From Dermatobacter hominis (lineage in GTDB: Bacteria; Actinomycetota; Acidimicrobiia; Acidimicrobiales; Microtrichaceae), in assembly GCF_020715685.1 (NCBI RefSeq), contig NZ_CP085840.1, forward strand, positions 1,054,001 to 1,118,000: DNA of 64,000 nucleotides, given 5' to 3'. Positions 1 to 64,000 of the stretch are shown here, one piece after another. The position numbers and the translations under genes are program-made. Below the pieces are notes generated by a model. The model made no database searches, was not told the DNA's origin, and saw nothing but the letters and a program-made list of their open reading frames with translations. How positions within the stretch are numbered: position 1 is the first letter of the stretch; every line of letters starts with the position of its first letter.

Positions 1-1155
1 GAAGGTGCCGCCCCGCCCGTCCTGCTGACGCCGGGGCCGCTCACCACCACCGAGCGCACCCGCCGGGCGGCCACCGTGGACCTCGGCTCCTGGGACCGGG
101 ACTTCAACGACCTCACCGCCGACGTGTGCCGCCGGCTGCTGGCCGCCTCGGGCGCGACCCGCGAGCTGGTCTGCGTCCCGCTGCAGGGATCGGGGACGTT
201 CGCCGTCGAGGCCGCCGTGCGGACCCTGGTCCCCCACGGCGGCACCGTCGTCGTGGTCGTCAACGGCGCCTACGGCCGCCGCATCGCGACGATGGCCGAG
301 CAGGCCGGCCGCTCCGTCGTGGTCCTCGAGTGCGACTGGGACCGGGCGCCCGAGGTCGCCGAGCTGGCTGCCGTCCTCGACCGGTACCCGGCGGCGACGC
401 ACGTGGCGGTCGTGCACTGCGAGACCTCGACCGGGCTCCTCAACCCCGTCCACGCCCTGGCCGACGTGGCGCTCGCCGCCGGGCGCCGGCTCGTCGTCGA
501 CGCCATGAGCTCGTTCGGCGTGCTCGACGCCGCGGTCGACCACCCGGCGGTCGACGCGGTCGTGGCGGCGTCCGGGAAGTGCCTCGAGGGCCTCCCCGGC
601 ATGGGCTTCGTCCTGCTGCCCCCCGAGGTGCTCGTCGCGAGTGCGGGCAACTCCGACTCGCTGTCGCTCGACCTCGTCGACCAGCGCACGTACATGGACC
701 GCACCGGCCAGTGGCGCTACACCCCACCGACGCACGTCGTCGCCGCGCTGCGCGAGGCGCTCGTCCAGTACGACGAGGAGGGCGGTGGGCCGGCCCGCCA
801 CGAGCGGTACTCGGCGAACAGCGCCGCGCTCAGCGCCGGCATGGCCGCGCTCGGGTTCCGCCAGTACCTCGACGAGGCGCTGCGGACGCCGATCATCCAC
901 ACGTTCCACGCCCCCGAGCACCCGGCCTGGTCCTTCGACGAGCTGTACGAACTCGTCCGGGCGCGCGGCTTCATCCTCTACCCGGGGAAGCTCACGACCG
1001 AGGAGACGTTCCGCGTCGGCTGCATCGGCGCGATCACGCCCGACGTGCTCACCGCCGCGGTCGACGCCATCGGGGCCGCGCTCGCGGAGATGGGGATCCC
1101 GGTGCCGCTCGAGGGACGGCGGACCGTCGACGACGCGGAGGCAGCGAGCGCATGA
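1..1155 (+). CDS. phnW: 2-aminoethylphosphonate--pyruvate transaminase, 5' end cut by window edge
   Basis: PLP-dependent class V aminotransferase that moves the amino group of 2-aminoethylphosphonate to pyruvate, giving phosphonoacetaldehyde and alanine. The frame is open from base 1. The first codons read LLTPGPLTT, the usual PhnW N-terminal motif, and lie before the first in-window start (GTG at 76). The true start is therefore probably only a few codons outside the window. Visible landmarks are VVDAMSSFG (PLP-binding aspartate), the lysine in ASGKCLEG (Schiff base) and the C-terminal FRVGCIGAI. The stop overlaps the next start as ATGA, so the two genes are translationally coupled. The partner is a phosphonoacetaldehyde-hydrolase-like HAD protein, which supports a phosphonate-breakdown role. 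Confidence 0.92.
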   Translation, partial: EGAAPPVLLTPGPLTTTERTRRAATVDLGSWDRDFNDLTADVCRRLLAASGATRELVCVPLQGSGTFAVEAAVRTLVPHGGTVVVVVNGAYGRRIATMAEQAGRSVVVLECDWDRAPEVAELAAVLDRYPAATHVAVVHCETSTGLLNPVHALADVALAAGRRLVVDAMSSFGVLDAAVDHPAVDAVVAASGKCLEGLPGMGFVLLPPEVLVASAGNSDSLSLDLVDQRTYMDRTGQWRYTPPTHVVAALREALVQYDEEGGGPARHERYSANSAALSAGMAALGFRQYLDEALRTPIIHTFHAPEHPAWSFDELYELVRARGFILYPGKLTTEETFRVGCIGAITPDVLTAAVDAIGAALAEMGIPVPLEGRRTVDDAEAASA

Positions 1156-1832
1156 GGACCGAGATCGTGGTGATGGACATGGCCGGGACGACCGTGGCCG
1201 ACGACGGCCTGGTCGTGGCCGCCTTCACCGAGGCCGTGCGGACGCTCGGCATCACCCCGGACCACGAACGGTTCCCGGCGATGATGGACCACGTCCTCGC
1301 CACGATGGGCGAGTCGAAGCTCACGGTGTTCAGAGCGCTGTTCGAGGGGGACGAGGAGCTCGCCCGCTCCGCCAACGCAGCGTTCGAGGACGCCTACGCC
1401 GACCTCGTCGACGACGGTCGCTGCGAGGCGCTGCCGGGCGCGGCCGAGACGATCACCGCGCTGCAGGAGCGGGGCCTGCGGGTCGCGCTCACCACGGGCT
1501 TCGCGCCGCGCACCCGGGACGCCATCCTCGCCGCCCTGGGCTGGGACGGGCTGGTGGAGCTCGCCCTCTCCCCCGCCGACGTCGGCGGGCGGGGGCGCCC
1601 CTACCCCGACCTCAACCTCACCGCGCTGCTCCGCCTGGGCGCGACCGACGTGCGGGCCGTCGCCACCGTCGGCGACACCGCCTTCGACGTGCTCGCCGGC
1701 CTCTCCGCCGGCGCCGGCGTCGTCGCCGGCGTGCTCAGCGGTGCCCACGACCGCCCGACCCTCCAGGCGGCCGGCGCGCACCACGTCATCGACGCGGTGT
1801 CGGACCTGCCGCCGCTGCTCCACCTCGACTGA
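1152..1832 (+). CDS. Phosphonatase-like HAD hydrolase (PhnX-related)
   Basis: HAD-superfamily hydrolase of 226 aa. Motif I is DMAGTT with nucleophile D9, motif II is the LTTGF threonine, and motif IV is GDTAFDVLAG. The cap contains MGESK with K56 at the M-G-x-x-K position where true phosphonatase (PhnX) keeps its Schiff-base lysine, so cleavage of phosphonoacetaldehyde to acetaldehyde and phosphate is plausible. It is shorter than classical PhnX (about 265 aa) and fits the phosphonatase-like subfamily often found beside PhnW. It starts with ATG overlapping the phnW stop. That coupling, and the lack of any other phosphonate hydrolase here, suggest it handles the PhnW product. Substrate assignment is inference. 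Confidence 0.82.
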   Translation: MRTEIVVMDMAGTTVADDGLVVAAFTEAVRTLGITPDHERFPAMMDHVLATMGESKLTVFRALFEGDEELARSANAAFEDAYADLVDDGRCEALPGAAETITALQERGLRVALTTGFAPRTRDAILAALGWDGLVELALSPADVGGRGRPYPDLNLTALLRLGATDVRAVATVGDTAFDVLAGLSAGAGVVAGVLSGAHDRPTLQAAGAHHVIDAVSDLPPLLHLD

Positions 1833-1837
1833 CCGAC

Positions 1838-2497
1838 GTGGCGACCCGCCCCGATCCGTTCCGGCCGCCGAAGCGGTTCGACCGGGACCAGGTCGAGTTC
1901 GGGCGGTCGCTCGCGTTCATCGACGCCACGTTCGCCATCGCGGCGACGTTGCTCGTGGTCACGCTGAACCCGAGCGACGCCGACTGGGCGAGCTGGTCGC
2001 GGTTCCTCGGCGACGAGTGGCCGTCGCTGCTGTCGTTCGCCCTGTCGTTCCTCGTGATCTCGGTCTACTGGTGGGCGAACCACCGGCTGGTCGCCGTGCT
2101 CGACACGCTGAGCTCGCGGTTCGTCGGCTGCGCCGTGGCGATGCTGGCGTTCGTGGCCCTCCTGCCGTTCACCACCGAGGGGCTCGGCGAGTACCAGGAC
2201 GGCGGCGACGGCACGGTGGCGACGGTCTGCTACGCCGGCAACGTCGCGCTGGTGTCGATCCTGTCGACGGTGCTCGTCGTCGTGTCGTTCCGCGAGCACC
2301 TGTACCGCGTCCAGCCGACCGAGCGCGAGCTGCGGGCGCAGCTCATCGACCTCGCCGACACGCCGCTCGTGTTCCTGCTGTCGATCCCCGTCACGGTGCT
2401 GATCAGCCCGAACTGGGGCCGGGCGACCTGGGCGCTGCTGTTCGTCACCGGTCCGCTCACGGGACGGTGGTCGGCCCGCTACGCCGGCCGGCGGTAG
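1838..2497 (+). CDS. TMEM175 / DUF1211-type membrane protein
   Basis: Integral membrane protein of 219 aa. The start is the GTG 5 nt after the HAD stop. The N-terminus has RSLAFIDATFAIAATLL, matching the conserved first helix (R-x-x-x-F-S/I-D) of the TMEM175/DUF1211 family. Bacterial members form tetrameric potassium channels. About six hydrophobic segments are visible, including LLSFALSFLVISVYWW followed by NHR, and VFLLSIPVTVLI near the C-terminus. The family histidine pattern WANH after helix 2 is present. Close spacing to the phosphonate genes suggests co-transcription but no shared function. Channel activity is family knowledge, not shown by the sequence. Confidence 0.75.
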   Translation: MATRPDPFRPPKRFDRDQVEFGRSLAFIDATFAIAATLLVVTLNPSDADWASWSRFLGDEWPSLLSFALSFLVISVYWWANHRLVAVLDTLSSRFVGCAVAMLAFVALLPFTTEGLGEYQDGGDGTVATVCYAGNVALVSILSTVLVVVSFREHLYRVQPTERELRAQLIDLADTPLVFLLSIPVTVLISPNWGRATWALLFVTGPLTGRWSARYAGRR

Positions 2498-2510
2498 GCC
2501 GGCCGCGGGC

Positions 2511-3782
2511 TCACGCGGAGAACAGCGCCTCGACGAACTCGTCGGCGTCGAAGTCGACCAGGTCGGCCGCGGTCTCGCCGAGGCCGACGAGCTTGATCGG
2601 GATGCCGAGCTCGGAGCGGATGGCGAACACGATGCCGCCCTTGGCCGAGCCGTCGAGCTTGGTGAGCACGACGCCGGTCACGTCGGTCGCCTCGGTGAAC
2701 TGGCGCGCCTGCTGGAGGCCGTTCTGGCCCGTCGTCGCGTCGAGGACGAGCAGCACCTCCGTCACCGTGCCGTCGCCCTTGTCCGCGACGCGGCGCACCT
2801 TGCCGAGCTCGTCCATGAGGTTGCTCTTCGTGTGGAGCCGGCCGGCGGTGTCGGCCAGCACCACGTCCGCGCCCTTGGCCGACGCCGATGCGATCGCGTC
2901 GAAGATGATCGAGCTCGGATCGCCGCCCTCGGCGCCCCGGACGATGTCGGCGCCGGCGCGCTCGGCCCACGTCGAGAGCTGCTCGGCCGCGGCGGCCCGG
3001 AACGTGTCGCCCGCCGCCATCACGACCCGCTTGTCCTCGTCGGCGAGCCGGCGGCCGAGCTTGCCGATCGTGGTGGTCTTGCCGACGCCGTTCACCCCGA
3101 CGAAGAGCCACACGGTGGGCGGGGCGTCGGCGAACGCCAGGTCGACCGGACCGGCCAGGCGGGCCTTCATCTCCTCCTTGACGGCCTCGATGAGCTCGTC
3201 GGGCGTCGTGAGGCCGCGCTCCTTGACCGTCGAGCGGACGGACTCGAGCAGGTCCTGGGCCGTGCCGATGCCGACGTCCGCGCGGATGAGCGCCTCCTCG
3301 AGGTCGTCCCACGTCTCGGCGTCGATCGTCGAGCGGGACATGATCGAGCCGACGTAGCCCGAGAACGCCGAGCGGGCCCGGGCGAGGCGGTCGCGGAACG
3401 ACGGGCGGACGAGCTCCTCGACGCCGGCGCCGTGGTCGGTCTCCCACTCGGCCTCGGCCGCCTCGGCCGCTGCGATGTTGGCGGCCTCCTCCTCGTCGGT
3501 GAGCTCGGGGCCGGTGATCTCGACGGTGCCGCCGAACATCGTGCCGCGGGGCTCGATGACCTCGACCTCGGGCTCGGAGAGCGACCCGGGGTCGTCGGGC
3601 TTGGCGCGCTTCCGTGGCGCCCGTGCCTCCGGGCCGGGGCGCTCGACGACGTCGAGGTCACCGTCGGGCGGCGGCTCCAGCGACTCCCCGCGGCCGCGGC
3701 GGGACACGAGCGTCGCCCCCGCGACGACCGCCAGGACGGCGACGACGGCGAGGATGACGGCCAGGATCACGAGTGGTTCCAT
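2511..3782 (-). CDS. ftsY: Signal recognition particle receptor FtsY
   Basis: SRP receptor GTPase (423 aa) that docks SRP-ribosome complexes at the membrane. Residues 1-28 are one hydrophobic anchor (LVILAVILAVVAVLAVVAGA), followed by an acidic A-domain of about 100 residues and the NG domain. GTPase motifs are G1 GVNGVGKTTTIGKL, DTFRAAAAEQL, G3 DTAGRLHT and G4 TKLDGSAKGG. The start is the ATG at 3782, where a TAGGCT hexamer sits 8 nt upstream. In many actinobacteria ftsY follows smc directly. Here the MoxR-DUF58-VWA operon lies between them on the other strand. Confidence 0.96.
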   Translation of the reverse strand: MEPLVILAVILAVVAVLAVVAGATLVSRRGRGESLEPPPDGDLDVVERPGPEARAPRKRAKPDDPGSLSEPEVEVIEPRGTMFGGTVEITGPELTDEEEAANIAAAEAAEAEWETDHGAGVEELVRPSFRDRLARARSAFSGYVGSIMSRSTIDAETWDDLEEALIRADVGIGTAQDLLESVRSTVKERGLTTPDELIEAVKEEMKARLAGPVDLAFADAPPTVWLFVGVNGVGKTTTIGKLGRRLADEDKRVVMAAGDTFRAAAAEQLSTWAERAGADIVRGAEGGDPSSIIFDAIASASAKGADVVLADTAGRLHTKSNLMDELGKVRRVADKGDGTVTEVLLVLDATTGQNGLQQARQFTEATDVTGVVLTKLDGSAKGGIVFAIRSELGIPIKLVGLGETAADLVDFDADEFVEALFSA

Positions 3783-3790
3783 CGGGCCGG

Positions 3791-3796
3791 AGCCTA
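3791..3796 (-). promoter_or_regulatory. Predicted -10 element of ftsY (leaderless)
   Basis: TAGGCT on the minus strand ends 8 nt before the ftsY ATG, and no purine-rich ribosome site intervenes. Transcription would start at or next to the start codon. Confidence 0.6.
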
Positions 3797-4000
3797 CAAG
3801 TGCGCCGCTCCCCGCCGACCCGACCGGCCCGGTCCGGCCACGGGCGCGGCAAGCTGAAGGGTGGATCAGCATCCTCGGCGCACGCAGCACGCGCCCGGGT
3901 GAGGAGCCCGTACCGTTTCCAGGCACACGAGCGGTCCCCCGACGCCCCCACCCACCGCACGACCGGGACCGCCGCACGACGAGAAGAGAGCGACCCACCA

Positions 4001-5089
4001 GTGGACCAGCAGCACCCGCCGAGCACCCCCGCCGCCGACGTCGAGCGGCTCCTGTTCGAGCTCAAGAAGGTCATCGTCGGCCAGGACCGGGCCATCGAGC
4101 GGGTGCTGACCTGCCTGCTCGCCGGCGGGCACTGCCTGCTCGAGTCCGTCCCGGGCCTGGCCAAGACCCTGACGGTCGAGACGCTGGCGTCCGCGGTGGG
4201 CGGCAGCTTCTCCCGCATCCAGTTCACCCCCGACCTCCTGCCCGCCGACCTCGTCGGCACCCGGATCTACCGGGCCTCGTCCGAGCAGTTCGACGTCGAG
4301 CTCGGCCCGGTGTTCGCCAACTTCGTCCTCGCCGACGAGATCAACCGCGCCCCCGCCAAGGTGCAGTCCGCGCTGCTCGAGGTCATGGCCGAGCACCACG
4401 TCACGATCGGCGGCAAGCGCTTCGAGGCGCCCGAGCCGTTCCTCGTGCTCGCGACCCAGAACCCGATCGAGTCGGAAGGCGTGTACCCGCTCCCCGAGGC
4501 CCAGCGCGACCGCTTCCTCATGAAGGTGGTGCTCGACTACCCGTCGCCCGCCGAGGAGGTCGAGATCGTCCAGCGGATGGGGACGAACCCGCCCTCGGCC
4601 GAGCAGGCCCTCACGCTCGAGCAGGTCCAGCAGCTGCAGACCGCGACCGACGAGGTGTTCGTCGACCGCAGCGTGCTCGAGTACGCCGTGAACCTCGTGC
4701 TCTGCACCCGGACGCCCGAGAACTTCGGGCTGCCCGAGCTGCGCGCCTTCATCGAGCTCGGGGCCAGCCCCCGCGCCTCGCTCGGCCTCATCCGGGCCGG
4801 TCGCGCCCTCGCCCTGCTGCGGGGTCGCTCGTACCTCACACCGCAGGACGTGTTCGACGTGGCGCCCGAGATCATGCGCCACCGCATGCTCCTGTCGTAC
4901 GAGGCCCTGGCGCAGGACGTCGACGTGGAGCAGGTCCTCGCCCGGGTGCTCGGCACCGTGCCGGCCCCGCGCCTCAGCCCCGCCCAGTCGGGCGGCGACC
5001 CCTACTACGGCGGCGGCACCGACGCCGCGGCGTGGAACGCCCCGGCCGCGACCGGCGCCGGCGCGGCGTGGGGGAACGGCCAGCAGTGA
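4001..5089 (+). CDS. MoxR-family AAA+ ATPase
   Basis: AAA+ chaperone-like ATPase (362 aa), typically used to mature or activate partner proteins carrying VWA domains. Walker A is the LLESVPGLAKT segment, Walker B is VLADEINRAP, and sensor 1 lies in LATQNPIE. An AAA lid domain follows. The last 35 residues form a Gly/Ala/Tyr-rich tail unusual for the core family. The GTG start follows a purine-rich GAGAAGAGAG stretch. A possible -10 (TACCGT at 3911-3916) would give a leader of about 80 nt. The gene opens an operon with DUF58 and VWA genes, joined by overlapping GTGA and ATGA junctions, the classic MoxR/DUF58/VWA module. Confidence 0.93.
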   Translation: MDQQHPPSTPAADVERLLFELKKVIVGQDRAIERVLTCLLAGGHCLLESVPGLAKTLTVETLASAVGGSFSRIQFTPDLLPADLVGTRIYRASSEQFDVELGPVFANFVLADEINRAPAKVQSALLEVMAEHHVTIGGKRFEAPEPFLVLATQNPIESEGVYPLPEAQRDRFLMKVVLDYPSPAEEVEIVQRMGTNPPSAEQALTLEQVQQLQTATDEVFVDRSVLEYAVNLVLCTRTPENFGLPELRAFIELGASPRASLGLIRAGRALALLRGRSYLTPQDVFDVAPEIMRHRMLLSYEALAQDVDVEQVLARVLGTVPAPRLSPAQSGGDPYYGGGTDAAAWNAPAATGAGAAWGNGQQ

Positions 5090-6030
5090 CCGGGCTCTCC
5101 CGCACCCTGGGACTCGTCGGCGACCGCCCGGCCGAGGAGATCCTCCGCCGGCTCACCCTCGACGTGAACCGGAAGCTCGACGGCATGCTGCACGGCGACT
5201 TCCTGGGCCTCGTCCCTGGCCGTGGCACCGAGCCGGGCGAGACGCGCGCCTACGAGCCGGGCGACGACGTCCGCCGCATCGACTGGAACGTGACCGCCCG
5301 GATGCAGGACCCCTACATCCGCGAGACGATCGCCGACCGCGAGCTCGAGGCGTGGCTGGTCGTCGACCGCTCGGCGCGGCTCGACTTCGGCACCGCCGAC
5401 TGCGAGAAGCGCGACCTCGTGCTCGCGGCGGCCGCCGGCGTGGGCCTGCTCACGGGGCGCGGCGGCAACCGGGTCGGCGCGCTGATCGTGCGCGGCGACG
5501 AGCTCGCCACCGTGCCGCCGCGGCACGGCCGGAGGCACCTGCTCGCGATCCTCGAGCGGATCATGGGCACGCCCCGCGGCGACGGCTCCGGTCGCGCCGA
5601 CCTCGTCGGCGCCCTGAAGCGGGCCGGCGCGATCGCCCCCCGGCGTGGCCTGGTCGTCGTCCTGTCCGACTTCCTCGAGGACCCCGAGCAGTGGCGGACC
5701 GCACTCGGCACCGTGGCGTTGCGGCACCAGGTGCTGTGCATCGAGGTCGTCGACCCCCGGGAGCTCGAGCTCCCGCCCGTCGGCCTGGTGCAGTTCAGCG
5801 ACCCCGCGACCGGGGGCACGCGCGAGGTCAACACGAACGACCCGGGGACCCGGGCGCGGTACGCCGAGGCGGCCGGTCGCCAGCGGGCGACCATCGCGTC
5901 GGCCATCCGGGGCGCCGGCGCCGACCACCTGCAGCTGCGCACCGACGGCGACTGGGTGCTCGACCTGGCCCGCTACGTGTCCCGGCGCCGCCGCCGGGCC
6001 GAGCTGGCCGCGACCACGGCCCCGCGGTGA
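5086..6030 (+). CDS. DUF58 domain protein (MoxR operon partner)
   Basis: Protein of 314 aa with the DUF58 signature YEPGDDVRRIDWNVTAR near residues 55-72, followed by a von-Willebrand-like fold (WLVVDRSARLDFG and VVVLSDFLEDPEQW, with acidic residues at MIDAS-like positions). It starts with GTG overlapping the moxR stop (GTGA), so translation is coupled. Members act with MoxR ATPases and VWA membrane proteins, but their biochemical activity is not settled. No membrane segment is visible, so it is probably cytoplasmic or peripherally attached. Confidence 0.9.
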   Translation: MTGLSRTLGLVGDRPAEEILRRLTLDVNRKLDGMLHGDFLGLVPGRGTEPGETRAYEPGDDVRRIDWNVTARMQDPYIRETIADRELEAWLVVDRSARLDFGTADCEKRDLVLAAAAGVGLLTGRGGNRVGALIVRGDELATVPPRHGRRHLLAILERIMGTPRGDGSGRADLVGALKRAGAIAPRRGLVVVLSDFLEDPEQWRTALGTVALRHQVLCIEVVDPRELELPPVGLVQFSDPATGGTREVNTNDPGTRARYAEAAGRQRATIASAIRGAGADHLQLRTDGDWVLDLARYVSRRRRRAELAATTAPR

Positions 6031-6116
6031 CCGGGCCGATGCCCGCACGTGCGGGCGACGACAACGACGACGACGGCGAAGAGGCAGAGCGAGTCGAGAT
6101 GGGCGAGTCCAGATGA
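6027..6116 (+). CDS. Possible 29-aa acidic peptide bridging DUF58 and VWA genes
   Basis: Short frame beginning with GTG that overlaps the DUF58 stop (GTGA) and ending in a TGA that overlaps the ATG of the VWA gene (ATGA). It would encode a peptide whose middle is almost entirely Asp/Glu/Asn (DDNDDDGEEAE). The perfect double overlap is what a translated coupling cistron would look like. It could equally be a spacer in which the frame is accidental. No family is recognised. Confidence 0.3.
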   Translation: MTGPMPARAGDDNDDDGEEAERVEMGESR

Positions 6117-7084
6117 GCGAGTGGTTCCTCCAACCCGAGCGGCTGTGGCTGCTCCTGGTCGTCGTCGGCCTGGCCGCGCTCTACGTCGGCCTCCAGTTCA
6201 CGAAGCCCCGCTACGCCGTGCGCTTCTCCAACCTGGCCCTGCTGGACTCGGTCGCCCCGAAGCGGCCCGGGTGGCGCCGCCACGTGGTCGCCGGGGCGTT
6301 CATCGTCGCCGCGGGCGTGCTGGTCGCCGCGTTCGCCCAGCCGGTGATGACCGAGAAGGTGCCGTCGGAGCGCTCGACGATCGTCCTCGCCATCGACACC
6401 TCGCTGTCGATGGCGGCGACCGACGTGTCGCCCAACCGCATCGAGGCGGCCCAGGCGGCGGCCAAGGAGTTCATCGACAAGCTCCCCGACCAGCTCAACG
6501 TCGGGCTGATCAGCTTCGCCGGCAGCGCCCAGCTGCTCGTGCCCCCGACCCAGGACCACGCCAAGGTCAACCAGGCGATCGACGGCCTCGAGCTCGACAA
6601 GTCGACCGCCATCGGCGACGCCACCAAGCTGGCGGTCCAGGTCATCGAGGACCAGGCCCGCGGCACCGACGGCAAGAAGGTCGACGGGGCGGTCGTGCTC
6701 ATGTCGGACGGCGAGACGACGGTCGGCCTGCCCACCGCGGACGCCATCCCGATCGCGAAGGACGCCGGCGTCGCCGTGTCGACGATCGCCTACGGCACCC
6801 AGGACGGCGAGATCACCGTCGACACCGACGGCGACGGCGTCGGCCAGCGCACCCGGGTGCCGGTGAACGTGGAGGAGCTCCGCGGCCTCGCCGAGGGCAC
6901 CGGTGGCACGGCCTACACCGCCGAGTCGGCGCAGGACCTGCGCTCGGTGTACTCCGAGCTCGGCTCCACGATCGGCTACGACGAGCAGCAGCAGGACGTG
7001 ACCTACCGGTTCGTCGGGCTGGGACTCGTGCTGCTGCTGGTCGCCGCGGGCTTCTCGCTCCGCTGGTTCAGCCGCCTGCCCTGA
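6113..7084 (+). CDS. VWA-domain membrane protein (BatA/BatB-like)
   Basis: Membrane protein of 323 aa. Two N-terminal helices (LWLLLVVVGLAALYVGL and HVVAGAFIVAAGVLVAAFA) precede a von Willebrand A domain, and a C-terminal helix (FVGLGLVLLLVAAGF) closes the protein. The metal-ion site is intact: the DxSxS motif is DTSLS, and VVLMSDGETT gives the later acidic ligand. This is the BatA-like architecture found with MoxR and DUF58 proteins. The start overlaps the upstream 29-codon frame (ATGA). It is convergent with smc. Confidence 0.9.
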   Translation: MSEWFLQPERLWLLLVVVGLAALYVGLQFTKPRYAVRFSNLALLDSVAPKRPGWRRHVVAGAFIVAAGVLVAAFAQPVMTEKVPSERSTIVLAIDTSLSMAATDVSPNRIEAAQAAAKEFIDKLPDQLNVGLISFAGSAQLLVPPTQDHAKVNQAIDGLELDKSTAIGDATKLAVQVIEDQARGTDGKKVDGAVVLMSDGETTVGLPTADAIPIAKDAGVAVSTIAYGTQDGEITVDTDGDGVGQRTRVPVNVEELRGLAEGTGGTAYTAESAQDLRSVYSELGSTIGYDEQQQDVTYRFVGLGLVLLLVAAGFSLRWFSRLP

Positions 7085-7160
7085 GCCGGCCGGACCCGAC
7101 CTTCCTCTGGGCCCGGGACACGCTGCGCCCGACCCGGGCGCGAGCCCGACCCGAGCTCGC

Positions 7161-10100
7161 TCAGTCGAGGACGGTGGCGGCCCGCTCCGACAGGACCTTC
7201 GACGAGCCCGCCGGCTCCATCGTGACGCCGTAGAGCACGTCCGCGGCCTCCATCGTGCGCTTTCTGGTGGCTGACGACGATGAGCTGCGCGGCGTCGCGG
7301 AACTCGGCGATCAGGTCCAGGAAGCGGTGGAGGTTCACGTCGTCGAGCGCGGCCTCGACCTCGTCCATCACGTAGAAGGGCGAGGGCCGCGAGCGGAACA
7401 CGGCGAACAGGTACGCGAGGGCCGTCAGCGAGCGCTCGCCGCCCGACAGCAGCGACAGCTTGCGGACGTTCTTGCCCGACGGCCGGGCCTCGAGCTCGAT
7501 GCCGGTCTCGAGGAGGTTGTCGGGGTCCGTCAGCCGGAGCCGGCCCTGGCCGCCCGGGAACAGCGTCTCGAACAGTGTCGTGAAGTTCGTGCTGACGTCG
7601 GCGAAGGCGGCCGAGAACACGTTGACGATCTCCTCGTCGACCGCCTTGATGACCTTCGAGAGCTCCCGGCGGGTCTGGCGGATGTCCTCGAGCTGACCCT
7701 CGAGGAACGTGTGGCGCTCCGACAGCTCCTCGTACTCCTGGAGGGCGAGCGGGTTGATCGGTCCCATGAGGCGGAGCTCGCGCTCCAGCTCGCGCACGCG
7801 TGCCGGCGCGGACACGCCGTCGGGCAGCAGCGGGCACTCGGCCGCCATCGCCACGTCCGGTTCGGTGTCGAGGTCGTGGCGCAGCTGCTCGGTGGCGGCG
7901 TCGAGGCGCATCCGGGCCTCGGCATCGGAGATCTCGGCCTTCTGGAGCCGGGCGCGAGCCTCCTCGAGCGAGCGCTCCGCGGCGCTGCGCTCCTGGCGGA
8001 GGCCGTCGAGGAGGTTGGTCACCTCCCGGGTCGCCTCGGACTGGCGCCGGCGCTCCTCCCGGAGCGACTCGAGCGTGGGCTCGACCACCTGCAGGCGATC
8101 GGCGACGAACGCCTGCAGCCGCTCGGTCGCGGCGACCCGCGCCTCGAGCAGCACGCGGCGGTCGGCGGCGGCGGCGACCTCGGCCTGGTTGCGGGCCAGT
8201 CGCTCGCCGATCTGCTCGAGCCGTGAGCCCACGTAGCGGCGGCGCTCGTCCAGCGCAGCGACCCGCACCTCGAGATCGGTCCGACGGGCCTGGACGTCGC
8301 CGGCCCGGGCGTCGAGCTGCTCCCGCGCCTGGGCCATGCGCCGGGCCTGCTCGCCCAGCTCGGCCTCGGCCGCCTCGAGGTTCGGCAGCTGCTCGGCGAG
8401 CTCGGCGACCCGCACCTCCTCGCGGGCGAGGCGGTCGACGAGCTCGGTCAGGTGGGCGCCGAGCGCCTCGAGCTCTCCGGTGGCCTCCTCGGCGTCGCGG
8501 TCGAGGCGCTCGACCTCGTCGGCCAGCCGCCGGCGGTCGGCCGCCGCCTGGTCGCGGCCCCGGTGCGCCTCCTGCTCGACCCGGCGGGCCTCGGCGACCG
8601 TCGACCGGGCCGCCTCGACCTCGCGGCGGGCGCGGTCGCGGGCCTCGGCGGTCTGCTCGGCCCGGTGCCTCGCCTCGTCCAGCGCCGCGCCGGTGGCGCC
8701 GGCGCTGGCGGCCCGGAGCCGCCACCCCGCCGATCCGAAGCGGTCACCGCGGCGGGTCACGACCACCGCGGTCGGCGAGGAGAGCGATGCCGCGACCGCG
8801 GCGTCGAGGTCGCCGTCGACGACCACGGCGCCGGCGAGCAGCGCATCGAGCACCGCCTCGATCCCGCCGGCGGCGGGACCGGCACCGGCGGCGGCCCGCA
8901 CGTGGCGGCGCACCGGGTCACCGATCGACGCCGGCGCGGCGGCGGGGGAACCGCCACCGACGGAGCCGAGCGCGAGCACCGCGCCGCGGTGGTCGCCGGC
9001 CTCGAGCGCGACGAGCGCCCGACGTCCGGCGTCGACGTCGGCCACGACGACCGCGCCGAGCGCCTCGCCGGCGGCGGCCTCGAAGGCCTCCTCCCAGCCG
9101 GCGTCGACGTCGACGAGGTCGAGCAGCGTGCCGAGGACGCCGTCGAGCCCGGCCAGGCGCTCGGCGCCGGCGCGCTGGCGGGCTTCGTCGAGCGCCATCG
9201 AGAGGGCCTCGACCCGCGCGGCCCAGGCCGACGCGTCGGCCTCGGCGTCGGTCGCCGCCGTCTCGGCGCGCGCCAGGGCCTCCTCGGCCTGCACGCGACC
9301 GGACGCGGACTCCTCCAGGGCGCGCTCGTGGCCCGGCGCCGCGTGCTCGGCCTCGTCGACCGCCGCCGCGGTCGCGTCGCGCTCGGCCCGCAGCCGCTCG
9401 ACCCGCTCGCCGAGCGAGGTGCGCCGCAGGGCGAGGCGCTCCCGGTCGGCCCCCGTCCGCTCGATCGCGGAGCGCAGGGCCGCCAGCTCGCCCCGGACGG
9501 CCGACGCCTCGCCGGACGGGGCGGCCACGCCCTCGCCCCACTCGTCGGCGAAGGCCTGCCGGCGGCCGGCCAGGTCGGCCTCGAGCTCGTCGAGCGTCGA
9601 GAGCTCGTCGGTCACCGCCACGCCGTCGCGCTCGATCTGCTCGGCCTCGGTCGACAGCTCGTGGTGCTCGGCCTCGAGGGAGGCGACGACGGCGGCGTCG
9701 ACCGACGCACCGAGCTCGCGGTCGAGGTTGCGGCGCCGCTCGGCCAGCAGGGCCAACTGGCCTCGGCCCTTCTCGGCCAGCTTCTCGTAGCGGACGAGCA
9801 CGTCGCCCAGGTCCCGGCCGCCGAGCGCCGACAGCTGCGCCTCGGCGGCGACGATGCGGGCGTCGAGGTCCGACAGGACGGCCCGCAGCCGCTGGTCCTC
9901 GCCGCGCAGCTCGGCCTGCGAGCGCGACGACTCCTCGAGCTGGCTGCGGAGCCGCAGCAGCTCACGACCGGCGAGGTGGATGCGCAGGGCGCCGAGCTCC
10001 GCGACGAGGTCGCCGTGGCGCCGGGCTGCGTCGGCCTGGCGCTCGAGCGGGCGGAGCTGGCGTCGCACCTCGCGCAGGAGGTCGTTGATGCGCGTGAGGT

Positions 10101-10659
10101 TGGCCTCGGTGGCCTGCAGCCGGCGCTCGGCGCGCTCCTTGCGGCGCCGGTACTTCAGGACGCCAGCCGCCTCCTCGATGATCAACCGCCGCTCCTCGGG
10201 GCGGGCGTTGAGGACGCCGTCGATGTTGCCCTGCGAGATGATCACGTGCTGCTGGCGGCCGACGCCGCTGTCGGACAGCAGCTCCTGGATGTCGAGCAGG
10301 CGGCAGGGCACGCCGTTGATCGCGTACTCGCTGTCGCCGGAGCGGAACAGCAGGCGGGTGATCGTCACCTCGGTGAACTCGATGGGCAGCAGCCCCGCCG
10401 AGTTGTCGATCGTGAGCGAGACCTCGGCCCGGCCCAGCTGCGGCAGCTTCGACGTGCCGGCGAAGATGACGTCGTCCATCTTCTGGGAGCGGACGGCGGA
10501 CGGGGCCTGGGCGCCGAGCACCCACCCGATCGCGTCGACCACGTTCGACTTGCCGGAGCCGTTCGGCCCCACCACCACCGTCACGCCGGGTTCCAGCGTC
10601 AGCGTCGCCGCCTCCGCGAAGGACTTGAACCCCTTGATCTGCAGCGTCTTGAGGAACAC
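7161..10659 (-). CDS. smc: Chromosome segregation ATPase SMC, frameshifted near the 3' end
   Basis: Condensin ATPase that folds and segregates the chromosome. The N-terminal head has Walker A GPNGSGKSNVVDAIGWVLG. Two long coiled coils flank a hinge at roughly residues 480-660. The C-terminal head has the signature LSGGERSLTALAYLFA, Walker B YVMDEVEAALDD and the switch histidine in VVSHQK. Directly after VVSHQK the frame breaks. Three T's at 7261-7263 (plus strand) where two are expected shift translation into an unrelated tail ending at 7003. Removing one base restores RTMEAADVLYGVTME and a stop at 7161-7163, the expected SMC ending. GTG start with AGGAGA just upstream. Last gene of the rnc-fpg-smc unit. 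A sequencing error is likely. Confidence 0.93.
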
Positions 10660-10696
10660 AGCTCTCCTGGACGGTCGGTCCCGGCCCGTGGACGGG

Positions 10697-11530
10697 TCAG
10701 ACCTGGGTCTGTTCGCAGTAGTACGTGTAGCCGCTGCCGAAGCGGGCCTTGACGATCGGCCCCCGCGCCCGGGGGCTCATCTCCCCGTCCCGCTTGTACA
10801 CGGTCAGGTACTCGCCGTACTCCCCCGGCTTGCCCGAGAGCTGCACCCACCCGTCCTCGCCGAGCGTGGTGCCACCGTACTTGACCGCCTCGTGGACGGT
10901 CTCCACGACGGCCCGGTACAGGCGCCGGATCTCCTGGGCGGAGAGGCTGGTGGTCTGGCGGTCGTAGCGGAGCCCCGCGTGGAACAGCACCTCGTCGGAG
11001 TACATCGGGCCGATGCCCACCAGGAAGGTCGGGTCCATCAGCACCGACTTCAGCTTCCCGTCGCGGCGCAGCAGCTGCTCGCCGAACGTGGTCCACGAGA
11101 TCGGCTCGTCGACTGCGTCGAGCCCGAGCGTGGCGAGCTCGGGGTGCGCCTCGTCGAGGCCGTCGACGGGCAGCAGCTCGACGTTCGAGCCCTTCTTCGG
11201 GTCGACCAGGCGCAGCTGGCCGCCCTGGGTGAAGGTGATCACGAGCCCGGTGCCGGTCTCGGTCGGGTCCTTCGCCTGCACCTTGAGGAGCCGCGCCTTG
11301 TCGCCGAGGGACAGCACCAGCAGGTGGGTGTCCTCGACGCCCAGCACGAGCAACGTGCCCTTGCGGTCGACGCTCGTGATCTTGGCCCCGGTGAGCGCGG
11401 TGGTGAACGCCTTCTTCGACGGCGTTGACACGAAGCCCGTGCCGGGCGCCTCCACCGCCTTCACCTTCTTGTCGTCGACCTCGCGCTCGAGGTCGCGGCG
11501 CAGCAGCTCCAGCTCCGGCAGCTCAGGCAT
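10697..11530 (-). CDS. Fpg/Nei-fold DNA glycosylase-like protein lacking several family residues
   Basis: Protein of 277 aa at the usual mutM/fpg position between rnc and smc. The N-terminal PELPE is intact, so the catalytic proline and glutamate are kept, and the H2TH region (YGGTTL) is recognisable. By my own alignment to E. coli Fpg, other key positions are changed. Lys57 in the beta-hairpin is Thr (VDRKGTL), DPRRFG is DPKKGS, and Asn of GVGNIYA is Pro (GIGPMYS). The C-terminal zinc finger keeps only one cysteine (YTYYCEQTQ). It may be a zincless-finger glycosylase with altered lesion choice or an inactive DNA-binding relative. Its ATG overlaps the end of rnc by 8 nt. Confidence 0.8.
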   Translation of the reverse strand: MPELPELELLRRDLEREVDDKKVKAVEAPGTGFVSTPSKKAFTTALTGAKITSVDRKGTLLVLGVEDTHLLVLSLGDKARLLKVQAKDPTETGTGLVITFTQGGQLRLVDPKKGSNVELLPVDGLDEAHPELATLGLDAVDEPISWTTFGEQLLRRDGKLKSVLMDPTFLVGIGPMYSDEVLFHAGLRYDRQTTSLSAQEIRRLYRAVVETVHEAVKYGGTTLGEDGWVQLSGKPGEYGEYLTVYKRDGEMSPRARGPIVKARFGSGYTYYCEQTQV

Positions 11531-12362
11531 CTGTTCTCCCCTCCCGACGGTCCGGGTCCGGACCGTCGCCGTCGGACGACCCGTCCGGGTCGGCCGACAG
11601 GTGTTCGGTGGCCTCGCGGGCGGCTGCCTGCTCGGCCTCCTTCTTCGTGCGGCCCTCGCCGCTCCCCCACCGCTCGCCCCCCAGTCGGACGACGGCCCGG
11701 AACACCTTCTCGTGCTCGGGCCCCTCCTCGGTCAGCTCGTAGCGCGGCAGCTCGCCGAAGCGGTGCGCCGCCACCTCCTGCAACCGTGACTTGTGGTCGC
11801 TCGCGACATCGCCGGACACGACGCCGTCGATCCGCTCGTCGAGCAGGCCGAGCACGACCGAGCGCGCGGCCTCGATGCCGCCGTCCAGGTAGACGGCGCC
11901 GATGACGCCCTCCATGGCGTCGGCCAGGATCGACGTCTTCGAGCGGCCGCCGGTCGCCTCCTCGCCCTTGCCGAGCAGCAGCACGTCGCCGAGGCCGACC
12001 GAGCGGGCGACGCCGGCGAGCGCGTTGGCCGACACGAGCTCCGAGCGGCGACGGGCGAGCACGCCCTCGCTCGAGCGGGGGGAGCTCCGGTACAGGTGGT
12101 CGGTCACCACGACGCCGAGCACCGCGTCGCCCAGGAACTCGAGGCGCTCGTTGGACTCGACCGCGCCGTGCTCCGCGCACCACGAGCGGTGCCGGAGGGC
12201 GAGGTCGAGCAGGTCCTCGTCGTCGAAGCGGTACCCGATCCGACGGCAGAGCGCGTCGCGGGGCGGTTCGTCGACGGCGACGTCGGTGCCCGATGGAGGG
12301 TTCGTGCCCGGCGCAGCGCTGGTGGCCGACTCAGAGCCGGGCGAGGACGTAGTCGACGGCAT
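11523..12362 (-). CDS. rnc: Ribonuclease III
   Basis: Double-stranded-RNA endonuclease for rRNA and mRNA processing, 279 aa. The signature NERLEFLGDAVLG, the second acidic site DAMEGVIGAVYLD, and a C-terminal dsRNA-binding domain (DHKSRLQEVAAHRF to EGRTKKEAEQAAAREA) are clear. The first 30 residues are a low-complexity Ser/Gly/Pro extension absent from most homologues. No in-frame ATG or GTG in that stretch gives a shorter start, so the ATG overlapping the acyl carrier protein end by 32 nt is used. A Ser/Asp/Gly-rich tail follows the dsRBD. It overlaps the downstream Fpg-like gene. Confidence 0.95.
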   Translation of the reverse strand: MPSTTSSPGSESATSAAPGTNPPSGTDVAVDEPPRDALCRRIGYRFDDEDLLDLALRHRSWCAEHGAVESNERLEFLGDAVLGVVVTDHLYRSSPRSSEGVLARRRSELVSANALAGVARSVGLGDVLLLGKGEEATGGRSKTSILADAMEGVIGAVYLDGGIEAARSVVLGLLDERIDGVVSGDVASDHKSRLQEVAAHRFGELPRYELTEEGPEHEKVFRAVVRLGGERWGSGEGRTKKEAEQAAAREATEHLSADPDGSSDGDGPDPDRREGRTDA

Positions 12363-12618
12363 CGCGCACGGTCTTCAGGTCCTCGAGGTCCTCGTCCTCG
12401 ATGCGGAATCCGACGCTGCGCTCCCCCAGCTCGTCCTCCAGTGCCTCCACCAGCTCGATCAGCGCGAGGGAGTCGGCGTGCAGGTCCTCGGCGAACGAGT
12501 CGCCCTCGTCGATCGTCGACGGGTCGATCTCGAGGATGTCGGCGAGGCGGTCCTTCACGAGCTGCAGGACCTCCGGCCGCTCGATGGGGCCCTGTTGGAC
12601 GTGCGTCTCCGCAGGCAC
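12331..12618 (-). CDS. acpP: Acyl carrier protein
   Basis: Carrier of growing acyl chains on a 4'-phosphopantetheine arm, 95 aa. The attachment motif is DLHADSLALIELVEAL (Ser in DSL), preceded by the typical helix VLQLVKDRLADILEID. I chose the GTG at 12618 because AGAGGAGA lies about 10 nt upstream. A longer frame would begin at 12648. It sits between rpmF and rnc. In many bacteria yceD-rpmF is followed by fatty-acid genes ending in acpP, so this looks like a condensed version of that cluster without plsX or fab genes. Confidence 0.93.
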   Translation of the reverse strand: MPAETHVQQGPIERPEVLQLVKDRLADILEIDPSTIDEGDSFAEDLHADSLALIELVEALEDELGERSVGFRIEDEDLEDLKTVRDAVDYVLARL

Positions 12619-12745
12619 GGTCGCTGCTGCTCTCCTCTGTCGGACCACGGGGACCGGCCCCGGGTCGTGTGGCCGGTCACTGTAACCGCGCTCCGGTCCA
12701 CGCGGCGGCGATCCCCGCCGCCGCGGCGAGCGCGCTGAACGTCGT

Positions 12746-12925
12746 TCAGTCGACGTCGATGGCCTGGCGGCCGCCGTACCAGCCGCAGTTCCCGCACACC
12801 ACGTGGGGCTGCTTGACGGCGTTGCACCGGGGACAGACGCTGCGAGACGGCGCCTTGAGCGTCCAGTTGGACGCCCGGCGGCTGCGGCTCTTCGCCTTGG
12901 AGGTCTTCTTCTTGGGAACTGCCAT
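12746..12925 (-). CDS. rpmF: 50S ribosomal protein L32
   Basis: Small ribosomal protein of 59 aa beginning MAVPKKKTSKAKSRSRRAS, the canonical L32 N-terminus. It contains a four-cysteine zinc ribbon: CPRC and, 14 residues later, CGNC. The ATG at 12925 and TGA at 12746 give the exact family length. It lies directly downstream of the DUF177 (YceD) gene, the widely conserved yceD-rpmF pairing, and upstream of the acyl carrier protein gene. The zinc-binding form contrasts with zinc-free paralogues used by some actinobacteria under zinc limitation. Confidence 0.95.
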   Translation of the reverse strand: MAVPKKKTSKAKSRSRRASNWTLKAPSRSVCPRCNAVKQPHVVCGNCGWYGGRQAIDVD

Positions 12926-13027
12926 CGTTGGTCTCTTCGCGCGTGGGTGAGGCGGACTCGTGGTGACGGCCGGCCGGACCGTCGGGGACGTCGCGGGTCT
13001 GCCCGCGCCCGTCCGGCGGGCGACGGA

Positions 13028-13555
13028 TCACTCTAGCGGATCATCCGGGGCCGGGTCGAAGCGCAGCTCGTCGAGCGCCGACCACCGGGGGTCGGCCGGC
13101 TTGTCGGCGCTGCCCTCGGTCGACACGGGGAAGTGCTCGGGGTCGGGACCGGCGCAGTCCTCCCGGCACAGCGGGGCCAGCGGGAGCGCGAGCACGGCGG
13201 CGTCGTGAACCACCGGGCCCAGGTCGACCACGTCGCCGTCGAGCGGCAGCAGGTCCTCGTCGACCGGCGAGTCCGAGAACACCTCGCGCAGCTCGACCTC
13301 GGCGGTCCCGCTCGTGTCCTCCAGGCAGCGACGGCACGGGCCCTGCCACGGCACGCGGAGCGTCCCGGTCACCGTCACGCCGTCGGACAGCGACTCGAGC
13401 ACGACGTCGAGGTGGCCGGGGGCCCCGGGCGGGACCTCGGCGGTGCTGACGGCGATGCCGTCGAGGTCGACGTCGCGGTCGACCTCCATGCGGTCGCCCG
13501 GGTGACGGCGCAGCTCGGCGACGCCGATCCGCAGACCGGCGACCGTGGCCGCCAT
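13028..13555 (-). CDS. DUF177 / YceD family protein
   Basis: Protein of 175 aa with the DUF177 cysteine pattern: CRRCL in the centre (VPWQGPCRRCLED) and CREDCAGPDPE near the C-terminus, possibly binding metal. YceD homologues are implicated in 23S rRNA accumulation and are nearly always encoded just before rpmF, as here. The ATG shares one base with the stop of the upstream sepIVA-like gene (TGATG), so the two are translationally coupled. The mycobacterial counterpart at the same position is Rv2926c. Confidence 0.88.
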   Translation of the reverse strand: MAATVAGLRIGVAELRRHPGDRMEVDRDVDLDGIAVSTAEVPPGAPGHLDVVLESLSDGVTVTGTLRVPWQGPCRRCLEDTSGTAEVELREVFSDSPVDEDLLPLDGDVVDLGPVVHDAAVLALPLAPLCREDCAGPDPEHFPVSTEGSADKPADPRWSALDELRFDPAPDDPLE

Positions 13556-14202
13556 CAGGACTCCTGGTCGAAGACCGCCGGGTTCGAGCCCGTCGGCGGG
13601 TCGTCGAGGTCCGCCAGCTCGGCCTCCTCGATGCGGGGCGCGGCGAGCTTGTCGCGACCGACGGCCACCGACTTGGCGATGCGGGCCAGCACGTTCTCGA
13701 AGCTCGCCAGCTTCTGGTCGCAGTAGTCCTCGGTCTCCCGGCGCATGCGGCGCGAGGTCGCCTCGGCGTCCTCGACGATCTGCCGGGCCCGCAGCTCCGC
13801 GGCCTTCACCACCTCGGTGCGCTGCACCATCTGGGCGACGCGGCTGCGGGCGTCCTCGATCAGGTCCTCGCCCTCGCGACGCGTGCGGGCCAGGAAGTCC
13901 TCGCGCTCCTTCAGCAACCAGCGCGCCGAGCGCAGCTCGTCGGGCAGGCGGGACACCGCGTCGTCGAGCAGCTCGAGGAGCTCCTCGCGGTTGACGCGGA
14001 CCGACGCCGACATGGGCATGCCCGGCGCGGCGTCGATGATCGCGACGACGCGCTCCAGGATCTCCTGGGCCTCGGGCATCCGGTACTGGTCGCCGCCGGC
14101 GCTGCGGCGCGGCGTGGGCTGGGGTCGGCGGGGCTGCTCGCCCGCGCCGGCGCGCTCGCCCTGCGGTGCCTGTCGACGCGGATCGTCGGCCGGAGTGCTC
14201 AT
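13555..14202 (-). CDS. sepIVA: DivIVA-like coiled-coil protein, SepIVA orthologue
   Basis: Protein of 215 aa. A disordered, charged N-terminus (about 40 residues) precedes a small DivIVA-like N-domain and a long coiled coil (about residues 60-190: REELLELLDDAV, RWLLKEREDFLARTRREGEDLIEDA, AEATSRRMRRETEDYCDQKL). Position between coaD and DUF177-rpmF-rnc-fpg-smc matches mycobacterial Rv2927c. That protein is SepIVA, a septation factor that also affects cell-wall precursor metabolism. The name rests on synteny plus architecture. Its ATG overlaps the coaD stop (ATGA). Confidence 0.8.
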   Translation of the reverse strand: MSTPADDPRRQAPQGERAGAGEQPRRPQPTPRRSAGGDQYRMPEAQEILERVVAIIDAAPGMPMSASVRVNREELLELLDDAVSRLPDELRSARWLLKEREDFLARTRREGEDLIEDARSRVAQMVQRTEVVKAAELRARQIVEDAEATSRRMRRETEDYCDQKLASFENVLARIAKSVAVGRDKLAAPRIEEAELADLDDPPTGSNPAVFDQES

Positions 14203-14684
14203 CGGGTACCTCCGAAGCGGACCTTGAGCCGGTCGGCGACCGGCCCCGGCACCATGGTCTCCACGTTCCCCCCGAAGCGGGCGACCTCGCGGATGAGCTT
14301 GGACGCCAGGAACGAGTTCTTCGATGCCGACGGGATGAAGAGGGTGTCGACGCCGGAGATCGATCGGTTCATCTGCGCCATCTGCAGCTCGGACTCGAAG
14401 TCCGACACGGCGCGCAGCCCCTTGACGATGAAGTGGGCGCCGACGTCGCGGGCGAGGTCGACCACGAGCGACGAGAACATCGTGACCTCGACGTTGTCGA
14501 GGTGGGCGAGCGACTCCTCGATGAGCTGCTGGCGCTCCTCGAGCGAGAACAGCGGCTCGCCCTTCTGCGGGTTCCGCATGGCCGCGACCACGATGCGGTC
14601 GAAGAGCCGTGCGGCCGTCTCGACGATCTCCACGTGGCCGTTGTGGATCGGGTCGAAGGAGCCCGGGTACAGGACGGTGGTCAC
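14199..14684 (-). CDS. coaD: Phosphopantetheine adenylyltransferase
   Basis: Coenzyme A biosynthesis enzyme that adenylates 4'-phosphopantetheine to dephospho-CoA, 161 aa, the normal length. The nucleotidyltransferase motif is YPGSFDPIHNGHVEI. Later family motifs are IVKGLRAVSDFESELQMA and SASKNSFLASKLIREVA. The start is a GTG overlapping the rsmD stop (GTGA), fixed by the VTTVLYPGSF N-terminus. It is part of the overlapping rsmD-coaD-sepIVA-DUF177 chain. Confidence 0.95.
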   Translation of the reverse strand: MTTVLYPGSFDPIHNGHVEIVETAARLFDRIVVAAMRNPQKGEPLFSLEERQQLIEESLAHLDNVEVTMFSSLVVDLARDVGAHFIVKGLRAVSDFESELQMAQMNRSISGVDTLFIPSASKNSFLASKLIREVARFGGNVETMVPGPVADRLKVRFGGTR

Positions 14685-15334
14685 CGCGCGGATCCGGGAT
14701 CGGCCGGTCCGCGGGCGGGTCCGGGATCGGCGGGTCCTCGGGCGGACCGGGAGGGAGGCTGGCCCTGGAACGACAACATCGCCACCACCGTACCGCCGTA
14801 CCGACGCTCCCTCAGGATGCCCCCTCCGAGCTCCGCCAGCCGCTCCCTCACCTCGTCCTCGATCGACCGGTCGCTCTCGACCACGACGACGGCGTCGGGT
14901 GACAGCGCCGGCCGCAGCGCGACCATGAGATCGCCCCACCGGTCGAAGGAGTAGGGCGGATCGGCGAGCACCAGGTCGACGGGGCCGCCGAGCGCGCGAG
15001 CGCCGTCACCGCCGCGCAGGACGTCGAGCGCGTCGCGGCGCAGGACGGTCGCCGACGCGGCGAACCCGGTGGCGTCGAGGTTGGCCCGGACCGCGTCGAT
15101 CGAGGCGGGGGACGAGTCGACGAAGGTGACGTGGCCGGCACCCCGGCTGAGCGCCTCGACCCCGAGCGCCCCGGACCCGGCGAACAGGTCGAGGACGGTG
15201 GCACCCCGCAGCGCGTCGAGCGACCCCAGCGCGTTGAACACCGACTCCCGGACGCGATCCAGCGTGGGGCGGACGTCGCGGCCCGGCGGGGTGACCAGGC
15301 GGCGACCCCGGGCGGTGCCGGCGACGACTCTCAC
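14681..15334 (-). CDS. rsmD: 16S rRNA (guanine-N2)-methyltransferase RsmD
   Basis: SAM-dependent methyltransferase that makes m2G966 in 16S rRNA, 217 aa. The N-terminus MRVVAGTARGRRL with RPTLDRVRESVFNAL is diagnostic. The SAM motif is VLDLFAGSGALGVEALSRGA and the catalytic motif is LADPPY. The last about 28 residues are an Arg/Gly/Pro/Ala/Asp tail made of a 9-residue unit repeated twice, encoded by a 27-bp DNA repeat and absent from typical homologues (about 185 aa). Its end overlaps the coaD start. The GTG start has GAGACT 7 nt upstream, a weak match to the leaderless pattern of this region. Confidence 0.94.
   Translation of the reverse strand: MRVVAGTARGRRLVTPPGRDVRPTLDRVRESVFNALGSLDALRGATVLDLFAGSGALGVEALSRGAGHVTFVDSSPASIDAVRANLDATGFAASATVLRRDALDVLRGGDGARALGGPVDLVLADPPYSFDRWGDLMVALRPALSPDAVVVVESDRSIEDEVRERLAELGGGILRERRYGGTVVAMLSFQGQPPSRSARGPADPGPARGPADPGSAR
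14693..14743. repeat. 27-bp tandem repeat in the rsmD 3' end
   Basis: Two 24-nt copies (14693-14716 and 14720-14743), period 27, differing at two positions. On the minus strand they encode a repeated ARGPADPG(P/S) unit at the RsmD C-terminus. Two copies with a codon-multiple period suggest a recent in-frame expansion. Confidence 0.8.
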
Positions 15335-15389
15335 GGGCCCAGTCTCGCCGAGCGCGCCCGCCCTGCCCGCCGCGGCGGCGCACGGCGCC

Positions 15390-16121
15390 TCAGCCCAGGA
15401 TCGCCGACGGCGGCAGCGTCGGCAGCGACGACTCGGGCGCGACCGCGATCACGAACGCCATCCCGTCCTCGACGATCGGGACCTCGGCGGGGTCGTCGAC
15501 GACGGTGCGGACGTGCTCCCCGGTCGCCACGGCGTCGGCCGTGTACACCCAGAGCTGCACCTCGGCGGGTGTGCCACCGCACGTGGCGTCAGGGCCGAAC
15601 GTGCGGCCGGCGACCGCCACGCCCGTGCCGCCGACGTCGATCCGGCCCGGGCTCGTGGCGGCGGGGAACGAGACGCTGCCGTCACCGAGCTCGATCCCGG
15701 CCTGGCTCGCCAGCCGGCCGATCGTCGCCCGGTGGCCGGCGACCGCGCCCGTCGGCGGCGCCACCGTGAAGCCGCCGGCGCCGTCGGTCGTGATCCCCGA
15801 CGCCGCGGACCCGTCGTCGGGCGTCGACGCGGCGGGCGGGGCGAGGAACCGTCCGCACACGTCGAGGCCGAGGTGCCCGGAGAAGGTCTCGCCGACCCCC
15901 GGGCCCTGCCCGAGCGAGGCGAGCTCCGCGGCGGTCGTCACCTCGGGCGCCATGCCGGGGTGCATGCCGTCACCGCCGTCGTGGCCCGCCCCCGGTGCCG
16001 CCGGTGTCGTGGGCGGGGCGGCCGGGGCGTCGCCGCCGCCGCACGACGCGGCGAGCAGCACGACCGTGGCAGCGGTCGCGGCGACGAGCAGGATCGGGGT
16101 GAGGGCGCGTCGGGAGATCAC
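15390..16121 (-). CDS. Secreted lipoprotein of unknown function
   Basis: Predicted lipoprotein of 243 aa. A short basic start (VISRRALTP) leads into a hydrophobic segment (ILLVAATAATVVLLAAS) ending at a cysteine, a lipobox-like LAASC, so residue 29 would be lipidated. A His/Met/Gly/Pro-rich linker follows (GHDGGDGMHPGMAPE). The soluble domain contains LGLDVCGRFLAPP and later DATCGGTPAEVQLWVYTAD, which may form one disulfide. From memory this resembles an actinobacterial extracellular family whose members carry GIHTHGDG-like histidine motifs. Here the corresponding stretch reads GITTDGAG, without histidines. The GTG at 16121 is chosen for the signal peptide, but a longer frame exists. It lies downstream of recG. 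Confidence 0.6.
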   Translation of the reverse strand: MISRRALTPILLVAATAATVVLLAASCGGGDAPAAPPTTPAAPGAGHDGGDGMHPGMAPEVTTAAELASLGQGPGVGETFSGHLGLDVCGRFLAPPAASTPDDGSAASGITTDGAGGFTVAPPTGAVAGHRATIGRLASQAGIELGDGSVSFPAATSPGRIDVGGTGVAVAGRTFGPDATCGGTPAEVQLWVYTADAVATGEHVRTVVDDPAEVPIVEDGMAFVIAVAPESSLPTLPPSAILG

Positions 16122-16204
16122 CCCTCGATCGTGGGCCCGACGCGGGCGTCGGCCACAGGGTCGGAGGTCCCGAAACCGCGGCACCACCGGACCGCCCGGA
16201 GGGG

Positions 16205-18421
16205 TCAGGACTTGAGGAGGAAGTCCTCCTCCTCGGGGGCGAGCAGCACGTCGAGCTCCTCGACCAGGCGCGGGTGGTCGTCGAGACCAGAGCCGTCACC
16301 GACCAGGGCGAGCGCCTCGTCGCGCGCGATCTCGACCCACTGCCGGTCGTGGCGCAGCGAGGCCAGCTTGAGGTCGCTGCGCCCCCGCTGGCGCTCTCCG
16401 AGCACCGCGCCCTCGCCGCGCAGCTCCAGGTCGACCTCGGCCAGCTCGAAGCCGTCGGTGCTGCGCACCATCGCCTCGAGGCGCTCCTCGCCATCGGGGG
16501 TGAGGACGCCGTGGGCCACGAGGACGCACCAGCTGGGGGCGTCGCTCCGGCCCACCCGGCCGCGGAGCTGGTGCAGCTGTGCGATGCCGAACCGGTCGGC
16601 GTCGAGGACCACCATCACGGTGGCCTCGGGCACGTCGACGCCGACCTCGATCACGGTCGTCGCGACGAGGACGTCGAGCGCGCCCGTCCGGAACCCCTCC
16701 ATGACCTCGGCCTTCTCGGGCGCCTTCATGCGCCCGTGCAGCAGCCCGAGCCGCAGCCCCTGGAGCTCCCCCGTGGCCAGCCGTTCGTAGGTCTCCTCGG
16801 CGGACGAGGCCTCCAACTTGGGCGAGTCCTCGATGAGCGGACAGACGACGTAGGCGCGTCCGCCGGCGGCGACCTGGTCGCGGACCAGCTGCCACGCATC
16901 GGCCTCGGCCTCGTCGGTGCGGGCCCATGAGGTGGTGATCGGCACCCGGCCCGGCGGCAGCTCGTCGAGGACCGTCGTGTCGAGGTCGCCGTACACGGTC
17001 ATGGCCGCCGTCCGCGGGATGGGCGTGGCCGTCATCACGAGCACGTCGGGCACCGTGCCGTCGGCGTTGGCGTCACGCAGCGCGGCGCGCTGCTCGACGC
17101 CGAAGCGGTGCTGCTCGTCGATCACGACGACGCCGAGGGAGCGGAACTCGACCGCGTCCTGGATGAGGGCGTGCGTGCCGATGACGATGTCGACCGTGCC
17201 GTCGGCGAGCCCGGCCAGCGTGCGCCGCCGCTCGGCGGCCGGCGTGCGGTTCGTGAGCAGCGCGATGCCGAGCGGCCGCTCGCCGAGCAGCGTGTCGCCG
17301 CCGTCGGTGAGGGTCACGTCCTGGAGCTGGTCGCGCACGCCGACGGCGTGCTGCTCGGCCAGCACCTCGGTCGGGGCCATCAGCGCGCCCTGGTGGCCGC
17401 CCTGCACCGCGGTGAGGAGCGCGGCCATGGCGACGACGGTCTTGCCCGAGCCGACGTCGCCCTGCAGCAGCCGGTGCATCGGCACGGGCCCGGCGAGGTC
17501 GTGGCGGATCTCAGCGATCGCCCGGGCCTGCGCGCCGGTCAGGTCGTACGGGAGCCCGCCGAGGTAGCGGGCGACCAGCCCGGGGGCCGCCGCGCGGTCG
17601 TCGCCGTCGTCGACGACGTGGCGGATGCCGAGCGAGGCCGCCTCGATCTCGCGCTTGCGCCGCACGAGCGCCAGCTGCAGGCGGAAGAGCTCGTCGAAGA
17701 CCAGGCGGCGCCGGGCGACGACCTCCTCGGCCATCGACGACGGGGCGTGGATGCCGGCGTACGCGTCCTGGCGGCCGACGAGGTCGTGGCGGTCGAGGAC
17801 GTCCTCGGGCACCGGGTCGTCGATGCCGCGCTCGCGGCTGCGGCGCAGCACCTGCGCCGACCACTCCCCCAGCTCCCACGTGCTCAGCCGGGCTTTCTCG
17901 GACTGCGGGTAGATCGGCACGATGCGCCCGGTGCGCCCGCCCTTCGGGTCACCGATGACGTCGACGATCGGGTTCGTCATCTGGCGCTGGCCGCGGAACA
18001 CCTCGATGCGGCCGAACATCGCCACCTCGAGGCCGGCATCGCCCGGCCCCACGCCCGCCGACGAACGCCCCGTGAGCTGCTTCTCGCGCCACGGCTGGTT
18101 GAAGAAGGTGCACCGCAACGACCCGCTGCCGTCGCGGACCTCGGCCACGACGATGACCCGACCGCCCCGGATGCGCCGGGACGACACCGACCCGATCCGG
18201 CCGAGCACGAGCGCCTCCTCGCCCTCGGCGAGGTCCTGGATGCGCGCTTCCCGCGTCCGGTCCACGTAGCGGCGCGGGTAGTAGGTCAGCAGGTCGAGCA
18301 GGGACTCGATGCCGAGCGTGCGCAGCCCCTCGAGCTTGCGCGGACCGACGCCCGACAGGAGCTCGACGCCCATGGCCGACAGGTCGACGAGCGTGATCGG
18401 CGGACGGTCGCTCACGGGCAC
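16205..18421 (-). CDS. recG: ATP-dependent DNA helicase RecG
   Basis: Branch-migration helicase that reverses stalled forks and processes Holliday junctions, 738 aa. The N-terminal wedge/OB region includes LSGVGPRKLEGLRTLGI and LTYYPRRYVDRT. The SF2 motor shows Walker A LQGDVGSGKTVVA, motif II DEQH, motif III TATPIPRTAAMTVYGDLD and motif VI GRVGRSDAPSWCVL. GTG start; a second GTG six bases downstream is an alternative. recG next to a DAK-like gene, rpmB and rsmD-coaD is a common actinobacterial arrangement. Confidence 0.95.
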   Translation of the reverse strand: MPVSDRPPITLVDLSAMGVELLSGVGPRKLEGLRTLGIESLLDLLTYYPRRYVDRTREARIQDLAEGEEALVLGRIGSVSSRRIRGGRVIVVAEVRDGSGSLRCTFFNQPWREKQLTGRSSAGVGPGDAGLEVAMFGRIEVFRGQRQMTNPIVDVIGDPKGGRTGRIVPIYPQSEKARLSTWELGEWSAQVLRRSRERGIDDPVPEDVLDRHDLVGRQDAYAGIHAPSSMAEEVVARRRLVFDELFRLQLALVRRKREIEAASLGIRHVVDDGDDRAAAPGLVARYLGGLPYDLTGAQARAIAEIRHDLAGPVPMHRLLQGDVGSGKTVVAMAALLTAVQGGHQGALMAPTEVLAEQHAVGVRDQLQDVTLTDGGDTLLGERPLGIALLTNRTPAAERRRTLAGLADGTVDIVIGTHALIQDAVEFRSLGVVVIDEQHRFGVEQRAALRDANADGTVPDVLVMTATPIPRTAAMTVYGDLDTTVLDELPPGRVPITTSWARTDEAEADAWQLVRDQVAAGGRAYVVCPLIEDSPKLEASSAEETYERLATGELQGLRLGLLHGRMKAPEKAEVMEGFRTGALDVLVATTVIEVGVDVPEATVMVVLDADRFGIAQLHQLRGRVGRSDAPSWCVLVAHGVLTPDGEERLEAMVRSTDGFELAEVDLELRGEGAVLGERQRGRSDLKLASLRHDRQWVEIARDEALALVGDGSGLDDHPRLVEELDVLLAPEEEDFLLKS

Positions 18422-18443
18422 AGTCCACCACGCCGCACCGACG

Positions 18444-18466
18444 CCCTCGGTCGTCGCTCCCGAGGG
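18444..18466 (-). terminator. GC hairpin between the DhaL-like gene and recG
   Basis: CCCTCGG (18444-18450) pairs with CCGAGGG (18460-18466) across a 9-nt loop, just after the DhaL-like gene and 22 nt before recG. There is no T-tract, as is common for actinobacterial terminators. Confidence 0.4.
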
Positions 18467-18482
18467 CGACGACGGCGGGGGC

Positions 18483-19463
18483 TCAGGGCCCCGTCGACGC
18501 GACCCCGATGTGCAGCTCGGACAGCCGTCCGGCGCCGGCCAGCGCCTCGACCACCGCGCCGGGCAGCGCGGTCACGGCGTCGACCGTCCAGCGGTCCGCC
18601 GCCACCTCGAACACCAGGCGGTCGGAGAGCTCGTGCACGACGACCTCGAGGTCGGCGGCCGCCTCGATGTCGGGCACCGGCGGCGTGACCCGGCAACGCA
18701 CGACGAACCGCTGGCCGACGACGTCGACCGGCGGCGCGACCTGGTCGGGGGGCGGCTCGGGCAACGGGTCGCCCGCCACCACCGCGGCGAGCGAGTCGAG
18801 CACCAGCAGGAACCCGGCCGCGGCGGCGTCCACGGTGCCGCGCTCGGACAGGCGGGCGTCGACGAGCGGCCCCTGCTCGAGCTCCACGAGCCCGGCCTCG
18901 GCCGCCGAGACCAGCACCTCGGAGAGGTCGCCGCCGCCGTCCGACGCGTCGAGCGCCCCGTCGGCCGCGGCCGACATCACCGCGAGCAGGCAGCCGGGGT
19001 GGGTGCCGTCGTCCGCCTCGGTCACGCGCTCGGCCCCGGCCTCGAGGGCGAGCGCCAGGCGCGCCCCGTCGACGCGGTCGGCGTTGCGGAGCGCGTCGCC
19101 GGCGCCGGCGAGGAAGCCGGCGAGGCGGTGCCCGGCGGCCGTGCGGGCCGACCTCGTCGCGCCGTCGGCGAGGCCCCGGCACACCGTCGAGAGGTCCCGT
19201 CCGTCGCCTGCGGCCTCGCACCCGCCGAGCAGCGTGGTCGCGAGGTCGGTCCCGGGACCGGGGGTCCGGTCGTCGCCGAGGCCGTCGAGGTCACGGCCGT
19301 CGGCGCCGTCGAGCAGCTCCGCGTCCCAGTCGAAGGTGACGTCGAGCCGATCGAGCGCCTCGGCGTGCTGGTCGAGCACGGTGGCACAGGCCCGCATCGC
19401 CCCGAGGAACTCGGCGGGGGCCATGCTCTCCGGGGTGGTGGTCCGCAGCGCCGAGCCGGCCAT
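18483..19463 (-). CDS. Degenerate DhaL/FakA-like (DAK phosphatase) protein
   Basis: Protein of 326 aa in the place usually held by a DAK-phosphatase (FakA/DhaL-type) gene beside recG and rpmB. Recognisable remnants are an N-terminal helix AMRACATVLDQHAEALDRLDV, a later GTVDAAAAGFLLVLDSLAAV matching the DhaL G-V-V-D-A-G-G helix, and a C-terminal half like the FakA middle domain (LSDRLVFEVAADRWTVDA, then LPGAVVEALAGAGRLSELHIG). The nucleotide/metal motif N-x-F-P-V-P-D-G-D-T-G-x-N is not present. The equivalent stretch reads VTFDWDAELLDGADG. This suggests a non-catalytic relative. ATG start with TAGGCT 6 nt upstream. Confidence 0.6.
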   Translation of the reverse strand: MAGSALRTTTPESMAPAEFLGAMRACATVLDQHAEALDRLDVTFDWDAELLDGADGRDLDGLGDDRTPGPGTDLATTLLGGCEAAGDGRDLSTVCRGLADGATRSARTAAGHRLAGFLAGAGDALRNADRVDGARLALALEAGAERVTEADDGTHPGCLLAVMSAAADGALDASDGGGDLSEVLVSAAEAGLVELEQGPLVDARLSERGTVDAAAAGFLLVLDSLAAVVAGDPLPEPPPDQVAPPVDVVGQRFVVRCRVTPPVPDIEAAADLEVVVHELSDRLVFEVAADRWTVDAVTALPGAVVEALAGAGRLSELHIGVASTGP

Positions 19464-19469
19464 GCCGCC

Positions 19470-19475
19470 AGCCTA
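19470..19475 (-). promoter_or_regulatory. Predicted -10 element of the DhaL-like gene (leaderless)
   Basis: TAGGCT on the minus strand, 6 nt before the ATG at 19463, with no ribosome-binding site between. Confidence 0.6.
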
Positions 19476-19521
19476 GTGACGTGCCCCCGGCCGGGGGTCC
19501 CGGATCGCGGGCGGGACGAGA

Positions 19522-20202
19522 TCAGCCGCCGAAGAGCACCGGCCGGCACGACGCCGAGTACCCACCGGGCACGCTGCCGTCGAGGCTGTCGGCCGAGGTG
19601 ACGACGCCCGTGGCGGTGTCGAGCTGGAGCACGATCCCGTTGGCGTCGACGATCTGGAAGAGTCCGCCGCCGAGCGCCGTGGACCGGACCGTGCCCGGGT
19701 CGGGCACGCCGGCGAGGTCGCAGTGCTGGCGGACGAGCTGGGCGAACTGGACCGCGGCGGCCGACTCGGCGGCGTCGGCGTCGTCGCCGCCGGGCCGCGA
19801 CGAGGGGCGCGCCGCGGCCGGGACCGGGGTGGTCGGACCGGTCGCCGCCCCCTCCGCGGTCGGCGCCACCGGAGCGGTCGTGGTCGGCTCCGGCGGCGGC
19901 GCCGGTGCGATCGTCGTCTCGGGCGGTGCGGTCGCAGGGACCGCCGTGGTCGTCGGCGCCGTCGTGGTGGCGCCCGGCGCCGCGGTCGTGGTCGTCGCCC
20001 CCGCGGCCTCCTCCCTCGGCACCACGTGGGCCGCGGCCTCGTCCGCGCCGTCGGCGCCGACCGCGCGGACCACCACGGCCGCGAGCACGAACACCACGAG
20101 CGCGGCGACGAGCACGCCGAGGATCCACCCGCCCCGGTCGGGCCCGTCGTGGTCGGCCCCGTCGTGGGTGTCGTCCTGGGCCTGGTGGCCGTCGCCCGCC
20201 AT
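19522..20202 (-). CDS. Membrane-anchored protein with Thr/Pro/Ala-rich stalk
   Basis: Protein of 226 aa, no family recognised. A 30-residue polar N-terminus rich in Asp and His precedes one transmembrane helix (WILGVLVAALVVFVLAAVVVRAV). Then comes a stalk of about 90 residues of Thr, Ala and Pro (TTTTAAPGATTTAP and similar), and a small C-terminal domain (about residues 150-226) with two cysteines (QHCDLAG and SASCRPVLF). Topology suggests the small domain sits outside the membrane. The ATG at 20202 follows GGGAGGGA at ribosome-binding distance, so it is preferred over the upstream start at 20232. Confidence 0.7.
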   Translation of the reverse strand: MAGDGHQAQDDTHDGADHDGPDRGGWILGVLVAALVVFVLAAVVVRAVGADGADEAAAHVVPREEAAGATTTTAAPGATTTAPTTTAVPATAPPETTIAPAPPPEPTTTAPVAPTAEGAATGPTTPVPAAARPSSRPGGDDADAAESAAAVQFAQLVRQHCDLAGVPDPGTVRSTALGGGLFQIVDANGIVLQLDTATGVVTSADSLDGSVPGGYSASCRPVLFGG

Positions 20203-20299
20203 GGGGTCCCTCCCGATCCGCCGCCGGTCCACGGGGACCGCTCAGCCCCCACGATGAGAGACTTCGGGGGCGAGAGCAAGTCGCCCCCCGAGGGCCTGC

Positions 20300-20328
20300 T
20301 TGGGCTGTCGCGCCGCACGCACTACACT
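20300..20328 (+). promoter_or_regulatory. Predicted sigma-70-type promoter of rpmB
   Basis: TTGGGC (20300-20305), a 17-nt spacer and TACACT (20323-20328). This is the best two-part housekeeping promoter in the window. It would give an rpmB leader of about 118 nt containing a small hairpin (CCACC-agag-GGTGG within about 20394-20410). The remaining 20203-20452 stretch shows no gene. Confidence 0.6.
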
Positions 20329-20452
20329 CACCGGTCGGCCGTGCACGGGGTGCGCCCCACCGGCCCGTGAGACCGCCCCACCAGAGAGACTGCGCCACCA
20401 GAGGGTGGCAACCCCCGCCGAGCGTGGCGGAACGACCGGAGAAGAGACAGCC

Positions 20453-20662
20453 ATGGCCGCCGTGTGCGAGATCTGCGACAAGCGCCCCTCGTTCGGGATG
20501 AACCTCAGCCACTCCCACCGCCGCACGAAGCGGCGCTGGAACCCGAACATCCAGCGCATCCGCGTCGCGACCCCGCAGGGCACCAAGCGCATGGACGTGT
20601 GCACCGGCTGCATCAAGGCGGGCAAGGTCACCAAGCCCGTCGCCAGCCGTCCCCCGGCCTGA
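20453..20662 (+). CDS. rpmB: 50S ribosomal protein L28
   Basis: Ribosomal protein of 69 aa with two CxxC pairs (CEIC and CTGC) forming a zinc ribbon, and the family segment FGMNLSHSHRRTKRRWNPNIQ. The ATG follows GGAGAAGAG at good distance. It is transcribed divergently from the recG cluster, the usual actinobacterial neighbourhood. The zinc-binding cysteines suggest this is the zinc-replete paralogue. Confidence 0.96.
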   Translation: MAAVCEICDKRPSFGMNLSHSHRRTKRRWNPNIQRIRVATPQGTKRMDVCTGCIKAGKVTKPVASRPPA

Positions 20663-20834
20663 GCCGACCCGCCGCGCACCCCTCCCGGCAGCGCCCGGGG
20701 AGCCCCGCCAGGATCACGGATCCCCGCTTTGCCGCGCCCGATCGGCCACCGGTACGGTGATCGTGGGCCAGAGGATTCCCAGACCGGGGACCCGACCAGT
20801 CAGGAGCGGCACCCAGCGTGGAACGGACGGCACC

Positions 20835-21089
20835 GTGCAAGGCGTGATCAAGTCCTACGACCCGGCGACGGGCGACGGCATCGTCGTCCGCGACACGGAT
20901 CTGGCCGAGCACGACCTCGCCCCCGCGGCGCTCGACGGCACCCTGTTCCGCATGCTCCGCCAGGGGCAGCGGGTGCAGTACGACCTGGACGCCGAGGGCC
21001 GGGCGACCGACCTCCAGATCGGGTCCGAGGTGGACATGGGCACACCGAGCTTCCGGGCTCACGCCGAACCGGCGCCTGAGACCGCCTGA
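20835..21089 (+). CDS. Cold-shock-domain-like small protein
   Basis: Protein of 84 aa starting with a CSD-like strand, VQGVIKSYDPATGDGIVVRDTD, and continuing FRMLRQGQRVQYDLDAEGRATDLQIGSE, which matches the later beta strands of a cold-shock/OB fold. The typical RNP1 K-G-F-G-F-I is replaced by TGDGIVV, so nucleic-acid binding may differ. Start GTG 20835 is chosen for alignment with CSD N-termini. In-frame GTGs at 20757 and 20763 would add a positively charged leader. TACGGT at 20753-20758 could be the -10. Confidence 0.65.
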   Translation: MQGVIKSYDPATGDGIVVRDTDLAEHDLAPAALDGTLFRMLRQGQRVQYDLDAEGRATDLQIGSEVDMGTPSFRAHAEPAPETA

Positions 21090-21143
21090 TAGATCGTCAC
21101 GGCCGGCCGACGGAGATCGGCCCGACACAGACCGGGGAGAACG

Positions 21144-22931
21144 ATGGCAGGGACCACCAGCAACCAGCAGCTGCTCGACTGGGTCGAGGAGTGGCGGCAG
21201 ATCTTCCAGCCCGACGCGGTCGAGTGGTGCGACGGCAGTGCCGAGGAGTACGACCGGCTCTGCCAGCTGCTCGTCGACAACGGCACCTTCGAGCGGCTGT
21301 CGGAGGCGAAGCGCCCGAACAGCTACCTCGCGCTGTCGGACCCGAGCGACGTCGCCCGGGTCGAGGACCGCACGTTCATCGCCTGCGAGCAGGAGATCGA
21401 CGCCGGCCCGACCAACCACTGGCGCCCCCCGGCCGAGCTCAAGGCCGAGATGCTCGACCTGTACCGGGGCACGATGAAGGGCCGCACGATGTACGTCGTG
21501 CCGTTCTCCATGGGCCCGCTCGGCTCCCCGATCGCGCACATCGGCGTGCAGCTGACCGACTCGCCGTACGTGGCGGTCTCGATGCGGATCATGACCCGCA
21601 TGGGCCAGGGCGCCCTGGACGTGCTGGGCGACGGCGAGTGGGTCCCCTGCCTCCACTCCGTCGGCGCGCCGCTCGCCGAGGGCCAGGCCGACGTGCCGTG
21701 GCCGTGCAACGAGACGAAGTACATCTCGCACTTCCCGGAGACCAAGGAGATCTGGTCCTACGGCTCCGGCTACGGCGGCAACGCCCTGCTCGGCAAGAAG
21801 TGCTTCGCCCTGCGCATCGCCTCGACGATGGCCCGCGACGGCGGCTGGATGGCCGAGCACATGCTCATCCTCGGCATCACCTCGCCCGAGGGCGAGAAGC
21901 GCTACGTCGCCGCGGCGTTCCCGTCGGCCTGCGGCAAGACCAACATGGCCATGCTGATCCCGTCGCTGCCGGGCTGGAAGGTCGAGACCGTCGGTGACGA
22001 CATCGCGTGGATGAAGTTCGGCGACGACGGCCGCCTCTACGCCATCAACCCCGAGGCCGGCTTCTTCGGCGTCGCCCCGGGCACGTCGAACGAGACGAAC
22101 AAGAACGCCATGGACACGATGTGGGGCAACTCCATCTTCACCAACGTGGCGAAGACCGACGACGGCGACGTCTGGTGGGAGGACATGTCCGAGCCCCCGG
22201 CGCACCTCGTCGACTGGAAGGGCAACGACTGGACGCCCGAGTCCGGGACCCCCGCCGCCCACCCGAACGCCCGCTTCACGACGCCGGCCTCGCAGTGCCC
22301 GTCGATCGCCCCCGAGTGGGAGGACCCCGCCGGCGTGCCGATCTCGGCGATCCTCTTCGGCGGCCGGCGCGCCACCAACGTCCCGCTCGTGACGCAGTCC
22401 TTCGACTGGCAGCAGGGCACCTTCCTCGGCGCCGTCATGAGCTCCGAGAAGACGGCCGCCGCGGCCGGCACCGTCGGCGAGGTCCGCTTCGACCCGTTCG
22501 CGATGCTGCCCTTCATGGGCTACAACGTCGGCGACTACATCCAGCACTGGCTCGACATCGGCGGCGCCACCGACGCCGACAAGCTGCCGAAGCTGTTCTG
22601 GGTCAACTGGTTCCGCAAGTCCGACGACGGCAAGTTCCTGTGGCCGGGCTTCGGTGAGAACAGCCGGGTGCTCAAGTGGGCGCTCGAGCGCATCGCCGGC
22701 ACGGCGGACGCCACGGAGACCCCGATCGGCTGGGTGCCGACCCCCGACTCGCTCGACACCGAGGGCCTCGACATCGACGCCGACACGCTGGACCAGCTGC
22801 TCGACGTCGACCCGATCGCCTGGAAGGGCGAGGTCGAGCTCATCGGCAACCACTTCGAGTCGATCGGCGAGCGCCTCCCCGCCACGATGCGCGACGAGCT
22901 CTCCGCCCTCGAGCACCGCCTCGGCGGCTGA
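21144..22931 (+). CDS. pckG: Phosphoenolpyruvate carboxykinase (GTP)
   Basis: Gluconeogenic enzyme interconverting oxaloacetate plus GTP with phosphoenolpyruvate, CO2 and GDP; 595 aa, full length. The GTP-dependent class is identified by the kinase-1a loop [12 protein letters not shown] with the hyper-reactive cysteine, the metal/substrate region around [10 protein letters not shown], and [18 protein letters not shown] start with GGGGAGAA directly upstream. It lies alone between a CSD-like gene and the YbdK-type gene. The GTP-type enzyme is the one used by actinobacteria. Confidence 0.97.
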
Positions 22932-22973
22932 CCGTCCCGACGGCCGGTCGCCCCGGCCGGGTAGGGGTCACCG

Positions 22974-24152
22974 GTGGCCATCGAGTTCCGGACCTCCCCC
23001 ACCACCACGCTCGGCGTCGAGCTCGAGCTCGGCCTGGTCGACCGGGGGTCGCGTGAGCTGGTCAACGCCGCGTCCGAGGTGCTGGCGCGCCTCGCCGGCG
23101 GCGGACCCGGCACCGGTGCCGCAGCGCGGGGCGAGGGCGACGAGCCGCCCGAGCACCCCAAGGTCAAGCACGAGCTGTTCGAGTCGACGCTCGAGGTGAT
23201 CACCGGCATCAACGACACGGTCGACGCCGCGGTCGCCGACCTCACCGGGACGCTGGGCGAGGTCGGCGGCGCGCTCGCCGCCGGCGACTCCGACCTGGGG
23301 CTGATCGCCTCGGGCACCCACCCCTTCAGCCGCTGGGCCGACCTGAAGGTCAGCCCCGCCGACCGCTACCGGGAGCTCATCGAGCGGATCGGCTGGCCGG
23401 CGCGGCGACTGGCGATCCACGGGACCCACGTCCACGTCGGGGTGCGCTCGGGCGAGATGGCGGTCGCGGTCACCAACGGCCTGGCAGTGCAGCTCCCGCT
23501 GTTCCTCGCGCTGTCCGCCTCGAGCCCCTACTGGGAGGGCCACGACACCGGCCTGTGCTCGGCCCGCACGAAGATCTTCGAGAGCCTGCCCACGGCGGGG
23601 CTGCCGCCCGGGCTCGACGGCTGGGACGACTTCCAGGAGTTCATGGGCACCCTCCTCACCGCCGGCGCGATCAACTCGATCCGCGAGGTCTGGTGGGACG
23701 TGCGGCCGCACCCCGACTTCGGCACCGTCGAGCTCCGGATGTGCGACGCCCTCCAGTCGATGGACGAGGTCCGGGCGATCGTGGCGCTCGCCCAGTGCAG
23801 CGTGGCCGACCTGCAGGCCAGGGCCGCGGCCGGCGAGCCGACCGCGACCGTGCGGGACTGGGTCATCCGCGAGAACAAGTGGCTCGCCGCCCGGCACGGG
23901 ATCGACGCCGAGATCATCACCGACGACCGGGGCAGCCGGCGCCCGGCGAGGGAGCTCGTCGCTGAGGAGGTCGACCGGCTGGCGCCGATCGCCGACGAGC
24001 TGGGGTGCGCGGGCGACCTCGCGCTCGTCGGGCGGATCCTCCGGCACGGGAGCGGCGCGGAGCGGCAGCGGGCCGTGCTGGCGGGCGGCGGCGACCACCG
24101 CGACGTGGTCGACCTCCTGCTCGCCGAGTGGGACGCGGGGATGCCGGCGTGA
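22974..24152 (+). CDS. YbdK-type carboxylate-amine ligase (glutamate-cysteine ligase family 2)
   Basis: ATP-grasp-like GCS2 family protein of 392 aa. The N-terminal GVELELGLVD carries acidic metal ligands, the histidine-rich motif is IHGTHVHVGV, and the later motif is SIREVWWDVRPHPDFGTVELRMCD. YbdK proteins have weak glutamate-cysteine ligase activity in vitro; the physiological amine is often unknown. GTG start with TAGGGG 6 nt upstream, a near match to the leaderless pattern. The stop overlaps the start of an M20 amidohydrolase (GTGA), implying a make-and-break pair for an amide bond. Confidence 0.88.
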   Translation: MAIEFRTSPTTTLGVELELGLVDRGSRELVNAASEVLARLAGGGPGTGAAARGEGDEPPEHPKVKHELFESTLEVITGINDTVDAAVADLTGTLGEVGGALAAGDSDLGLIASGTHPFSRWADLKVSPADRYRELIERIGWPARRLAIHGTHVHVGVRSGEMAVAVTNGLAVQLPLFLALSASSPYWEGHDTGLCSARTKIFESLPTAGLPPGLDGWDDFQEFMGTLLTAGAINSIREVWWDVRPHPDFGTVELRMCDALQSMDEVRAIVALAQCSVADLQARAAAGEPTATVRDWVIRENKWLAARHGIDAEIITDDRGSRRPARELVAEEVDRLAPIADELGCAGDLALVGRILRHGSGAERQRAVLAGGGDHRDVVDLLLAEWDAGMPA

Positions 24153-25381
24153 CCGCGGGCATCGGGGCGGCGGACGCGCTCGGCGCGCTGGTGGCGGCGC
24201 GGACCGACGAGCTCGTCGCGCTGCGACGGCACCTGCATGCCCACCCCGAGCCGAGCGGCCAGGAGCACGACACGACCACGCTGCTCGTCGAGCGGCTCGA
24301 GGTCGCAGGTCTCTCCCCCGTCGTGCTGCCGAGCGGCACCGGCCTGGTGTGCGACGTCGGGCCCGGCGACGGGCCGCCGACCGTCGCCGTCCGCGGCGAC
24401 ATCGACGCGCTGTCGATGCAGGACGACAAGGACGTGCCCTACCGCTCCCGCCGCGACGGCGTCGCCCACGCCTGCGGCCACGACGTCCACACCGTCATCA
24501 CCCTCGGCGCCGGCCTGGCGCTCGACGAGGCCCTGCGGGCCGACGCGGCGTCGGGCGGACCGCCCCGCCGGGTGCGGCTGGTCTTCGAACCGTCCGAGGA
24601 GCGCGTGCCGGGCGGCGCCGTCGAGGTGGTCGCCTCGGGCGCGCTCGACGGGATCGACGCCATCTTCGGCCTGCACTGCGACCCCAAGCTCGACGCCGGC
24701 CTGCTCGGCGTGCGGGTCGGTCCGCTGACATCGGCCTCCGACCTGGTCGAGATCCACCTCTCCGGCCCCGGCGGCCACACCGCCCGGCCCCACCTCACCG
24801 TCGACCTGGTCGACGTCGCGGCCCGGGTGGTGCGGGAGCTGCCGACGCGGGTGGTCGAGCTCGCCGGCGACCCCGACCTCCTGCTCGTCTTCGGCGCAAT
24901 CGCGGCCGGCGACGCCCCCAACGTGATCCCGACCCGGGCCGAGCTCCGCGGGAGCCTCCGCACCCCGGACCGCGAGGTGTGGCAGCGCGCCGCCGACCTG
25001 CTGCGCGACGCGCTCGCCCACGTCGTCGGCCCGACGGGCGCGGCGTGGGACCTGGATCACCGCCGCGGGGTCCCGCCGGTCGTGAACCGGCCCCGTGAGA
25101 CCGAGCTGCTGGCGGCCGCCGGCGCCGCCGTGCTCGGACCCGGCGGCGTGGTCACGTCCCCCCGCAGCGCCGGTGGCGACTCGTTCAGCTGGTACCTGGA
25201 GCGCACCGGCGGCTCCTACGGCCGGCTCGGCACGCACCCCCCGGGCCTGGCCGAGCGCCTCGACCTCCACGCCGGCACGTTCGACGTCGACGAGTCGGTG
25301 ATCCCGATCGGCGCCGAGGTCCTGGCCCGGGCCGCCGTCGGCGCGCTCGATGACCCCGCCCGCGGCGACGACCTCACCTGA
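24149..25381 (+). CDS. M20D-family amidohydrolase
   Basis: Metal-dependent amidohydrolase/carboxypeptidase of 410 aa, the class that splits N-acyl amino acids and similar amides. The N-terminal LRRHLHAHPEPSGQE is typical. Metal-site motifs are CGHDVHT and FEPSEE, with later histidines in GLHCDPK and SGPGGHTARP (the dimerisation-domain motif). The terminal DLHAGTFDVDE supplies the last ligand region. It starts with GTG overlapping the YbdK-type stop. The coupling suggests it acts on, or recycles, the product of that ligase, which is inference. Confidence 0.88.
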   Translation: MTAGIGAADALGALVAARTDELVALRRHLHAHPEPSGQEHDTTTLLVERLEVAGLSPVVLPSGTGLVCDVGPGDGPPTVAVRGDIDALSMQDDKDVPYRSRRDGVAHACGHDVHTVITLGAGLALDEALRADAASGGPPRRVRLVFEPSEERVPGGAVEVVASGALDGIDAIFGLHCDPKLDAGLLGVRVGPLTSASDLVEIHLSGPGGHTARPHLTVDLVDVAARVVRELPTRVVELAGDPDLLLVFGAIAAGDAPNVIPTRAELRGSLRTPDREVWQRAADLLRDALAHVVGPTGAAWDLDHRRGVPPVVNRPRETELLAAAGAAVLGPGGVVTSPRSAGGDSFSWYLERTGGSYGRLGTHPPGLAERLDLHAGTFDVDESVIPIGAEVLARAAVGALDDPARGDDLT

Positions 25382-25434
25382 CGCGGGTCACGTGCGCCGG
25401 CGCCGCGGGCGAGCCGGACCGGGCACGACGCCCG

Positions 25435-25800
25435 TCAGCCGACGAGCATCGCCCGTATGCCGAGGCCCATGAGGAAGAGGCCGCCGAAGCCGTACAGCAG
25501 GTACTGGTGCGCCCGCATCTGGTTCCGGTAGCTGTACAGGATCGCCACCGTGATGATGGCGACGAAGCCGTAGAACATGTGGAACTGCGGGGCCTTGAAG
25601 CCCTCGCCGGCCACCATGTACACGCCGAGGCACACCTGCACGAAGATCGTCGCCTCGACGAAGATGACGAACCACCACAGCGCCCGGACCCGCAGCGCCG
25701 GGATCCAGTGGGCACCCAGGCACCACAGGCCGCCGAGCGCGTTGCCGATGATCACCATCCAGGCCCACTCCGTGTGGAACTGCAGGACGGAGGCGAGCAC
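25435..25800 (-). CDS. Four-helix membrane protein of unknown function
   Basis: Protein of 121 aa, almost entirely membrane: helices around WMVIIGNALGGLWCLGA, ALWWFVIFVEATIFVQVCLG, FYGFVAIITVAILYSY and LLYGFGGLFLMGLGIRAML. Histidines near helix ends (QFHTEWAW, GAHWIP, PQFHMFYG, AHQYLL) could be cofactor ligands, but no haem motif is certain. The GTG start is set by TAACGT 7 nt upstream. It is divergent from the gene at 25859. No family name is offered. Confidence 0.7.
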   Translation of the reverse strand: MLASVLQFHTEWAWMVIIGNALGGLWCLGAHWIPALRVRALWWFVIFVEATIFVQVCLGVYMVAGEGFKAPQFHMFYGFVAIITVAILYSYRNQMRAHQYLLYGFGGLFLMGLGIRAMLVG

Positions 25801-25807
25801 CGGGCGG

Positions 25808-25813
25808 ACGTTA
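25808..25813 (-). promoter_or_regulatory. Predicted -10 element of the four-helix protein gene (leaderless)
   Basis: TAACGT on the minus strand, 7 nt before the GTG at 25800, with no ribosome-binding site between. Confidence 0.55.
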
Positions 25814-25858
25814 GCGGGCACGCTCCGACGCCCCGCAAACCGGTGGCAAGCTGCCCCG

Positions 25859-26200
25859 GTGCAGCACGCCCGGCTCGTGATCCACCGGCTCCACCTCGAC
25901 GGCGTGGAGCTCCCGCTGCGGTTCGGCACGCTGGTCGCGGTGGCCCGGACCGACGACGACGGGCCCGCGACGGACCGCATCGACTGGGAGATCGTGGCCG
26001 ACGGCGTCGAGCAGTACCGGGGCGAGCTGCAGCGCCACCACGTCGAGCTCCTGTGCATCACCGGGGCGGACGACGAGGGCCACCTGGTGCTGGGCGAGCT
26101 CGAGGGCGACGCGATCGTCGTCCGCTTCGTCGAGCGCACCGTCGTGCTGCGCGGCGACGGCCCGCTGACCGGCCTCACGCCCGAGGTGTTCGAGGCCTGA
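25859..26200 (+). CDS. Conserved-looking hypothetical protein
   Basis: Soluble protein of 113 aa with no recognised family. The sequence alternates short hydrophobic strands with charged turns (ARLVIHRLHLDGVELPLRFG, RIDWEIVADGVEQYRGEL, HHVELLCITGADDEGHLVLGEL, AIVVRFVERTVVLRGDG), suggesting a compact beta-rich domain. The GTG start is the first reasonable one. It is divergent from the four-helix membrane gene. Codon use (G/C third positions) matches neighbours, so it is likely real. Confidence 0.6.
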   Translation: MQHARLVIHRLHLDGVELPLRFGTLVAVARTDDDGPATDRIDWEIVADGVEQYRGELQRHHVELLCITGADDEGHLVLGELEGDAIVVRFVERTVVLRGDGPLTGLTPEVFEA

Positions 26201-26376
26201 GCGACCTCGGCGTCACCGGACCCGAGCCGTTCCTGAGACCCTCCGAAGGGAGAGATCGGAGGATCTCCTCACATTCCGCCTGTCACCGCCGCGGACCGGG
26301 TACGTTCGGTCAGGTCGGGGTGGCTCCCGGCAGGCGGAGGGGCGATGAGCCGGACGGCGACGACCGAAGGAGCGAC

Positions 26377-26622
26377 ATGACCCCTCAGACCCGAACGTCG
26401 AGCAGCGATCACGAGGTCGAGGGCTACGTGCCCCCGATCAGCTTCCAGGAGCTGCACGAGGCCGGCCGGTTGAGCATGCCCGGCGCCGAGGCCTACGAGG
26501 AGGGCTACGGCCCGATCGGCGAGGCGACCGATGCGTCGCAGGAGCCCACCGACCGGCTCGAGGCGTTCGTCGACGCCTGGGCGAGCGCCGGGCACACCCC
26601 GGCGGAGCCGCTGCTCCCCTGA
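26377..26622 (+). CDS. Small hypothetical protein
   Basis: Acidic protein of 81 aa beginning MTPQTRTSSSDHEVEGYVPP, with a possible helix ISFQELHEAGRLSMPGAEAYEEG and a second at DRLEAFVDAWASAGH. No family recognised and no membrane segment. ATG preceded by GAAGGAGCG, a good ribosome site. TACGTT at 26301-26306 could be a -10, giving a leader of about 65 nt. Upstream (26220-26270) lie two small hairpins, one of them GAGATC-ggag-GATCTC. Confidence 0.55.
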   Translation: MTPQTRTSSSDHEVEGYVPPISFQELHEAGRLSMPGAEAYEEGYGPIGEATDASQEPTDRLEAFVDAWASAGHTPAEPLLP

Positions 26623-26624
26623 CG

Positions 26625-26663
26625 GTTCACGCTCCGGGACCGGCAGTTCACGCTCCGGGACCG
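26625..26663. repeat. 18-bp tandem direct repeat
   Basis: Two exact copies of an 18-mer (26625-26642 and 26646-26663), period 21, starting 3 nt after the 81-aa gene. Each begins GTTCACGCTCC. No dyad symmetry is evident. Confidence 0.8.
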
Positions 26664-26766
26664 CGCCGCCACGCGGCGCAGCGGAACGAGTGCTCGACAC
26701 CCAGCGGCCAGCGGGAGTTCATGTTACGGATGCATGACGACGGGCCGGCCGGGGAAAGATTCGACC

Positions 26767-26973
26767 ATGTGGTGGATCGTCACGCTCCTCACGCTCTGGG
26801 TTGCCGTCGGGCTGGCCGTGTCCATGCTCGTCGGCGCCGGCACCAAGTGCCCCCCGCAGCCGGGACCGCGCTCGCAGACCCGGCGGCGCCGTCGCTCGGA
26901 CCTCGTGCTGGTCAGTCCCAGATCGACGCGGCGAAGGGCACACCCTCGCCTCGCCGTCGCCCGACGCGGATGA
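26767..26973 (+). CDS. Small single-helix membrane protein (tentative)
   Basis: Frame of 68 codons: MWWIVTLLTLWVAVGLAVSMLVGAG forms one transmembrane helix, followed by a strongly basic tail (QTRRRRRS and more Arg). GGGGAAAG lies about 8 nt before the ATG. The 3' end overlaps the convergent PIG-L gene by 62 nt, and the tail may be out-of-frame coding of that gene. The helix with a good ribosome site favours a real short protein. Confidence 0.4.
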   Translation: MWWIVTLLTLWVAVGLAVSMLVGAGTKCPPQPGPRSQTRRRRRSDLVLVSPRSTRRRAHPRLAVARRG

Positions 26974-27739
26974 ACCACTCGGTGCCGAACGCGCGCTCGA
27001 ACTGCTCCTCGCCCATCGTGAGGAACCAGGAGTCGGGCGCGATCTGACTGGCGTGCGCGACCATCGCGCCGCGCTTGGCCCGCACGAACGACCGCACGTC
27101 GACCGCGTGGGTGATGTGCGCCTCGGGTTCGCCGAAGTCGTCGGGGATCTCTCCGATGTCGGGTTCGTCGGCCGGCGGCTCCGACCCCTCGCCCAGCTCA
27201 CGGGCGGCCTCGGCGGCGGCCCGGGCCTCGGCGATGCCGGCCAGGATGTGGTCCCGGTTCATCGTCGCCTGCAGGACGATCGGCGTGCCGGCGAGCTCGG
27301 CGGCCCGCAGCCCGACGCGGTGGACCTGGATGTGGTCGGGGTGGCCGTAGCCGCCGTGGTCGTCGTACGCGGTGAGCACGTCGGCCGACTCCTCGGTGAG
27401 GATGGCCGCGAGCCGGTGGGCGGCGTGCTCGACGTCGGTCGACCAGAAGGAGTACGGCGCGTCGTTGTCGGGCTCGCCCATCATCCCCGAGTCCACGTAG
27501 CCGAGGAACTCGACGCGCTGCGCGCCCAGGATCCGCGCCGCGTCGAAGGTCTCGGCGATGCGGCGCTGCCAGAGCGCCTCGCCCTCCTCGAGGACGTCGG
27601 GGACGATCTCGCCGTGCTCGCCGCGGGTGGCCACGACGAGCACGACCCGGTGGCCCTCGGCCGCAGCGAGCGCCATCGTGCCGCCCGTCTGGATGCACTC
27701 GTCGTCGGGATGGGCGTGGAAGCACACGACGGTCGACAT
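26912..27739 (-). CDS. PIG-L/LmbE family deacetylase
   Basis: Zinc-dependent N-acetyl deacetylase family (GlcNAc-type substrates; includes MshB and Mca of mycothiol metabolism), 275 aa. The metal motif HAHPDDE is at residues 7-13 and the third ligand lies in HPDHIQVHRVG. The segment TAYDDHGGYGHPDH is typical of the PIG-L fold. The ATG at 27739 is chosen because TAGCCT lies 7 nt upstream and the zinc motif sits next to the N-terminus. It could act in mycothiol synthesis or conjugate cleavage. Telling these apart needs phylogeny. Confidence 0.85.
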   Translation of the reverse strand: MSTVVCFHAHPDDECIQTGGTMALAAAEGHRVVLVVATRGEHGEIVPDVLEEGEALWQRRIAETFDAARILGAQRVEFLGYVDSGMMGEPDNDAPYSFWSTDVEHAAHRLAAILTEESADVLTAYDDHGGYGHPDHIQVHRVGLRAAELAGTPIVLQATMNRDHILAGIAEARAAAEAARELGEGSEPPADEPDIGEIPDDFGEPEAHITHAVDVRSFVRAKRGAMVAHASQIAPDSWFLTMGEEQFERAFGTEWFIRVGRRRGEGVPFAASIWD

Positions 27740-27746
27740 CCGCCGC

Positions 27747-27752
27747 AGGCTA
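27747..27752 (-). promoter_or_regulatory. Predicted -10 element of the PIG-L gene (leaderless)
   Basis: TAGCCT on the minus strand, 7 nt before the ATG at 27739. Confidence 0.6.
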
Positions 27753-27829
27753 ACTCCCGCCCCTGACGGCGCCGACACGGCCGGAGACGGGGGCGCGCCC
27801 TGCGCCGCAGGGCCGCTCGGCTGCGACGC

Positions 27830-28996
27830 TCAGCCCGCGACGGCGCCCGAGCCGCGCAGCGCGGCGACGCCGTCGGCATCGAGCCCGAGCCAGTCGGCGA
27901 GCACCTCGTCGGTGTGCTGGCCGACGTGGGCCGGCGGGCGCTGGACCTCGGCCGTGGTCCGGCTGAAGCGCGGCGCCGGTGCGGGCTGTGCGATGCCGGC
28001 CACCTCGACGAACGTCCGCCGGGCGACGTTGTGCGGGTGGTCCTTCGCCTCGCTCATCGTCAGCACCGGCGCGAAGCAGACGTCGGTGCCCTCCATGACC
28101 CCGCACCACTCGTCGCGCGTCTTCGTGAGGAAGATCTCGGCCAGCGTGGACTTCAGGTCGCCCCACGCCGCGCGGTCCATCTGGCGGGGCAGCTCCTCGC
28201 CACGGTCGCTGTAGGCCTTCTCCAGCCCGGTGAGCTCGACGAGCTGGGCGTAGAACTGCGGCTCGATCGAGCCGATCGACACGTAGCCGCCGTCGGCGCA
28301 CTCGAAGGTGTCGTAGAAGTGGGCCCCGGTGTCGAGCATGTTCGTGCCCCGCTCCTCGGACCAGATGCCCATGGCCGAGAACGCCCACATCATCGTCATG
28401 AGGCTGGCCGCACCGTCGACCATCGCGGCGTCGACGACCTGGCCCGAGCCGGACCGCTGCGCCTCGAGGAGCGCGCACACCATGCCGAACGCGAGCAGCA
28501 TGCCGCCGCCGCCGAAGTCGCCGACGAGGTTGATCGGCGGCGTCGGCTTCTCGCCCGCGCGGCCGAGGTGGGCCAGCACGCCGGCGAGCGCGATGTAGTT
28601 GATGTCGTGGCCGGCGGTCGGGGCGTAGGGGCCGTCCTGGCCCCAGCCGGTCATGCGGCCGAACACGAGCTTGGGGTTGCGCTCGGCGCAGGCGTCGGGC
28701 CCGAAGCCGAGCCGCTCGGCGACGCCGGGCCGGAACCCCTCGATGAGGCCGTCGGCCTGCTCGACGAGGTCCATGAGCACGGCCATGCCCTCGGGCGACT
28801 TGAGGTCGAGCGCGATCGACCGGCGGCCGCGGTTGAGGATGTCGGACGGCGGCGCGTCGGGATCGCCGCCCATGGCGTTGGCGGCCCGGTCGACGCGGAT
28901 CACGTCCGCACCCATGTCGGCCAGCATCATGGCGGCGAAGGGTCCGGGGCCGATCCCCGCGACCTCGATGATCCTGACCCCGCTCAACGGTCCCAC
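27830..28996 (-). CDS. Family III CoA-transferase, alpha-methylacyl-CoA racemase-like
   Basis: CaiB/BaiF-fold enzyme of 388 aa. The N-terminus GPLSGVRIIEVAGIGPGPFAAMMLADMGADVIRVDR is very close to alpha-methylacyl-CoA racemases, which epimerise 2-methylacyl-CoA so that branched chains and sterol side chains can be oxidised. The catalytic region AGHDINYIALAGVL keeps the His-Asp pair and LVGDFGGGGMLLAFG supplies the later aspartate of the mycobacterial enzyme. GTG start with a GAGGGGG ribosome-like site upstream. It may serve the same lipid degradation as the MaoC and SDR genes at 57.5-59.4 kb. Confidence 0.88.
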   Translation of the reverse strand: MGPLSGVRIIEVAGIGPGPFAAMMLADMGADVIRVDRAANAMGGDPDAPPSDILNRGRRSIALDLKSPEGMAVLMDLVEQADGLIEGFRPGVAERLGFGPDACAERNPKLVFGRMTGWGQDGPYAPTAGHDINYIALAGVLAHLGRAGEKPTPPINLVGDFGGGGMLLAFGMVCALLEAQRSGSGQVVDAAMVDGAASLMTMMWAFSAMGIWSEERGTNMLDTGAHFYDTFECADGGYVSIGSIEPQFYAQLVELTGLEKAYSDRGEELPRQMDRAAWGDLKSTLAEIFLTKTRDEWCGVMEGTDVCFAPVLTMSEAKDHPHNVARRTFVEVAGIAQPAPAPRFSRTTAEVQRPPAHVGQHTDEVLADWLGLDADGVAALRGSGAVAG

Positions 28997-29102
28997 TGCG
29001 TGCCCCCTCGGCTCCGGCGCGCCTCTCGGCCCCGGTGTGACTGGTGCGTCCGAGTGTTCCCGGCCGCGTCGGGAGCGTCAAACGACGGAAGGGCGCCCCG
29101 GC

Positions 29103-30260
29103 TCAGGCGGCGAACACCTCGTGGCCGGCGACCAGCGTGCGCACGGGAAGGAGCGCGTCGTCGAGGACCGCCACGTCGGCGACGTCGCCCGGGCGGAGCC
29201 GCACGTCGTCCAGGCCGAGCAGCCGGCGCTGGACGCCGCCGCACGCGTCGACCGCGTCGGGGAGGTCGAGCCCGAGGCCGACCAGGTTGCGCAGCACGGC
29301 GTCGGGGGTGGCGATGCTGCCGGCGAGCGTGCCGTCGGCCAGCGTCGCCCGGCCGTCGCGGACGGTCACCGTCATGCCGGGCTCCTCCTCCCACGTGTCG
29401 AGCGAGGCGAGCCCCGCCGGCGGGATGCAGTCGGTCGTCGCCGCGACGCGACCGGCTGCGGCGTGCAGCGTGAGGCGCACCGTCTCGTCGGCGACGTGCA
29501 CGCCGTCGGGGATCAGCCCCACGACGAGATCGGGACGGGCGAGCGCGACCGCCGCCGGCCCGGGGTCGCGCGAGGTCAGGCGCCGGTGTGCGTTCCAGCA
29601 GTGGGTCAGGTGGCGGGCGCCGGCCTCGACCGCGGCGAGCGTCGCCGCGACGTCCGCGTCGGAGTGGCCGATGCTGACGACCACGCCGCTCGCGGCCAGG
29701 TGGCGCACGAGCTCGACACCGCCCGGCACCTCGGGAGCGACGGTCACGAACCCGACCTGGCCGGTCGCGAGCAGCCGGGCCGCGGCGTCGATCGACGGCG
29801 CCAGGAACGTCCGCTCGTCGTGGGCGCCCTTGAACGCCACGTTGAGGAACGGGCCCTCGAGGTGCGCGGGCAGGAAGCGGCAGCCCCAGGGCGCGCCCGC
29901 GTCGAGCGCCGCCGACTGGTCCGCCGCCACCTCGCCGAGCACGTCGAGGGCGCGGACGTAGCCGTCGAGCGACAGCCCGAAGTACGTGGGCTGCACCGCC
30001 GTCGCCGCGTGGGCGGCGAGCGCCTCGCCCGCAAACCGGTAGCCCGCCAGGTCGGTGCGTCGGAGGTCGATGCCGGCAAACCCGTTGACCTGGAGGTCGA
30101 CGAGCCCAGGCACCGCGATCGGGCCGGGGGCCGACCCGGACGCCACGCCGACCTCCTCGACGCGCCCGCCGGCGATGCGGACGTCGCCGGGCACGACTGC
30201 GCCGTCGACCAGCGCGGCGCCGACCCCGAGCAGCCGTCCCGCCCCGGCCGGCGCGCTCAC
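29103..30260 (-). CDS. nagA: N-acetylglucosamine-6-phosphate deacetylase
   Basis: Amidohydrolase of 385 aa that removes acetate from GlcNAc-6-phosphate in amino-sugar recycling. Seen: PGLVDLQVNGFAGIDL, the H-x-E metal motif HLEGPFLN, IGHSDAD, LTHCWNAH (where many homologues have H-L-F-N-A-M), GLIPDGVHV and the catalytic aspartate region ATTDCIPPAG. The GTG overlaps the stop of the upstream Gfo/Idh gene (GTGA), so both belong to one unit. No nagB, PTS or kinase is nearby. Substrate is assigned from the family. Confidence 0.85.
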   Translation of the reverse strand: MSAPAGAGRLLGVGAALVDGAVVPGDVRIAGGRVEEVGVASGSAPGPIAVPGLVDLQVNGFAGIDLRRTDLAGYRFAGEALAAHAATAVQPTYFGLSLDGYVRALDVLGEVAADQSAALDAGAPWGCRFLPAHLEGPFLNVAFKGAHDERTFLAPSIDAAARLLATGQVGFVTVAPEVPGGVELVRHLAASGVVVSIGHSDADVAATLAAVEAGARHLTHCWNAHRRLTSRDPGPAAVALARPDLVVGLIPDGVHVADETVRLTLHAAAGRVAATTDCIPPAGLASLDTWEEEPGMTVTVRDGRATLADGTLAGSIATPDAVLRNLVGLGLDLPDAVDACGGVQRRLLGLDDVRLRPGDVADVAVLDDALLPVRTLVAGHEVFAA

Positions 30261-31309
30261 GGCGCGGGGATGGCCACGGGGTCGCCGCCCACGGCGGCCG
30301 ACCGGTACGTCGCGTCGGCCAGGACGTGGGCCCGCAGGGCGTCGACGACGTCGGGGCGGAGCCGCTCGGGCGTGTCGCCGTCCAGGTGCGCCTGCACGGC
30401 GCGGAGGAACTCCTCCTCGGAGCTCGGCGCGGCGATGCCGCGGGCGGCGAGCCACGGGAGGAGGTCGTCGCCACCGACGACCACCTCGTCGTCGGCCGTC
30501 TGGCGCCGGACCGGGCCGACGTCGTCGGACTCGAGCGTGACGGTCGCGTTCTCGCAGAACACCTCCATCCGCCGCTGGCTCGGGCGGGCCAGCACGTCGT
30601 GCCAGATCGAGGCGAGGTTGCCCGACGCTCCGCTCGTGAACCGCAGCAGGGCGCTGACCGAGTCCTCGATGCCGTCGATGCCGTGGAAGAACGACTGGTG
30701 CGCACCGATCGTGTCGACCGGTCCCAGCAGCCACTCGAGCAGGTCGAGGTCGTGGATCGAGTGCTCCATCAGCGCTCCGGAGCCGGCGAGCTCCGTGTCG
30801 CCCCGCCACGTCGACGCGTACATGCCCTGCGTCGGGATGTACTGGTCGTCGCGGAAGACCACGTTCATCACGCGGCCCGACGTCGGGTCCTGGATCATCT
30901 CCCGCATGACGAGGAGCGTCGGGCTGGAGCGCATGACCAGGCCGACCATGTTGACGACGCCCGAGGCCCGCACCAGCTCGACGAGCTCCCGCGACCGCGG
31001 CAGGTCGAGCGACAGGGGCTTCTCGCAGAAGAGGGGCACGCCGGCCTCGGCCACCAGGCGGACCATCGGCAGGTGCTCGGCGGTCCAGGTGCAGACGAAC
31101 ACGGCGTCGGACCGCTCGATGACCTCCTGCGGCGTCGCGCAGACCTCGGCGCCCTGACCGCTGGCCAGGCCGGCGGCCCGCTCGACGTCGGGGTCGTGCA
31201 CCGCCACGATGCGGTTGTCGGGCCCCGGGCCGTCCCTGACGATGTTGAGCTGGATGGCGTGGTACGCGGCGATGAGGCCGGCCCCGAGGAACCCCACACG
31301 GATGGACAT
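30257..31309 (-). CDS. Gfo/Idh/MocA family oxidoreductase
   Basis: NAD(P)-dependent sugar or cyclitol oxidoreductase of 350 aa. The N-terminal Rossmann fold is VGFLGAGLIAAYHAIQL and the family lysine motif is CEKPLSLD. The C-terminal alpha/beta domain carries MEHSIHDLDLLEWLLG with the catalytic-type histidine/aspartate. ATG with TACGCT 7 nt upstream. It is coupled to nagA and divergent from the LLM-galT-galK unit, so the region looks like a small carbohydrate locus. The substrate is unknown. Confidence 0.88.
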   Translation of the reverse strand: MSIRVGFLGAGLIAAYHAIQLNIVRDGPGPDNRIVAVHDPDVERAAGLASGQGAEVCATPQEVIERSDAVFVCTWTAEHLPMVRLVAEAGVPLFCEKPLSLDLPRSRELVELVRASGVVNMVGLVMRSSPTLLVMREMIQDPTSGRVMNVVFRDDQYIPTQGMYASTWRGDTELAGSGALMEHSIHDLDLLEWLLGPVDTIGAHQSFFHGIDGIEDSVSALLRFTSGASGNLASIWHDVLARPSQRRMEVFCENATVTLESDDVGPVRRQTADDEVVVGGDDLLPWLAARGIAAPSSEEEFLRAVQAHLDGDTPERLRPDVVDALRAHVLADATYRSAAVGGDPVAIPAP

Positions 31310-31316
31310 CCGGCGC

Positions 31317-31322
31317 AGCGTA
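31317..31322 (-). promoter_or_regulatory. Predicted -10 element of the Gfo/Idh-nagA unit (leaderless)
   Basis: TACGCT on the minus strand, 7 nt before the ATG at 31309. It lies back to back with the LLM promoter 67 nt away. Confidence 0.6.
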
Positions 31323-31388
31323 CGGGTTCGGCGCCCCGGCGCACCTCACCGCCCGTCGGCCGCGGCGGGCCCGCGGCGCGGCGTGGCG

Positions 31389-31394
31389 TACCGT
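31389..31394 (+). promoter_or_regulatory. Predicted -10 element of the LLM-galT-galK unit (leaderless)
   Basis: TACCGT, 7 nt before the GTG at 31402. The position favours 31402 over the alternative GTG at 31393. Confidence 0.6.
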
Positions 31395-31401
31395 GCCGTC
31401 C

Positions 31402-32319
31402 GTGAGCGTGACGTTCGGGGTCCACACCGGACCGGCCAACACCACCGTCGACGAGCTGCGGGCGCTCTGGCGCCGTATCGAGGACCTGCCGTTCGACTGG
31501 ATCTCGATCTGGGACCACTTCTACGCGGCCGACGGGCGCTCGACGAACTGCCTGGACGCCGTCGTCGCCCACACGGCCCTGGCGATGGACACCGAGCGGG
31601 TCCGGTGCGGTTCGCTCGTGTACTGCGCGGGCTACCGCCACCCCGGCGTGCTGGCCAACGCCATCGCCGGGATCGACCAGCTCTCGGGCGGCCGGGTCGA
31701 CGTCGGCGTGGGCGCGGGGTGGCTCGGCGACGAGTACCGGGCCTACGGCATCCCGTACCCCTCGGCCGGGCGCCGCCTCGACCTCCTGGAGGAGCACGTC
31801 CGGTGCCTCCGCGGGCTGCTGCGGGGCGAGCCGTTCTCGTACGAGGGCGAGTTCTTCACGCTGACCGACGCGGTGGTGGACCCGAGGCCGGTGCAGGCCG
31901 AGGTGCCGATCTGGATCGGCGGGGGCGGCGAGCGCCGGACGCTCAAGATCGTCGCCGAGCTCGCGGACGGCTGGAACGTCCCGTTCATCGGGCCCGACGA
32001 CTACGCCCGCAAGCGCGAGGTGCTCGCCGGGCACTGCGACGCGATCGGGCGGGACCCGGCCGAGGTGCGGTGCTCGGTCAACGTGGGCTGCGCTCCCGAC
32101 GAGGCGTCGCTGCACCGGCAGTTCGGCGACATCGCCGAGTTCGTCCGCCCGGGCGTGCTCATGGGCAGCACGGACCGGATGGTCGACGCGATCGGCCGGT
32201 ACGTCGACGCCGGGGCCGTGCAGGTCAACCTGGCGCTGCGGGCGCCATTCGAGGTCGCGGCGCTGGACCACCTGGCCGCCGCAGTCGACCAGCTCGCCGG
32301 CACGACCGGCCGCGGGTGA
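31402..32319 (+). CDS. Luciferase-like (LLM class) F420-type oxidoreductase
   Basis: TIM-barrel oxidoreductase of 305 aa in the bacterial luciferase superfamily, whose actinobacterial members mostly use cofactor F420. Typical strands are FDWISIWDHFYA, VRCGSLVYCAGYRHPGVLANAIAGIDQLSGGRVDVGVGAGW, and VPIWIGGGGERRTLKIVAELADGWNV. These correspond to the conserved N-terminal, central and cofactor-phosphate parts of the barrel. The stop overlaps galT (GTGA), an unusual coupling of an LLM enzyme to the Leloir pathway. F420 use, rather than FMN, is inference. Confidence 0.85.
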   Translation: MSVTFGVHTGPANTTVDELRALWRRIEDLPFDWISIWDHFYAADGRSTNCLDAVVAHTALAMDTERVRCGSLVYCAGYRHPGVLANAIAGIDQLSGGRVDVGVGAGWLGDEYRAYGIPYPSAGRRLDLLEEHVRCLRGLLRGEPFSYEGEFFTLTDAVVDPRPVQAEVPIWIGGGGERRTLKIVAELADGWNVPFIGPDDYARKREVLAGHCDAIGRDPAEVRCSVNVGCAPDEASLHRQFGDIAEFVRPGVLMGSTDRMVDAIGRYVDAGAVQVNLALRAPFEVAALDHLAAAVDQLAGTTGRG

Positions 32320-33212
32320 GCCCCACGATGGGCGGACCACGGCTCGACCACCTCACGCGCCGGCGCACGTACGTCGTCGGCAGCCGGCAGGGCCGCCCGA
32401 ACCGGCCGTCGACCGACTGCCCGTTCTGCGTCGGCGGTCTCGAGGCCCCCGACCCCTACGACGTGCGGTGGTTCCCGAACCGGTGGCCGGCGATGGACGG
32501 CGACCGCTGCGAGATGGTGCTCTACACGCCCGAGCACGACGCGGAGTTCTGGGCGCTCGGCGTCGACGGCGCCCGTCGAGTGGTCGACCTGTGGGCGGAG
32601 CGGACCGCGGCGCTCGGCGCCCGCGACGACGTCGAGTACGTGCTCGTGTTCGAGAACCGCGGCGCCGAGGCGGGCGCCACGATCCCCCACCCGCACGGGC
32701 AGATCTACGCCTACCCCGAGGTCCCGCCGGTGCCGCTGCGGGAGCTCGTCGACGGCGTCCTGCTCCCCGACCGCGTCCCCGACGACCTCCTCGTCGGCCG
32801 CCACGGCGACTGGCTGACGTGGGTGCCGCACGCGCCGACGTGGCCCTACGAGCTGCGCCTCGCGCCGCTCGCCGAGGCCCCGGACCTCGTCGACCCGCGC
32901 TGCGACCGCGACGGGCTCGCCGCTGCGCTCGTCGACGGGCTGGCGCGCCTCGACCAGCTCTTCGACGAGCCGATGCCGTACATGCTCTGGATCCACCAGC
33001 GCCCGACCGACGGGCGGGACTGGCCGGGCGCCCGCGTCCACGTGCACGTGAACCCCCTCCACCGGGCCCCGGGGGTGCAGCGCTACGTCGCTGCGGCCGA
33101 GCAGGGCGGCGGCGTCCACTTCGACCCGGTCGACCCGGCGGCGGCGGCCGCGCAGCTGCGGGCGCTGCCGGGCGCGCCGGCGGTCCGGGACGGGGATCGG
33201 GCCGAACGGTGA
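32316..33212 (+). CDS. galT: Galactose-1-phosphate uridylyltransferase
   Basis: Leloir-pathway enzyme that exchanges UMP between UDP-glucose and galactose-1-phosphate; 298 aa, shorter than E. coli GalT (348 aa). Zinc ligands CPFC are near residue 33. The catalytic H-x-H-x-Q motif is HPHGQIYAY, with ENRGAEAGATI before it. The second histidine domain has VHVHVNPLHRAPG. The GTG overlaps the LLM gene; an ATG 12 nt later is possible. Its stop overlaps galK (GTGA). No galE is in the window. Confidence 0.92.
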   Translation: MSPTMGGPRLDHLTRRRTYVVGSRQGRPNRPSTDCPFCVGGLEAPDPYDVRWFPNRWPAMDGDRCEMVLYTPEHDAEFWALGVDGARRVVDLWAERTAALGARDDVEYVLVFENRGAEAGATIPHPHGQIYAYPEVPPVPLRELVDGVLLPDRVPDDLLVGRHGDWLTWVPHAPTWPYELRLAPLAEAPDLVDPRCDRDGLAAALVDGLARLDQLFDEPMPYMLWIHQRPTDGRDWPGARVHVHVNPLHRAPGVQRYVAAAEQGGGVHFDPVDPAAAAAQLRALPGAPAVRDGDRAER

Positions 33213-34225
33213 GCGACATCACGGTCTGGGCGCCGGGTCGGGTGAACCTGATCGGCGACCACACGGACTACGTCGGCGGGCTGGTGCTCCCGATGGCGGT
33301 GCAGCTGGGCACGACGGTGACCGCCGAGCGCGACGAGGACGGCCCGGGGCCCGGGCGCCTGGTGCTCCGGTCCGACCGGCTCGACGGTACCGTCGACGTC
33401 GAGCTCCCGGTGGTCGACGCGGCCGGGGTCGAGCCGGCCTGGGGTCGCTACGCGGCCGGCGTTGCGCAGGAGCTCGGCGCGACGGTGGGTCTCGACGGGA
33501 CGATCCGGTCGGACCTCCCGATCGGCGGCGGCCTGTCGTCGAGCGCGTCGCTCGAGGTGGCCGTCGCGCTCGCGCTCGGGGCGGAGGGGACGCCGCTCGA
33601 GATCGCCCGCCTCTGCCAGCGGGCCGAGGCCGCCGCCACCGGCGTGCCGTGCGGGATCATGGACCAGCTGGCGGTGGCCGCGGGCGTCGACGGCCACGCC
33701 CTGCTGATCGACTGCAGCACCGACGAGGTCACGCCCGTGCGCGTGCCCGACGCCGCCGCGGTCTGGGTCGTCGACTCCGGCCAGCCCCGCGAGCTCGCCG
33801 GCTCGGAGTACCCGCTCCGCCGGGCGCAGGCCGAGGCCGCCGCCGAGATCGTCGGCGCGCTCCCCCACGCGTCGATGGCCGACGTCGAGGCGATCGACGA
33901 CCCGGTGCTGCGGGCCCGCGCCCGCCACGTGCGCACCGAGTGCGACCGCGTCCGGGCGTTCGCCGCCGCCGTCGCGGCCGAGGACCTCGTGCGGGCCGGC
34001 GAGCTCATGGTCGAGAGCCACCGCTCGCTCCGCGACGACTACGAGGTGTCGACGCCGGTCCTCGACGACCTCGTCGAGCAGCTCGTCGCGACCCCCGGCG
34101 TGCACGGGGCCCGCCTCACGGGCGCGGGGTTCGGGGGCTGCGTGGTCGCCCTCGCCGACCGCGGCATCCGACTGCCCGGGACGAGGGTCCGCCCGACGGT
34201 CGGCGCCACCGTCTTCTGGGACTGA
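33209..34225 (+). CDS. galK: Galactokinase
   Basis: GHMP-family sugar kinase of 338 aa that phosphorylates galactose at C1. The substrate motif is GRVNLIGDHTDYVGG (D where most have E). The ATP loop is PIGGGLSSSASLEVAVALAL, the catalytic-base region is GIMDQLAVAAG, and the C-terminal motif is LTGAGFGGCVVAL. The length is shorter than the usual 380-390 aa through trimmed loops, but every motif is present. It is last in the LLM-galT-galK overlapping unit. Confidence 0.93.
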   Translation: MSDITVWAPGRVNLIGDHTDYVGGLVLPMAVQLGTTVTAERDEDGPGPGRLVLRSDRLDGTVDVELPVVDAAGVEPAWGRYAAGVAQELGATVGLDGTIRSDLPIGGGLSSSASLEVAVALALGAEGTPLEIARLCQRAEAAATGVPCGIMDQLAVAAGVDGHALLIDCSTDEVTPVRVPDAAAVWVVDSGQPRELAGSEYPLRRAQAEAAAEIVGALPHASMADVEAIDDPVLRARARHVRTECDRVRAFAAAVAAEDLVRAGELMVESHRSLRDDYEVSTPVLDDLVEQLVATPGVHGARLTGAGFGGCVVALADRGIRLPGTRVRPTVGATVFWD

Positions 34226-34304
34226 CCGGTTCCCGCCGGGGCGCGACCGGCGCGGGCGCAAGTCCGTGGACGTCCGGCCGAGGGGTCCGCGAGCATCCGC
34301 CGCC

Positions 34305-34988
34305 GTGGAGCCCATCGCCGAACCGACGTGGACGAACGGCCTCGGACCCGCCCTTCCGGCCGAGGCCTTGGCGGCGACCCGGCGGTTGCCGGACAAACCC
34401 GACGGCGTGGTCCTCGACGGGGCGCGGGTGCGGCTGCGGCCGGTCTCGACCGGCGACGTCGAGGAGCTGTTCCTGATCTCGAGCGGTGCGCCGGTGGCGC
34501 GGCTCGGCCGCGAGGTCGCGGCCTACGACCCCGACGAGCGGATCTGGCGGTACATGCCCATCGGACCGTTCGCCGACGCCGCCGCCTTCGCCGCCTTCCT
34601 CGGGCCCTTCTCGTCGCAGCCCGACGCCCGCACGTTCGTCGTTGAGGACCGCGCCACCGGCGAGCTGCTCGGGAGCGCGTCGCTGCTCGCCAGCTCGGCT
34701 GCCCACCTCAAGGTCGAGATCGGCGCGCTCTGGTGCACCCCGGCGGTGCAGGGCTGCGGCGTGAACCTCGAGGCGTGCCGGCTGCTGCTCGACCACCTCT
34801 TCGGGCTGGGCTACCTGCGGGTCGAGTGGAAGTGCCACGCCGGCAACGAGCGCTCGAGGGCGGCCGCGGTCCGGCTCGGGTTCCGCTTCGAAGGCGTCCA
34901 GGAGCAGCACTCGATCCAGAAGGGGCGTCGGCGGGACACCGCCTGGTTCCGGATCCTCCGCGACGAGTGGCCGGTCGACCCGTCCTGA
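34305..34988 (+). CDS. GNAT family N-acetyltransferase (RimJ/RimL-type)
   Basis: Acetyl-CoA-dependent acetyltransferase of 227 aa. After a 35-residue lead-in, VVLDGARVRLRPVSTGDVEELF begins the GNAT fold. The acetyl-CoA region is around GALWCTPAVQGCGVNLEACRLLLDHLF, and the closing motif is VEWKCHAGNERSRAAAVRLGFRFEGVQEQHSIQKGRRRDTAWF. That closing motif is typical of RimJ/RimL-like enzymes acting on proteins or small amines. The GTG at 34305 is assumed; an in-frame GTG at 34266 also exists. It is convergent with the PH-domain gene. Confidence 0.85.
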   Translation: MEPIAEPTWTNGLGPALPAEALAATRRLPDKPDGVVLDGARVRLRPVSTGDVEELFLISSGAPVARLGREVAAYDPDERIWRYMPIGPFADAAAFAAFLGPFSSQPDARTFVVEDRATGELLGSASLLASSAAHLKVEIGALWCTPAVQGCGVNLEACRLLLDHLFGLGYLRVEWKCHAGNERSRAAAVRLGFRFEGVQEQHSIQKGRRRDTAWFRILRDEWPVDPS

Positions 34989-35089
34989 TCCAGACCCGGC
35001 CTGAACGCTCGTTCCGCGTGCGCTCGTCGTCGCACTGCGACGGCCGGCGCACCGAGAACGGTCGGGAGCGGCCCGGCGGCGACGTCGCG

Positions 35090-35749
35090 TCAGCCGGCGG
35101 GCGGCGCCGGCGGCTGCCGTGACAGCACCTGCGCCTTCTGCGCCTCGAACTCCGCGTCGCTGAGGTGGCCCTGGTCGCGCAGGGCGGCGAGCTTGGTGAG
35201 CTCGTCGGCGACGGACCCGCTGCTCGACCCCTCGGCCGGCATGCGGACGCGGTCGAACTTGCGGTTCTCGTTGTCCTCCATGGTCTGGTACAGGAGGTTC
35301 TGCACCGCCACGGGGTTGCGGATGTCCTCGAAGCGCTGCTCGCCCCCGTGGCCGGCGGACTCGATCATCAGGTCGCCGGCGCGCACGAGCCGCTCGAACA
35401 GGTGCTGGTGGAAGAAGACGGTGTTGATCCGCTCGAGCGGGATCTCGATGCCCCGCTTCGAGATGATCCCCTCGCGGTAGATGCAGCGGTCGGTCGTGAT
35501 CACGAAGTTCGTCGACCACCACTTGATGAGCCGCTGGCAGAGGTACAGCAGGCTGAGGACGATCGCCGCGATCGCCAGCCACTTCGTCCCCGTGCCGAAC
35601 CACCCCTCCCAGCCCTGGACCAGCAGGAAGATGCCGAACGCGATCGCGAGGACCACCCAGATCACCGACCACATCAGCATGATCCAGTGGGGGTGCTCGT
35701 CCACGACGATCCGCTCGTTGGCGTGCAGGTTGCTGCGGTCGTAGGCCAC
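35090..35749 (-). CDS. Membrane PH-domain protein with C-terminal SHOCT motif
   Basis: Protein of 219 aa. Two helices (MLMWSVIWVVLAIAFGIFLLV and WLAIAAIVLSLLYLCQRLI) precede a bacterial PH-like domain (TNFVITTDRCIYREGIISKRG, then IPLERINTVFFHQHLFERLVRAGDLMIESAG). A linker leads to a SHOCT motif at the C-terminus (ELTKLAALRDQGHLSDAEFEAQKAQVL), which usually mediates oligomerisation. The function of such proteins is unknown. GTG start with TACGCT 7 nt upstream. Divergent from the UvrD-type helicase gene. Confidence 0.88.
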   Translation of the reverse strand: MAYDRSNLHANERIVVDEHPHWIMLMWSVIWVVLAIAFGIFLLVQGWEGWFGTGTKWLAIAAIVLSLLYLCQRLIKWWSTNFVITTDRCIYREGIISKRGIEIPLERINTVFFHQHLFERLVRAGDLMIESAGHGGEQRFEDIRNPVAVQNLLYQTMEDNENRKFDRVRMPAEGSSSGSVADELTKLAALRDQGHLSDAEFEAQKAQVLSRQPPAPPAG

Positions 35750-35756
35750 GGCCGCC

Positions 35757-35762
35757 AGCGTA
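35757..35762 (-). promoter_or_regulatory. Predicted -10 element of the PH-domain gene (leaderless)
   Basis: TACGCT on the minus strand, 7 nt before the GTG at 35749. Confidence 0.6.
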
Positions 35763-35818
35763 ACGGCGGGGTCACGGCCCGCGGCAGGATCCCGGGACCC
35801 GCTGTCACGGGCCGCTGG

Positions 35819-35824
35819 TACGTT
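35819..35824 (+). promoter_or_regulatory. Predicted -10 element of the UvrD2-like gene (leaderless)
   Basis: TACGTT, 8 nt before the GTG at 35833, with no ribosome-binding site between. Confidence 0.55.
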
Positions 35825-35832
35825 CGCCGGGA

Positions 35833-37899
35833 GTGGCGAACCCCTCCGAGCTCCCCCTCCCCGATCGACTCGTCGGGGACGACGGCGCGGTCGCGGACCC
35901 GTCGGGCGGCGACGGTCCCGGCGCCACGGCCGCGGCCTCGAGCCTGCTGCGGGGGCTGAACGAGCACCAGGAGGCAGCGGTCACGTCGCCGTCGTCGCCG
36001 CTGCGGATCCTCGCGGGCGCCGGTTCGGGGAAGACCCGGGTGCTGACCCACCGGATCGCCCACCGCGCCGAGGTCGGCACGCTCGACCCGACCCGCGTGC
36101 TCGCGGTGACGTTCACGCGCAAGGCCGCGGGCGAGCTGCGCGACCGCCTCGGACGGCTCGGCCTGCGCGACGGCGTGCACGCCGGCACGTTCCACGCCAT
36201 CGCCTACGCGCAGCTGCGCCAGCGGTGGGAGGAGCGCGGCATCGCGCCCCCCGAGCTGCTCGACCGCAAGGTCGGCTTCGTCGCTCGCCTCATCCCCGGC
36301 CGCAGCGACCGCACCACGCCGCTCGACGTGACGGCCGAGATCGAGTGGGCCGCCGCCCGGCGGATCACGCCCGAGCGCTACGAGCCCGAGGCCGCCAAGG
36401 CCCGCCGCCGGCCGCCGGTGCCGCTCGCCACCGTCGCCACGGTGTACGACCGCTACGTCGAGCAGAAGCGCCGACGGCGCCTCGTCGACTTCGACGACAT
36501 CCTCCGGCTGGCGGCACGCGACCTCGAGGCCGACCCGGTGTACGCCGCGGCCCGGCGCTGGCGGTTCCGCCACCTGTTCGTCGACGAGTTCCAGGACGTG
36601 AACCCCCTGCAGTTCCACCTGCTGCAGCAGTGGCTCGGCCCGGACTCCGACGTGTGCATCGTGGGCGACCCGAACCAGGCGATCTACGCCTGGAACGGCG
36701 CGGATGCCCGCTACCTCGTCGACTTCGACCACTTCTTCCCCGGCGGCGAGACGGTGACGCTCGAGGACAACTACCGGTCGACGCCCCAGATCCTCGCCGT
36801 GGCCAACGGCGTCCTGCAGCGGGGGTCGAACGTGCCGATCCGGCTCCGGCCGCACCGCCCCGCCGGCGAGGTGCCGACCGTGCGGGCCCACGCCGACGAC
36901 GTCGCCGAGGCGCGCGCCGTCGCCCGCGCCTGCCGCGACGGCCACCGTCCCGGCGTGCCGTGGTCGGCCCAGGCGGTGCTGGTGCGGACCAACGCCCAGA
37001 CCACCCTGCTCACCGAGGCGATGACGTCGGCCGGCGTCCCGCACCGCGTGCGCGGCGCCGGTCGGCTGCTCGAGCAGCCCGAGGTGACCGAGGCGCTGCA
37101 GGTCGTCCGCCGGGCGCCCTCGCTCGACGTGGCGCTGGCCGACCTCGACCACGACGTCGTCGGCGGCGACCGGCTGACCGAGGAGCGCGCCGCCAACGTG
37201 GCCGAGGTCGTCCGGCTCGGACGCGAGTTCCTCGCGCTCGAGCCGTCGGGCGACGCGCCTGCGTTCCTCGCCTGGCTCACCACCACGCTCCGCGACGAGG
37301 ACCGCGGGGGTGGCGACGCGGTCGACATCGTCACCTTCCACGCGGCCAAGGGCCTCGAGTGGTCGGTGGTGCACGTGGCCGGGCTCGAGGAGGGCTACGT
37401 CCCGATCCACCACGCCGAGACGACCGACGACGTCGACGAGGAGCGCCGGCTCCTGTACGTCGCGCTGACCCGGGCGCGCGACGAGCTCCACTGCACCTGG
37501 GCGCGCAAGCGCACGTTCGGGTCGCGCAGCATGAACCGCTCGCCGTCGCCGTGGGTGGAGTCGATCGAGACGACGCTCGGGGTGGCGCCCACCCAGGTGT
37601 CGCGGTCCAAGGGCGCCGAGCGGGCCCGCGCCGCCCGCAAGGCGATCCCGAAGGCGGGCGTGCCCACCTCCGGCCCCGAGAAGGTGCTCTTCGAGGCCCT
37701 GCGAGCCTGGCGGCGCGACCAGTCCCGCGCCGCCGACGTACCGGCGTTCGTCATCTTCAACGACGCCACGCTGGGGGCGATCGCCGAGCGCCGGCCGCGG
37801 TCGCAGTCGCAGCTGCTCGACGTGCCCGGCGTCGGTCCGGTGAAGGCACAGCGCTTCGGCGCCGACGTCCTGCGCATCGTCGCGGAGTCGGCCGGCTGA
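35833..37899 (+). CDS. uvrD2: SF1A DNA helicase, UvrD2-like with C-terminal HRDC domain
   Basis: ATP-dependent 3'-5' helicase/translocase of 688 aa. Motifs: Q motif LNEHQEAAV, Walker A AGAGSGKTRVLTHRIAH, motif Ia AVTFTRKAAGELRDRL, Walker B FVDEFQDVNPLQ, motif III VGDPNQAIYAWNGAD, motif IV LEDNYRSTPQI, motif V VTFHAAKGLEW and motif VI VALTRARDELH. The last about 80 residues are an HRDC domain (LFEALRAWRRDQSRAADVPAFVIFNDATL). This matches mycobacterial UvrD2, but the tetracysteine motif linking helicase and HRDC there is absent. The connecting stretch has no cysteines. Confidence 0.9.
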   Translation: MANPSELPLPDRLVGDDGAVADPSGGDGPGATAAASSLLRGLNEHQEAAVTSPSSPLRILAGAGSGKTRVLTHRIAHRAEVGTLDPTRVLAVTFTRKAAGELRDRLGRLGLRDGVHAGTFHAIAYAQLRQRWEERGIAPPELLDRKVGFVARLIPGRSDRTTPLDVTAEIEWAAARRITPERYEPEAAKARRRPPVPLATVATVYDRYVEQKRRRRLVDFDDILRLAARDLEADPVYAAARRWRFRHLFVDEFQDVNPLQFHLLQQWLGPDSDVCIVGDPNQAIYAWNGADARYLVDFDHFFPGGETVTLEDNYRSTPQILAVANGVLQRGSNVPIRLRPHRPAGEVPTVRAHADDVAEARAVARACRDGHRPGVPWSAQAVLVRTNAQTTLLTEAMTSAGVPHRVRGAGRLLEQPEVTEALQVVRRAPSLDVALADLDHDVVGGDRLTEERAANVAEVVRLGREFLALEPSGDAPAFLAWLTTTLRDEDRGGGDAVDIVTFHAAKGLEWSVVHVAGLEEGYVPIHHAETTDDVDEERRLLYVALTRARDELHCTWARKRTFGSRSMNRSPSPWVESIETTLGVAPTQVSRSKGAERARAARKAIPKAGVPTSGPEKVLFEALRAWRRDQSRAADVPAFVIFNDATLGAIAERRPRSQSQLLDVPGVGPVKAQRFGADVLRIVAESAG

Positions 37900-37919
37900 G
37901 CGGCCCCGGGCCGCACCGA

Positions 37920-37959
37920 GGTCGGGACACTGCGCGCCCGCATCGGGCGCACGCCGACC
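37920..37959. terminator. Bidirectional hairpin between convergent uvrD2-like and thioesterase genes
   Basis: Inner stem GCGCCCG (37934-37940) pairs with CGGGCGC (37944-37950) over a CAT loop. An outer stem GGTCGG (37920-37925) pairs with CCGACC (37954-37959). Its position between convergent stops suits a two-way terminator. Confidence 0.6.
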
Positions 37960-37986
37960 CGGCTCGGGGCCGGCGACGCGAGGGCG

Positions 37987-38712
37987 TCAGTCGTCGCGGG
38001 CGTCGAGCAGGCGCTGGAAGTGGCCCGACTCGAACGCGATGAAGAGGCCCTCGGCCTCGGCGCGCAGCTCGCCGTCGGCGACGATCGTGCCCTTCGCCCA
38101 GATCTTGCGGCCCTCGCGGCGGTCCAACCACCCCTCCATCCGGAGCGGCGTGTTGAGGGGGGTCGGCCGCCGGTAGTCGACGCCGAGGTGGGCGGTCATG
38201 CCCTGGGTGCCCGACAGCGACTGGGCCGCCCCGAGCAGCTCGTCGAACGCGCCGGCCACGTAGCCGCCGTGCACGCACCCGGGCGGGCCCTCGTACGCCG
38301 AGCCGAACGTGACGTCGCAGACCACCCGGTCGCCCTGCTGCTCCAGCCGCATCGGCGGCGACATCGGGTTGGCCAGACCGATGAACGGGCTGTGGTCGAA
38401 GAAGGCCCAGACCTCGGTGGCCTCCGGGATCTCGCCGGCGACCGCCGCCTCGGCGAACCCCTGGTACGTCTGGCCCTTCGGCAGGGCGCCGAGCACGGCG
38501 GCGAGGTTCTCGAGGTCGTCGGCGGCCGACGAGAGGTCCTCGGTCGTCGCGGTCGTCGACACCAGCGAGTCGATGATGCCGCGCATCGCCTGGGCGAGGC
38601 GGCGCACCTCCTGGCGGCGCGGGGTCAGCTCGAGCCGGGCGAGGCCCTCGACGCGGGGGCTGGTGGGCGCCTCGTCGGGGACGGCGGCGGCGCCGTCGGT
38701 CGCCTCGCTCAC
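37987..38712 (-). CDS. Hotdog-fold thioesterase (PaaI-like)
   Basis: Protein of 241 aa. An N-terminal helical region of about 110 residues (RRQEVRRLAQAMRGIIDSLVS and SSAADDLENLAAVL) precedes a hotdog domain with GPPGCVHGGYVAGAFDELLGAAQSL, the helix and catalytic-type acidic residue of PaaI-like acyl-CoA thioesterases. LGVDYRRPTPLNTPLRMEG and KGTIVADGELRAEAEGLFI follow. It starts with GTG overlapping the xth stop. The long N-terminal helical part is more than a bare hotdog needs and may control oligomerisation. Substrate unknown. Confidence 0.82.
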   Translation of the reverse strand: MSEATDGAAAVPDEAPTSPRVEGLARLELTPRRQEVRRLAQAMRGIIDSLVSTTATTEDLSSAADDLENLAAVLGALPKGQTYQGFAEAAVAGEIPEATEVWAFFDHSPFIGLANPMSPPMRLEQQGDRVVCDVTFGSAYEGPPGCVHGGYVAGAFDELLGAAQSLSGTQGMTAHLGVDYRRPTPLNTPLRMEGWLDRREGRKIWAKGTIVADGELRAEAEGLFIAFESGHFQRLLDARDD

Positions 38713-39491
38713 GCCGCGTCCACGTCGTAGACGGCGAGCACCGGCGTGTGGTCCGACGGCTTGGAGCCCTTCCGGGCGTTGCGGTCGATCAGGTCGACCG
38801 TGGCGCGCTCGGCGAGCGCGGCGGACGACAGCAGGTAGTCGATGCGCATCCCGCGCTTCTTGTGGAAGTCGCCGTTGCGGTAGTCCCAGTAGGAGAAGAT
38901 CCCGTCCTCGGGGTACCGCCGGCGCAGCGTGTCGACGAGGCCCCAGTCGGTGACGTTCGCCAGCGCGGCCCGCTCCTCGGGGGTGACGTGGGTCGAGCCC
39001 TCGAACGCGGCGGGGCTCCAGACGTCCTGGTCGGTGGGGGCGATGTTCCAGTCGCCGAGCAGCACGACCAGCTCGTCGGGCGAGTGGTGCGCGTCGAGGT
39101 GGGCCCGCAGCCGGCCCAGCCACGCGAGCTTGTAGTGGTAGTGGTCGGCGCCGACCTCGCGCCCGTTCGGGACGTAGACGGTGCCGATCCGGATCCCGCC
39201 GCAGGTGGCCCACAGGACCCGGGCGTCCTCGTCGGGGTCCTCGCCGTCGTCGAAGCCGGCGACCACGTCGTCGATGCCGACCTTCGACAGGATCGCCACG
39301 CCGTTCCAGCGGCCCTGCCCGTGGTGCACCGAGTCGTAGCCCAGCCGCTGGAAGTCCATGCCCGGGAACTGGGCGTCGGACATCTTGGTCTCCTGCAGGC
39401 ACAGGACGTCGGGCTGGACGTCGGCCAGCCACTCCTCCACCCGGGGCATGCGGGCGTTGAGCGAGTTCACGTTCCACGTGGCGATCAGCAC
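38709..39491 (-). CDS. xth: Exodeoxyribonuclease III
   Basis: AP endonuclease/3'-5' exonuclease of the exonuclease III family, 260 aa. Seen: VLIATWNVNSLNARM, LQETKM (metal glutamate), VPNGREVG, LLGDWNIAP (catalytic Asp-Asn), IDYLLSS and the terminal SDHTPVLAVYD. The GTG at 39491 is set by the IATWNVNS N-terminus and by TAGATT 7 nt upstream. Divergent from kgd. Acts in base-excision repair together with glycosylases. Confidence 0.95.
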   Translation of the reverse strand: MLIATWNVNSLNARMPRVEEWLADVQPDVLCLQETKMSDAQFPGMDFQRLGYDSVHHGQGRWNGVAILSKVGIDDVVAGFDDGEDPDEDARVLWATCGGIRIGTVYVPNGREVGADHYHYKLAWLGRLRAHLDAHHSPDELVVLLGDWNIAPTDQDVWSPAAFEGSTHVTPEERAALANVTDWGLVDTLRRRYPEDGIFSYWDYRNGDFHKKRGMRIDYLLSSAALAERATVDLIDRNARKGSKPSDHTPVLAVYDVDAA

Positions 39492-39498
39492 CGGCCGC

Positions 39499-39504
39499 AA
39501 TCTA
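39499..39504 (-). promoter_or_regulatory. Predicted -10 element of xth (leaderless)
   Basis: TAGATT on the minus strand, 7 nt before the GTG at 39491. Confidence 0.6.
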
Positions 39505-39629
39505 CGCGACGACCGCCCGACGACCGGCCGGCGGGACGGCGCGCGCTGGCCGCGGAGGGTGGCGGGACGCCCGCCGGGAGCACCGCCGGGGGACCCTGCA
39601 GTGCCTCGGGACCCCGGGGGGTGGGCCGG

Positions 39630-39635
39630 TAGGCT
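39630..39635 (+). promoter_or_regulatory. Predicted -10 element of kgd (leaderless)
   Basis: TAGGCT, 7 nt before the GTG at 39643, with no Shine-Dalgarno-like sequence between. Confidence 0.6.
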
Positions 39636-39642
39636 GACGGCC

Positions 39643-42600
39643 GTGAACGACACCCCCTCCCAGGCCGGTGCCCCCGCTGCGGGCTCGGATCCGGCCGGCT
39701 CGGAACCCCTCGGCCCCAACGCGTGGCTGGTCGAGGAGATGTACGAGCAGTACCAGAACGATCCGTCCTCGGTCAGCGAGACCTGGCAGGACTTCTTCGG
39801 TGACTACAACCCGCCCGGTCGCCCCGCCGTCGCGGTGGCCGCCCCGCCCGCCCCTCCGGCCGCTCCTCCCGCTCCGGCTCCGGCTCCGGCTCCGGCTGCG
39901 CCAGCAGCGCCCCCCGCTCCTGCGCCTGCGGCACCGGCTGCACCCGCCGCTCCCGCTCCGGCCGCTCCTGCGGCACCGGCTCCCGCCGCGCCGTCGACCA
40001 CCAACGGCTCGACCGCGCCGGCCGAGGAGCCCGGCGAACCGATCCGCGGCGTGGGCGCCCGGATCGTGGCCAACATGGAGGCCAGCCTCGAGGTGCCCAC
40101 CGCGACGTCGTTCCGCGTGGTGCCGGCCAAGCTGCTCGAGGTCAACCGCAGCGTCATCAACGGCTACCTGGGCCGCACCCGGGGCGGCAAGGTCAGCTTC
40201 ACGCACCTGATCGGCTTCGCCCTGGTCCGGGCCATCGCCGACCACGTGCCGGTGATGAACAACCACTTCGTCGAGGGCCCCGACGGCAAGCCGCGCCTGG
40301 TCCGCGAGCCGCACGTCGGCCTCGGCCTCGCCGTCGACATGGAGAAGTCCGACGGGTCCCGCTCGCTCGTGGTGCCGGTGATCAAGGACGCCGACACGAT
40401 GGACTTCGCCGCCTTCAGCGCCGTCTACGACGAGCTGATCCGCAAGGCCAAGACCGGCAAGCTCGCCGTCGAGGACTTCCAGGGCGCGACCGTCACGCTC
40501 ACCAACCCCGGCACGATCGGCACCGAGCGCTCGGTCCCGCGCCTGCTGCCGGGCCAGGGCGTGATCATCGGCGCCGGCGCGCTCGGCTACCCGACCGAGT
40601 ACGCCGGGGCGGACCCCCGGACGATCGCCGACCTCGGCATCTCGAAGGTCCTGACGCTGAGCTCGACCTACGACCACCGGATCATCCAGGGCGCCGAGTC
40701 CGGGCTGCTGCTGAAGAAGGTCCACGAGCTGCTGCTCGGCGAGGACGGCTTCTACGACGACGTCTTCCGCTCGATCGGCGTGCCGTACGAGGCGGTGCGC
40801 TGGCGCCAGGACGTCGTCGGCGACGAGGGCCGCGAGGCCTCGCAGGTCGTCAAGCAGATGCAGGTGTCGACGCTCATCAACATGTACCGGATGCGCGGCC
40901 ACCTGATCGCCGACCTCGACCCGCTCGCCGCCAAGCCGCCCGAGATGCACTCCGAGCTCGACCCGGCGACCTACGGGCTGACCATCTGGGACCTCGACCG
41001 GGAGTTCCTCACCGGTAGCGACAACGGCATCTACGCCCCGGTCGGCGGCGTGCCCCGCCAGAAGCTCGGCGACCTCCTCCACGTGCTGCGCGACGCGTAC
41101 TGCCGGACGATCGGCATCGAGTACGGCCACATCCAGGAGCCGGCCGAGAAGCGCTGGATCCAGGAGCAGGTCGAGGGCCAGACCACCCGCCTCGACGTCG
41201 AGGACCAGCGCCACATCCTCGGCCGGTTGAACGCGGCCGAGGCGCTCGAGAAGTTCCTCGCCACGAAGTACCTCGGCCAGAAGCGGTTCGGGCTCGAGGG
41301 CGCGGAGTCGCTGATCCCGATCCTCGACGCGATCCTCGAGGAGGCCGCCGACCACGGCATGGACTCCGCAGTCATGGGCATGCCGCACCGCGGCCGGCTC
41401 AACGTGCTCGCCAACATCGTCGGCAAGTCGCTCGACCAGCTGTTCCGCGAGTTCGAGGGCTACGTCGACCCCGACTCCATCCAGGGCTCCGGCGACGTGA
41501 AGTACCACCTCGGCCAGGAGGGCGAGTTCGTCAGCCGCAACGGCGCCGAGCTCCCGATCCGGCTGGCGGCCAACCCGTCGCACCTCGAGGCGGTCGACCC
41601 GGTCGTCGAGGGCATGGCCCGGGCCCGCATGGACGAGATCCCGCACGACCGGACGCGGCGGTTCCCCGTCTTGCCGATCCTCATGCACGGCGACGCCGCG
41701 TTCGCCGGCCAGGGCGTGGTCGCCGAGACGCTCAACCTGAGCCTCATCAAGGGCTACCGGGTCGGCGGCACCATCCACGTGATCGTCAACAACCAGCTCG
41801 GCTTCACGACGCCGCCCGAGTCGGCGCGGAGCTCCGAGTACTCGACCGACATCGCCAAGGCGGTGCAGGCCCCGATCATCCACGTCAACGGCGACGACCC
41901 CGAGGCGTGCGTCCGGGTCGCCCGGCTGGCGTTCGCCTACCGGCAGCGGTTCCACAAGGACGTCGTGATCGACATGGTGTGCTACCGGCGCCACGGCCAC
42001 AACGAGGGCGACGACCCGAGCTACACGCAGCCCCTGATGTACCGGAAGATCGACGGGCTGCGCAGCGTCCGCAAGCGCTACGTCGAGACGCTCGTCCGCC
42101 GCGGCGACCTCACGCTCGACGAGGCCGAGCAGGCGCTGGCCGACTTCCACGCCCGCATGCAGTCGGCGCTCGACGACACGCGCCAATCGGCACCGACCGA
42201 GGAGTTCGTCGCCGCCCCGCACCCGCCGAGCCCCGGCGTGCTGCCCCACGTGCAGACCGGCATCAGCCGCGCCGAGCTCGACCTCGTGTACGGCGCGCTG
42301 AGCTCGGTCCCCGAGGGCTTCACGGTCCACCCCAAGCTGGCCAAGCAGCTCGAGGCCCGCACGAAGCTGTTCCAGGACGGCGAGGTCGACTGGGCGCTCG
42401 CCGAGAGCCTCGCCTTCGGGTCGCTCCTCGTCGAGGGCACCTCGGTCCGGCTCGCGGGCCAGGACTCGCGGCGCGGCACCTTCTCGCAGCGCCACTCGAC
42501 GCTGTTCGACTACGAGACCGGCGCCGAGTACGTGCCGCTCGCCCAGCTCGCGTCGCCGCCCGACACGATGCTGTGGATCTACGACTCGCTGCTCAGCGAG

Positions 42601-43446
42601 TACGCGGCGCTCGGCTTCGAGTACGGCTACTCCGTCGTGAGCCCCGACACGCTCGTCCTCTGGGAGGGGCAGTTCGGCGACTTCATGAACGGGGCCCAGA
42701 TCATCATCGACCAGTTCATCGTCGCCGCCGAGGACAAGTGGGCCCAGACCTCGGGTCTGGTCATGCTGCTCCCGCACGGCTACGAGGGGCAGGGCCCCGA
42801 GCATTCGTCGGCTCGCCTCGAGCGGTTCCTCACGCTGTGCGCCGAGGACAACATCCAGGTGTGCCAGCCGACCACGGCGGCGCAGTACTTCCACCTGCTC
42901 CGACGCCAGATCCACCGCAGCGTGCGCAAGCCGCTCGTGGTCGCCACGCCGAAGTCGGGTCTGCGCGACAAGCGCTGGCGCTCACCGGTCGACGCCCTCA
43001 TCCACGGCAGCTTCGAGGAGCTGATCGGCGACACGTCGCCGAACCTCGACGCCTCGAAGGTCCGTCGCCTCGTGCTCGCGTCCGGCAAGGTCGGCGTCGA
43101 GGCCCAGACCTGGCGCGACGAGGCCGGCGCGGACGTCGCGGTGGCCCGCGTCGAGCAGCTCTACCCGTGGCCGTTCGAGGCGGTCGCGAAGGAGCTGAGC
43201 CGCTACCCGAACTGCTCCGAGATCGTCTGGCTGCAGGAGGAGCCCGAGAACATGGGCTCGTGGAACACCGTCAAGGGCCGCCTCTACGAGGCCCACGGCG
43301 ACACGATGGAGATCCGGCGCATCAGCCGGCCCGACGAGGCGTCGCCCGCGACCGGGAGCCACACCATCCACACCCAGGAGCAGAACATGATCCTGGCTGC
43401 GGCCTTCGCGCCGCTCGAGCGGCGCAGCCGCTCCGACTTCCACTGA
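39643..43446 (+). CDS. kgd: Multifunctional 2-oxoglutarate decarboxylase/dehydrogenase E1-E2 fusion
   Basis: TCA-cycle enzyme of 1267 aa with the actinobacterial SucA/Kgd layout. Residues 1-45 are the E1 helical segment (NAWLVEEMYEQYQNDPSSVSETW). Residues 47-125 are an Ala/Pro linker that replaces the lipoyl domain. About 130-385 is an E2 succinyltransferase domain with the catalytic STYDHRIIQGAESG near 345. From about 400 is the ThDP-dependent E1 (GMPHRGRLNVLANIVGKSLDQLF, HGDAAFAGQGVVAETLNLS, the ThDP fold around VIVNNQLGFTT, and HGYEGQGPEHSSARLERFL). It works with E3 and shared E2 components encoded elsewhere. GTG start is supported by the promoter position and the NDTPSQAG N-terminus. Confidence 0.96.
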   Translation: MNDTPSQAGAPAAGSDPAGSEPLGPNAWLVEEMYEQYQNDPSSVSETWQDFFGDYNPPGRPAVAVAAPPAPPAAPPAPAPAPAPAAPAAPPAPAPAAPAAPAAPAPAAPAAPAPAAPSTTNGSTAPAEEPGEPIRGVGARIVANMEASLEVPTATSFRVVPAKLLEVNRSVINGYLGRTRGGKVSFTHLIGFALVRAIADHVPVMNNHFVEGPDGKPRLVREPHVGLGLAVDMEKSDGSRSLVVPVIKDADTMDFAAFSAVYDELIRKAKTGKLAVEDFQGATVTLTNPGTIGTERSVPRLLPGQGVIIGAGALGYPTEYAGADPRTIADLGISKVLTLSSTYDHRIIQGAESGLLLKKVHELLLGEDGFYDDVFRSIGVPYEAVRWRQDVVGDEGREASQVVKQMQVSTLINMYRMRGHLIADLDPLAAKPPEMHSELDPATYGLTIWDLDREFLTGSDNGIYAPVGGVPRQKLGDLLHVLRDAYCRTIGIEYGHIQEPAEKRWIQEQVEGQTTRLDVEDQRHILGRLNAAEALEKFLATKYLGQKRFGLEGAESLIPILDAILEEAADHGMDSAVMGMPHRGRLNVLANIVGKSLDQLFREFEGYVDPDSIQGSGDVKYHLGQEGEFVSRNGAELPIRLAANPSHLEAVDPVVEGMARARMDEIPHDRTRRFPVLPILMHGDAAFAGQGVVAETLNLSLIKGYRVGGTIHVIVNNQLGFTTPPESARSSEYSTDIAKAVQAPIIHVNGDDPEACVRVARLAFAYRQRFHKDVVIDMVCYRRHGHNEGDDPSYTQPLMYRKIDGLRSVRKRYVETLVRRGDLTLDEAEQALADFHARMQSALDDTRQSAPTEEFVAAPHPPSPGVLPHVQTGISRAELDLVYGALSSVPEGFTVHPKLAKQLEARTKLFQDGEVDWALAESLAFGSLLVEGTSVRLAGQDSRRGTFSQRHSTLFDYETGAEYVPLAQLASPPDTMLWIYDSLLSEYAALGFEYGYSVVSPDTLVLWEGQFGDFMNGAQIIIDQFIVAAEDKWAQTSGLVMLLPHGYEGQGPEHSSARLERFLTLCAEDNIQVCQPTTAAQYFHLLRRQIHRSVRKPLVVATPKSGLRDKRWRSPVDALIHGSFEELIGDTSPNLDASKVRRLVLASGKVGVEAQTWRDEAGADVAVARVEQLYPWPFEAVAKELSRYPNCSEIVWLQEEPENMGSWNTVKGRLYEAHGDTMEIRRISRPDEASPATGSHTIHTQEQNMILAAAFAPLERRSRSDFH

Positions 43447-43462
43447 CCCGCTCGCCCCTTCA

Positions 43463-43516
43463 CCGTTCTGTGATGCTCGATACGTCGCGATCGACGTATC
43501 GAGCATCACAGAGCGG
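43463..43516. terminator. Long perfect-arm palindrome, copy 1 (between convergent kgd and HAD genes)
   Basis: Arms 43463-43487 and 43492-43516 match at 24 of 25 positions around a 4-nt loop; the one mismatch can form a U-G pair. The right arm begins CGACGTATCGAGCATCACAG. Lying between convergent genes it can act as a two-way terminator. The stem is much longer than needed and nearly the same sequence recurs at 53997-54050, so it may instead be a dispersed palindromic repeat. Confidence 0.85.
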
Positions 43517-43562
43517 GTGGTGCGGCGGCCGCGCCGGCTGACGCGGCGCGGACGCGACGGGA

Positions 43563-44186
43563 TCAGAGCTCGAGGCCGAGCAGCGCGCCGAGCTCGTCGA
43601 GCGCGACGTCGGGGTCGACGACCTTGATCGTCGTCATGCCCATGGCCCGGGCCGGCTTGAGGTTCACGCCGAGATCGTCGAGGAACACCGCCTCGGCTGC
43701 CGTGGCGCCCAACCGCTCGAGTGCGATCTCGTAGAAGCGGGGCTCGGGCTTGCGCACGCCGACCTGCGAGGACTCGACCACGACGTCGAACAGCTCGAGC
43801 ACCGGTCCGAAGCTGCCGCCGCTCGAACAGCTGGGATCGCCGGTGAGGAAGTTGTTGGTCAGCAGCGCCGTCGCGTAGCGCTCCTTGCAGCGTCGCAGCG
43901 CCTCGACCATGCGGGGGCGCAGCTCTCCCCGGAGGCAGGCCAGGACCTCGTTGCCGTCGACGACCTGGCCGAGCGCCCGGGCCTCCTCCTCGAAGGCGGC
44001 CGCGAACTCGTCGAGCGCGAGCTCGCTGCGCTCGAGGCGCGCCCAGGCGTTCGTGTCGGGATCGGTCGCGTTGACCGAGCGCAGGAAGCCCTCGGGCAGG
44101 CCGGCACGCCGCTCGTACGCGGCGAAGGCCTCGAAGGGGCTGGAGAGGATCACACCGCCGAAGTCGAACAGCACCGCTCGGATCAC
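43563..44186 (-). CDS. HAD-superfamily phosphatase (HAD-IA)
   Basis: Haloacid-dehalogenase-type hydrolase of 207 aa. Motif I is LFDFGGVILSSP (nucleophile Asp; the second Asp is replaced by Gly, as in many HAD-IA variant-3 proteins). Motif II is ALLTNN, the lysine is in VGVRKPEPRFYEIAL, and motif IV is AVFLDDLGVNLKPARAMGM. The cap helices lie around residues 20-90. The GTG at 44186 is preferred because TACGAT lies exactly 7 nt upstream. An ATG nine bases earlier overlaps that element. The sequence resembles epoxide-hydrolase N-terminal-like HAD proteins (acyl-CoA dehydrogenase-associated), but the substrate is unknown. Confidence 0.82.
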   Translation of the reverse strand: MIRAVLFDFGGVILSSPFEAFAAYERRAGLPEGFLRSVNATDPDTNAWARLERSELALDEFAAAFEEEARALGQVVDGNEVLACLRGELRPRMVEALRRCKERYATALLTNNFLTGDPSCSSGGSFGPVLELFDVVVESSQVGVRKPEPRFYEIALERLGATAAEAVFLDDLGVNLKPARAMGMTTIKVVDPDVALDELGALLGLEL

Positions 44187-44396
44187 GACGCGCATCGTAC
44201 GAGCAGATCGCACACATGCGCGGCGCACACACGTGGTCGGATACGACGGACGTGCTCGAGCTCCCAGCAGTCCGGAGACACACATGCGTCATGCACACAT
44301 CACGTCTCGACGCACGATCGACGCGGTGCACCGATCGCGACGACGCGCACGAGATGCGCCGCTCCTGCCGCGTTTGCTGCTTCACTAAGCAACGAC
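44187..44396. other. Regulatory-looking intergenic region rich in CACACATGCG
   Basis: A 210-nt gap between divergent genes with visibly lower GC than its surroundings. CACACATGCG occurs at 44211-44220 and 44279-44288, with a partial copy near 44294-44303. A 15-mer CGACGCACGATCGAC (44308-44322) recurs exactly at 56110-56124, in the gap after typA. A short inverted repeat (TTGCT at 44374-44378, AGCAA at 44388-44392) ends 4 nt before the ATG at 44397. No coding frame with a recognised product is seen. Confidence 0.5.
44194..44199 (-). promoter_or_regulatory. Predicted -10 element of the HAD phosphatase gene (leaderless)
   Basis: TACGAT on the minus strand, 7 nt before the GTG at 44186. Confidence 0.55.
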
Positions 44397-45797
44397 ATGT
44401 CGAAGGCACACCTCGTCGTGGACGGGTCCAACATCGCGACAGAAGGGCGCACCGCGCCCTCGCTCGCGCAGCTCAACGAGGCCGTGACCGAGTTCGTCAA
44501 GGCGCACCCGTACGACAACGTCGTCGTGATCGTCGACGCGACGTTCCCCAACCGCATCGACGAGTCCGAGCGCGCCGAGTACGAGGAGGCGCTGATCGCG
44601 GGCGAGCTGCTCACGCCGCCCGCCGGCGCGGTCGGCCGCGGCGACGCGTTCGTGCTGCAGATCGCGGACCGCACGGGCGCGACCATCCTGTCGAACGACT
44701 CGTTCCAGGAGTTCCACGCCACCTACGCCTGGCTCTTCGACGACGACCGGCTCTGGGGCGGCAAGCCGGTGCCCGGCGTCGGCTGGGTCTTCGTGCCGCG
44801 GGTGCCGGTGAAGGGCGCCGTCAGCCGGCGCTCGTTCCGTGAGGCGAAGAAGAAGACCGACACCGCGGCGAAGCCGGCGGCCGGCACCGCAGCGAAGCGG
44901 TCGCGCAGCCGGTCCGAGCCGAAGGCCGAGTCGGGCGGCGGGCGCCGCGGGCGTCGCAGCTCCTCCACCGAGGACGCGCCGGCCGCCCAGCCGAAGGCCG
45001 AGTCGGGCGGCGGGCGCCGCAAGCGCCGCAGCTCCTCCACCGAGGCCGCGCCGGCTCCCGCCACCGCCCCCGCCGCCGCGGCGGCCCGCAAGCGCCCGGC
45101 GGGAGAACCGATCAACACGCCGCCCGTGTTCCTCGGCTTCGTCACGGCCCACCAGATCGGCTCCACCGTCGAGGCCACGATCGTCGAGTTCTCCTCCCAC
45201 GGCGCCTACGCCGAGGTCGAGGGAGCTCGTTGCTACATCCCTCTGAAGTCGATGGGCGACCCCCCGCCGCGCAGCGCCCGCGAGGTGCTGACCATGGGAG
45301 AGGTTCGCCCCTTCACCGTGCAGGGCTTCGACACCCCACGTCGGGGCATCGACCTTGCACTACCCGGAACCGACTCCGTCGGCGCCGGGTCGTCCGAGCC
45401 ATCGGCGAAGCGGTCGCGCAGGCGTCGCAGCGGGACCGAGGGTGCGGACACCCAACAACCCATCCTCTCCGAGGACACCGCCGAGGAGGCACCAGTGGCA
45501 GTGAAGAAGAAGGCTCCGGCCAAGAAGAAGGCACCCGCCAAGAAGGCGCCTGCGAAGAAGAAGGCACCGGCGAAGAAGGCCCCGGCCAAGAAGAAGGCAC
45601 CCGCCAAGAAGGCGCCTGCGAAGAAGAAGGCACCGGCGAAGAAGGCCCCGGCGAAGCGCAAGGCGTCCGCCAAGAAGGCCCCGGCCAAGCGCAAGGCTCC
45701 CGCCAAGAAGAAGGCGACCGCCAAGAAGGCCCCGGCCAAGCGCAAGGCTCCCGCCAAGCGCAAGGCGCCCGCCAAGAAGGCCGCTGCCCGCCGCTGA
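44397..45797 (+). CDS. PIN-like (NYN/Zc3h12a-type) RNase domain fused to S1-like domain and histone-H1-like tail
   Basis: Protein of 466 aa with three parts. Residues 1-115 resemble NYN/Zc3h12a PIN-fold ribonucleases: HLVVDGSNIA (D9), VVVIVDATFP (D47), GRGDAFVLQIA (D83) and ATILSNDSFQEF (D101) place four aspartates where the metal site is expected. A basic Ser/Arg linker contains a duplicated PKAESGGGRR(G/K)RRSSSTE unit. Residues about 244-323 look like an S1 RNA-binding strand set (GSTVEATIVEFSSHGAYAEVEGARCYIPL). Residues about 369-466 are a lysine tail of KKAPAKKK/KRKAPA repeats like eukaryotic H1 and mycobacterial HupB tails. All parts suggest RNA or nucleoid binding with cleavage. The gene stands alone, with a strong terminator after it. 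No close named family is known to me. Confidence 0.78.
   Translation: MSKAHLVVDGSNIATEGRTAPSLAQLNEAVTEFVKAHPYDNVVVIVDATFPNRIDESERAEYEEALIAGELLTPPAGAVGRGDAFVLQIADRTGATILSNDSFQEFHATYAWLFDDDRLWGGKPVPGVGWVFVPRVPVKGAVSRRSFREAKKKTDTAAKPAAGTAAKRSRSRSEPKAESGGGRRGRRSSSTEDAPAAQPKAESGGGRRKRRSSSTEAAPAPATAPAAAAARKRPAGEPINTPPVFLGFVTAHQIGSTVEATIVEFSSHGAYAEVEGARCYIPLKSMGDPPPRSAREVLTMGEVRPFTVQGFDTPRRGIDLALPGTDSVGAGSSEPSAKRSRRRRSGTEGADTQQPILSEDTAEEAPVAVKKKAPAKKKAPAKKAPAKKKAPAKKAPAKKKAPAKKAPAKKKAPAKKAPAKRKASAKKAPAKRKAPAKKKATAKKAPAKRKAPAKRKAPAKKAAARR
45502..45785 (+). repeat. Tandem coding repeat for the KAPAKK tail
   Basis: Degenerate tandem units of 15-24 nt (AAGAAGGCACCGGCC-like) encode KKAPAKK/KRKAPAK. Copies are nearly identical in the first half and drift to KRK and KAS/KAT variants toward the end, consistent with expansion by slippage or unequal exchange. 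Confidence 0.9.
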
Positions 45798-45822
45798 GGC
45801 CGGCGACCGCCGAACGACGTGA

Positions 45823-45852
45823 CCGCACGGCCCGGGCGACCGGGCCGTGCGG
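45823..45852 (+). terminator. Perfect 13-bp hairpin with GCGA tetraloop
   Basis: Arms 45823-45835 and 45840-45852 are exactly complementary around GCGA, a GNRA tetraloop. It begins 26 nt after the stop of the PIN/S1/H1-like gene and precedes the ettA promoter, so it separates the two transcription units. Confidence 0.75.
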
Positions 45853-45907
45853 CGCGTCCGGGCCCGGGTCGCCCGCGCCCGCGTTCGGACCGGTGGGGTG
45901 CCGCCGG

Positions 45908-45913
45908 TACGAT
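45908..45913 (+). promoter_or_regulatory. Predicted -10 element of ettA (leaderless)
   Basis: TACGAT, 8 nt before the ATG at 45922; the interval is only C/G with no ribosome site. Confidence 0.55.
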
Positions 45914-45921
45914 CCGCCCCC

Positions 45922-47622
<1,701 letters not shown>

Positions 47623-47630
47623 GCCGGACC

Positions 47631-47972
47631 GTGGACCCGAAGATCGTCAGGCGGCTGGTGCTGGTCGTCTTCGTCGGCGGCATCGCCGGGATGATCGTCG
47701 GATCGATCGCGGACAACAACGGCATCGCGATCACCTTCGGGCTCGTGACCGCGGTGGCCGCCATCTGCCTCATGCTCGTCACGTCGGTGACGTCCCGGGA
47801 CCAGGGCGTCACCTTCGACGAGGGCCGGGCCGAGGAGATGGAGTCCCGCATCCAGGACCTCGTCGCCGGCGGGGCGGACGAGGACCGGGTCCGCTCGCTC
47901 GTGCGGGACGCGGTGCTGCTCGGCCGGAGCGCCCGGCCCGTGCCGCCGGGGCGCGTCGACCCAACATCCTGA
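47631..47972 (+). CDS. Small membrane protein
   Basis: Protein of 113 aa with two helices near the N-terminus (LVLVVFVGGIAGMIVGSIA and IAITFGLVTAVAAICLMLVTSV) and a cytoplasmic-looking acidic/basic tail with a helix RAEEMESRIQDLVAGGADEDRVRSLVRDAVLLG. No family recognised. GTG start 8 nt after the ettA stop, so it is probably co-transcribed. Codon use matches the neighbours. Confidence 0.65.
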   Translation: MDPKIVRRLVLVVFVGGIAGMIVGSIADNNGIAITFGLVTAVAAICLMLVTSVTSRDQGVTFDEGRAEEMESRIQDLVAGGADEDRVRSLVRDAVLLGRSARPVPPGRVDPTS

Positions 47973-48092
47973 TCCCGACCGAGGGCCCGGTAAATGGGTC
48001 CCCCGGCCCATCTGCGCCCTTCGCCTGGGCCGTTCGGCCCTACCTGCGGTCAGCGCTCAGGCGCCGCTCGCGGGGGCCCGATACCTCTGGTC

Positions 48093-48413
48093 ATGGCAGC
48101 CTCCACCAGCACCACCGCGACGGCCGCACGACCGTCGGCACGGAAGACCGCGCCACGGACCAGCAGGGCCGTGCTCCGCGACGTCGAGCCCGGGAGCACC
48201 GTCGAGTGCGCCCACTGCGGCGAGCGCGTGAAGTTCCAGGCCAAGGTCCGCAACCGACAGGTGATCTGCAACGTCTACGTGAAGGGCGTGTGGGACCGCG
48301 TGGAGCACTTCCACGCCGACTGCTACGAGCTGGCCGGTGAGCCCCACGGCGCCGTGGACACCACCCCGGTCGTCCGCAACCGGGCCCGCGCCGCCGAGCC
48401 CAAGTCGGCCTGA
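48093..48413 (+). CDS. Small zinc-binding protein
   Basis: Protein of 106 aa. After a Thr/Ala/Arg-rich N-terminus of about 35 residues comes a compact domain with CAHCGERVKFQAKVRNRQ and, about 30 residues later, FHADCYELAG. CxxC plus HxDC suggests one zinc site of three cysteines and a histidine. This resembles short zinc ribbons of actinobacterial proteins of unknown role; the basic segments suggest nucleic-acid contact. ATG start at 48093. It ends convergently with cysC. Confidence 0.65.
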   Translation: MAASTSTTATAARPSARKTAPRTSRAVLRDVEPGSTVECAHCGERVKFQAKVRNRQVICNVYVKGVWDRVEHFHADCYELAGEPHGAVDTTPVVRNRARAAEPKSA

Positions 48414-48471
48414 CGCCGTCGCCGGTCCCTCCCCCCGCCCGGCGCGGGGACCGACCGGTCCCGCTGGCCGG

Positions 48472-49101
48472 TCAGCCGCCGGCGAGGCGCTGCAGCACCA
48501 GCGCCGCCTGAGCCGCCGGATCGCCGTCGGACGGCCGCAGGACGAGCTCGGGTGCGGCCGGCGCCTCGTACGGGTCGTCGATGCCGGTCATGCCGGTGAG
48601 CTCGCCCGCACGGGCCTTCGCGTAGAGCCCCTTGGGGTCGCGCGACTCGCAGAGCTCGAGCGGCGTGTCGACGTGGACCTCCACGAAGCGGAGGCCGGCA
48701 TCGGACACCCGCCGTCGCACCCGGTCCCGGTCGGCCCGGTACGGCGAGACCAGCGGCACGACCGCGACCACCCCCGCATCGGCGAACAGGGCTGCCACCT
48801 CGCCGACGCGGCGGACGTTCTCGCCCCGGTCGGCCGCCGAGAAGCCGAGGTCCCCGTTGAGGCCGTGACGGAGGTTGTCCCCGTCGAGCAGGTAGGCGGC
48901 CCGGCCGGCCCCGACGAGCGACCGCTCGACCTCGACCGCCACCGTGGACTTCCCAGAGCCCGACAGCCCGGTGAACCACACCACCGCGCCCTCGCCGCCG
49001 GTGACCGTCGACCGCTCGGCCCGCGACACCGCGCCCTCGTGCCAGACGACCCCCGGCGTGATCCGGTCGCCGTCGGCGACCGCGCCGCTGCCGTCGGCCA
49101 C
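48472..49101 (-). CDS. cysC: Adenylylsulfate kinase
   Basis: Second enzyme of sulfate activation, phosphorylating adenosine 5'-phosphosulfate to PAPS; 209 aa. P-loop [17 protein letters not shown], then [40 protein letters not shown], the APS-kinase signature, and later [29 protein letters not shown]. About 35 extra residues precede the core. In many actinobacteria CysC is fused to CysN; here it is separate, one base after the cysN stop, with a GTG start. Confidence 0.95.
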
Positions 49102-49102
49102 G

Positions 49103-50356
49103 TCAGGCCCCGGAGAGGATCATGCCCGCACCGACGGTGTTGTCGGTCGCCTCGTCGATGAGGATGAACGACCCGGTCTCGCGGTTGCGCCGGTACTCGT
49201 CGACGAACAGGGGCTGGGTCACTCGCATCGTCACGCGGCCGATCTCGTTGAGGTCGAGCCGGTCGGCCTCCTCGTCTCGGTGCAGGGTGTTGATGTCGAG
49301 CCGGTACTGCAGGTCCTTGACCATGGCGCGGGCCGAGCGGGTCGTGTGCTTGATCGCGAGCTTCGTGCGCGGCGTCAGGGTGGCCGTCTCGGACATCCAG
49401 CACACCATCGCGTCGACGTCCTGCGCGACGTTCGGCCGGTTGTTGGCGCGGCAGATCATGTCGCCGCGGGACACGTCGATGTCGTCGGTGAGGCGGATCG
49501 TGACCGACATCGGCGGGTAGGCCTCGTCGACCGGCCCGTCGAACGTGTCGATCGCCGCGATCCGCGACGGCAGCCCCGACGGCAGGACGACGACCTCGTC
49601 ACCGGGCTTGAACACGCCACCTGCGATCTGGCCGGCGTAGCCCCGGTAGTCGTGGAACTCGTCGCTCTGCGGCCGGATCACGTACTGGACGGGGAAGCGG
49701 GCGTCGATCAGGTTGCGGTCCGAGGCGATGTGCACGCTCTCCAGGTGGTGCAGCAGCGAGGAGCCCTCGTACCACCCCATGTTCGGCGAGCGCTGGACCA
49801 CGTTGTCGCCGTTCAGCGCCGAGATCGGGATGAAGGTCAGGTCGCCGATGTCGAGCTTCATCGCGAACTGGCGGAACTCCTCGACGATCTCGTCGAAGCG
49901 GGACTGCTCGTAGTCGACGAGGTCCATCTTGTTGACCGCGACCACCAGGTGCGGGATGCGCAGCAGCGATGCGAGGAAGGCGTGGCGCCGGGACTGCTCG
50001 AGCAGGCCCTTGCGGGCGTCGACCAACACGACGGCCAGGTCGGCGGTCGAGGCGCCGGTCACCATGTTCCGCGTGTACTGGATGTGCCCGGGGGTGTCGG
50101 CGATGATGAACTTCCGCTTCGGCGTGGCGAAGTAGCGGTAGGCCACGTCGATCGTGATGCCCTGCTCCCGCTCGGCGCGGAGCCCGTCGGTGAGCAGCGC
50201 GAGGTTGGGGGCGGCGAGTCCCATCCGCTCCGACGCGTCGGCGACGGCGTCGAGCTGGTCCTCGAAGATCGACTTGGCGTCGTAGAGCAGGCGGCCGATC
50301 AGCGTCGACTTGCCGTCGTCGACCGAGCCGGCGGTGGCGAAGCGCAGCAGCTCCAT
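49103..50356 (-). CDS. cysN: Sulfate adenylyltransferase large subunit (GTPase)
   Basis: EF-Tu-like GTPase of 417 aa that couples GTP hydrolysis to APS formation by CysD. G1 [17 protein letters not shown], effector [14 protein letters not shown]3 [13 protein letters not shown]4 NKMDLVD. Beta-barrel domains follow to the end (NTVGAGMIL). The ATG is preceded by GGAGGGG inside a 35-bp repeat that is duplicated 74 nt upstream. The upstream neighbour is therefore not cysD itself but a 24-codon mini-frame whose stop overlaps this ATG (TGATG). Confidence 0.96.
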
Positions 50357-50459
50357 CAGAAGTACCCCTCCCGCTTCCGGTCCTCGGTCGCGTGGGTCGG
50401 ACCGCGACGCTCGTCGTACACGGCCTCCATCAGAAGTACCCCTCCCGCTTCCGGTCCTC
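50351..50459. repeat. 35-bp direct repeat at the cysD-cysN junction
   Basis: Exact copies at 50351-50385 and 50425-50459, offset 74 nt. Each holds, on the minus strand, the codons for EDRKREGYF, a stop, the ribosome site GGAGGGG and the overlapping start TGATGGAG. The duplication recreates the end of cysD and the start signal of cysN around the short frame between them. Confidence 0.95.
50356..50430 (-). CDS. 24-aa mini-gene repeating the CysD C-terminus
   Basis: Short frame starting with ATG that shares one base with the cysD stop (TGATG) and ending with TGA that shares one base with the cysN ATG. The peptide begins MEAVYDERRG and ends EDRKREGYF, the last nine residues being identical to the CysD C-terminus. 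Its ATG has the same GGAGGGG ribosome site as cysN. Translation is therefore likely, whatever the peptide does. Confidence 0.5.
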   Translation of the reverse strand: MEAVYDERRGPTHATEDRKREGYF

Positions 50460-51338
50460 CATGGCCGCCTCGGAGGCGCGGTCGTCGGCGCGGGTGGCGC
50501 CCCGCTCGGTGATCCGGGTCGCGGAGACCTCCTCGATCACCGCGGCGACGTCCGTGGCCGACGACTCGACCGCACCGGTGCACGAGGCGTCGCCGACCGT
50601 GCGGTAGCGGACCGTGCGGACCTCGGGCTCCTCACCGTCCATCACCGTCACGAACGGCGTGACCGCCAGCCACATGCCGTCGCGCTGGAACACCTCGCGC
50701 TCGTGGGCGTAGTAGATCGACGGCACCTCGATGCCCTCGGCCTCGATGTACTGCCAGATGTCGAGCTCGGTCCAGTTGCTGAGTGGGAACACGCGGATGT
50801 GCTCGCCGCGGCGGTGGCGGCCGTTGTAGAGGCCCCAGAGCTCGGGCCGCTGGTTCTTGGGGTCCCACTGCCCGAACTCGTCGCGGAACGAGTACACCCG
50901 CTCCTTGGCCCGGGCCCGCTCCTCGTCGCGGCGGGCGCCGCCGAACGCGGCGTCGAAGCCGTGCTCCTCGATCGCGTCGAGCAGGGTCACGGTCTGCAGC
51001 TGGTTGCGGCTGGCCCGCGGACCGGTCTCCTCGACCACCCGACCGGCGTCGATCGAGTCCTGGACCGACGCGACCACGAGCTTCACCCCGAGCTCGGCCA
51101 CCCGCCGGTCGCGGAAGTCGTAGACCTCGTCGAAGTTGTGGCCCGTGTCGACGTGCATGACGGGGAACGGGATCTTCGCCGGCCAGAAGGCCTTCTCGGC
51201 CAGCCGCAGCATGACGATCGAGTCCTTGCCGCCGCTGAAGAGCAGGACGGGCCGCTCGAACTCGGCGGCGACCTCCCGGATGATGTGGATGGACTCGGCC
51301 TCCAGCGCCTGGAGGTTGGTGAGCTCGTAGGTGATCAC
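50430..51338 (-). CDS. cysD: Sulfate adenylyltransferase small subunit
   Basis: ATP-PP-loop enzyme of 302 aa that forms APS from ATP and sulfate with CysN. PP-loop LLFSGGKDSIVMLRL, HVDTGHNFDEVYDFRD, GGARRDEERARAKERVYSFRDE (normally R-R-D-E-E-K-S-R-A-K-E-R in this family), FPLSNWTELDIWQYI and IYYAHEREVF. The C-terminal EDRKREGYF is conserved in CysD. GTG start set by VITYELTNLQALEAES. The predicted promoter and a 12-bp inverted repeat lie upstream at 51432-51472. Confidence 0.96.
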   Translation of the reverse strand: MITYELTNLQALEAESIHIIREVAAEFERPVLLFSGGKDSIVMLRLAEKAFWPAKIPFPVMHVDTGHNFDEVYDFRDRRVAELGVKLVVASVQDSIDAGRVVEETGPRASRNQLQTVTLLDAIEEHGFDAAFGGARRDEERARAKERVYSFRDEFGQWDPKNQRPELWGLYNGRHRRGEHIRVFPLSNWTELDIWQYIEAEGIEVPSIYYAHEREVFQRDGMWLAVTPFVTVMDGEEPEVRTVRYRTVGDASCTGAVESSATDVAAVIEEVSATRITERGATRADDRASEAAMEDRKREGYF

Positions 51339-51431
51339 GCTGTCGTCGCCTGGTCGGTGCTCGTGGCGTCCCGGTCGGCCGCTGCGGTGGGCAGCGCGGA
51401 CGGGGGCGGGTGCTGCGGACGGAACCCGGGA

Positions 51432-51472
51432 AGCGTACCGACCGAATCCCGACCGCTCCAGTCGGGATTCGG
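51432..51472 (-). promoter_or_regulatory. Predicted cysDNC promoter with overlapping 12-bp operator-like inverted repeat
   Basis: On the minus strand TACGCT (51432-51437) is a -10 candidate about 90 nt before cysD. A perfect inverted repeat, CCGAATCCCGAC (51442-51453) and GTCGGGATTCGG (51461-51472) with a 7-nt gap, covers the place where the -35 would lie. This suits a repressor or activator of sulfate assimilation. Next to it, GCGGGATGCCGAC is repeated directly at 51488-51500 and 51503-51515. No gene is seen in 51339-51603. Confidence 0.55.
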
Positions 51473-51589
51473 CCCGGCACCCGACCGGCGGGATGCCGAC
51501 TCGCGGGATGCCGACCGGTGGGAGGGCAGGGCGCCCCGGCGGCCGCCCACGGGACCGGGGCGCAGGCGGGTGGCCGTCCGACCGCCGGG

Positions 51590-51595
51590 TAGGGT
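51590..51595 (+). promoter_or_regulatory. Predicted -10 element of cysQ (leaderless)
   Basis: TAGGGT, 8 nt before the GTG at 51604, with no ribosome-binding site between. Confidence 0.6.
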
Positions 51596-51603
51596 GCGCG
51601 CCC

Positions 51604-52362
51604 GTGGCGACCGACGACGACCACCGACTGGCACGCGAGCTCGCCGGCGCCGCCGGGGCGCTCCTGCTGGCGCTGCGCGACGAGATGGTCGCCGACGGGG
51701 TGACGGGCCGCGAGCTCGGCGCCCGGGGCGACGCCGCGGCCCACGAGATGCTCGTGGGGCGGCTGGCCGAGGCCCGCCCCGACGACGCCGTGCTGAGCGA
51801 GGAGTCGACCGAGGCCGAGCACGGCGACCTCTCCCGGCTCGACGCCGCCCGCGTCTGGATCATCGACCCGCTCGACGGCACGCGCGAGTACGGCGAGGAG
51901 CGCAGCGACTGGGCGGTGCACGTGGCGCTCGTCGAGGACGAGGTGCCGACGGCGGGCGCGGTCGCGCTCCCCGGACTGGACCTGGTGCTGGCGACCGACG
52001 ATCCGCCCCGGCTCCGCCCGGCACCTGCGGTGCCCCGGGTCGTCGTGAGCCGCACGCGGCCGCCGGCCGAGGCCGAGGCGGTCGCCGCCGCGCTCGGCGC
52101 CGAGCTCGTGCCGATGGGCTCGGCGGGCGCCAAGGCGATGGCGATCGTCCGGGGCGAGGCCGAGGTGTACCCGCACTCCGGCGGCCAGTACGAGTGGGAC
52201 AGCTGCGCGCCGGTGGCGGTCGCCCTCGCCGCCGGGCTCCACTGCACGAGGCTGGACGGGTCGCCCCTCCGCTACAACCAGGCGGACGTCTCGCTGCCCG
52301 ACCTGCTGATCTGCCGGCCCGAGCTGGCCGATGCCGCACTGCGAGCCGCGGCCGGCGCCTGA
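51604..52362 (+). CDS. cysQ: 3'(2'),5'-bisphosphate nucleotidase (CysQ-like, inositol monophosphatase family)
   Basis: Metal-dependent phosphatase of 252 aa that would remove the 3'-phosphate from PAP (or PAPS), the by-product of sulfate assimilation. Metal motifs: LSEESTEAE, WIIDPLDGTREYGE (the D-P-L-D-G-T signature) and the C-terminal YPHSGGQYEWDSCAPVAVA with its metal aspartate. It is divergent from cysDNC, which supports the PAP assignment over inositol monophosphate. GTG start. Confidence 0.9.
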   Translation: MATDDDHRLARELAGAAGALLLALRDEMVADGVTGRELGARGDAAAHEMLVGRLAEARPDDAVLSEESTEAEHGDLSRLDAARVWIIDPLDGTREYGEERSDWAVHVALVEDEVPTAGAVALPGLDLVLATDDPPRLRPAPAVPRVVVSRTRPPAEAEAVAAALGAELVPMGSAGAKAMAIVRGEAEVYPHSGGQYEWDSCAPVAVALAAGLHCTRLDGSPLRYNQADVSLPDLLICRPELADAALRAAAGA

Positions 52363-52384
52363 GGGCGACGGCGACTGGAGCACC

Positions 52385-53971
52385 ATGACCGACACCGCCG
52401 TCTCCCCCGACACCGAGCGCTACACGTTCACGGACCACGGGCCGTGGGTGGTCGACCCCGACGCGCTGTCGTGGTCGAAGGGCCTGTCGGTGATGCGCCT
52501 GACGATCCGCCGCCAGGTCCCGGTCCTCACCGGACGGCGCCGGCTGCCGCCGCCCGTGCGGCTCGCCGAGGTCACCGCCCGCCTCGGCTCGGCCGTCGGC
52601 GGCTGGGCGATCCGCGACCGCCGCGCCGGCGGCAGCACCTCGCGCGCCGGGCTGTCGCGGCGGCTCCGGGTCGCGGCCGAGCACCTCGGCCCGACCTACA
52701 TCAAGCTCGGCCAGATCATCTCGAGCGGCGAGGGCCTCTTCCCTCCCGAGCTCGTCGAGGAGTTCCGCAAGTGCCGGGACCAGGTCCGGGCCGAGCCGTT
52801 CGACGTCGTTCGCCGCGTGGTCGAGGAGGACCTCGGCCGGACGCTCGAGGAGGTCTTCTCCTCGTTCGACCCCGAGCCGCTCGCCGCCGCGTCGATCGCG
52901 CAGGTGCACGTCGCCCGCCTCGCCACCGGCGAGGACGTCGTGGTGAAGGTCCAGCGCCCGACGATCCGTCAGCAGGTGCAGTCCGACCTCAAGGTCATGT
53001 CGTGGCTGGCGCCGTTCCTCGTCGGGCGGATCCCCGTCGCGGCGCTGGCCAACCCGCCCGCGCTCGTCGAGCTGTTCGCCGAGACGATCCTCGAGGAGCT
53101 CGACTTCCGGCTCGAGGCCGAGAACATGCTGGACGTCGCCGACGTCTTCGCCCAGCTCGGCCAGCGCGGCTGGATCATCGCCCGCCCGCACCCCGAGCTG
53201 GTCACCCGCCGGGTGCTGGTGATGGAGCGGCTCCACGGTTTCGCGTTCGAGGACCTCGAGTCCATGCAGGCCGCCGGCGTCGACACGCACGAGATCATCC
53301 GCATCGGCATGAAGGGCTTCACCGAGGGGTGCATCGTGCACGGCATCTTCCACGGCGACCTCCACGCCGGGAACCTGTTCGTCACCCCCGACGGGCGCAT
53401 CGCCCTGCTCGACTTCGGCATCACCGCCCGGATGACGCCGCTGCAGCGGTCGGCGTTCCTGCGGATGATGCTGTACGGCGCCATGGGCGACATCCCCGGG
53501 CAGGTGACGGCGTTCCGCGACCTCGGCGCGCTGCCCGCCGACACCGACATCGACGAGGTGATCCGGGAGCTCGGGCTCGACAAGGCGCCGGTGGACCCGA
53601 CGACCCTCGACCAGGAGGAGCTCGTCGGCGAGATCCAGCGCATCATCAAGGCGCTGATGGGCATGGGCGCCCGGCTGCCGAAGATCCTCATGCTCTACGT
53701 CAAGAACCTCGTGTTCCTCGACGGGGCGATCGCCGTGCTGGCCCCCGACCTCGACCTCGTCGCCGAGGTGGCGTCGCTGTCGACCGGGCTGGCGGCCACG
53801 CACGGCGAGCGGTTCGCATCCGAGCTCGGCGTGTCGGCCGAGGGCTTCGCCGTCGACGAGTCGGCGATCCGGGCCAGCTTCGGGATCGTCGACGACTCGA
53901 CCGAGGCCGTCACCTACAGCGAGCTGCGCCGGCGCCGCGAGACGATCCGCAAGCGCCTCGACAGGCGCTGA
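52385..53971 (+). CDS. ABC1/UbiB (ADCK-type) atypical kinase
   Basis: Protein-kinase-like ATPase of 528 aa. The defining KxGQ motif is GPTYIKLGQIISSGEGLFPPE, the alanine-rich loop is LAAASIAQVHVARL (A in place of the glycine-rich loop), and the conserved lysine is in VVVKVQRP. The catalytic loop HGDLHAGNLFV and the DFG motif in LLDFGITARM are intact. Family members support quinone or isoprenoid lipid metabolism; bacterial ones outside proteobacteria are poorly defined. The C-terminus lacks clear membrane helices. ATG with GGAG upstream, 22 nt after cysQ. Confidence 0.9.
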   Translation: MTDTAVSPDTERYTFTDHGPWVVDPDALSWSKGLSVMRLTIRRQVPVLTGRRRLPPPVRLAEVTARLGSAVGGWAIRDRRAGGSTSRAGLSRRLRVAAEHLGPTYIKLGQIISSGEGLFPPELVEEFRKCRDQVRAEPFDVVRRVVEEDLGRTLEEVFSSFDPEPLAAASIAQVHVARLATGEDVVVKVQRPTIRQQVQSDLKVMSWLAPFLVGRIPVAALANPPALVELFAETILEELDFRLEAENMLDVADVFAQLGQRGWIIARPHPELVTRRVLVMERLHGFAFEDLESMQAAGVDTHEIIRIGMKGFTEGCIVHGIFHGDLHAGNLFVTPDGRIALLDFGITARMTPLQRSAFLRMMLYGAMGDIPGQVTAFRDLGALPADTDIDEVIRELGLDKAPVDPTTLDQEELVGEIQRIIKALMGMGARLPKILMLYVKNLVFLDGAIAVLAPDLDLVAEVASLSTGLAATHGERFASELGVSAEGFAVDESAIRASFGIVDDSTEAVTYSELRRRRETIRKRLDRR

Positions 53972-53996
53972 ACGGGCCCGCACCCAGCCCCTCGAC

Positions 53997-54050
53997 CCGT
54001 TCTGTGATGCCCAACACGTCGATATCGACGTATCGAGCATCACAGAACGG
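53997..54050. repeat. Long palindrome, copy 2 (upstream of typA)
   Basis: Two 27-nt arms meeting at 54023/54024 with 24 of 27 positions complementary. The right half matches the right arm of the palindrome at 43463-43516 at 24 of 25 positions. The left arm has three transitions that break pairing. It lies 25 nt after the ABC1 gene and may end its transcript. The shared sequence suggests a dispersed element rather than two independent terminators. Confidence 0.85.
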
Positions 54051-54165
54051 TCGGAAGGGGGTCGCAGCGGCGTCCTGAGGGACGTGTCGGACGGCATGCC
54101 GGGGTGGTTCGGGGACGAGGGGTCCCGTCGGGCAGACTGGTGGGTCCCCCGAAACCGGAAGTGCC

Positions 54166-56064
<1,899 letters not shown>

Positions 56065-56083
56065 CCCGCCCCTCCCACCCCGT

Positions 56084-56192
56084 TTCTGACGCCAAAAGGG
56101 TGGGCTGCACGACGCACGATCGACATGAGAATCCCGGGAGCCGGATTCTCGTGACGTCCATGCGTCACCGGCGCCGCTCTGTGGCGTCAGAA
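56084..56192. repeat. Nested inverted-repeat structure after typA
   Basis: Outer arms TTCTGACGCCA (56084-56094) and TGGCGTCAGAA (56182-56192) are perfectly complementary. They enclose two further hairpins: GAGAATCC (56127-56134) with GGATTCTC (56143-56150), and GTGACG (56151-56156) with CGTCAC (56163-56168). It starts 20 nt after the typA stop. A terminator needs far less, so an RNA switch, a mobile-element remnant or a protein-binding structure are alternatives. Between the arms lies the 15-mer shared with 44308-44322. Confidence 0.7.
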
Positions 56193-56240
56193 CCCGGAGC
56201 GGTCCTGCAAACTTGAGTGGTTTGGTCGGGATTTCCGTCG

Positions 56241-56246
56241 TAGGTT
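56241..56246 (+). promoter_or_regulatory. Predicted -10 element of the DUF4395 gene (leaderless)
   Basis: TAGGTT, 6 nt before the GTG at 56253. Confidence 0.6.
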
Positions 56247-56252
56247 GGTGAC

Positions 56253-56804
56253 GTGACCACCACCGCCCCCTCCCCGACCAGCTCCGGCGCCGGCCGGACC
56301 GGGCTGTTCTCGTTCCCGAACCCGGTCAACGACGTCGCGGCCCGCACGGTCGCGACCGGGGTCGTGGTCATGGCCCTGGCCGTGGCGGTCCTCGGGTGGG
56401 GTTGGGTGCTGGTCCCGCTCACCTACGGCTTCGTCGCCCGGGTGCTCACCGGCCCCACGCTGAGCCCGCTCGGCACGTTCGCGACCCGGGTGGTCGCGTC
56501 CCGCCTGCCGCAGCACGCCAAGTACGTGCCCGGCCCGCCCAAGCGCTTCGCCCAGGCGATCGGCGTGGTGTTCTCGGTCACCAGCTCGGTGCTGTGGCTG
56601 GCGGGCGCCACCGGGGCGTCACGGATCGTCGTGGCGCTGCTGGCCGGCGCGGCCTTCCTCGAGGCGGCGTTCGGGTTCTGCCTCGGCTGCCGGATCTTCG
56701 CCGTGCTGATGCGGGCGGGCGTGATCCCCGAGTCCGTCTGCGAGGAGTGCAACGACCTCTCGCTGCGGATCCCGGGCCTCGCCGCCGGCTCGTCCGAGCG
56801 CTGA
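56253..56804 (+). CDS. DUF4395 membrane protein
   Basis: Protein of 183 aa with the family hallmarks FPNPVNDVAAR near residue 20, YGFVARVLTGPTLSPLG, VPGPPKRFAQAIG and AAFLEAAFGFCLGCRIFAVLMRAGVIPE. Four hydrophobic segments are visible. Two cysteine pairs (CLGC in the last helix and CEEC after it) could be redox-active or bind metal. DUF4395 genes often sit near thioredoxin or sulfur-transfer genes; none is adjacent here. GTG start with a leaderless promoter. Confidence 0.88.
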   Translation: MTTTAPSPTSSGAGRTGLFSFPNPVNDVAARTVATGVVVMALAVAVLGWGWVLVPLTYGFVARVLTGPTLSPLGTFATRVVASRLPQHAKYVPGPPKRFAQAIGVVFSVTSSVLWLAGATGASRIVVALLAGAAFLEAAFGFCLGCRIFAVLMRAGVIPESVCEECNDLSLRIPGLAAGSSER

Positions 56805-56860
56805 GCGCCGCCCCGCCGGCCGACCGGCGCCGGAGCGCGATCGGGTTCCGGGGCGGCTTG

Positions 56861-56866
56861 TAGGGT
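56861..56866 (+). promoter_or_regulatory. Predicted -10 element of nucS (leaderless)
   Basis: TAGGGT, 7 nt before the GTG at 56874. Confidence 0.6.
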
Positions 56867-56873
56867 CCGGGCC

Positions 56874-57533
56874 GTGCGCCTGGTCATCGCCCGCTGCTCG
56901 GTCGACTACGACGGACGTCTCACCGCCCATCTGCCGGAGGCCGTCCGCCTCGTCATGGTGAAGGCGGACGGCTGCGTCGCCATCCACGCCGACGGCGGCG
57001 CGTACAAGCCGCTCAACTGGATGAACGCGCCGAACGTGGTCGTCGAGGACGAGGACCACTGGACGGTGACCAACCCGAAGGGCGAGCGGCTCACGATCCA
57101 CCTCCACGAGGTCCTGTCCGACACCGCCCACGACCTCGGCGTCGACCCCGGCCTGCAGAAGGACGGCGTGGAGGCCCACCTCCAGGAGCTCCTCGCCGCG
57201 GATCCGACCGTGATCCTCGAGGACCTCACGCTGGTGCGGCGCGAGTTCCCCACCGACATCGGTCCGGTCGACCTGCTGTGCCGCGACGCCGACGGCGTGG
57301 CCGTCGCCGTCGAGGTGAAGCGCCGGGGCGAGATCGACGGCGTCGAGCAGCTGGTCCGCTACCTCGAGCGCATGGACCGCGACCCCGACCTCCGAGGCGT
57401 GCGCGGCGTCTTCGTCGCCCAGGTCGTGAAGCCCCAGGCCAAGGTGCTGGCCGAGGCCCGGGGCATCGTGTGCGTCGAGGTCGACTACGACGTGCTCCGC
57501 GGCGCGCGCGAGGCCGACCTCACCCTGTTCTGA
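56874..57533 (+). CDS. nucS: Mismatch-specific endonuclease NucS/EndoMS
   Basis: Endonuclease of 219 aa that provides non-canonical mismatch repair in actinobacteria lacking MutS/MutL. The N-terminus [25 protein letters not shown] is characteristic. The nuclease site is [30 protein letters not shown] (D...ExK). The last residues DLTLF form a sliding-clamp binding motif of the L-x-L-F type. Full length, GTG start. Presence of this gene is a strong clue to an actinobacterial host. Confidence 0.96.
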
Positions 57534-57534
57534 A

Positions 57535-57551
57535 CCGCCCGGTCCGGGCGG
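57535..57551. terminator. Bidirectional hairpin between convergent nucS and MaoC genes
   Basis: CCGCCCG (57535-57541) pairs with CGGGCGG (57545-57551) over a 3-nt loop, filling the 21-nt gap between the two stops. Confidence 0.6.
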
Positions 57552-57554
57552 CGC

Positions 57555-58415
57555 TCAGGCGTCGAAGGTGACGGCGCCGCTGTCGAGCACGACGCGGTCG
57601 CCCGACGCCAGCGTCCGGAAGACGGCCTCACCGTCGCCGGTCCGCCACACCTGCACGGTCAGCTCCTCGCCGGGCATCACCGGCGACGAGAAGCGGCCCT
57701 CCATCGTGCGGAAGCGGGCCGGGTCCGAGCCGCACAGCTCGTGCAGCAGCGCCCGCCCGGTGAACCCGTAGGTGCAGAGGCCGTGCAGGATCGGCCGGTC
57801 GAAGCCGGCCAGCGCCGCGAACGAGGGATCCGAGTGCAGCGGGTTGCGGTCACCCGACAGCCGGTACACGAGCGCCTGCTCAGGGCGGGTCGGCGTGGTC
57901 ACCACGGCGTCGGGCTCGCGGTCGGGCGCCTCGTTGCGCGGGCCCGACGGACCCCGGTCGCCGCCCCAGCCGCCCTCACCGCGGATGAAGGCGCTCATCA
58001 CGACCTCGAACAGCGGATCGGTGTCGCCGACGAGCGTCGACGTGCTGGTGATCTCGACGACCGCGCCCTTGCCCTTGTCCCAGATGGCGGTGATCTCTGC
58101 GACGGTCGACACCCTCCCCTCGACCGGCAGCTCCCGGTGCAGGACGATCCGCTCCTCGCCGTGGACGAGCATCGCCGGGTTGAACGAGCCGATCGCCGCG
58201 AACGCGCCGCCGATGTTCGGCAGCGTGACGACCATCGTCGGCAGAATGCGCTGCTCGACGTCGATCGAGTTCTCGCTGAAGAACGGGCGCTCGGCCTCGC
58301 TCAAGGGGTCCTGGCCCGCGCCGACGCCGACCGCGTAGAGCAGGCCGTCCTTGCTCTTCCACGACGACTCGGTCGGCTCGCCGCGCGTGCCCACTGCGTC
58401 CGGGTTGATCGGCAT
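57555..58415 (-). CDS. MaoC-family enoyl-CoA hydratase 2-like protein
   Basis: Double-hotdog hydratase of 286 aa. The N-terminal half has DGLLYAVGVGAGQDP and FEVVMSAFIRGEGG. The C-terminal half carries the catalytic hydratase-2 motif YRLSGDRNPLHSDPSFAALAGFDRPILHGLCTYG (Asp/His). Such proteins hydrate trans-2-enoyl-CoA to (R)-3-hydroxyacyl-CoA, like the peroxisomal multifunctional enzyme and mycobacterial sterol side-chain enzymes. ATG at 58415 preceded by GAGGAGAA; an upstream in-frame start at 58451 is less likely. The SDR upstream supplies the matching dehydrogenase. Confidence 0.9.
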   Translation of the reverse strand: MPINPDAVGTRGEPTESSWKSKDGLLYAVGVGAGQDPLSEAERPFFSENSIDVEQRILPTMVVTLPNIGGAFAAIGSFNPAMLVHGEERIVLHRELPVEGRVSTVAEITAIWDKGKGAVVEITSTSTLVGDTDPLFEVVMSAFIRGEGGWGGDRGPSGPRNEAPDREPDAVVTTPTRPEQALVYRLSGDRNPLHSDPSFAALAGFDRPILHGLCTYGFTGRALLHELCGSDPARFRTMEGRFSSPVMPGEELTVQVWRTGDGEAVFRTLASGDRVVLDSGAVTFDA

Positions 58416-58467
58416 CTCGCTGTTCTCCTCGTTCGTCGATCTCGTGCCCACGGAGCTCGTGGGCTGG

Positions 58468-59385
58468 TCACACCTGTCGGTCCTTGCCCTCCATGTCAGC
58501 GGGCGGCCGGGCGCGCGACAGCAGGTCGTCGACGACCGGGCCGATGGCGGCCGGGTCCTCGACGGGGTCGGCCGCCGGGCCCCGGTGCCAGCCCTCGGCC
58601 ACCGCCAGGACCCGGCCCGACGCCTCGAACACCCGGCCGGTGACGTGGGACGACTCCTCGGACGCCAGCCAGGTGACGACGGGGGCGATCCACCGGGGGT
58701 CCATCGCCTCGCGCTGCTCCTCGGTGCGCTCGGGGCCGAGGCCCTCGGTGAGCCTGGTCAGCGCGACCGGGGCGATCGCGTTCACCGTGGCGCCGTAGCG
58801 GGCGAGCTCCATCGAGGCGATGAACGTGAACGACGCGATCCCCGCCTTGGCCGCGCCGTAGTTCGTCTGGCCGACGTTGCCGTAGATGCCCGACACCGAC
58901 GTCGTGTTGATCACCCGGGCGACCGGCCGATCGCGCTCGCCGGCCTCGGCCGCCTTCGTCTGCTCGCGCCAGTGGTTCGCGGCGTGGTGCGTCGGGGCGA
59001 ACGTCCCCTTCAGGTGCACGCGGACGACGTCGTCCCACTCGGCCTCGGTCATGTTGACGAGCATGCGGTCGCGGAGGATGCCGGCGTTGTTCACCAGGCA
59101 GTGCAGGTCGCCGAACGTGTCGACGGCCGTGCGGACCAGCCGCTCCGCGCCGTCGAAGCTGGCGACGTCGTCGCCGTTGGCGACCGCCTCGCCGCCGGCG
59201 GCCCGGATCTCCTCCACCACCTCGGTCGCAGGGCCCGACGTGGGGTTGCCGGTGCCGTCCATCTCGCCGCCCAGGTCGTTGACGACGACGCACGCGCCCT
59301 CCGACGCCAGGGTCAGCGCGTACGCGCGCCCGATGCCACGACCAGCTCCGGTCACGACGCAGACGCGCCCTTCGCAGATGCCCAT
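58468..59385 (-). CDS. Short-chain dehydrogenase, (R)-3-hydroxyacyl-CoA dehydrogenase-like
   Basis: SDR of 305 aa. Cofactor motif VTGAGRGIGRAYALTLASEGACVVVNDLGG, NNAG motif VNNAGIL, catalytic Ser in NTTSVSGIYGNVGQTNYGAAKAG (Y-x-x-x-K present). The insert GGEMDGTGNPTSGPATEVVEEI is typical of the dehydrogenase unit of peroxisomal multifunctional enzyme type 2 (HSD17B4-like). With the MaoC gene 52 nt downstream, it recreates the two activities of that enzyme as separate proteins for lipid or sterol beta-oxidation. ATG with GGGGGAA upstream. Confidence 0.92.
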   Translation of the reverse strand: MGICEGRVCVVTGAGRGIGRAYALTLASEGACVVVNDLGGEMDGTGNPTSGPATEVVEEIRAAGGEAVANGDDVASFDGAERLVRTAVDTFGDLHCLVNNAGILRDRMLVNMTEAEWDDVVRVHLKGTFAPTHHAANHWREQTKAAEAGERDRPVARVINTTSVSGIYGNVGQTNYGAAKAGIASFTFIASMELARYGATVNAIAPVALTRLTEGLGPERTEEQREAMDPRWIAPVVTWLASEESSHVTGRVFEASGRVLAVAEGWHRGPAADPVEDPAAIGPVVDDLLSRARPPADMEGKDRQV

Positions 59386-59514
59386 GCTCGCTTCCCCCTG
59401 GTGGTTCGTCCCGGTCCCCCGGGCCGTCGGGACCGCGCCACCGACCGGGGGATCCTGAGAACGGACCCCGCGAGGTGCCGCGAACGGGCGACGGCCGTGT
59501 GCGACCCTAGTGCG

Positions 59515-61143
59515 GTGTCACGCCCCCGGAAGGTGCTCGTCGGCGTCATCGCCGCGCCGCTGATCGTCATCGCGCTCGTCGCGTCGGCGTGGGCCGTGGA
59601 CGCCGCGGTGCTGAACCGGGACGCCGTGGTGCGCAACGTCGAGCTGGCCGGCGAGCCGGTCGGCGGCATGACGAAGGCGCAGCTCACCACGGCCGTCGAG
59701 GCCATGGCCGAGGACTTCCCCTCGACCGAGGTCACGATCGACGCCGGCGACGTCCACCTCACGAGCACCGCCGGCGAGCTCGGGATGTCCATCGACGTCG
59801 ACCGCTCGGTCGCCCGGGCCTGGGACGTCGGCCGCGACGACCCGCTCCCGACCCGACCCGTGCGCTGGCTCGGCTCGGTGATGTCGCCCCGCACCGTCGA
59901 CGCCGCGGTGACCCTCGACGGCGCCGCGCTCACGCAGCAGCTCGCCGCGCTCGAGGGCGACAAGCGCTCCGATCCCGTCGAGCCGTCGATGACGGCCAAC
60001 GAGGAGGGCGTGGCGCTCGTGCCCGGCAAGGACGGCATCGAGCTGACGACGAACTCGGTCGCGGCCGCCCTGCCCTCGGGCGTGTCCGACCTCGGCGCCC
60101 CCATCGCGATCGACGTGCAGCGGGCGGTCACCAAGCCGAAGATGACCGACCAGTCGGTGCAGGCGCTCGTCGACAAGGCGAACCAGGTCACCACCGGCAA
60201 GGTCGAGCTCAGCGCCGCCGGCAAGGCCTTCGAGATCGAGGGCAAGGACTTCCGGCCCGCCTTCGCCGTCGTCGTCGGCGGCACGCCCGAGGCCCCGACG
60301 CCGCAGCTCACGATGAACGCCGACTCGGTCGCCAAGCTGCTGGCCGCCAACATGCCCGCCGGGTCCGGCAATCCGACGGGCGTGCGCTTCGCGATCCAGG
60401 GCGGCGTCCCGGTGCCCCAGCCCGGCCAGGACGCCCAGGTCTGCTGCGGCCCCGAGGCCCCGCAGAAGATCGTCGACGCCCTGCTCGCCGGCACCACGAA
60501 GATCGACCTGCCGACCCGGACCATGACGGCCGCCGAGGGCGTCGAGTGGGCCAAGGGCCTCGGCGTGAAGCAGGTCGTCGGCGAGTTCACGACGCGGCAC
60601 CCCGCCGGCCAGCCCCGCGTCAAGAACATCCACACGATCTCCGACGCCACCCGCGGCGTGCTGATCGCCCCCGGCGACACGTTCTCGGTGAACCAGTTCA
60701 TCGGCAAGCGCACGCCCGAGAAGGGCTACGTCCAGGCCCCGGTGATCGAGAACGGCGAGCACACCGAGGACTACGGCGGCGGCATCAGCCAGTACGCCAC
60801 GACGCTGTTCAACGCCGCCTTCTTCGCCGGCCTCGACATCCCGGCCTACAAGGCGCACTCGGAGTACATCAGCCGCTACCCGTTCGGCCGCGAGGCGACG
60901 CTCGCCTACCCGAGCGTCGACCTGAAGATCAAGAACAACACGCCCTACGGCGTGGTCATCTGGCCGACCTACACCGACTCGTCGATCACGGTGCAGCTGT
61001 GGTCGACGCAGTTCGCGCGCGGCGAGCAGACGGCGCAGAACCCGAAGAGCGGCTGCGGCAAGATCACGACGCAGCGCACCCGGACGTTCGTGGACGGCCA
61101 CACCGACCAGCAGAACTTCTCCGCCAGCTACCGCTGCATCTGA
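59515..61143 (+). CDS. VanW-family exported protein with peptidoglycan-binding-like repeats
   Basis: Protein of 542 aa. A basic N-terminus and one hydrophobic helix (VLVGVIAAPLIVIALVASAWAVDAAV) serve as signal or anchor. Two PG_binding_4-like modules follow (about 45-200 and 200-300; VGGMTKAQLTTAVEAMAEDFPSTEVTIDAGD). The C-terminal VanW domain spans about residues 345-485 (PRVKNIHTISDATRGVLIAPGDTFSVNQFIGKRTPEKGY, ENGEHTEDYGGGISQYATTLFNAAFFAGLD). VanW proteins occur in vancomycin-resistance clusters and spore-wall loci, but their activity is unknown. GTG start; TAGTGC lies too close to be a leaderless -10. Confidence 0.9.
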   Translation: MSRPRKVLVGVIAAPLIVIALVASAWAVDAAVLNRDAVVRNVELAGEPVGGMTKAQLTTAVEAMAEDFPSTEVTIDAGDVHLTSTAGELGMSIDVDRSVARAWDVGRDDPLPTRPVRWLGSVMSPRTVDAAVTLDGAALTQQLAALEGDKRSDPVEPSMTANEEGVALVPGKDGIELTTNSVAAALPSGVSDLGAPIAIDVQRAVTKPKMTDQSVQALVDKANQVTTGKVELSAAGKAFEIEGKDFRPAFAVVVGGTPEAPTPQLTMNADSVAKLLAANMPAGSGNPTGVRFAIQGGVPVPQPGQDAQVCCGPEAPQKIVDALLAGTTKIDLPTRTMTAAEGVEWAKGLGVKQVVGEFTTRHPAGQPRVKNIHTISDATRGVLIAPGDTFSVNQFIGKRTPEKGYVQAPVIENGEHTEDYGGGISQYATTLFNAAFFAGLDIPAYKAHSEYISRYPFGREATLAYPSVDLKIKNNTPYGVVIWPTYTDSSITVQLWSTQFARGEQTAQNPKSGCGKITTQRTRTFVDGHTDQQNFSASYRCI

Positions 61144-61225
61144 CGGTCGGTCGACGCGCCCGGCGACCGGCGCACCGCACGGGTCCGGACGCACGGCGAC
61201 CGGACGGCCGACGCCCCACCGGCTC

Positions 61226-61231
61226 TAGTCT
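61226..61231 (+). promoter_or_regulatory. Predicted -10 element of the WS/DGAT gene (leaderless)
   Basis: TAGTCT, 6 nt before the GTG at 61238. Confidence 0.6.
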
Positions 61232-61237
61232 GGGCCG

Positions 61238-62647
61238 GTGGACGACGACCCGACCGAGGCCCCGATCCGGTACCACGACCGGATGAGCGACGAGGACGCG
61301 CTCATGTGGTCGATCGAGAAGGACCCCATGCTGCGGTCCACGATCACGACGGTGATCCTCCTCGAGCGCCCGATCGACCGCGAGACGCTGCGGCGCACGT
61401 TCGAGCGGCTGACGCGCGTGGTCCCCCGGCTGCGGCAGCGGGTGCGGTCCAACCTCATGTCGCTGGCGCCGCCGCGCTGGGAGATCGACCCGAACTTCGA
61501 CCTCGACTACCACCTGCGCGCGGCAAGGGTGCCCGGGGAGGGCACGCTGCGCGACCTGCTGCGGATGACCCAGCCGATCGCGGTGCAGGGCTTCGATCGG
61601 GCCCGGCCGCAGTGGGAGTGCACGGCGGTCGACGGCCTGGCGGACGGTCGCGACGCCCTCATCCTGAAGTTCCACCACGCCATGACCGACGGCGTCGGCG
61701 GCGTCCGGCTGATGCTCGAGCTCTTCGACCTGACGCCCGACGCGCCCGAGCGGGCCATGCCGCCCGCTCCCCCGGTCCACGTCCTCAACCAGACCGAGCG
61801 CTTCACCGACGCGCTCGCTCACCAGGCCCGGACCCAGGTCGGCCTGCTGCGCGAGCTGTCGGGCGCCGGGATCCACACGTTGACGAGCGCCGTCGCCGAC
61901 CCGGTCGGCACGTTCGCCAACGGCGCCGAGCTGGCGGCGTCGGCCGCACGGGTGCTCCGGCCGTCGCCGGCGCCGATGTCGCCGATCATGTCGGGCCGCT
62001 CGCTGTCGAGCCACCTCGAGGCGCTGAGCCTCCCGCTCGACCTGGCCAAGAAGGCCGGCAAGCGCGTCGGAGGCTCGCTCAACGACACGTACGTCACCGG
62101 CCTCGTCCGGGGCCTGCAGCTGTACCACGGGCGTCACGGGGCGTCGCTCCAGGACCTGCGGATGGGCATGCCGATCAACGTCCGCAGCGGCGAGATGACC
62201 GACACGGCCGGCAACGCGTTCGTCCCCGCCCGCTTCGAGATCCCGGTCCACGCCCAGGACGTCATCGAGCTCATGCGGACGATCCGCCGCCGCATGATGT
62301 CGGCGCGCGACGAGCCCGCGAACCAGCTCGTCGAGCCCGTGGCCAACCTGCTCAACCGGTTGCCCACCACCGTCGTCACCCAGGTGTTCGGCTCGATGAT
62401 GAAGGGCCTCGACTTCCAGGCGTCGAACGTGCCCGGCTCGCCCGTGCCGGTGTACCTCCGCGGCATCCCGGTCGAGGCGGTCATCCCCTTCGGTCCGCTG
62501 GCCGGCGCCGCCTGCAACGTCACGCTGCTCAGCTACCAGAACGACCTCAACATCGGCCTCAACATCGACCCCGCCGCGGTCCCCGACCCCGAGTCGTTCA
62601 TCGAGTGCGTCCGCCTGGGCTATGACGAGGTGCTCGACCTGGCGTGA
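61238..62647 (+). CDS. WS/DGAT-type acyltransferase (wax ester synthase/diacylglycerol acyltransferase)
   Basis: Acyl-CoA-dependent O-acyltransferase of 469 aa. The catalytic HHxxxDG motif is KFHHAMTDGVGG near residues 147-153. The N-terminus has the family pattern MSDEDALMWSIEKDP, and the second domain carries SLNDTYVTGLVRGLQLY, GMPINVRSG and NVPGSPVPVYLRGIPVEA. Members make wax esters or triacylglycerol, storage lipids common in actinobacteria. Paralogues lacking strong activity are frequent, so the exact product is uncertain. GTG start with a leaderless promoter. Confidence 0.92.
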   Translation: MDDDPTEAPIRYHDRMSDEDALMWSIEKDPMLRSTITTVILLERPIDRETLRRTFERLTRVVPRLRQRVRSNLMSLAPPRWEIDPNFDLDYHLRAARVPGEGTLRDLLRMTQPIAVQGFDRARPQWECTAVDGLADGRDALILKFHHAMTDGVGGVRLMLELFDLTPDAPERAMPPAPPVHVLNQTERFTDALAHQARTQVGLLRELSGAGIHTLTSAVADPVGTFANGAELAASAARVLRPSPAPMSPIMSGRSLSSHLEALSLPLDLAKKAGKRVGGSLNDTYVTGLVRGLQLYHGRHGASLQDLRMGMPINVRSGEMTDTAGNAFVPARFEIPVHAQDVIELMRTIRRRMMSARDEPANQLVEPVANLLNRLPTTVVTQVFGSMMKGLDFQASNVPGSPVPVYLRGIPVEAVIPFGPLAGAACNVTLLSYQNDLNIGLNIDPAAVPDPESFIECVRLGYDEVLDLA

Positions 62648-62724
62648 GGTAGGCCGGTCGGGTCCGGTGCCGCCGAGGTGCCGCAGGACCGCCGCAGCAC
62701 GCACCGAACGAGGAGAGCACGAAC

Positions 62725-63723
62725 GTGGAACACCGCTACCTGGGTCGATCGGGTCTGAAGGTCAGTGCCATCTCCTACGGGAACTGGATCACGCACGGCT
62801 CCCAGGTCGACGACGACACGGCCATCGCCGCCGTCCACGAGGCGCTCGACCAGGGCATCACCACGTTCGACACCGCCGACGTGTACGCCGGCACCCGCGC
62901 CGAGGCCGTGATGGGCACCGCCCTGGCCGGCCAGCGCCGCGAGGGCCTCGAGATCTGCACGAAGGTGTACTGGCCGACCGGGTCGGGCCCCAACGACCGC
63001 GGCCTGTCGCGCAAGCACATCCAGGAGAGCTGCGACGCGTCGCTCCGCCGGCTCCAGACCGACCACATCGACCTCTACCAGGCCCACCGCTACGACCACG
63101 AGACGCCGCTCGAGGAGACGATGGTCGCCTTCGCCGACCTCGTGCGCAGCGGCAAGGTCCTCTACATCGGCGTGTCGGAGTGGGACGCCGAGCAGATCAC
63201 CGCCGGCGCCGAGCTCGCCCGCGAGCTCCGGATCCCGTTCATCTCCAACCAGCCCCAGTACTCCCTGCTGTGGCGCGTGATCGAGGCCGAGGTGATCCCG
63301 GCCAGCGTGGCGGCCGGCGTCGGCCAGATCGTCTGGTCGCCGATCGCGCAGGGCGTCCTCACCGGCAAGTACCTGCCGGGCCAGCCGGTGCCCGAGGGCT
63401 CGCGCGCCACCGACGACCAGGGCGGCGCCGACTTCGTCCGCCGCTTCCTGCGCGACGACGTGCTCGAGGCGGTGCAGAAGATGGTGCCGCTGGTCCGCGA
63501 CGCCGGCCTGACGATGGCCCAGTACGCGGTCGCCTGGGTGCTGCGGAACCCCGACGTCGGCTCCGCGATCGTCGGCGCCTCGCGTCCCGAGCAGCTGACC
63601 GAGAACGTGGTCGCCGCCGACCTCACCCTCGACGACGACCTCGTCGCGGCCGTCGACGCGGTGCTGGAGCCGGTGCTGGAGCGGGACCCGTCGAAGACCG
63701 TCTCCCCGCCGACGCGCCCCTGA
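62725..63723 (+). CDS. Aldo/keto reductase
   Basis: NADPH-dependent (beta/alpha)8 oxidoreductase of 332 aa, closest to the voltage-gated potassium-channel beta-subunit-like branch (EHRYLGRSGLKVSAISYGNW). Catalytic tetrad: Asp and Tyr in FDTADVYAG, Lys in EICTKVYW, His in DLYQAHRYD. The nucleotide-binding end is SAIVGASRPEQLTENV. GTG start with CGAGGAGAG upstream. It may reduce aldehydes such as methylglyoxal. No partner gene indicates a specific substrate. Confidence 0.92.
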   Translation: MEHRYLGRSGLKVSAISYGNWITHGSQVDDDTAIAAVHEALDQGITTFDTADVYAGTRAEAVMGTALAGQRREGLEICTKVYWPTGSGPNDRGLSRKHIQESCDASLRRLQTDHIDLYQAHRYDHETPLEETMVAFADLVRSGKVLYIGVSEWDAEQITAGAELARELRIPFISNQPQYSLLWRVIEAEVIPASVAAGVGQIVWSPIAQGVLTGKYLPGQPVPEGSRATDDQGGADFVRRFLRDDVLEAVQKMVPLVRDAGLTMAQYAVAWVLRNPDVGSAIVGASRPEQLTENVVAADLTLDDDLVAAVDAVLEPVLERDPSKTVSPPTRP

Positions 63724-63756
63724 CGGGGGTGCCGGCCGGCGGCGCAGGGCCGGCGC

Positions 63757-64000
63757 TCAGAAGACGCCGGGCCGGCGCGTGACCGGCGGCTGCGCCGACC
63801 AGGCGAAGTCGATCCACCGATCGGTCCGCCGCCAGACGTAGTCGGGTCGGATCACCGACCGCGACTTCTCGTAGACCACCAGCGTCCGGACCTCGGCCAC
63901 GGTGTCGGCGACCATGTCGCGCACGAGCTGCAGCGTCTCGCCGGTGTCGGCCACGTCGTCGGCCACGAGCACCTTCGTGTCGGCGAGGTGCACGAGCTCG
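63757..64000 (-). CDS. Phosphoribosyltransferase, 5' part outside the window
   Basis: Only the C-terminal 80 residues are in the window and the frame stays open to the window end. The PRPP-binding loop VLVADDVADTGETLQLVRDMV is intact, followed by VAEVRTLVVYEKSRSVIRPDYVWRRTDRWIDFAW. The W-R-x-T-x-x-W-I-x-F-x-W pattern is typical of xanthine/hypoxanthine phosphoribosyltransferases (Gpt/XPRT-like). Convergent with the aldo/keto reductase; GCCGGC and GCCGGC arms in the gap (about 63731-63753) may form a terminator. Confidence 0.82.
   Translation of the reverse strand, partial: ELVHLADTKVLVADDVADTGETLQLVRDMVADTVAEVRTLVVYEKSRSVIRPDYVWRRTDRWIDFAWSAQPPVTRRPGVF

Follow-up and report, generated by a model that had tools for sequence, protein, structure and literature searches.

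The window analyzed here, a stretch of 64,000 bases, comes from Dermatobacter hominis Kera-3T (GCA_020715685.1), a member of the family Iamiaceae from human skin (PMC12263773). The genome consists of one contig of 4,661,060 bases, with a completeness of 95.78 and a contamination of 0.13. The smc gene lies on the minus strand of the window, and its main reading frame (7264-10659) extends over 1,132 codons from a GTG start at 10659 to the Q of an SHQ motif. The SMC signature motif, Walker B, the D-loop, and the SHQK switch share one frame (LLSGGERSLTALAYLFAVFRSRPSPFYVMDEVEAALDDVN..VVSHQ), and the product matches SMC_N (Pfam) and the SMC heads in the PDB. Within smc, the frame hidden Markov model (HMM) found no further frame switches.

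At the SHQK switch, the minus strand reads CAC CAG AAA GCG CAC GAT GG, in which the AAA occupies 7263-7261 (TTT on the plus strand) and one A is surplus. The conserved SMC ending, RTMEAADVLYGVTM..., is missing from the main smc frame and appears in the deposited sequence only in the +1 frame. Translation of the minus strand with one A omitted yields KRTMEAADVLYGVTMEPAGSSKVLSERAATVLD followed by a stop at 7161 (7161-7262, minus strand), which confirms the proposal in the preliminary description that TTT at 7261-7263 be read as TT. The frame as deposited continues instead to 7003 through a tail of 86 residues, counted from the K to the end (7003-7263, minus strand), close to the 85 or so residues first estimated. 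The resulting open reading frame (ORF) of 1,218 amino acids (7003-10659) overlaps the end of the plus-strand VWA ORF (5645-7084) by 82 nt, whereas the restored stop leaves a gap of 76 bases to this convergent gene. The site had also been called a homopolymer, a term that hardly suits a run of AAA where AA is expected.

Frame of the SMC C terminus

Several lines of evidence agree that a one-base insertion shifts the last 32 codons of smc, as the preliminary description held: the PDB heads, the related loci, and a model of coding statistics. Compared with bacterial SMC proteins (PF02463 SMC_N; 3zgx, 5xg3, 5h66), the deposited sequence leaves the SMC frame at the K of SHQK, with 32 codons still to come; once one A is skipped, the head aligns to the C-terminal end as theirs do. 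The restored tail reaches the end of these and other solved SMC heads, with residues 15-233 of the 239-residue query aligned to 3zgx. The third-position GC content (GC3) of the restored tail is 1.00, versus 0.48 for the deposited frame, and the model log-likelihoods (-106.4 and -151.4, respectively) favor the restored frame by about 45 log units. Over 34 codons including the stop, the restored tail and that of the same-genus genome G001 have 21 identical codons, 9 synonymous differences, and 4 nonsynonymous ones, and the base differences number 2, 2, and 11 at codon positions 1, 2, and 3. Because GC3 and coding score are normal and the differences from G001 are mainly synonymous, selection has acted on the restored frame, at least until recently.

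The relatives point the same way. All 107 related loci that span the junction, the same-genus one included, are one base shorter and carry a single ungapped SMC frame with the consensus (V/I)(S/T)HQ(K/R)RTM. Of these loci, 27 come from family genomes and 80 from the GTDB 220 collection, and because the two sets share some organisms, the number of independent genomes is below 107. Apart from the window's own loci (L001 and L003), only L023 and L031 fail to span the junction, their matches being cut off at contig ends. The extra A is thus absent from every relative examined across the junction. Comparison with close relatives had been suggested at the outset as a check, with a shared long tail as the contrary outcome, and a long alternative tail was found in none of the 107.

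Is the 86-residue tail nonetheless a genuine, functional C terminus peculiar to this lineage and overlapping the VWA gene? The frame is indeed open for all 86 codons, but its low GC3 and its likelihood, far below that of the restored frame, mark its codon statistics as atypical; its sequence is shared by no relative, and adopting it would cost the protein the conserved end of the ATPase head that is seen in the PDB structures. We consider a functional tail exceedingly improbable. The real smc would encode an ordinary full-length SMC protein that ends at 7161. A second intact smc copy is absent from the genome, as is any further junction lacking the extra base.

One-base insertions in other genes

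A six-frame codon HMM was used to segment 1.6 Mb of the genome. It sets the smc switch at exactly contig position 1061261 and, apart from an Ala-Pro linker artifact, yields five intragenic switches in total, the one in smc and one in each of four other genes. At each of the five, the frames rejoin after the omission of exactly one base that is a copy of its neighbor. Before duplication the run is a single base or a pair: AA has become AAA at two sites, C has become CC at two others, and CC has become CCC at the fifth. A XerC/D-type tyrosine recombinase gene on the minus strand has an extra C at C1:1042229 (GTCGAC[C]GCCGAC); matches to this gene occur in 33 of 33 family genomes, and in nearly all, G001 included, the frame is unbroken. 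It is situated about 19 kb from smc, about 12 kb to the left of the window. The other three genes are on the plus strand: a DapB_N/DAP_DH_C-type dehydrogenase gene with an extra A at C1:795273 (GTG[A]AACGTC), whose relatives mostly have a continuous frame; a membrane protein gene without a Pfam match, with one extra C at C1:1342840; and a histidine kinase gene, also with one extra C, at C1:1671600.

Other candidate switches were set aside as scan artifacts. The pair at 1093853 and 1093983 reflects an Ala-Pro linker, after which the frame resumes as before; that at 1237410 reflects two tRNAs; and those at 1103115, 1038040, and 1050470 were judged artifactual when the frame HMM did not confirm them.

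In simulations, the detection rate of the scan was about 42% for insertions and 20% for deletions. Corrected for the former figure, the real number of such lesions is perhaps about 12 per 1.6 Mb. The lack of deletions is weak evidence because only 20% of them would be detected; with insertions recovered about twice as readily, the fact that all five lesions are insertions is not used to prove a sequencing error. A control scan of genome G006 gave zero candidates at a sensitivity of only 5 to 11% there.

Recoding, mutation, and consensus error

Could the ribosome make a normal SMC protein from the shifted gene? In programmed +1 frameshifting at this site, the Lys-tRNA would slip from AAA to AAG, and in AAA-G the +1 codon is indeed one with which tRNA-Lys(UUU) could pair anew. 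The AAA codon is very rare (14 of 237,319 codons), and the frameshift at C1:795273 is also at AAA. The likeness to prfB-type frameshifting, in which a known protein likewise requires that one base be skipped, ends there: the smc site is not conserved, the extra base occurs in no relative among the 107 loci, and no stop codon follows. Classical +1 frameshift sites, such as that of prfB, do have a stop codon following. Nothing in the sequence context appears programmed, C or CC is the site in three of the five cases, and the frame is kept at about a dozen further in-frame AAA codons. The coincidence of two AAA sites is moreover built in, since an A added to AA necessarily makes AAA; two of five lesions at AA/TT has a chance of 0.007 to 0.017 under uniform duplication, with too few events to build on. 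We therefore regard programmed frameshifting in smc as very improbable, and there is equally little to recommend the wider idea that rare AAA is a +1 slippage site through which both the smc and dehydrogenase products are made. If recoding were true, it would define a new type of +1 site; nothing supports it. Two related ideas were also discarded. AAA runs are not a general frameshift signal, as the frame shifts at just 2 of some 15 in-frame AAA codons, and a missing tRNA-Lys(UUU) cannot account for slippage, because the genome has this tRNA.

A more serious alternative is a real and very recent one-base insertion in the strain, which would replace the final 32 residues of SMC and be tolerated or selected in culture. 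The extra base is, after all, present in the sequence as deposited. The premise of the preliminary description that smc is essential is also unsafe, and life without smc is possible: the actinobacterium Corynebacterium glutamicum tolerates smc deletion without an apparent growth phenotype (PMC11898615). However, a mutation would have to be very recent, as the tail keeps normal codon statistics and mostly synonymous divergence. ScpA and ScpB, the partners of SMC, are both present in the genome with open, intact frames, and one tolerated change in smc would leave the like lesions in the XerC/D-type gene and three others unexplained. Since smc and the XerC/D-type gene are both chromosome-segregation genes, 19 kb apart, it is less likely that both are freshly broken in a growing type strain than that both carry consensus errors. 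Replication slippage is expected to concentrate in long G/C runs. It is disfavored here because none of the five lesions is in a G/C run of at least 4, though the coding sequence has thousands of such runs. On balance, we think a real mutation unlikely, yet far more credible than recoding.

The most probable explanation for the extra A in smc is an insertion error of one base left uncorrected in the consensus of this single assembly. One-base duplications dispersed over unrelated genes are more readily explained by consensus errors than by gene decay or recoding, and we infer that all five extra bases have a technical origin, in sequencing or consensus calling and not in the living strain. For nanopore assemblies, published work describes erroneous insertions that follow A or T, frequently where the run has two bases (PMC12007338). 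The lesions resemble such long-read indel errors in that they are single-base insertions in short runs, two of the five after A, and in that several unrelated genes are affected and none of the relatives is. They differ in their low density (5 in 1.6 Mb, or about 12 when corrected). Two points weigh against a consensus error: five lesions in 1.6 Mb is a number that real frameshifted genes could also yield, and the evidence comes from the consensus of one assembly of the species. Of the three causes first offered, then, sequencing or assembly error is the likeliest, a real strain-specific mutation is a less likely alternative, and +1 recoding is unsupported.

The smc lesion is thus a routine question of annotation whose chief use is as a warning about assembly quality. 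Given that scattered one-base insertions break core genes, gene-loss calls and odd C termini in this assembly should be checked against reads.

A further observation concerns base composition in the 1.6 Mb, window included. With a GC3 of 97%, genes very seldom contain sense-strand A runs of at least 3, 68 such runs occurring in 1.42 Mb of coding sequence, and the TTA codon is entirely unused in the first 800 kb (237,319 codons); the high GC3 accounts for both.
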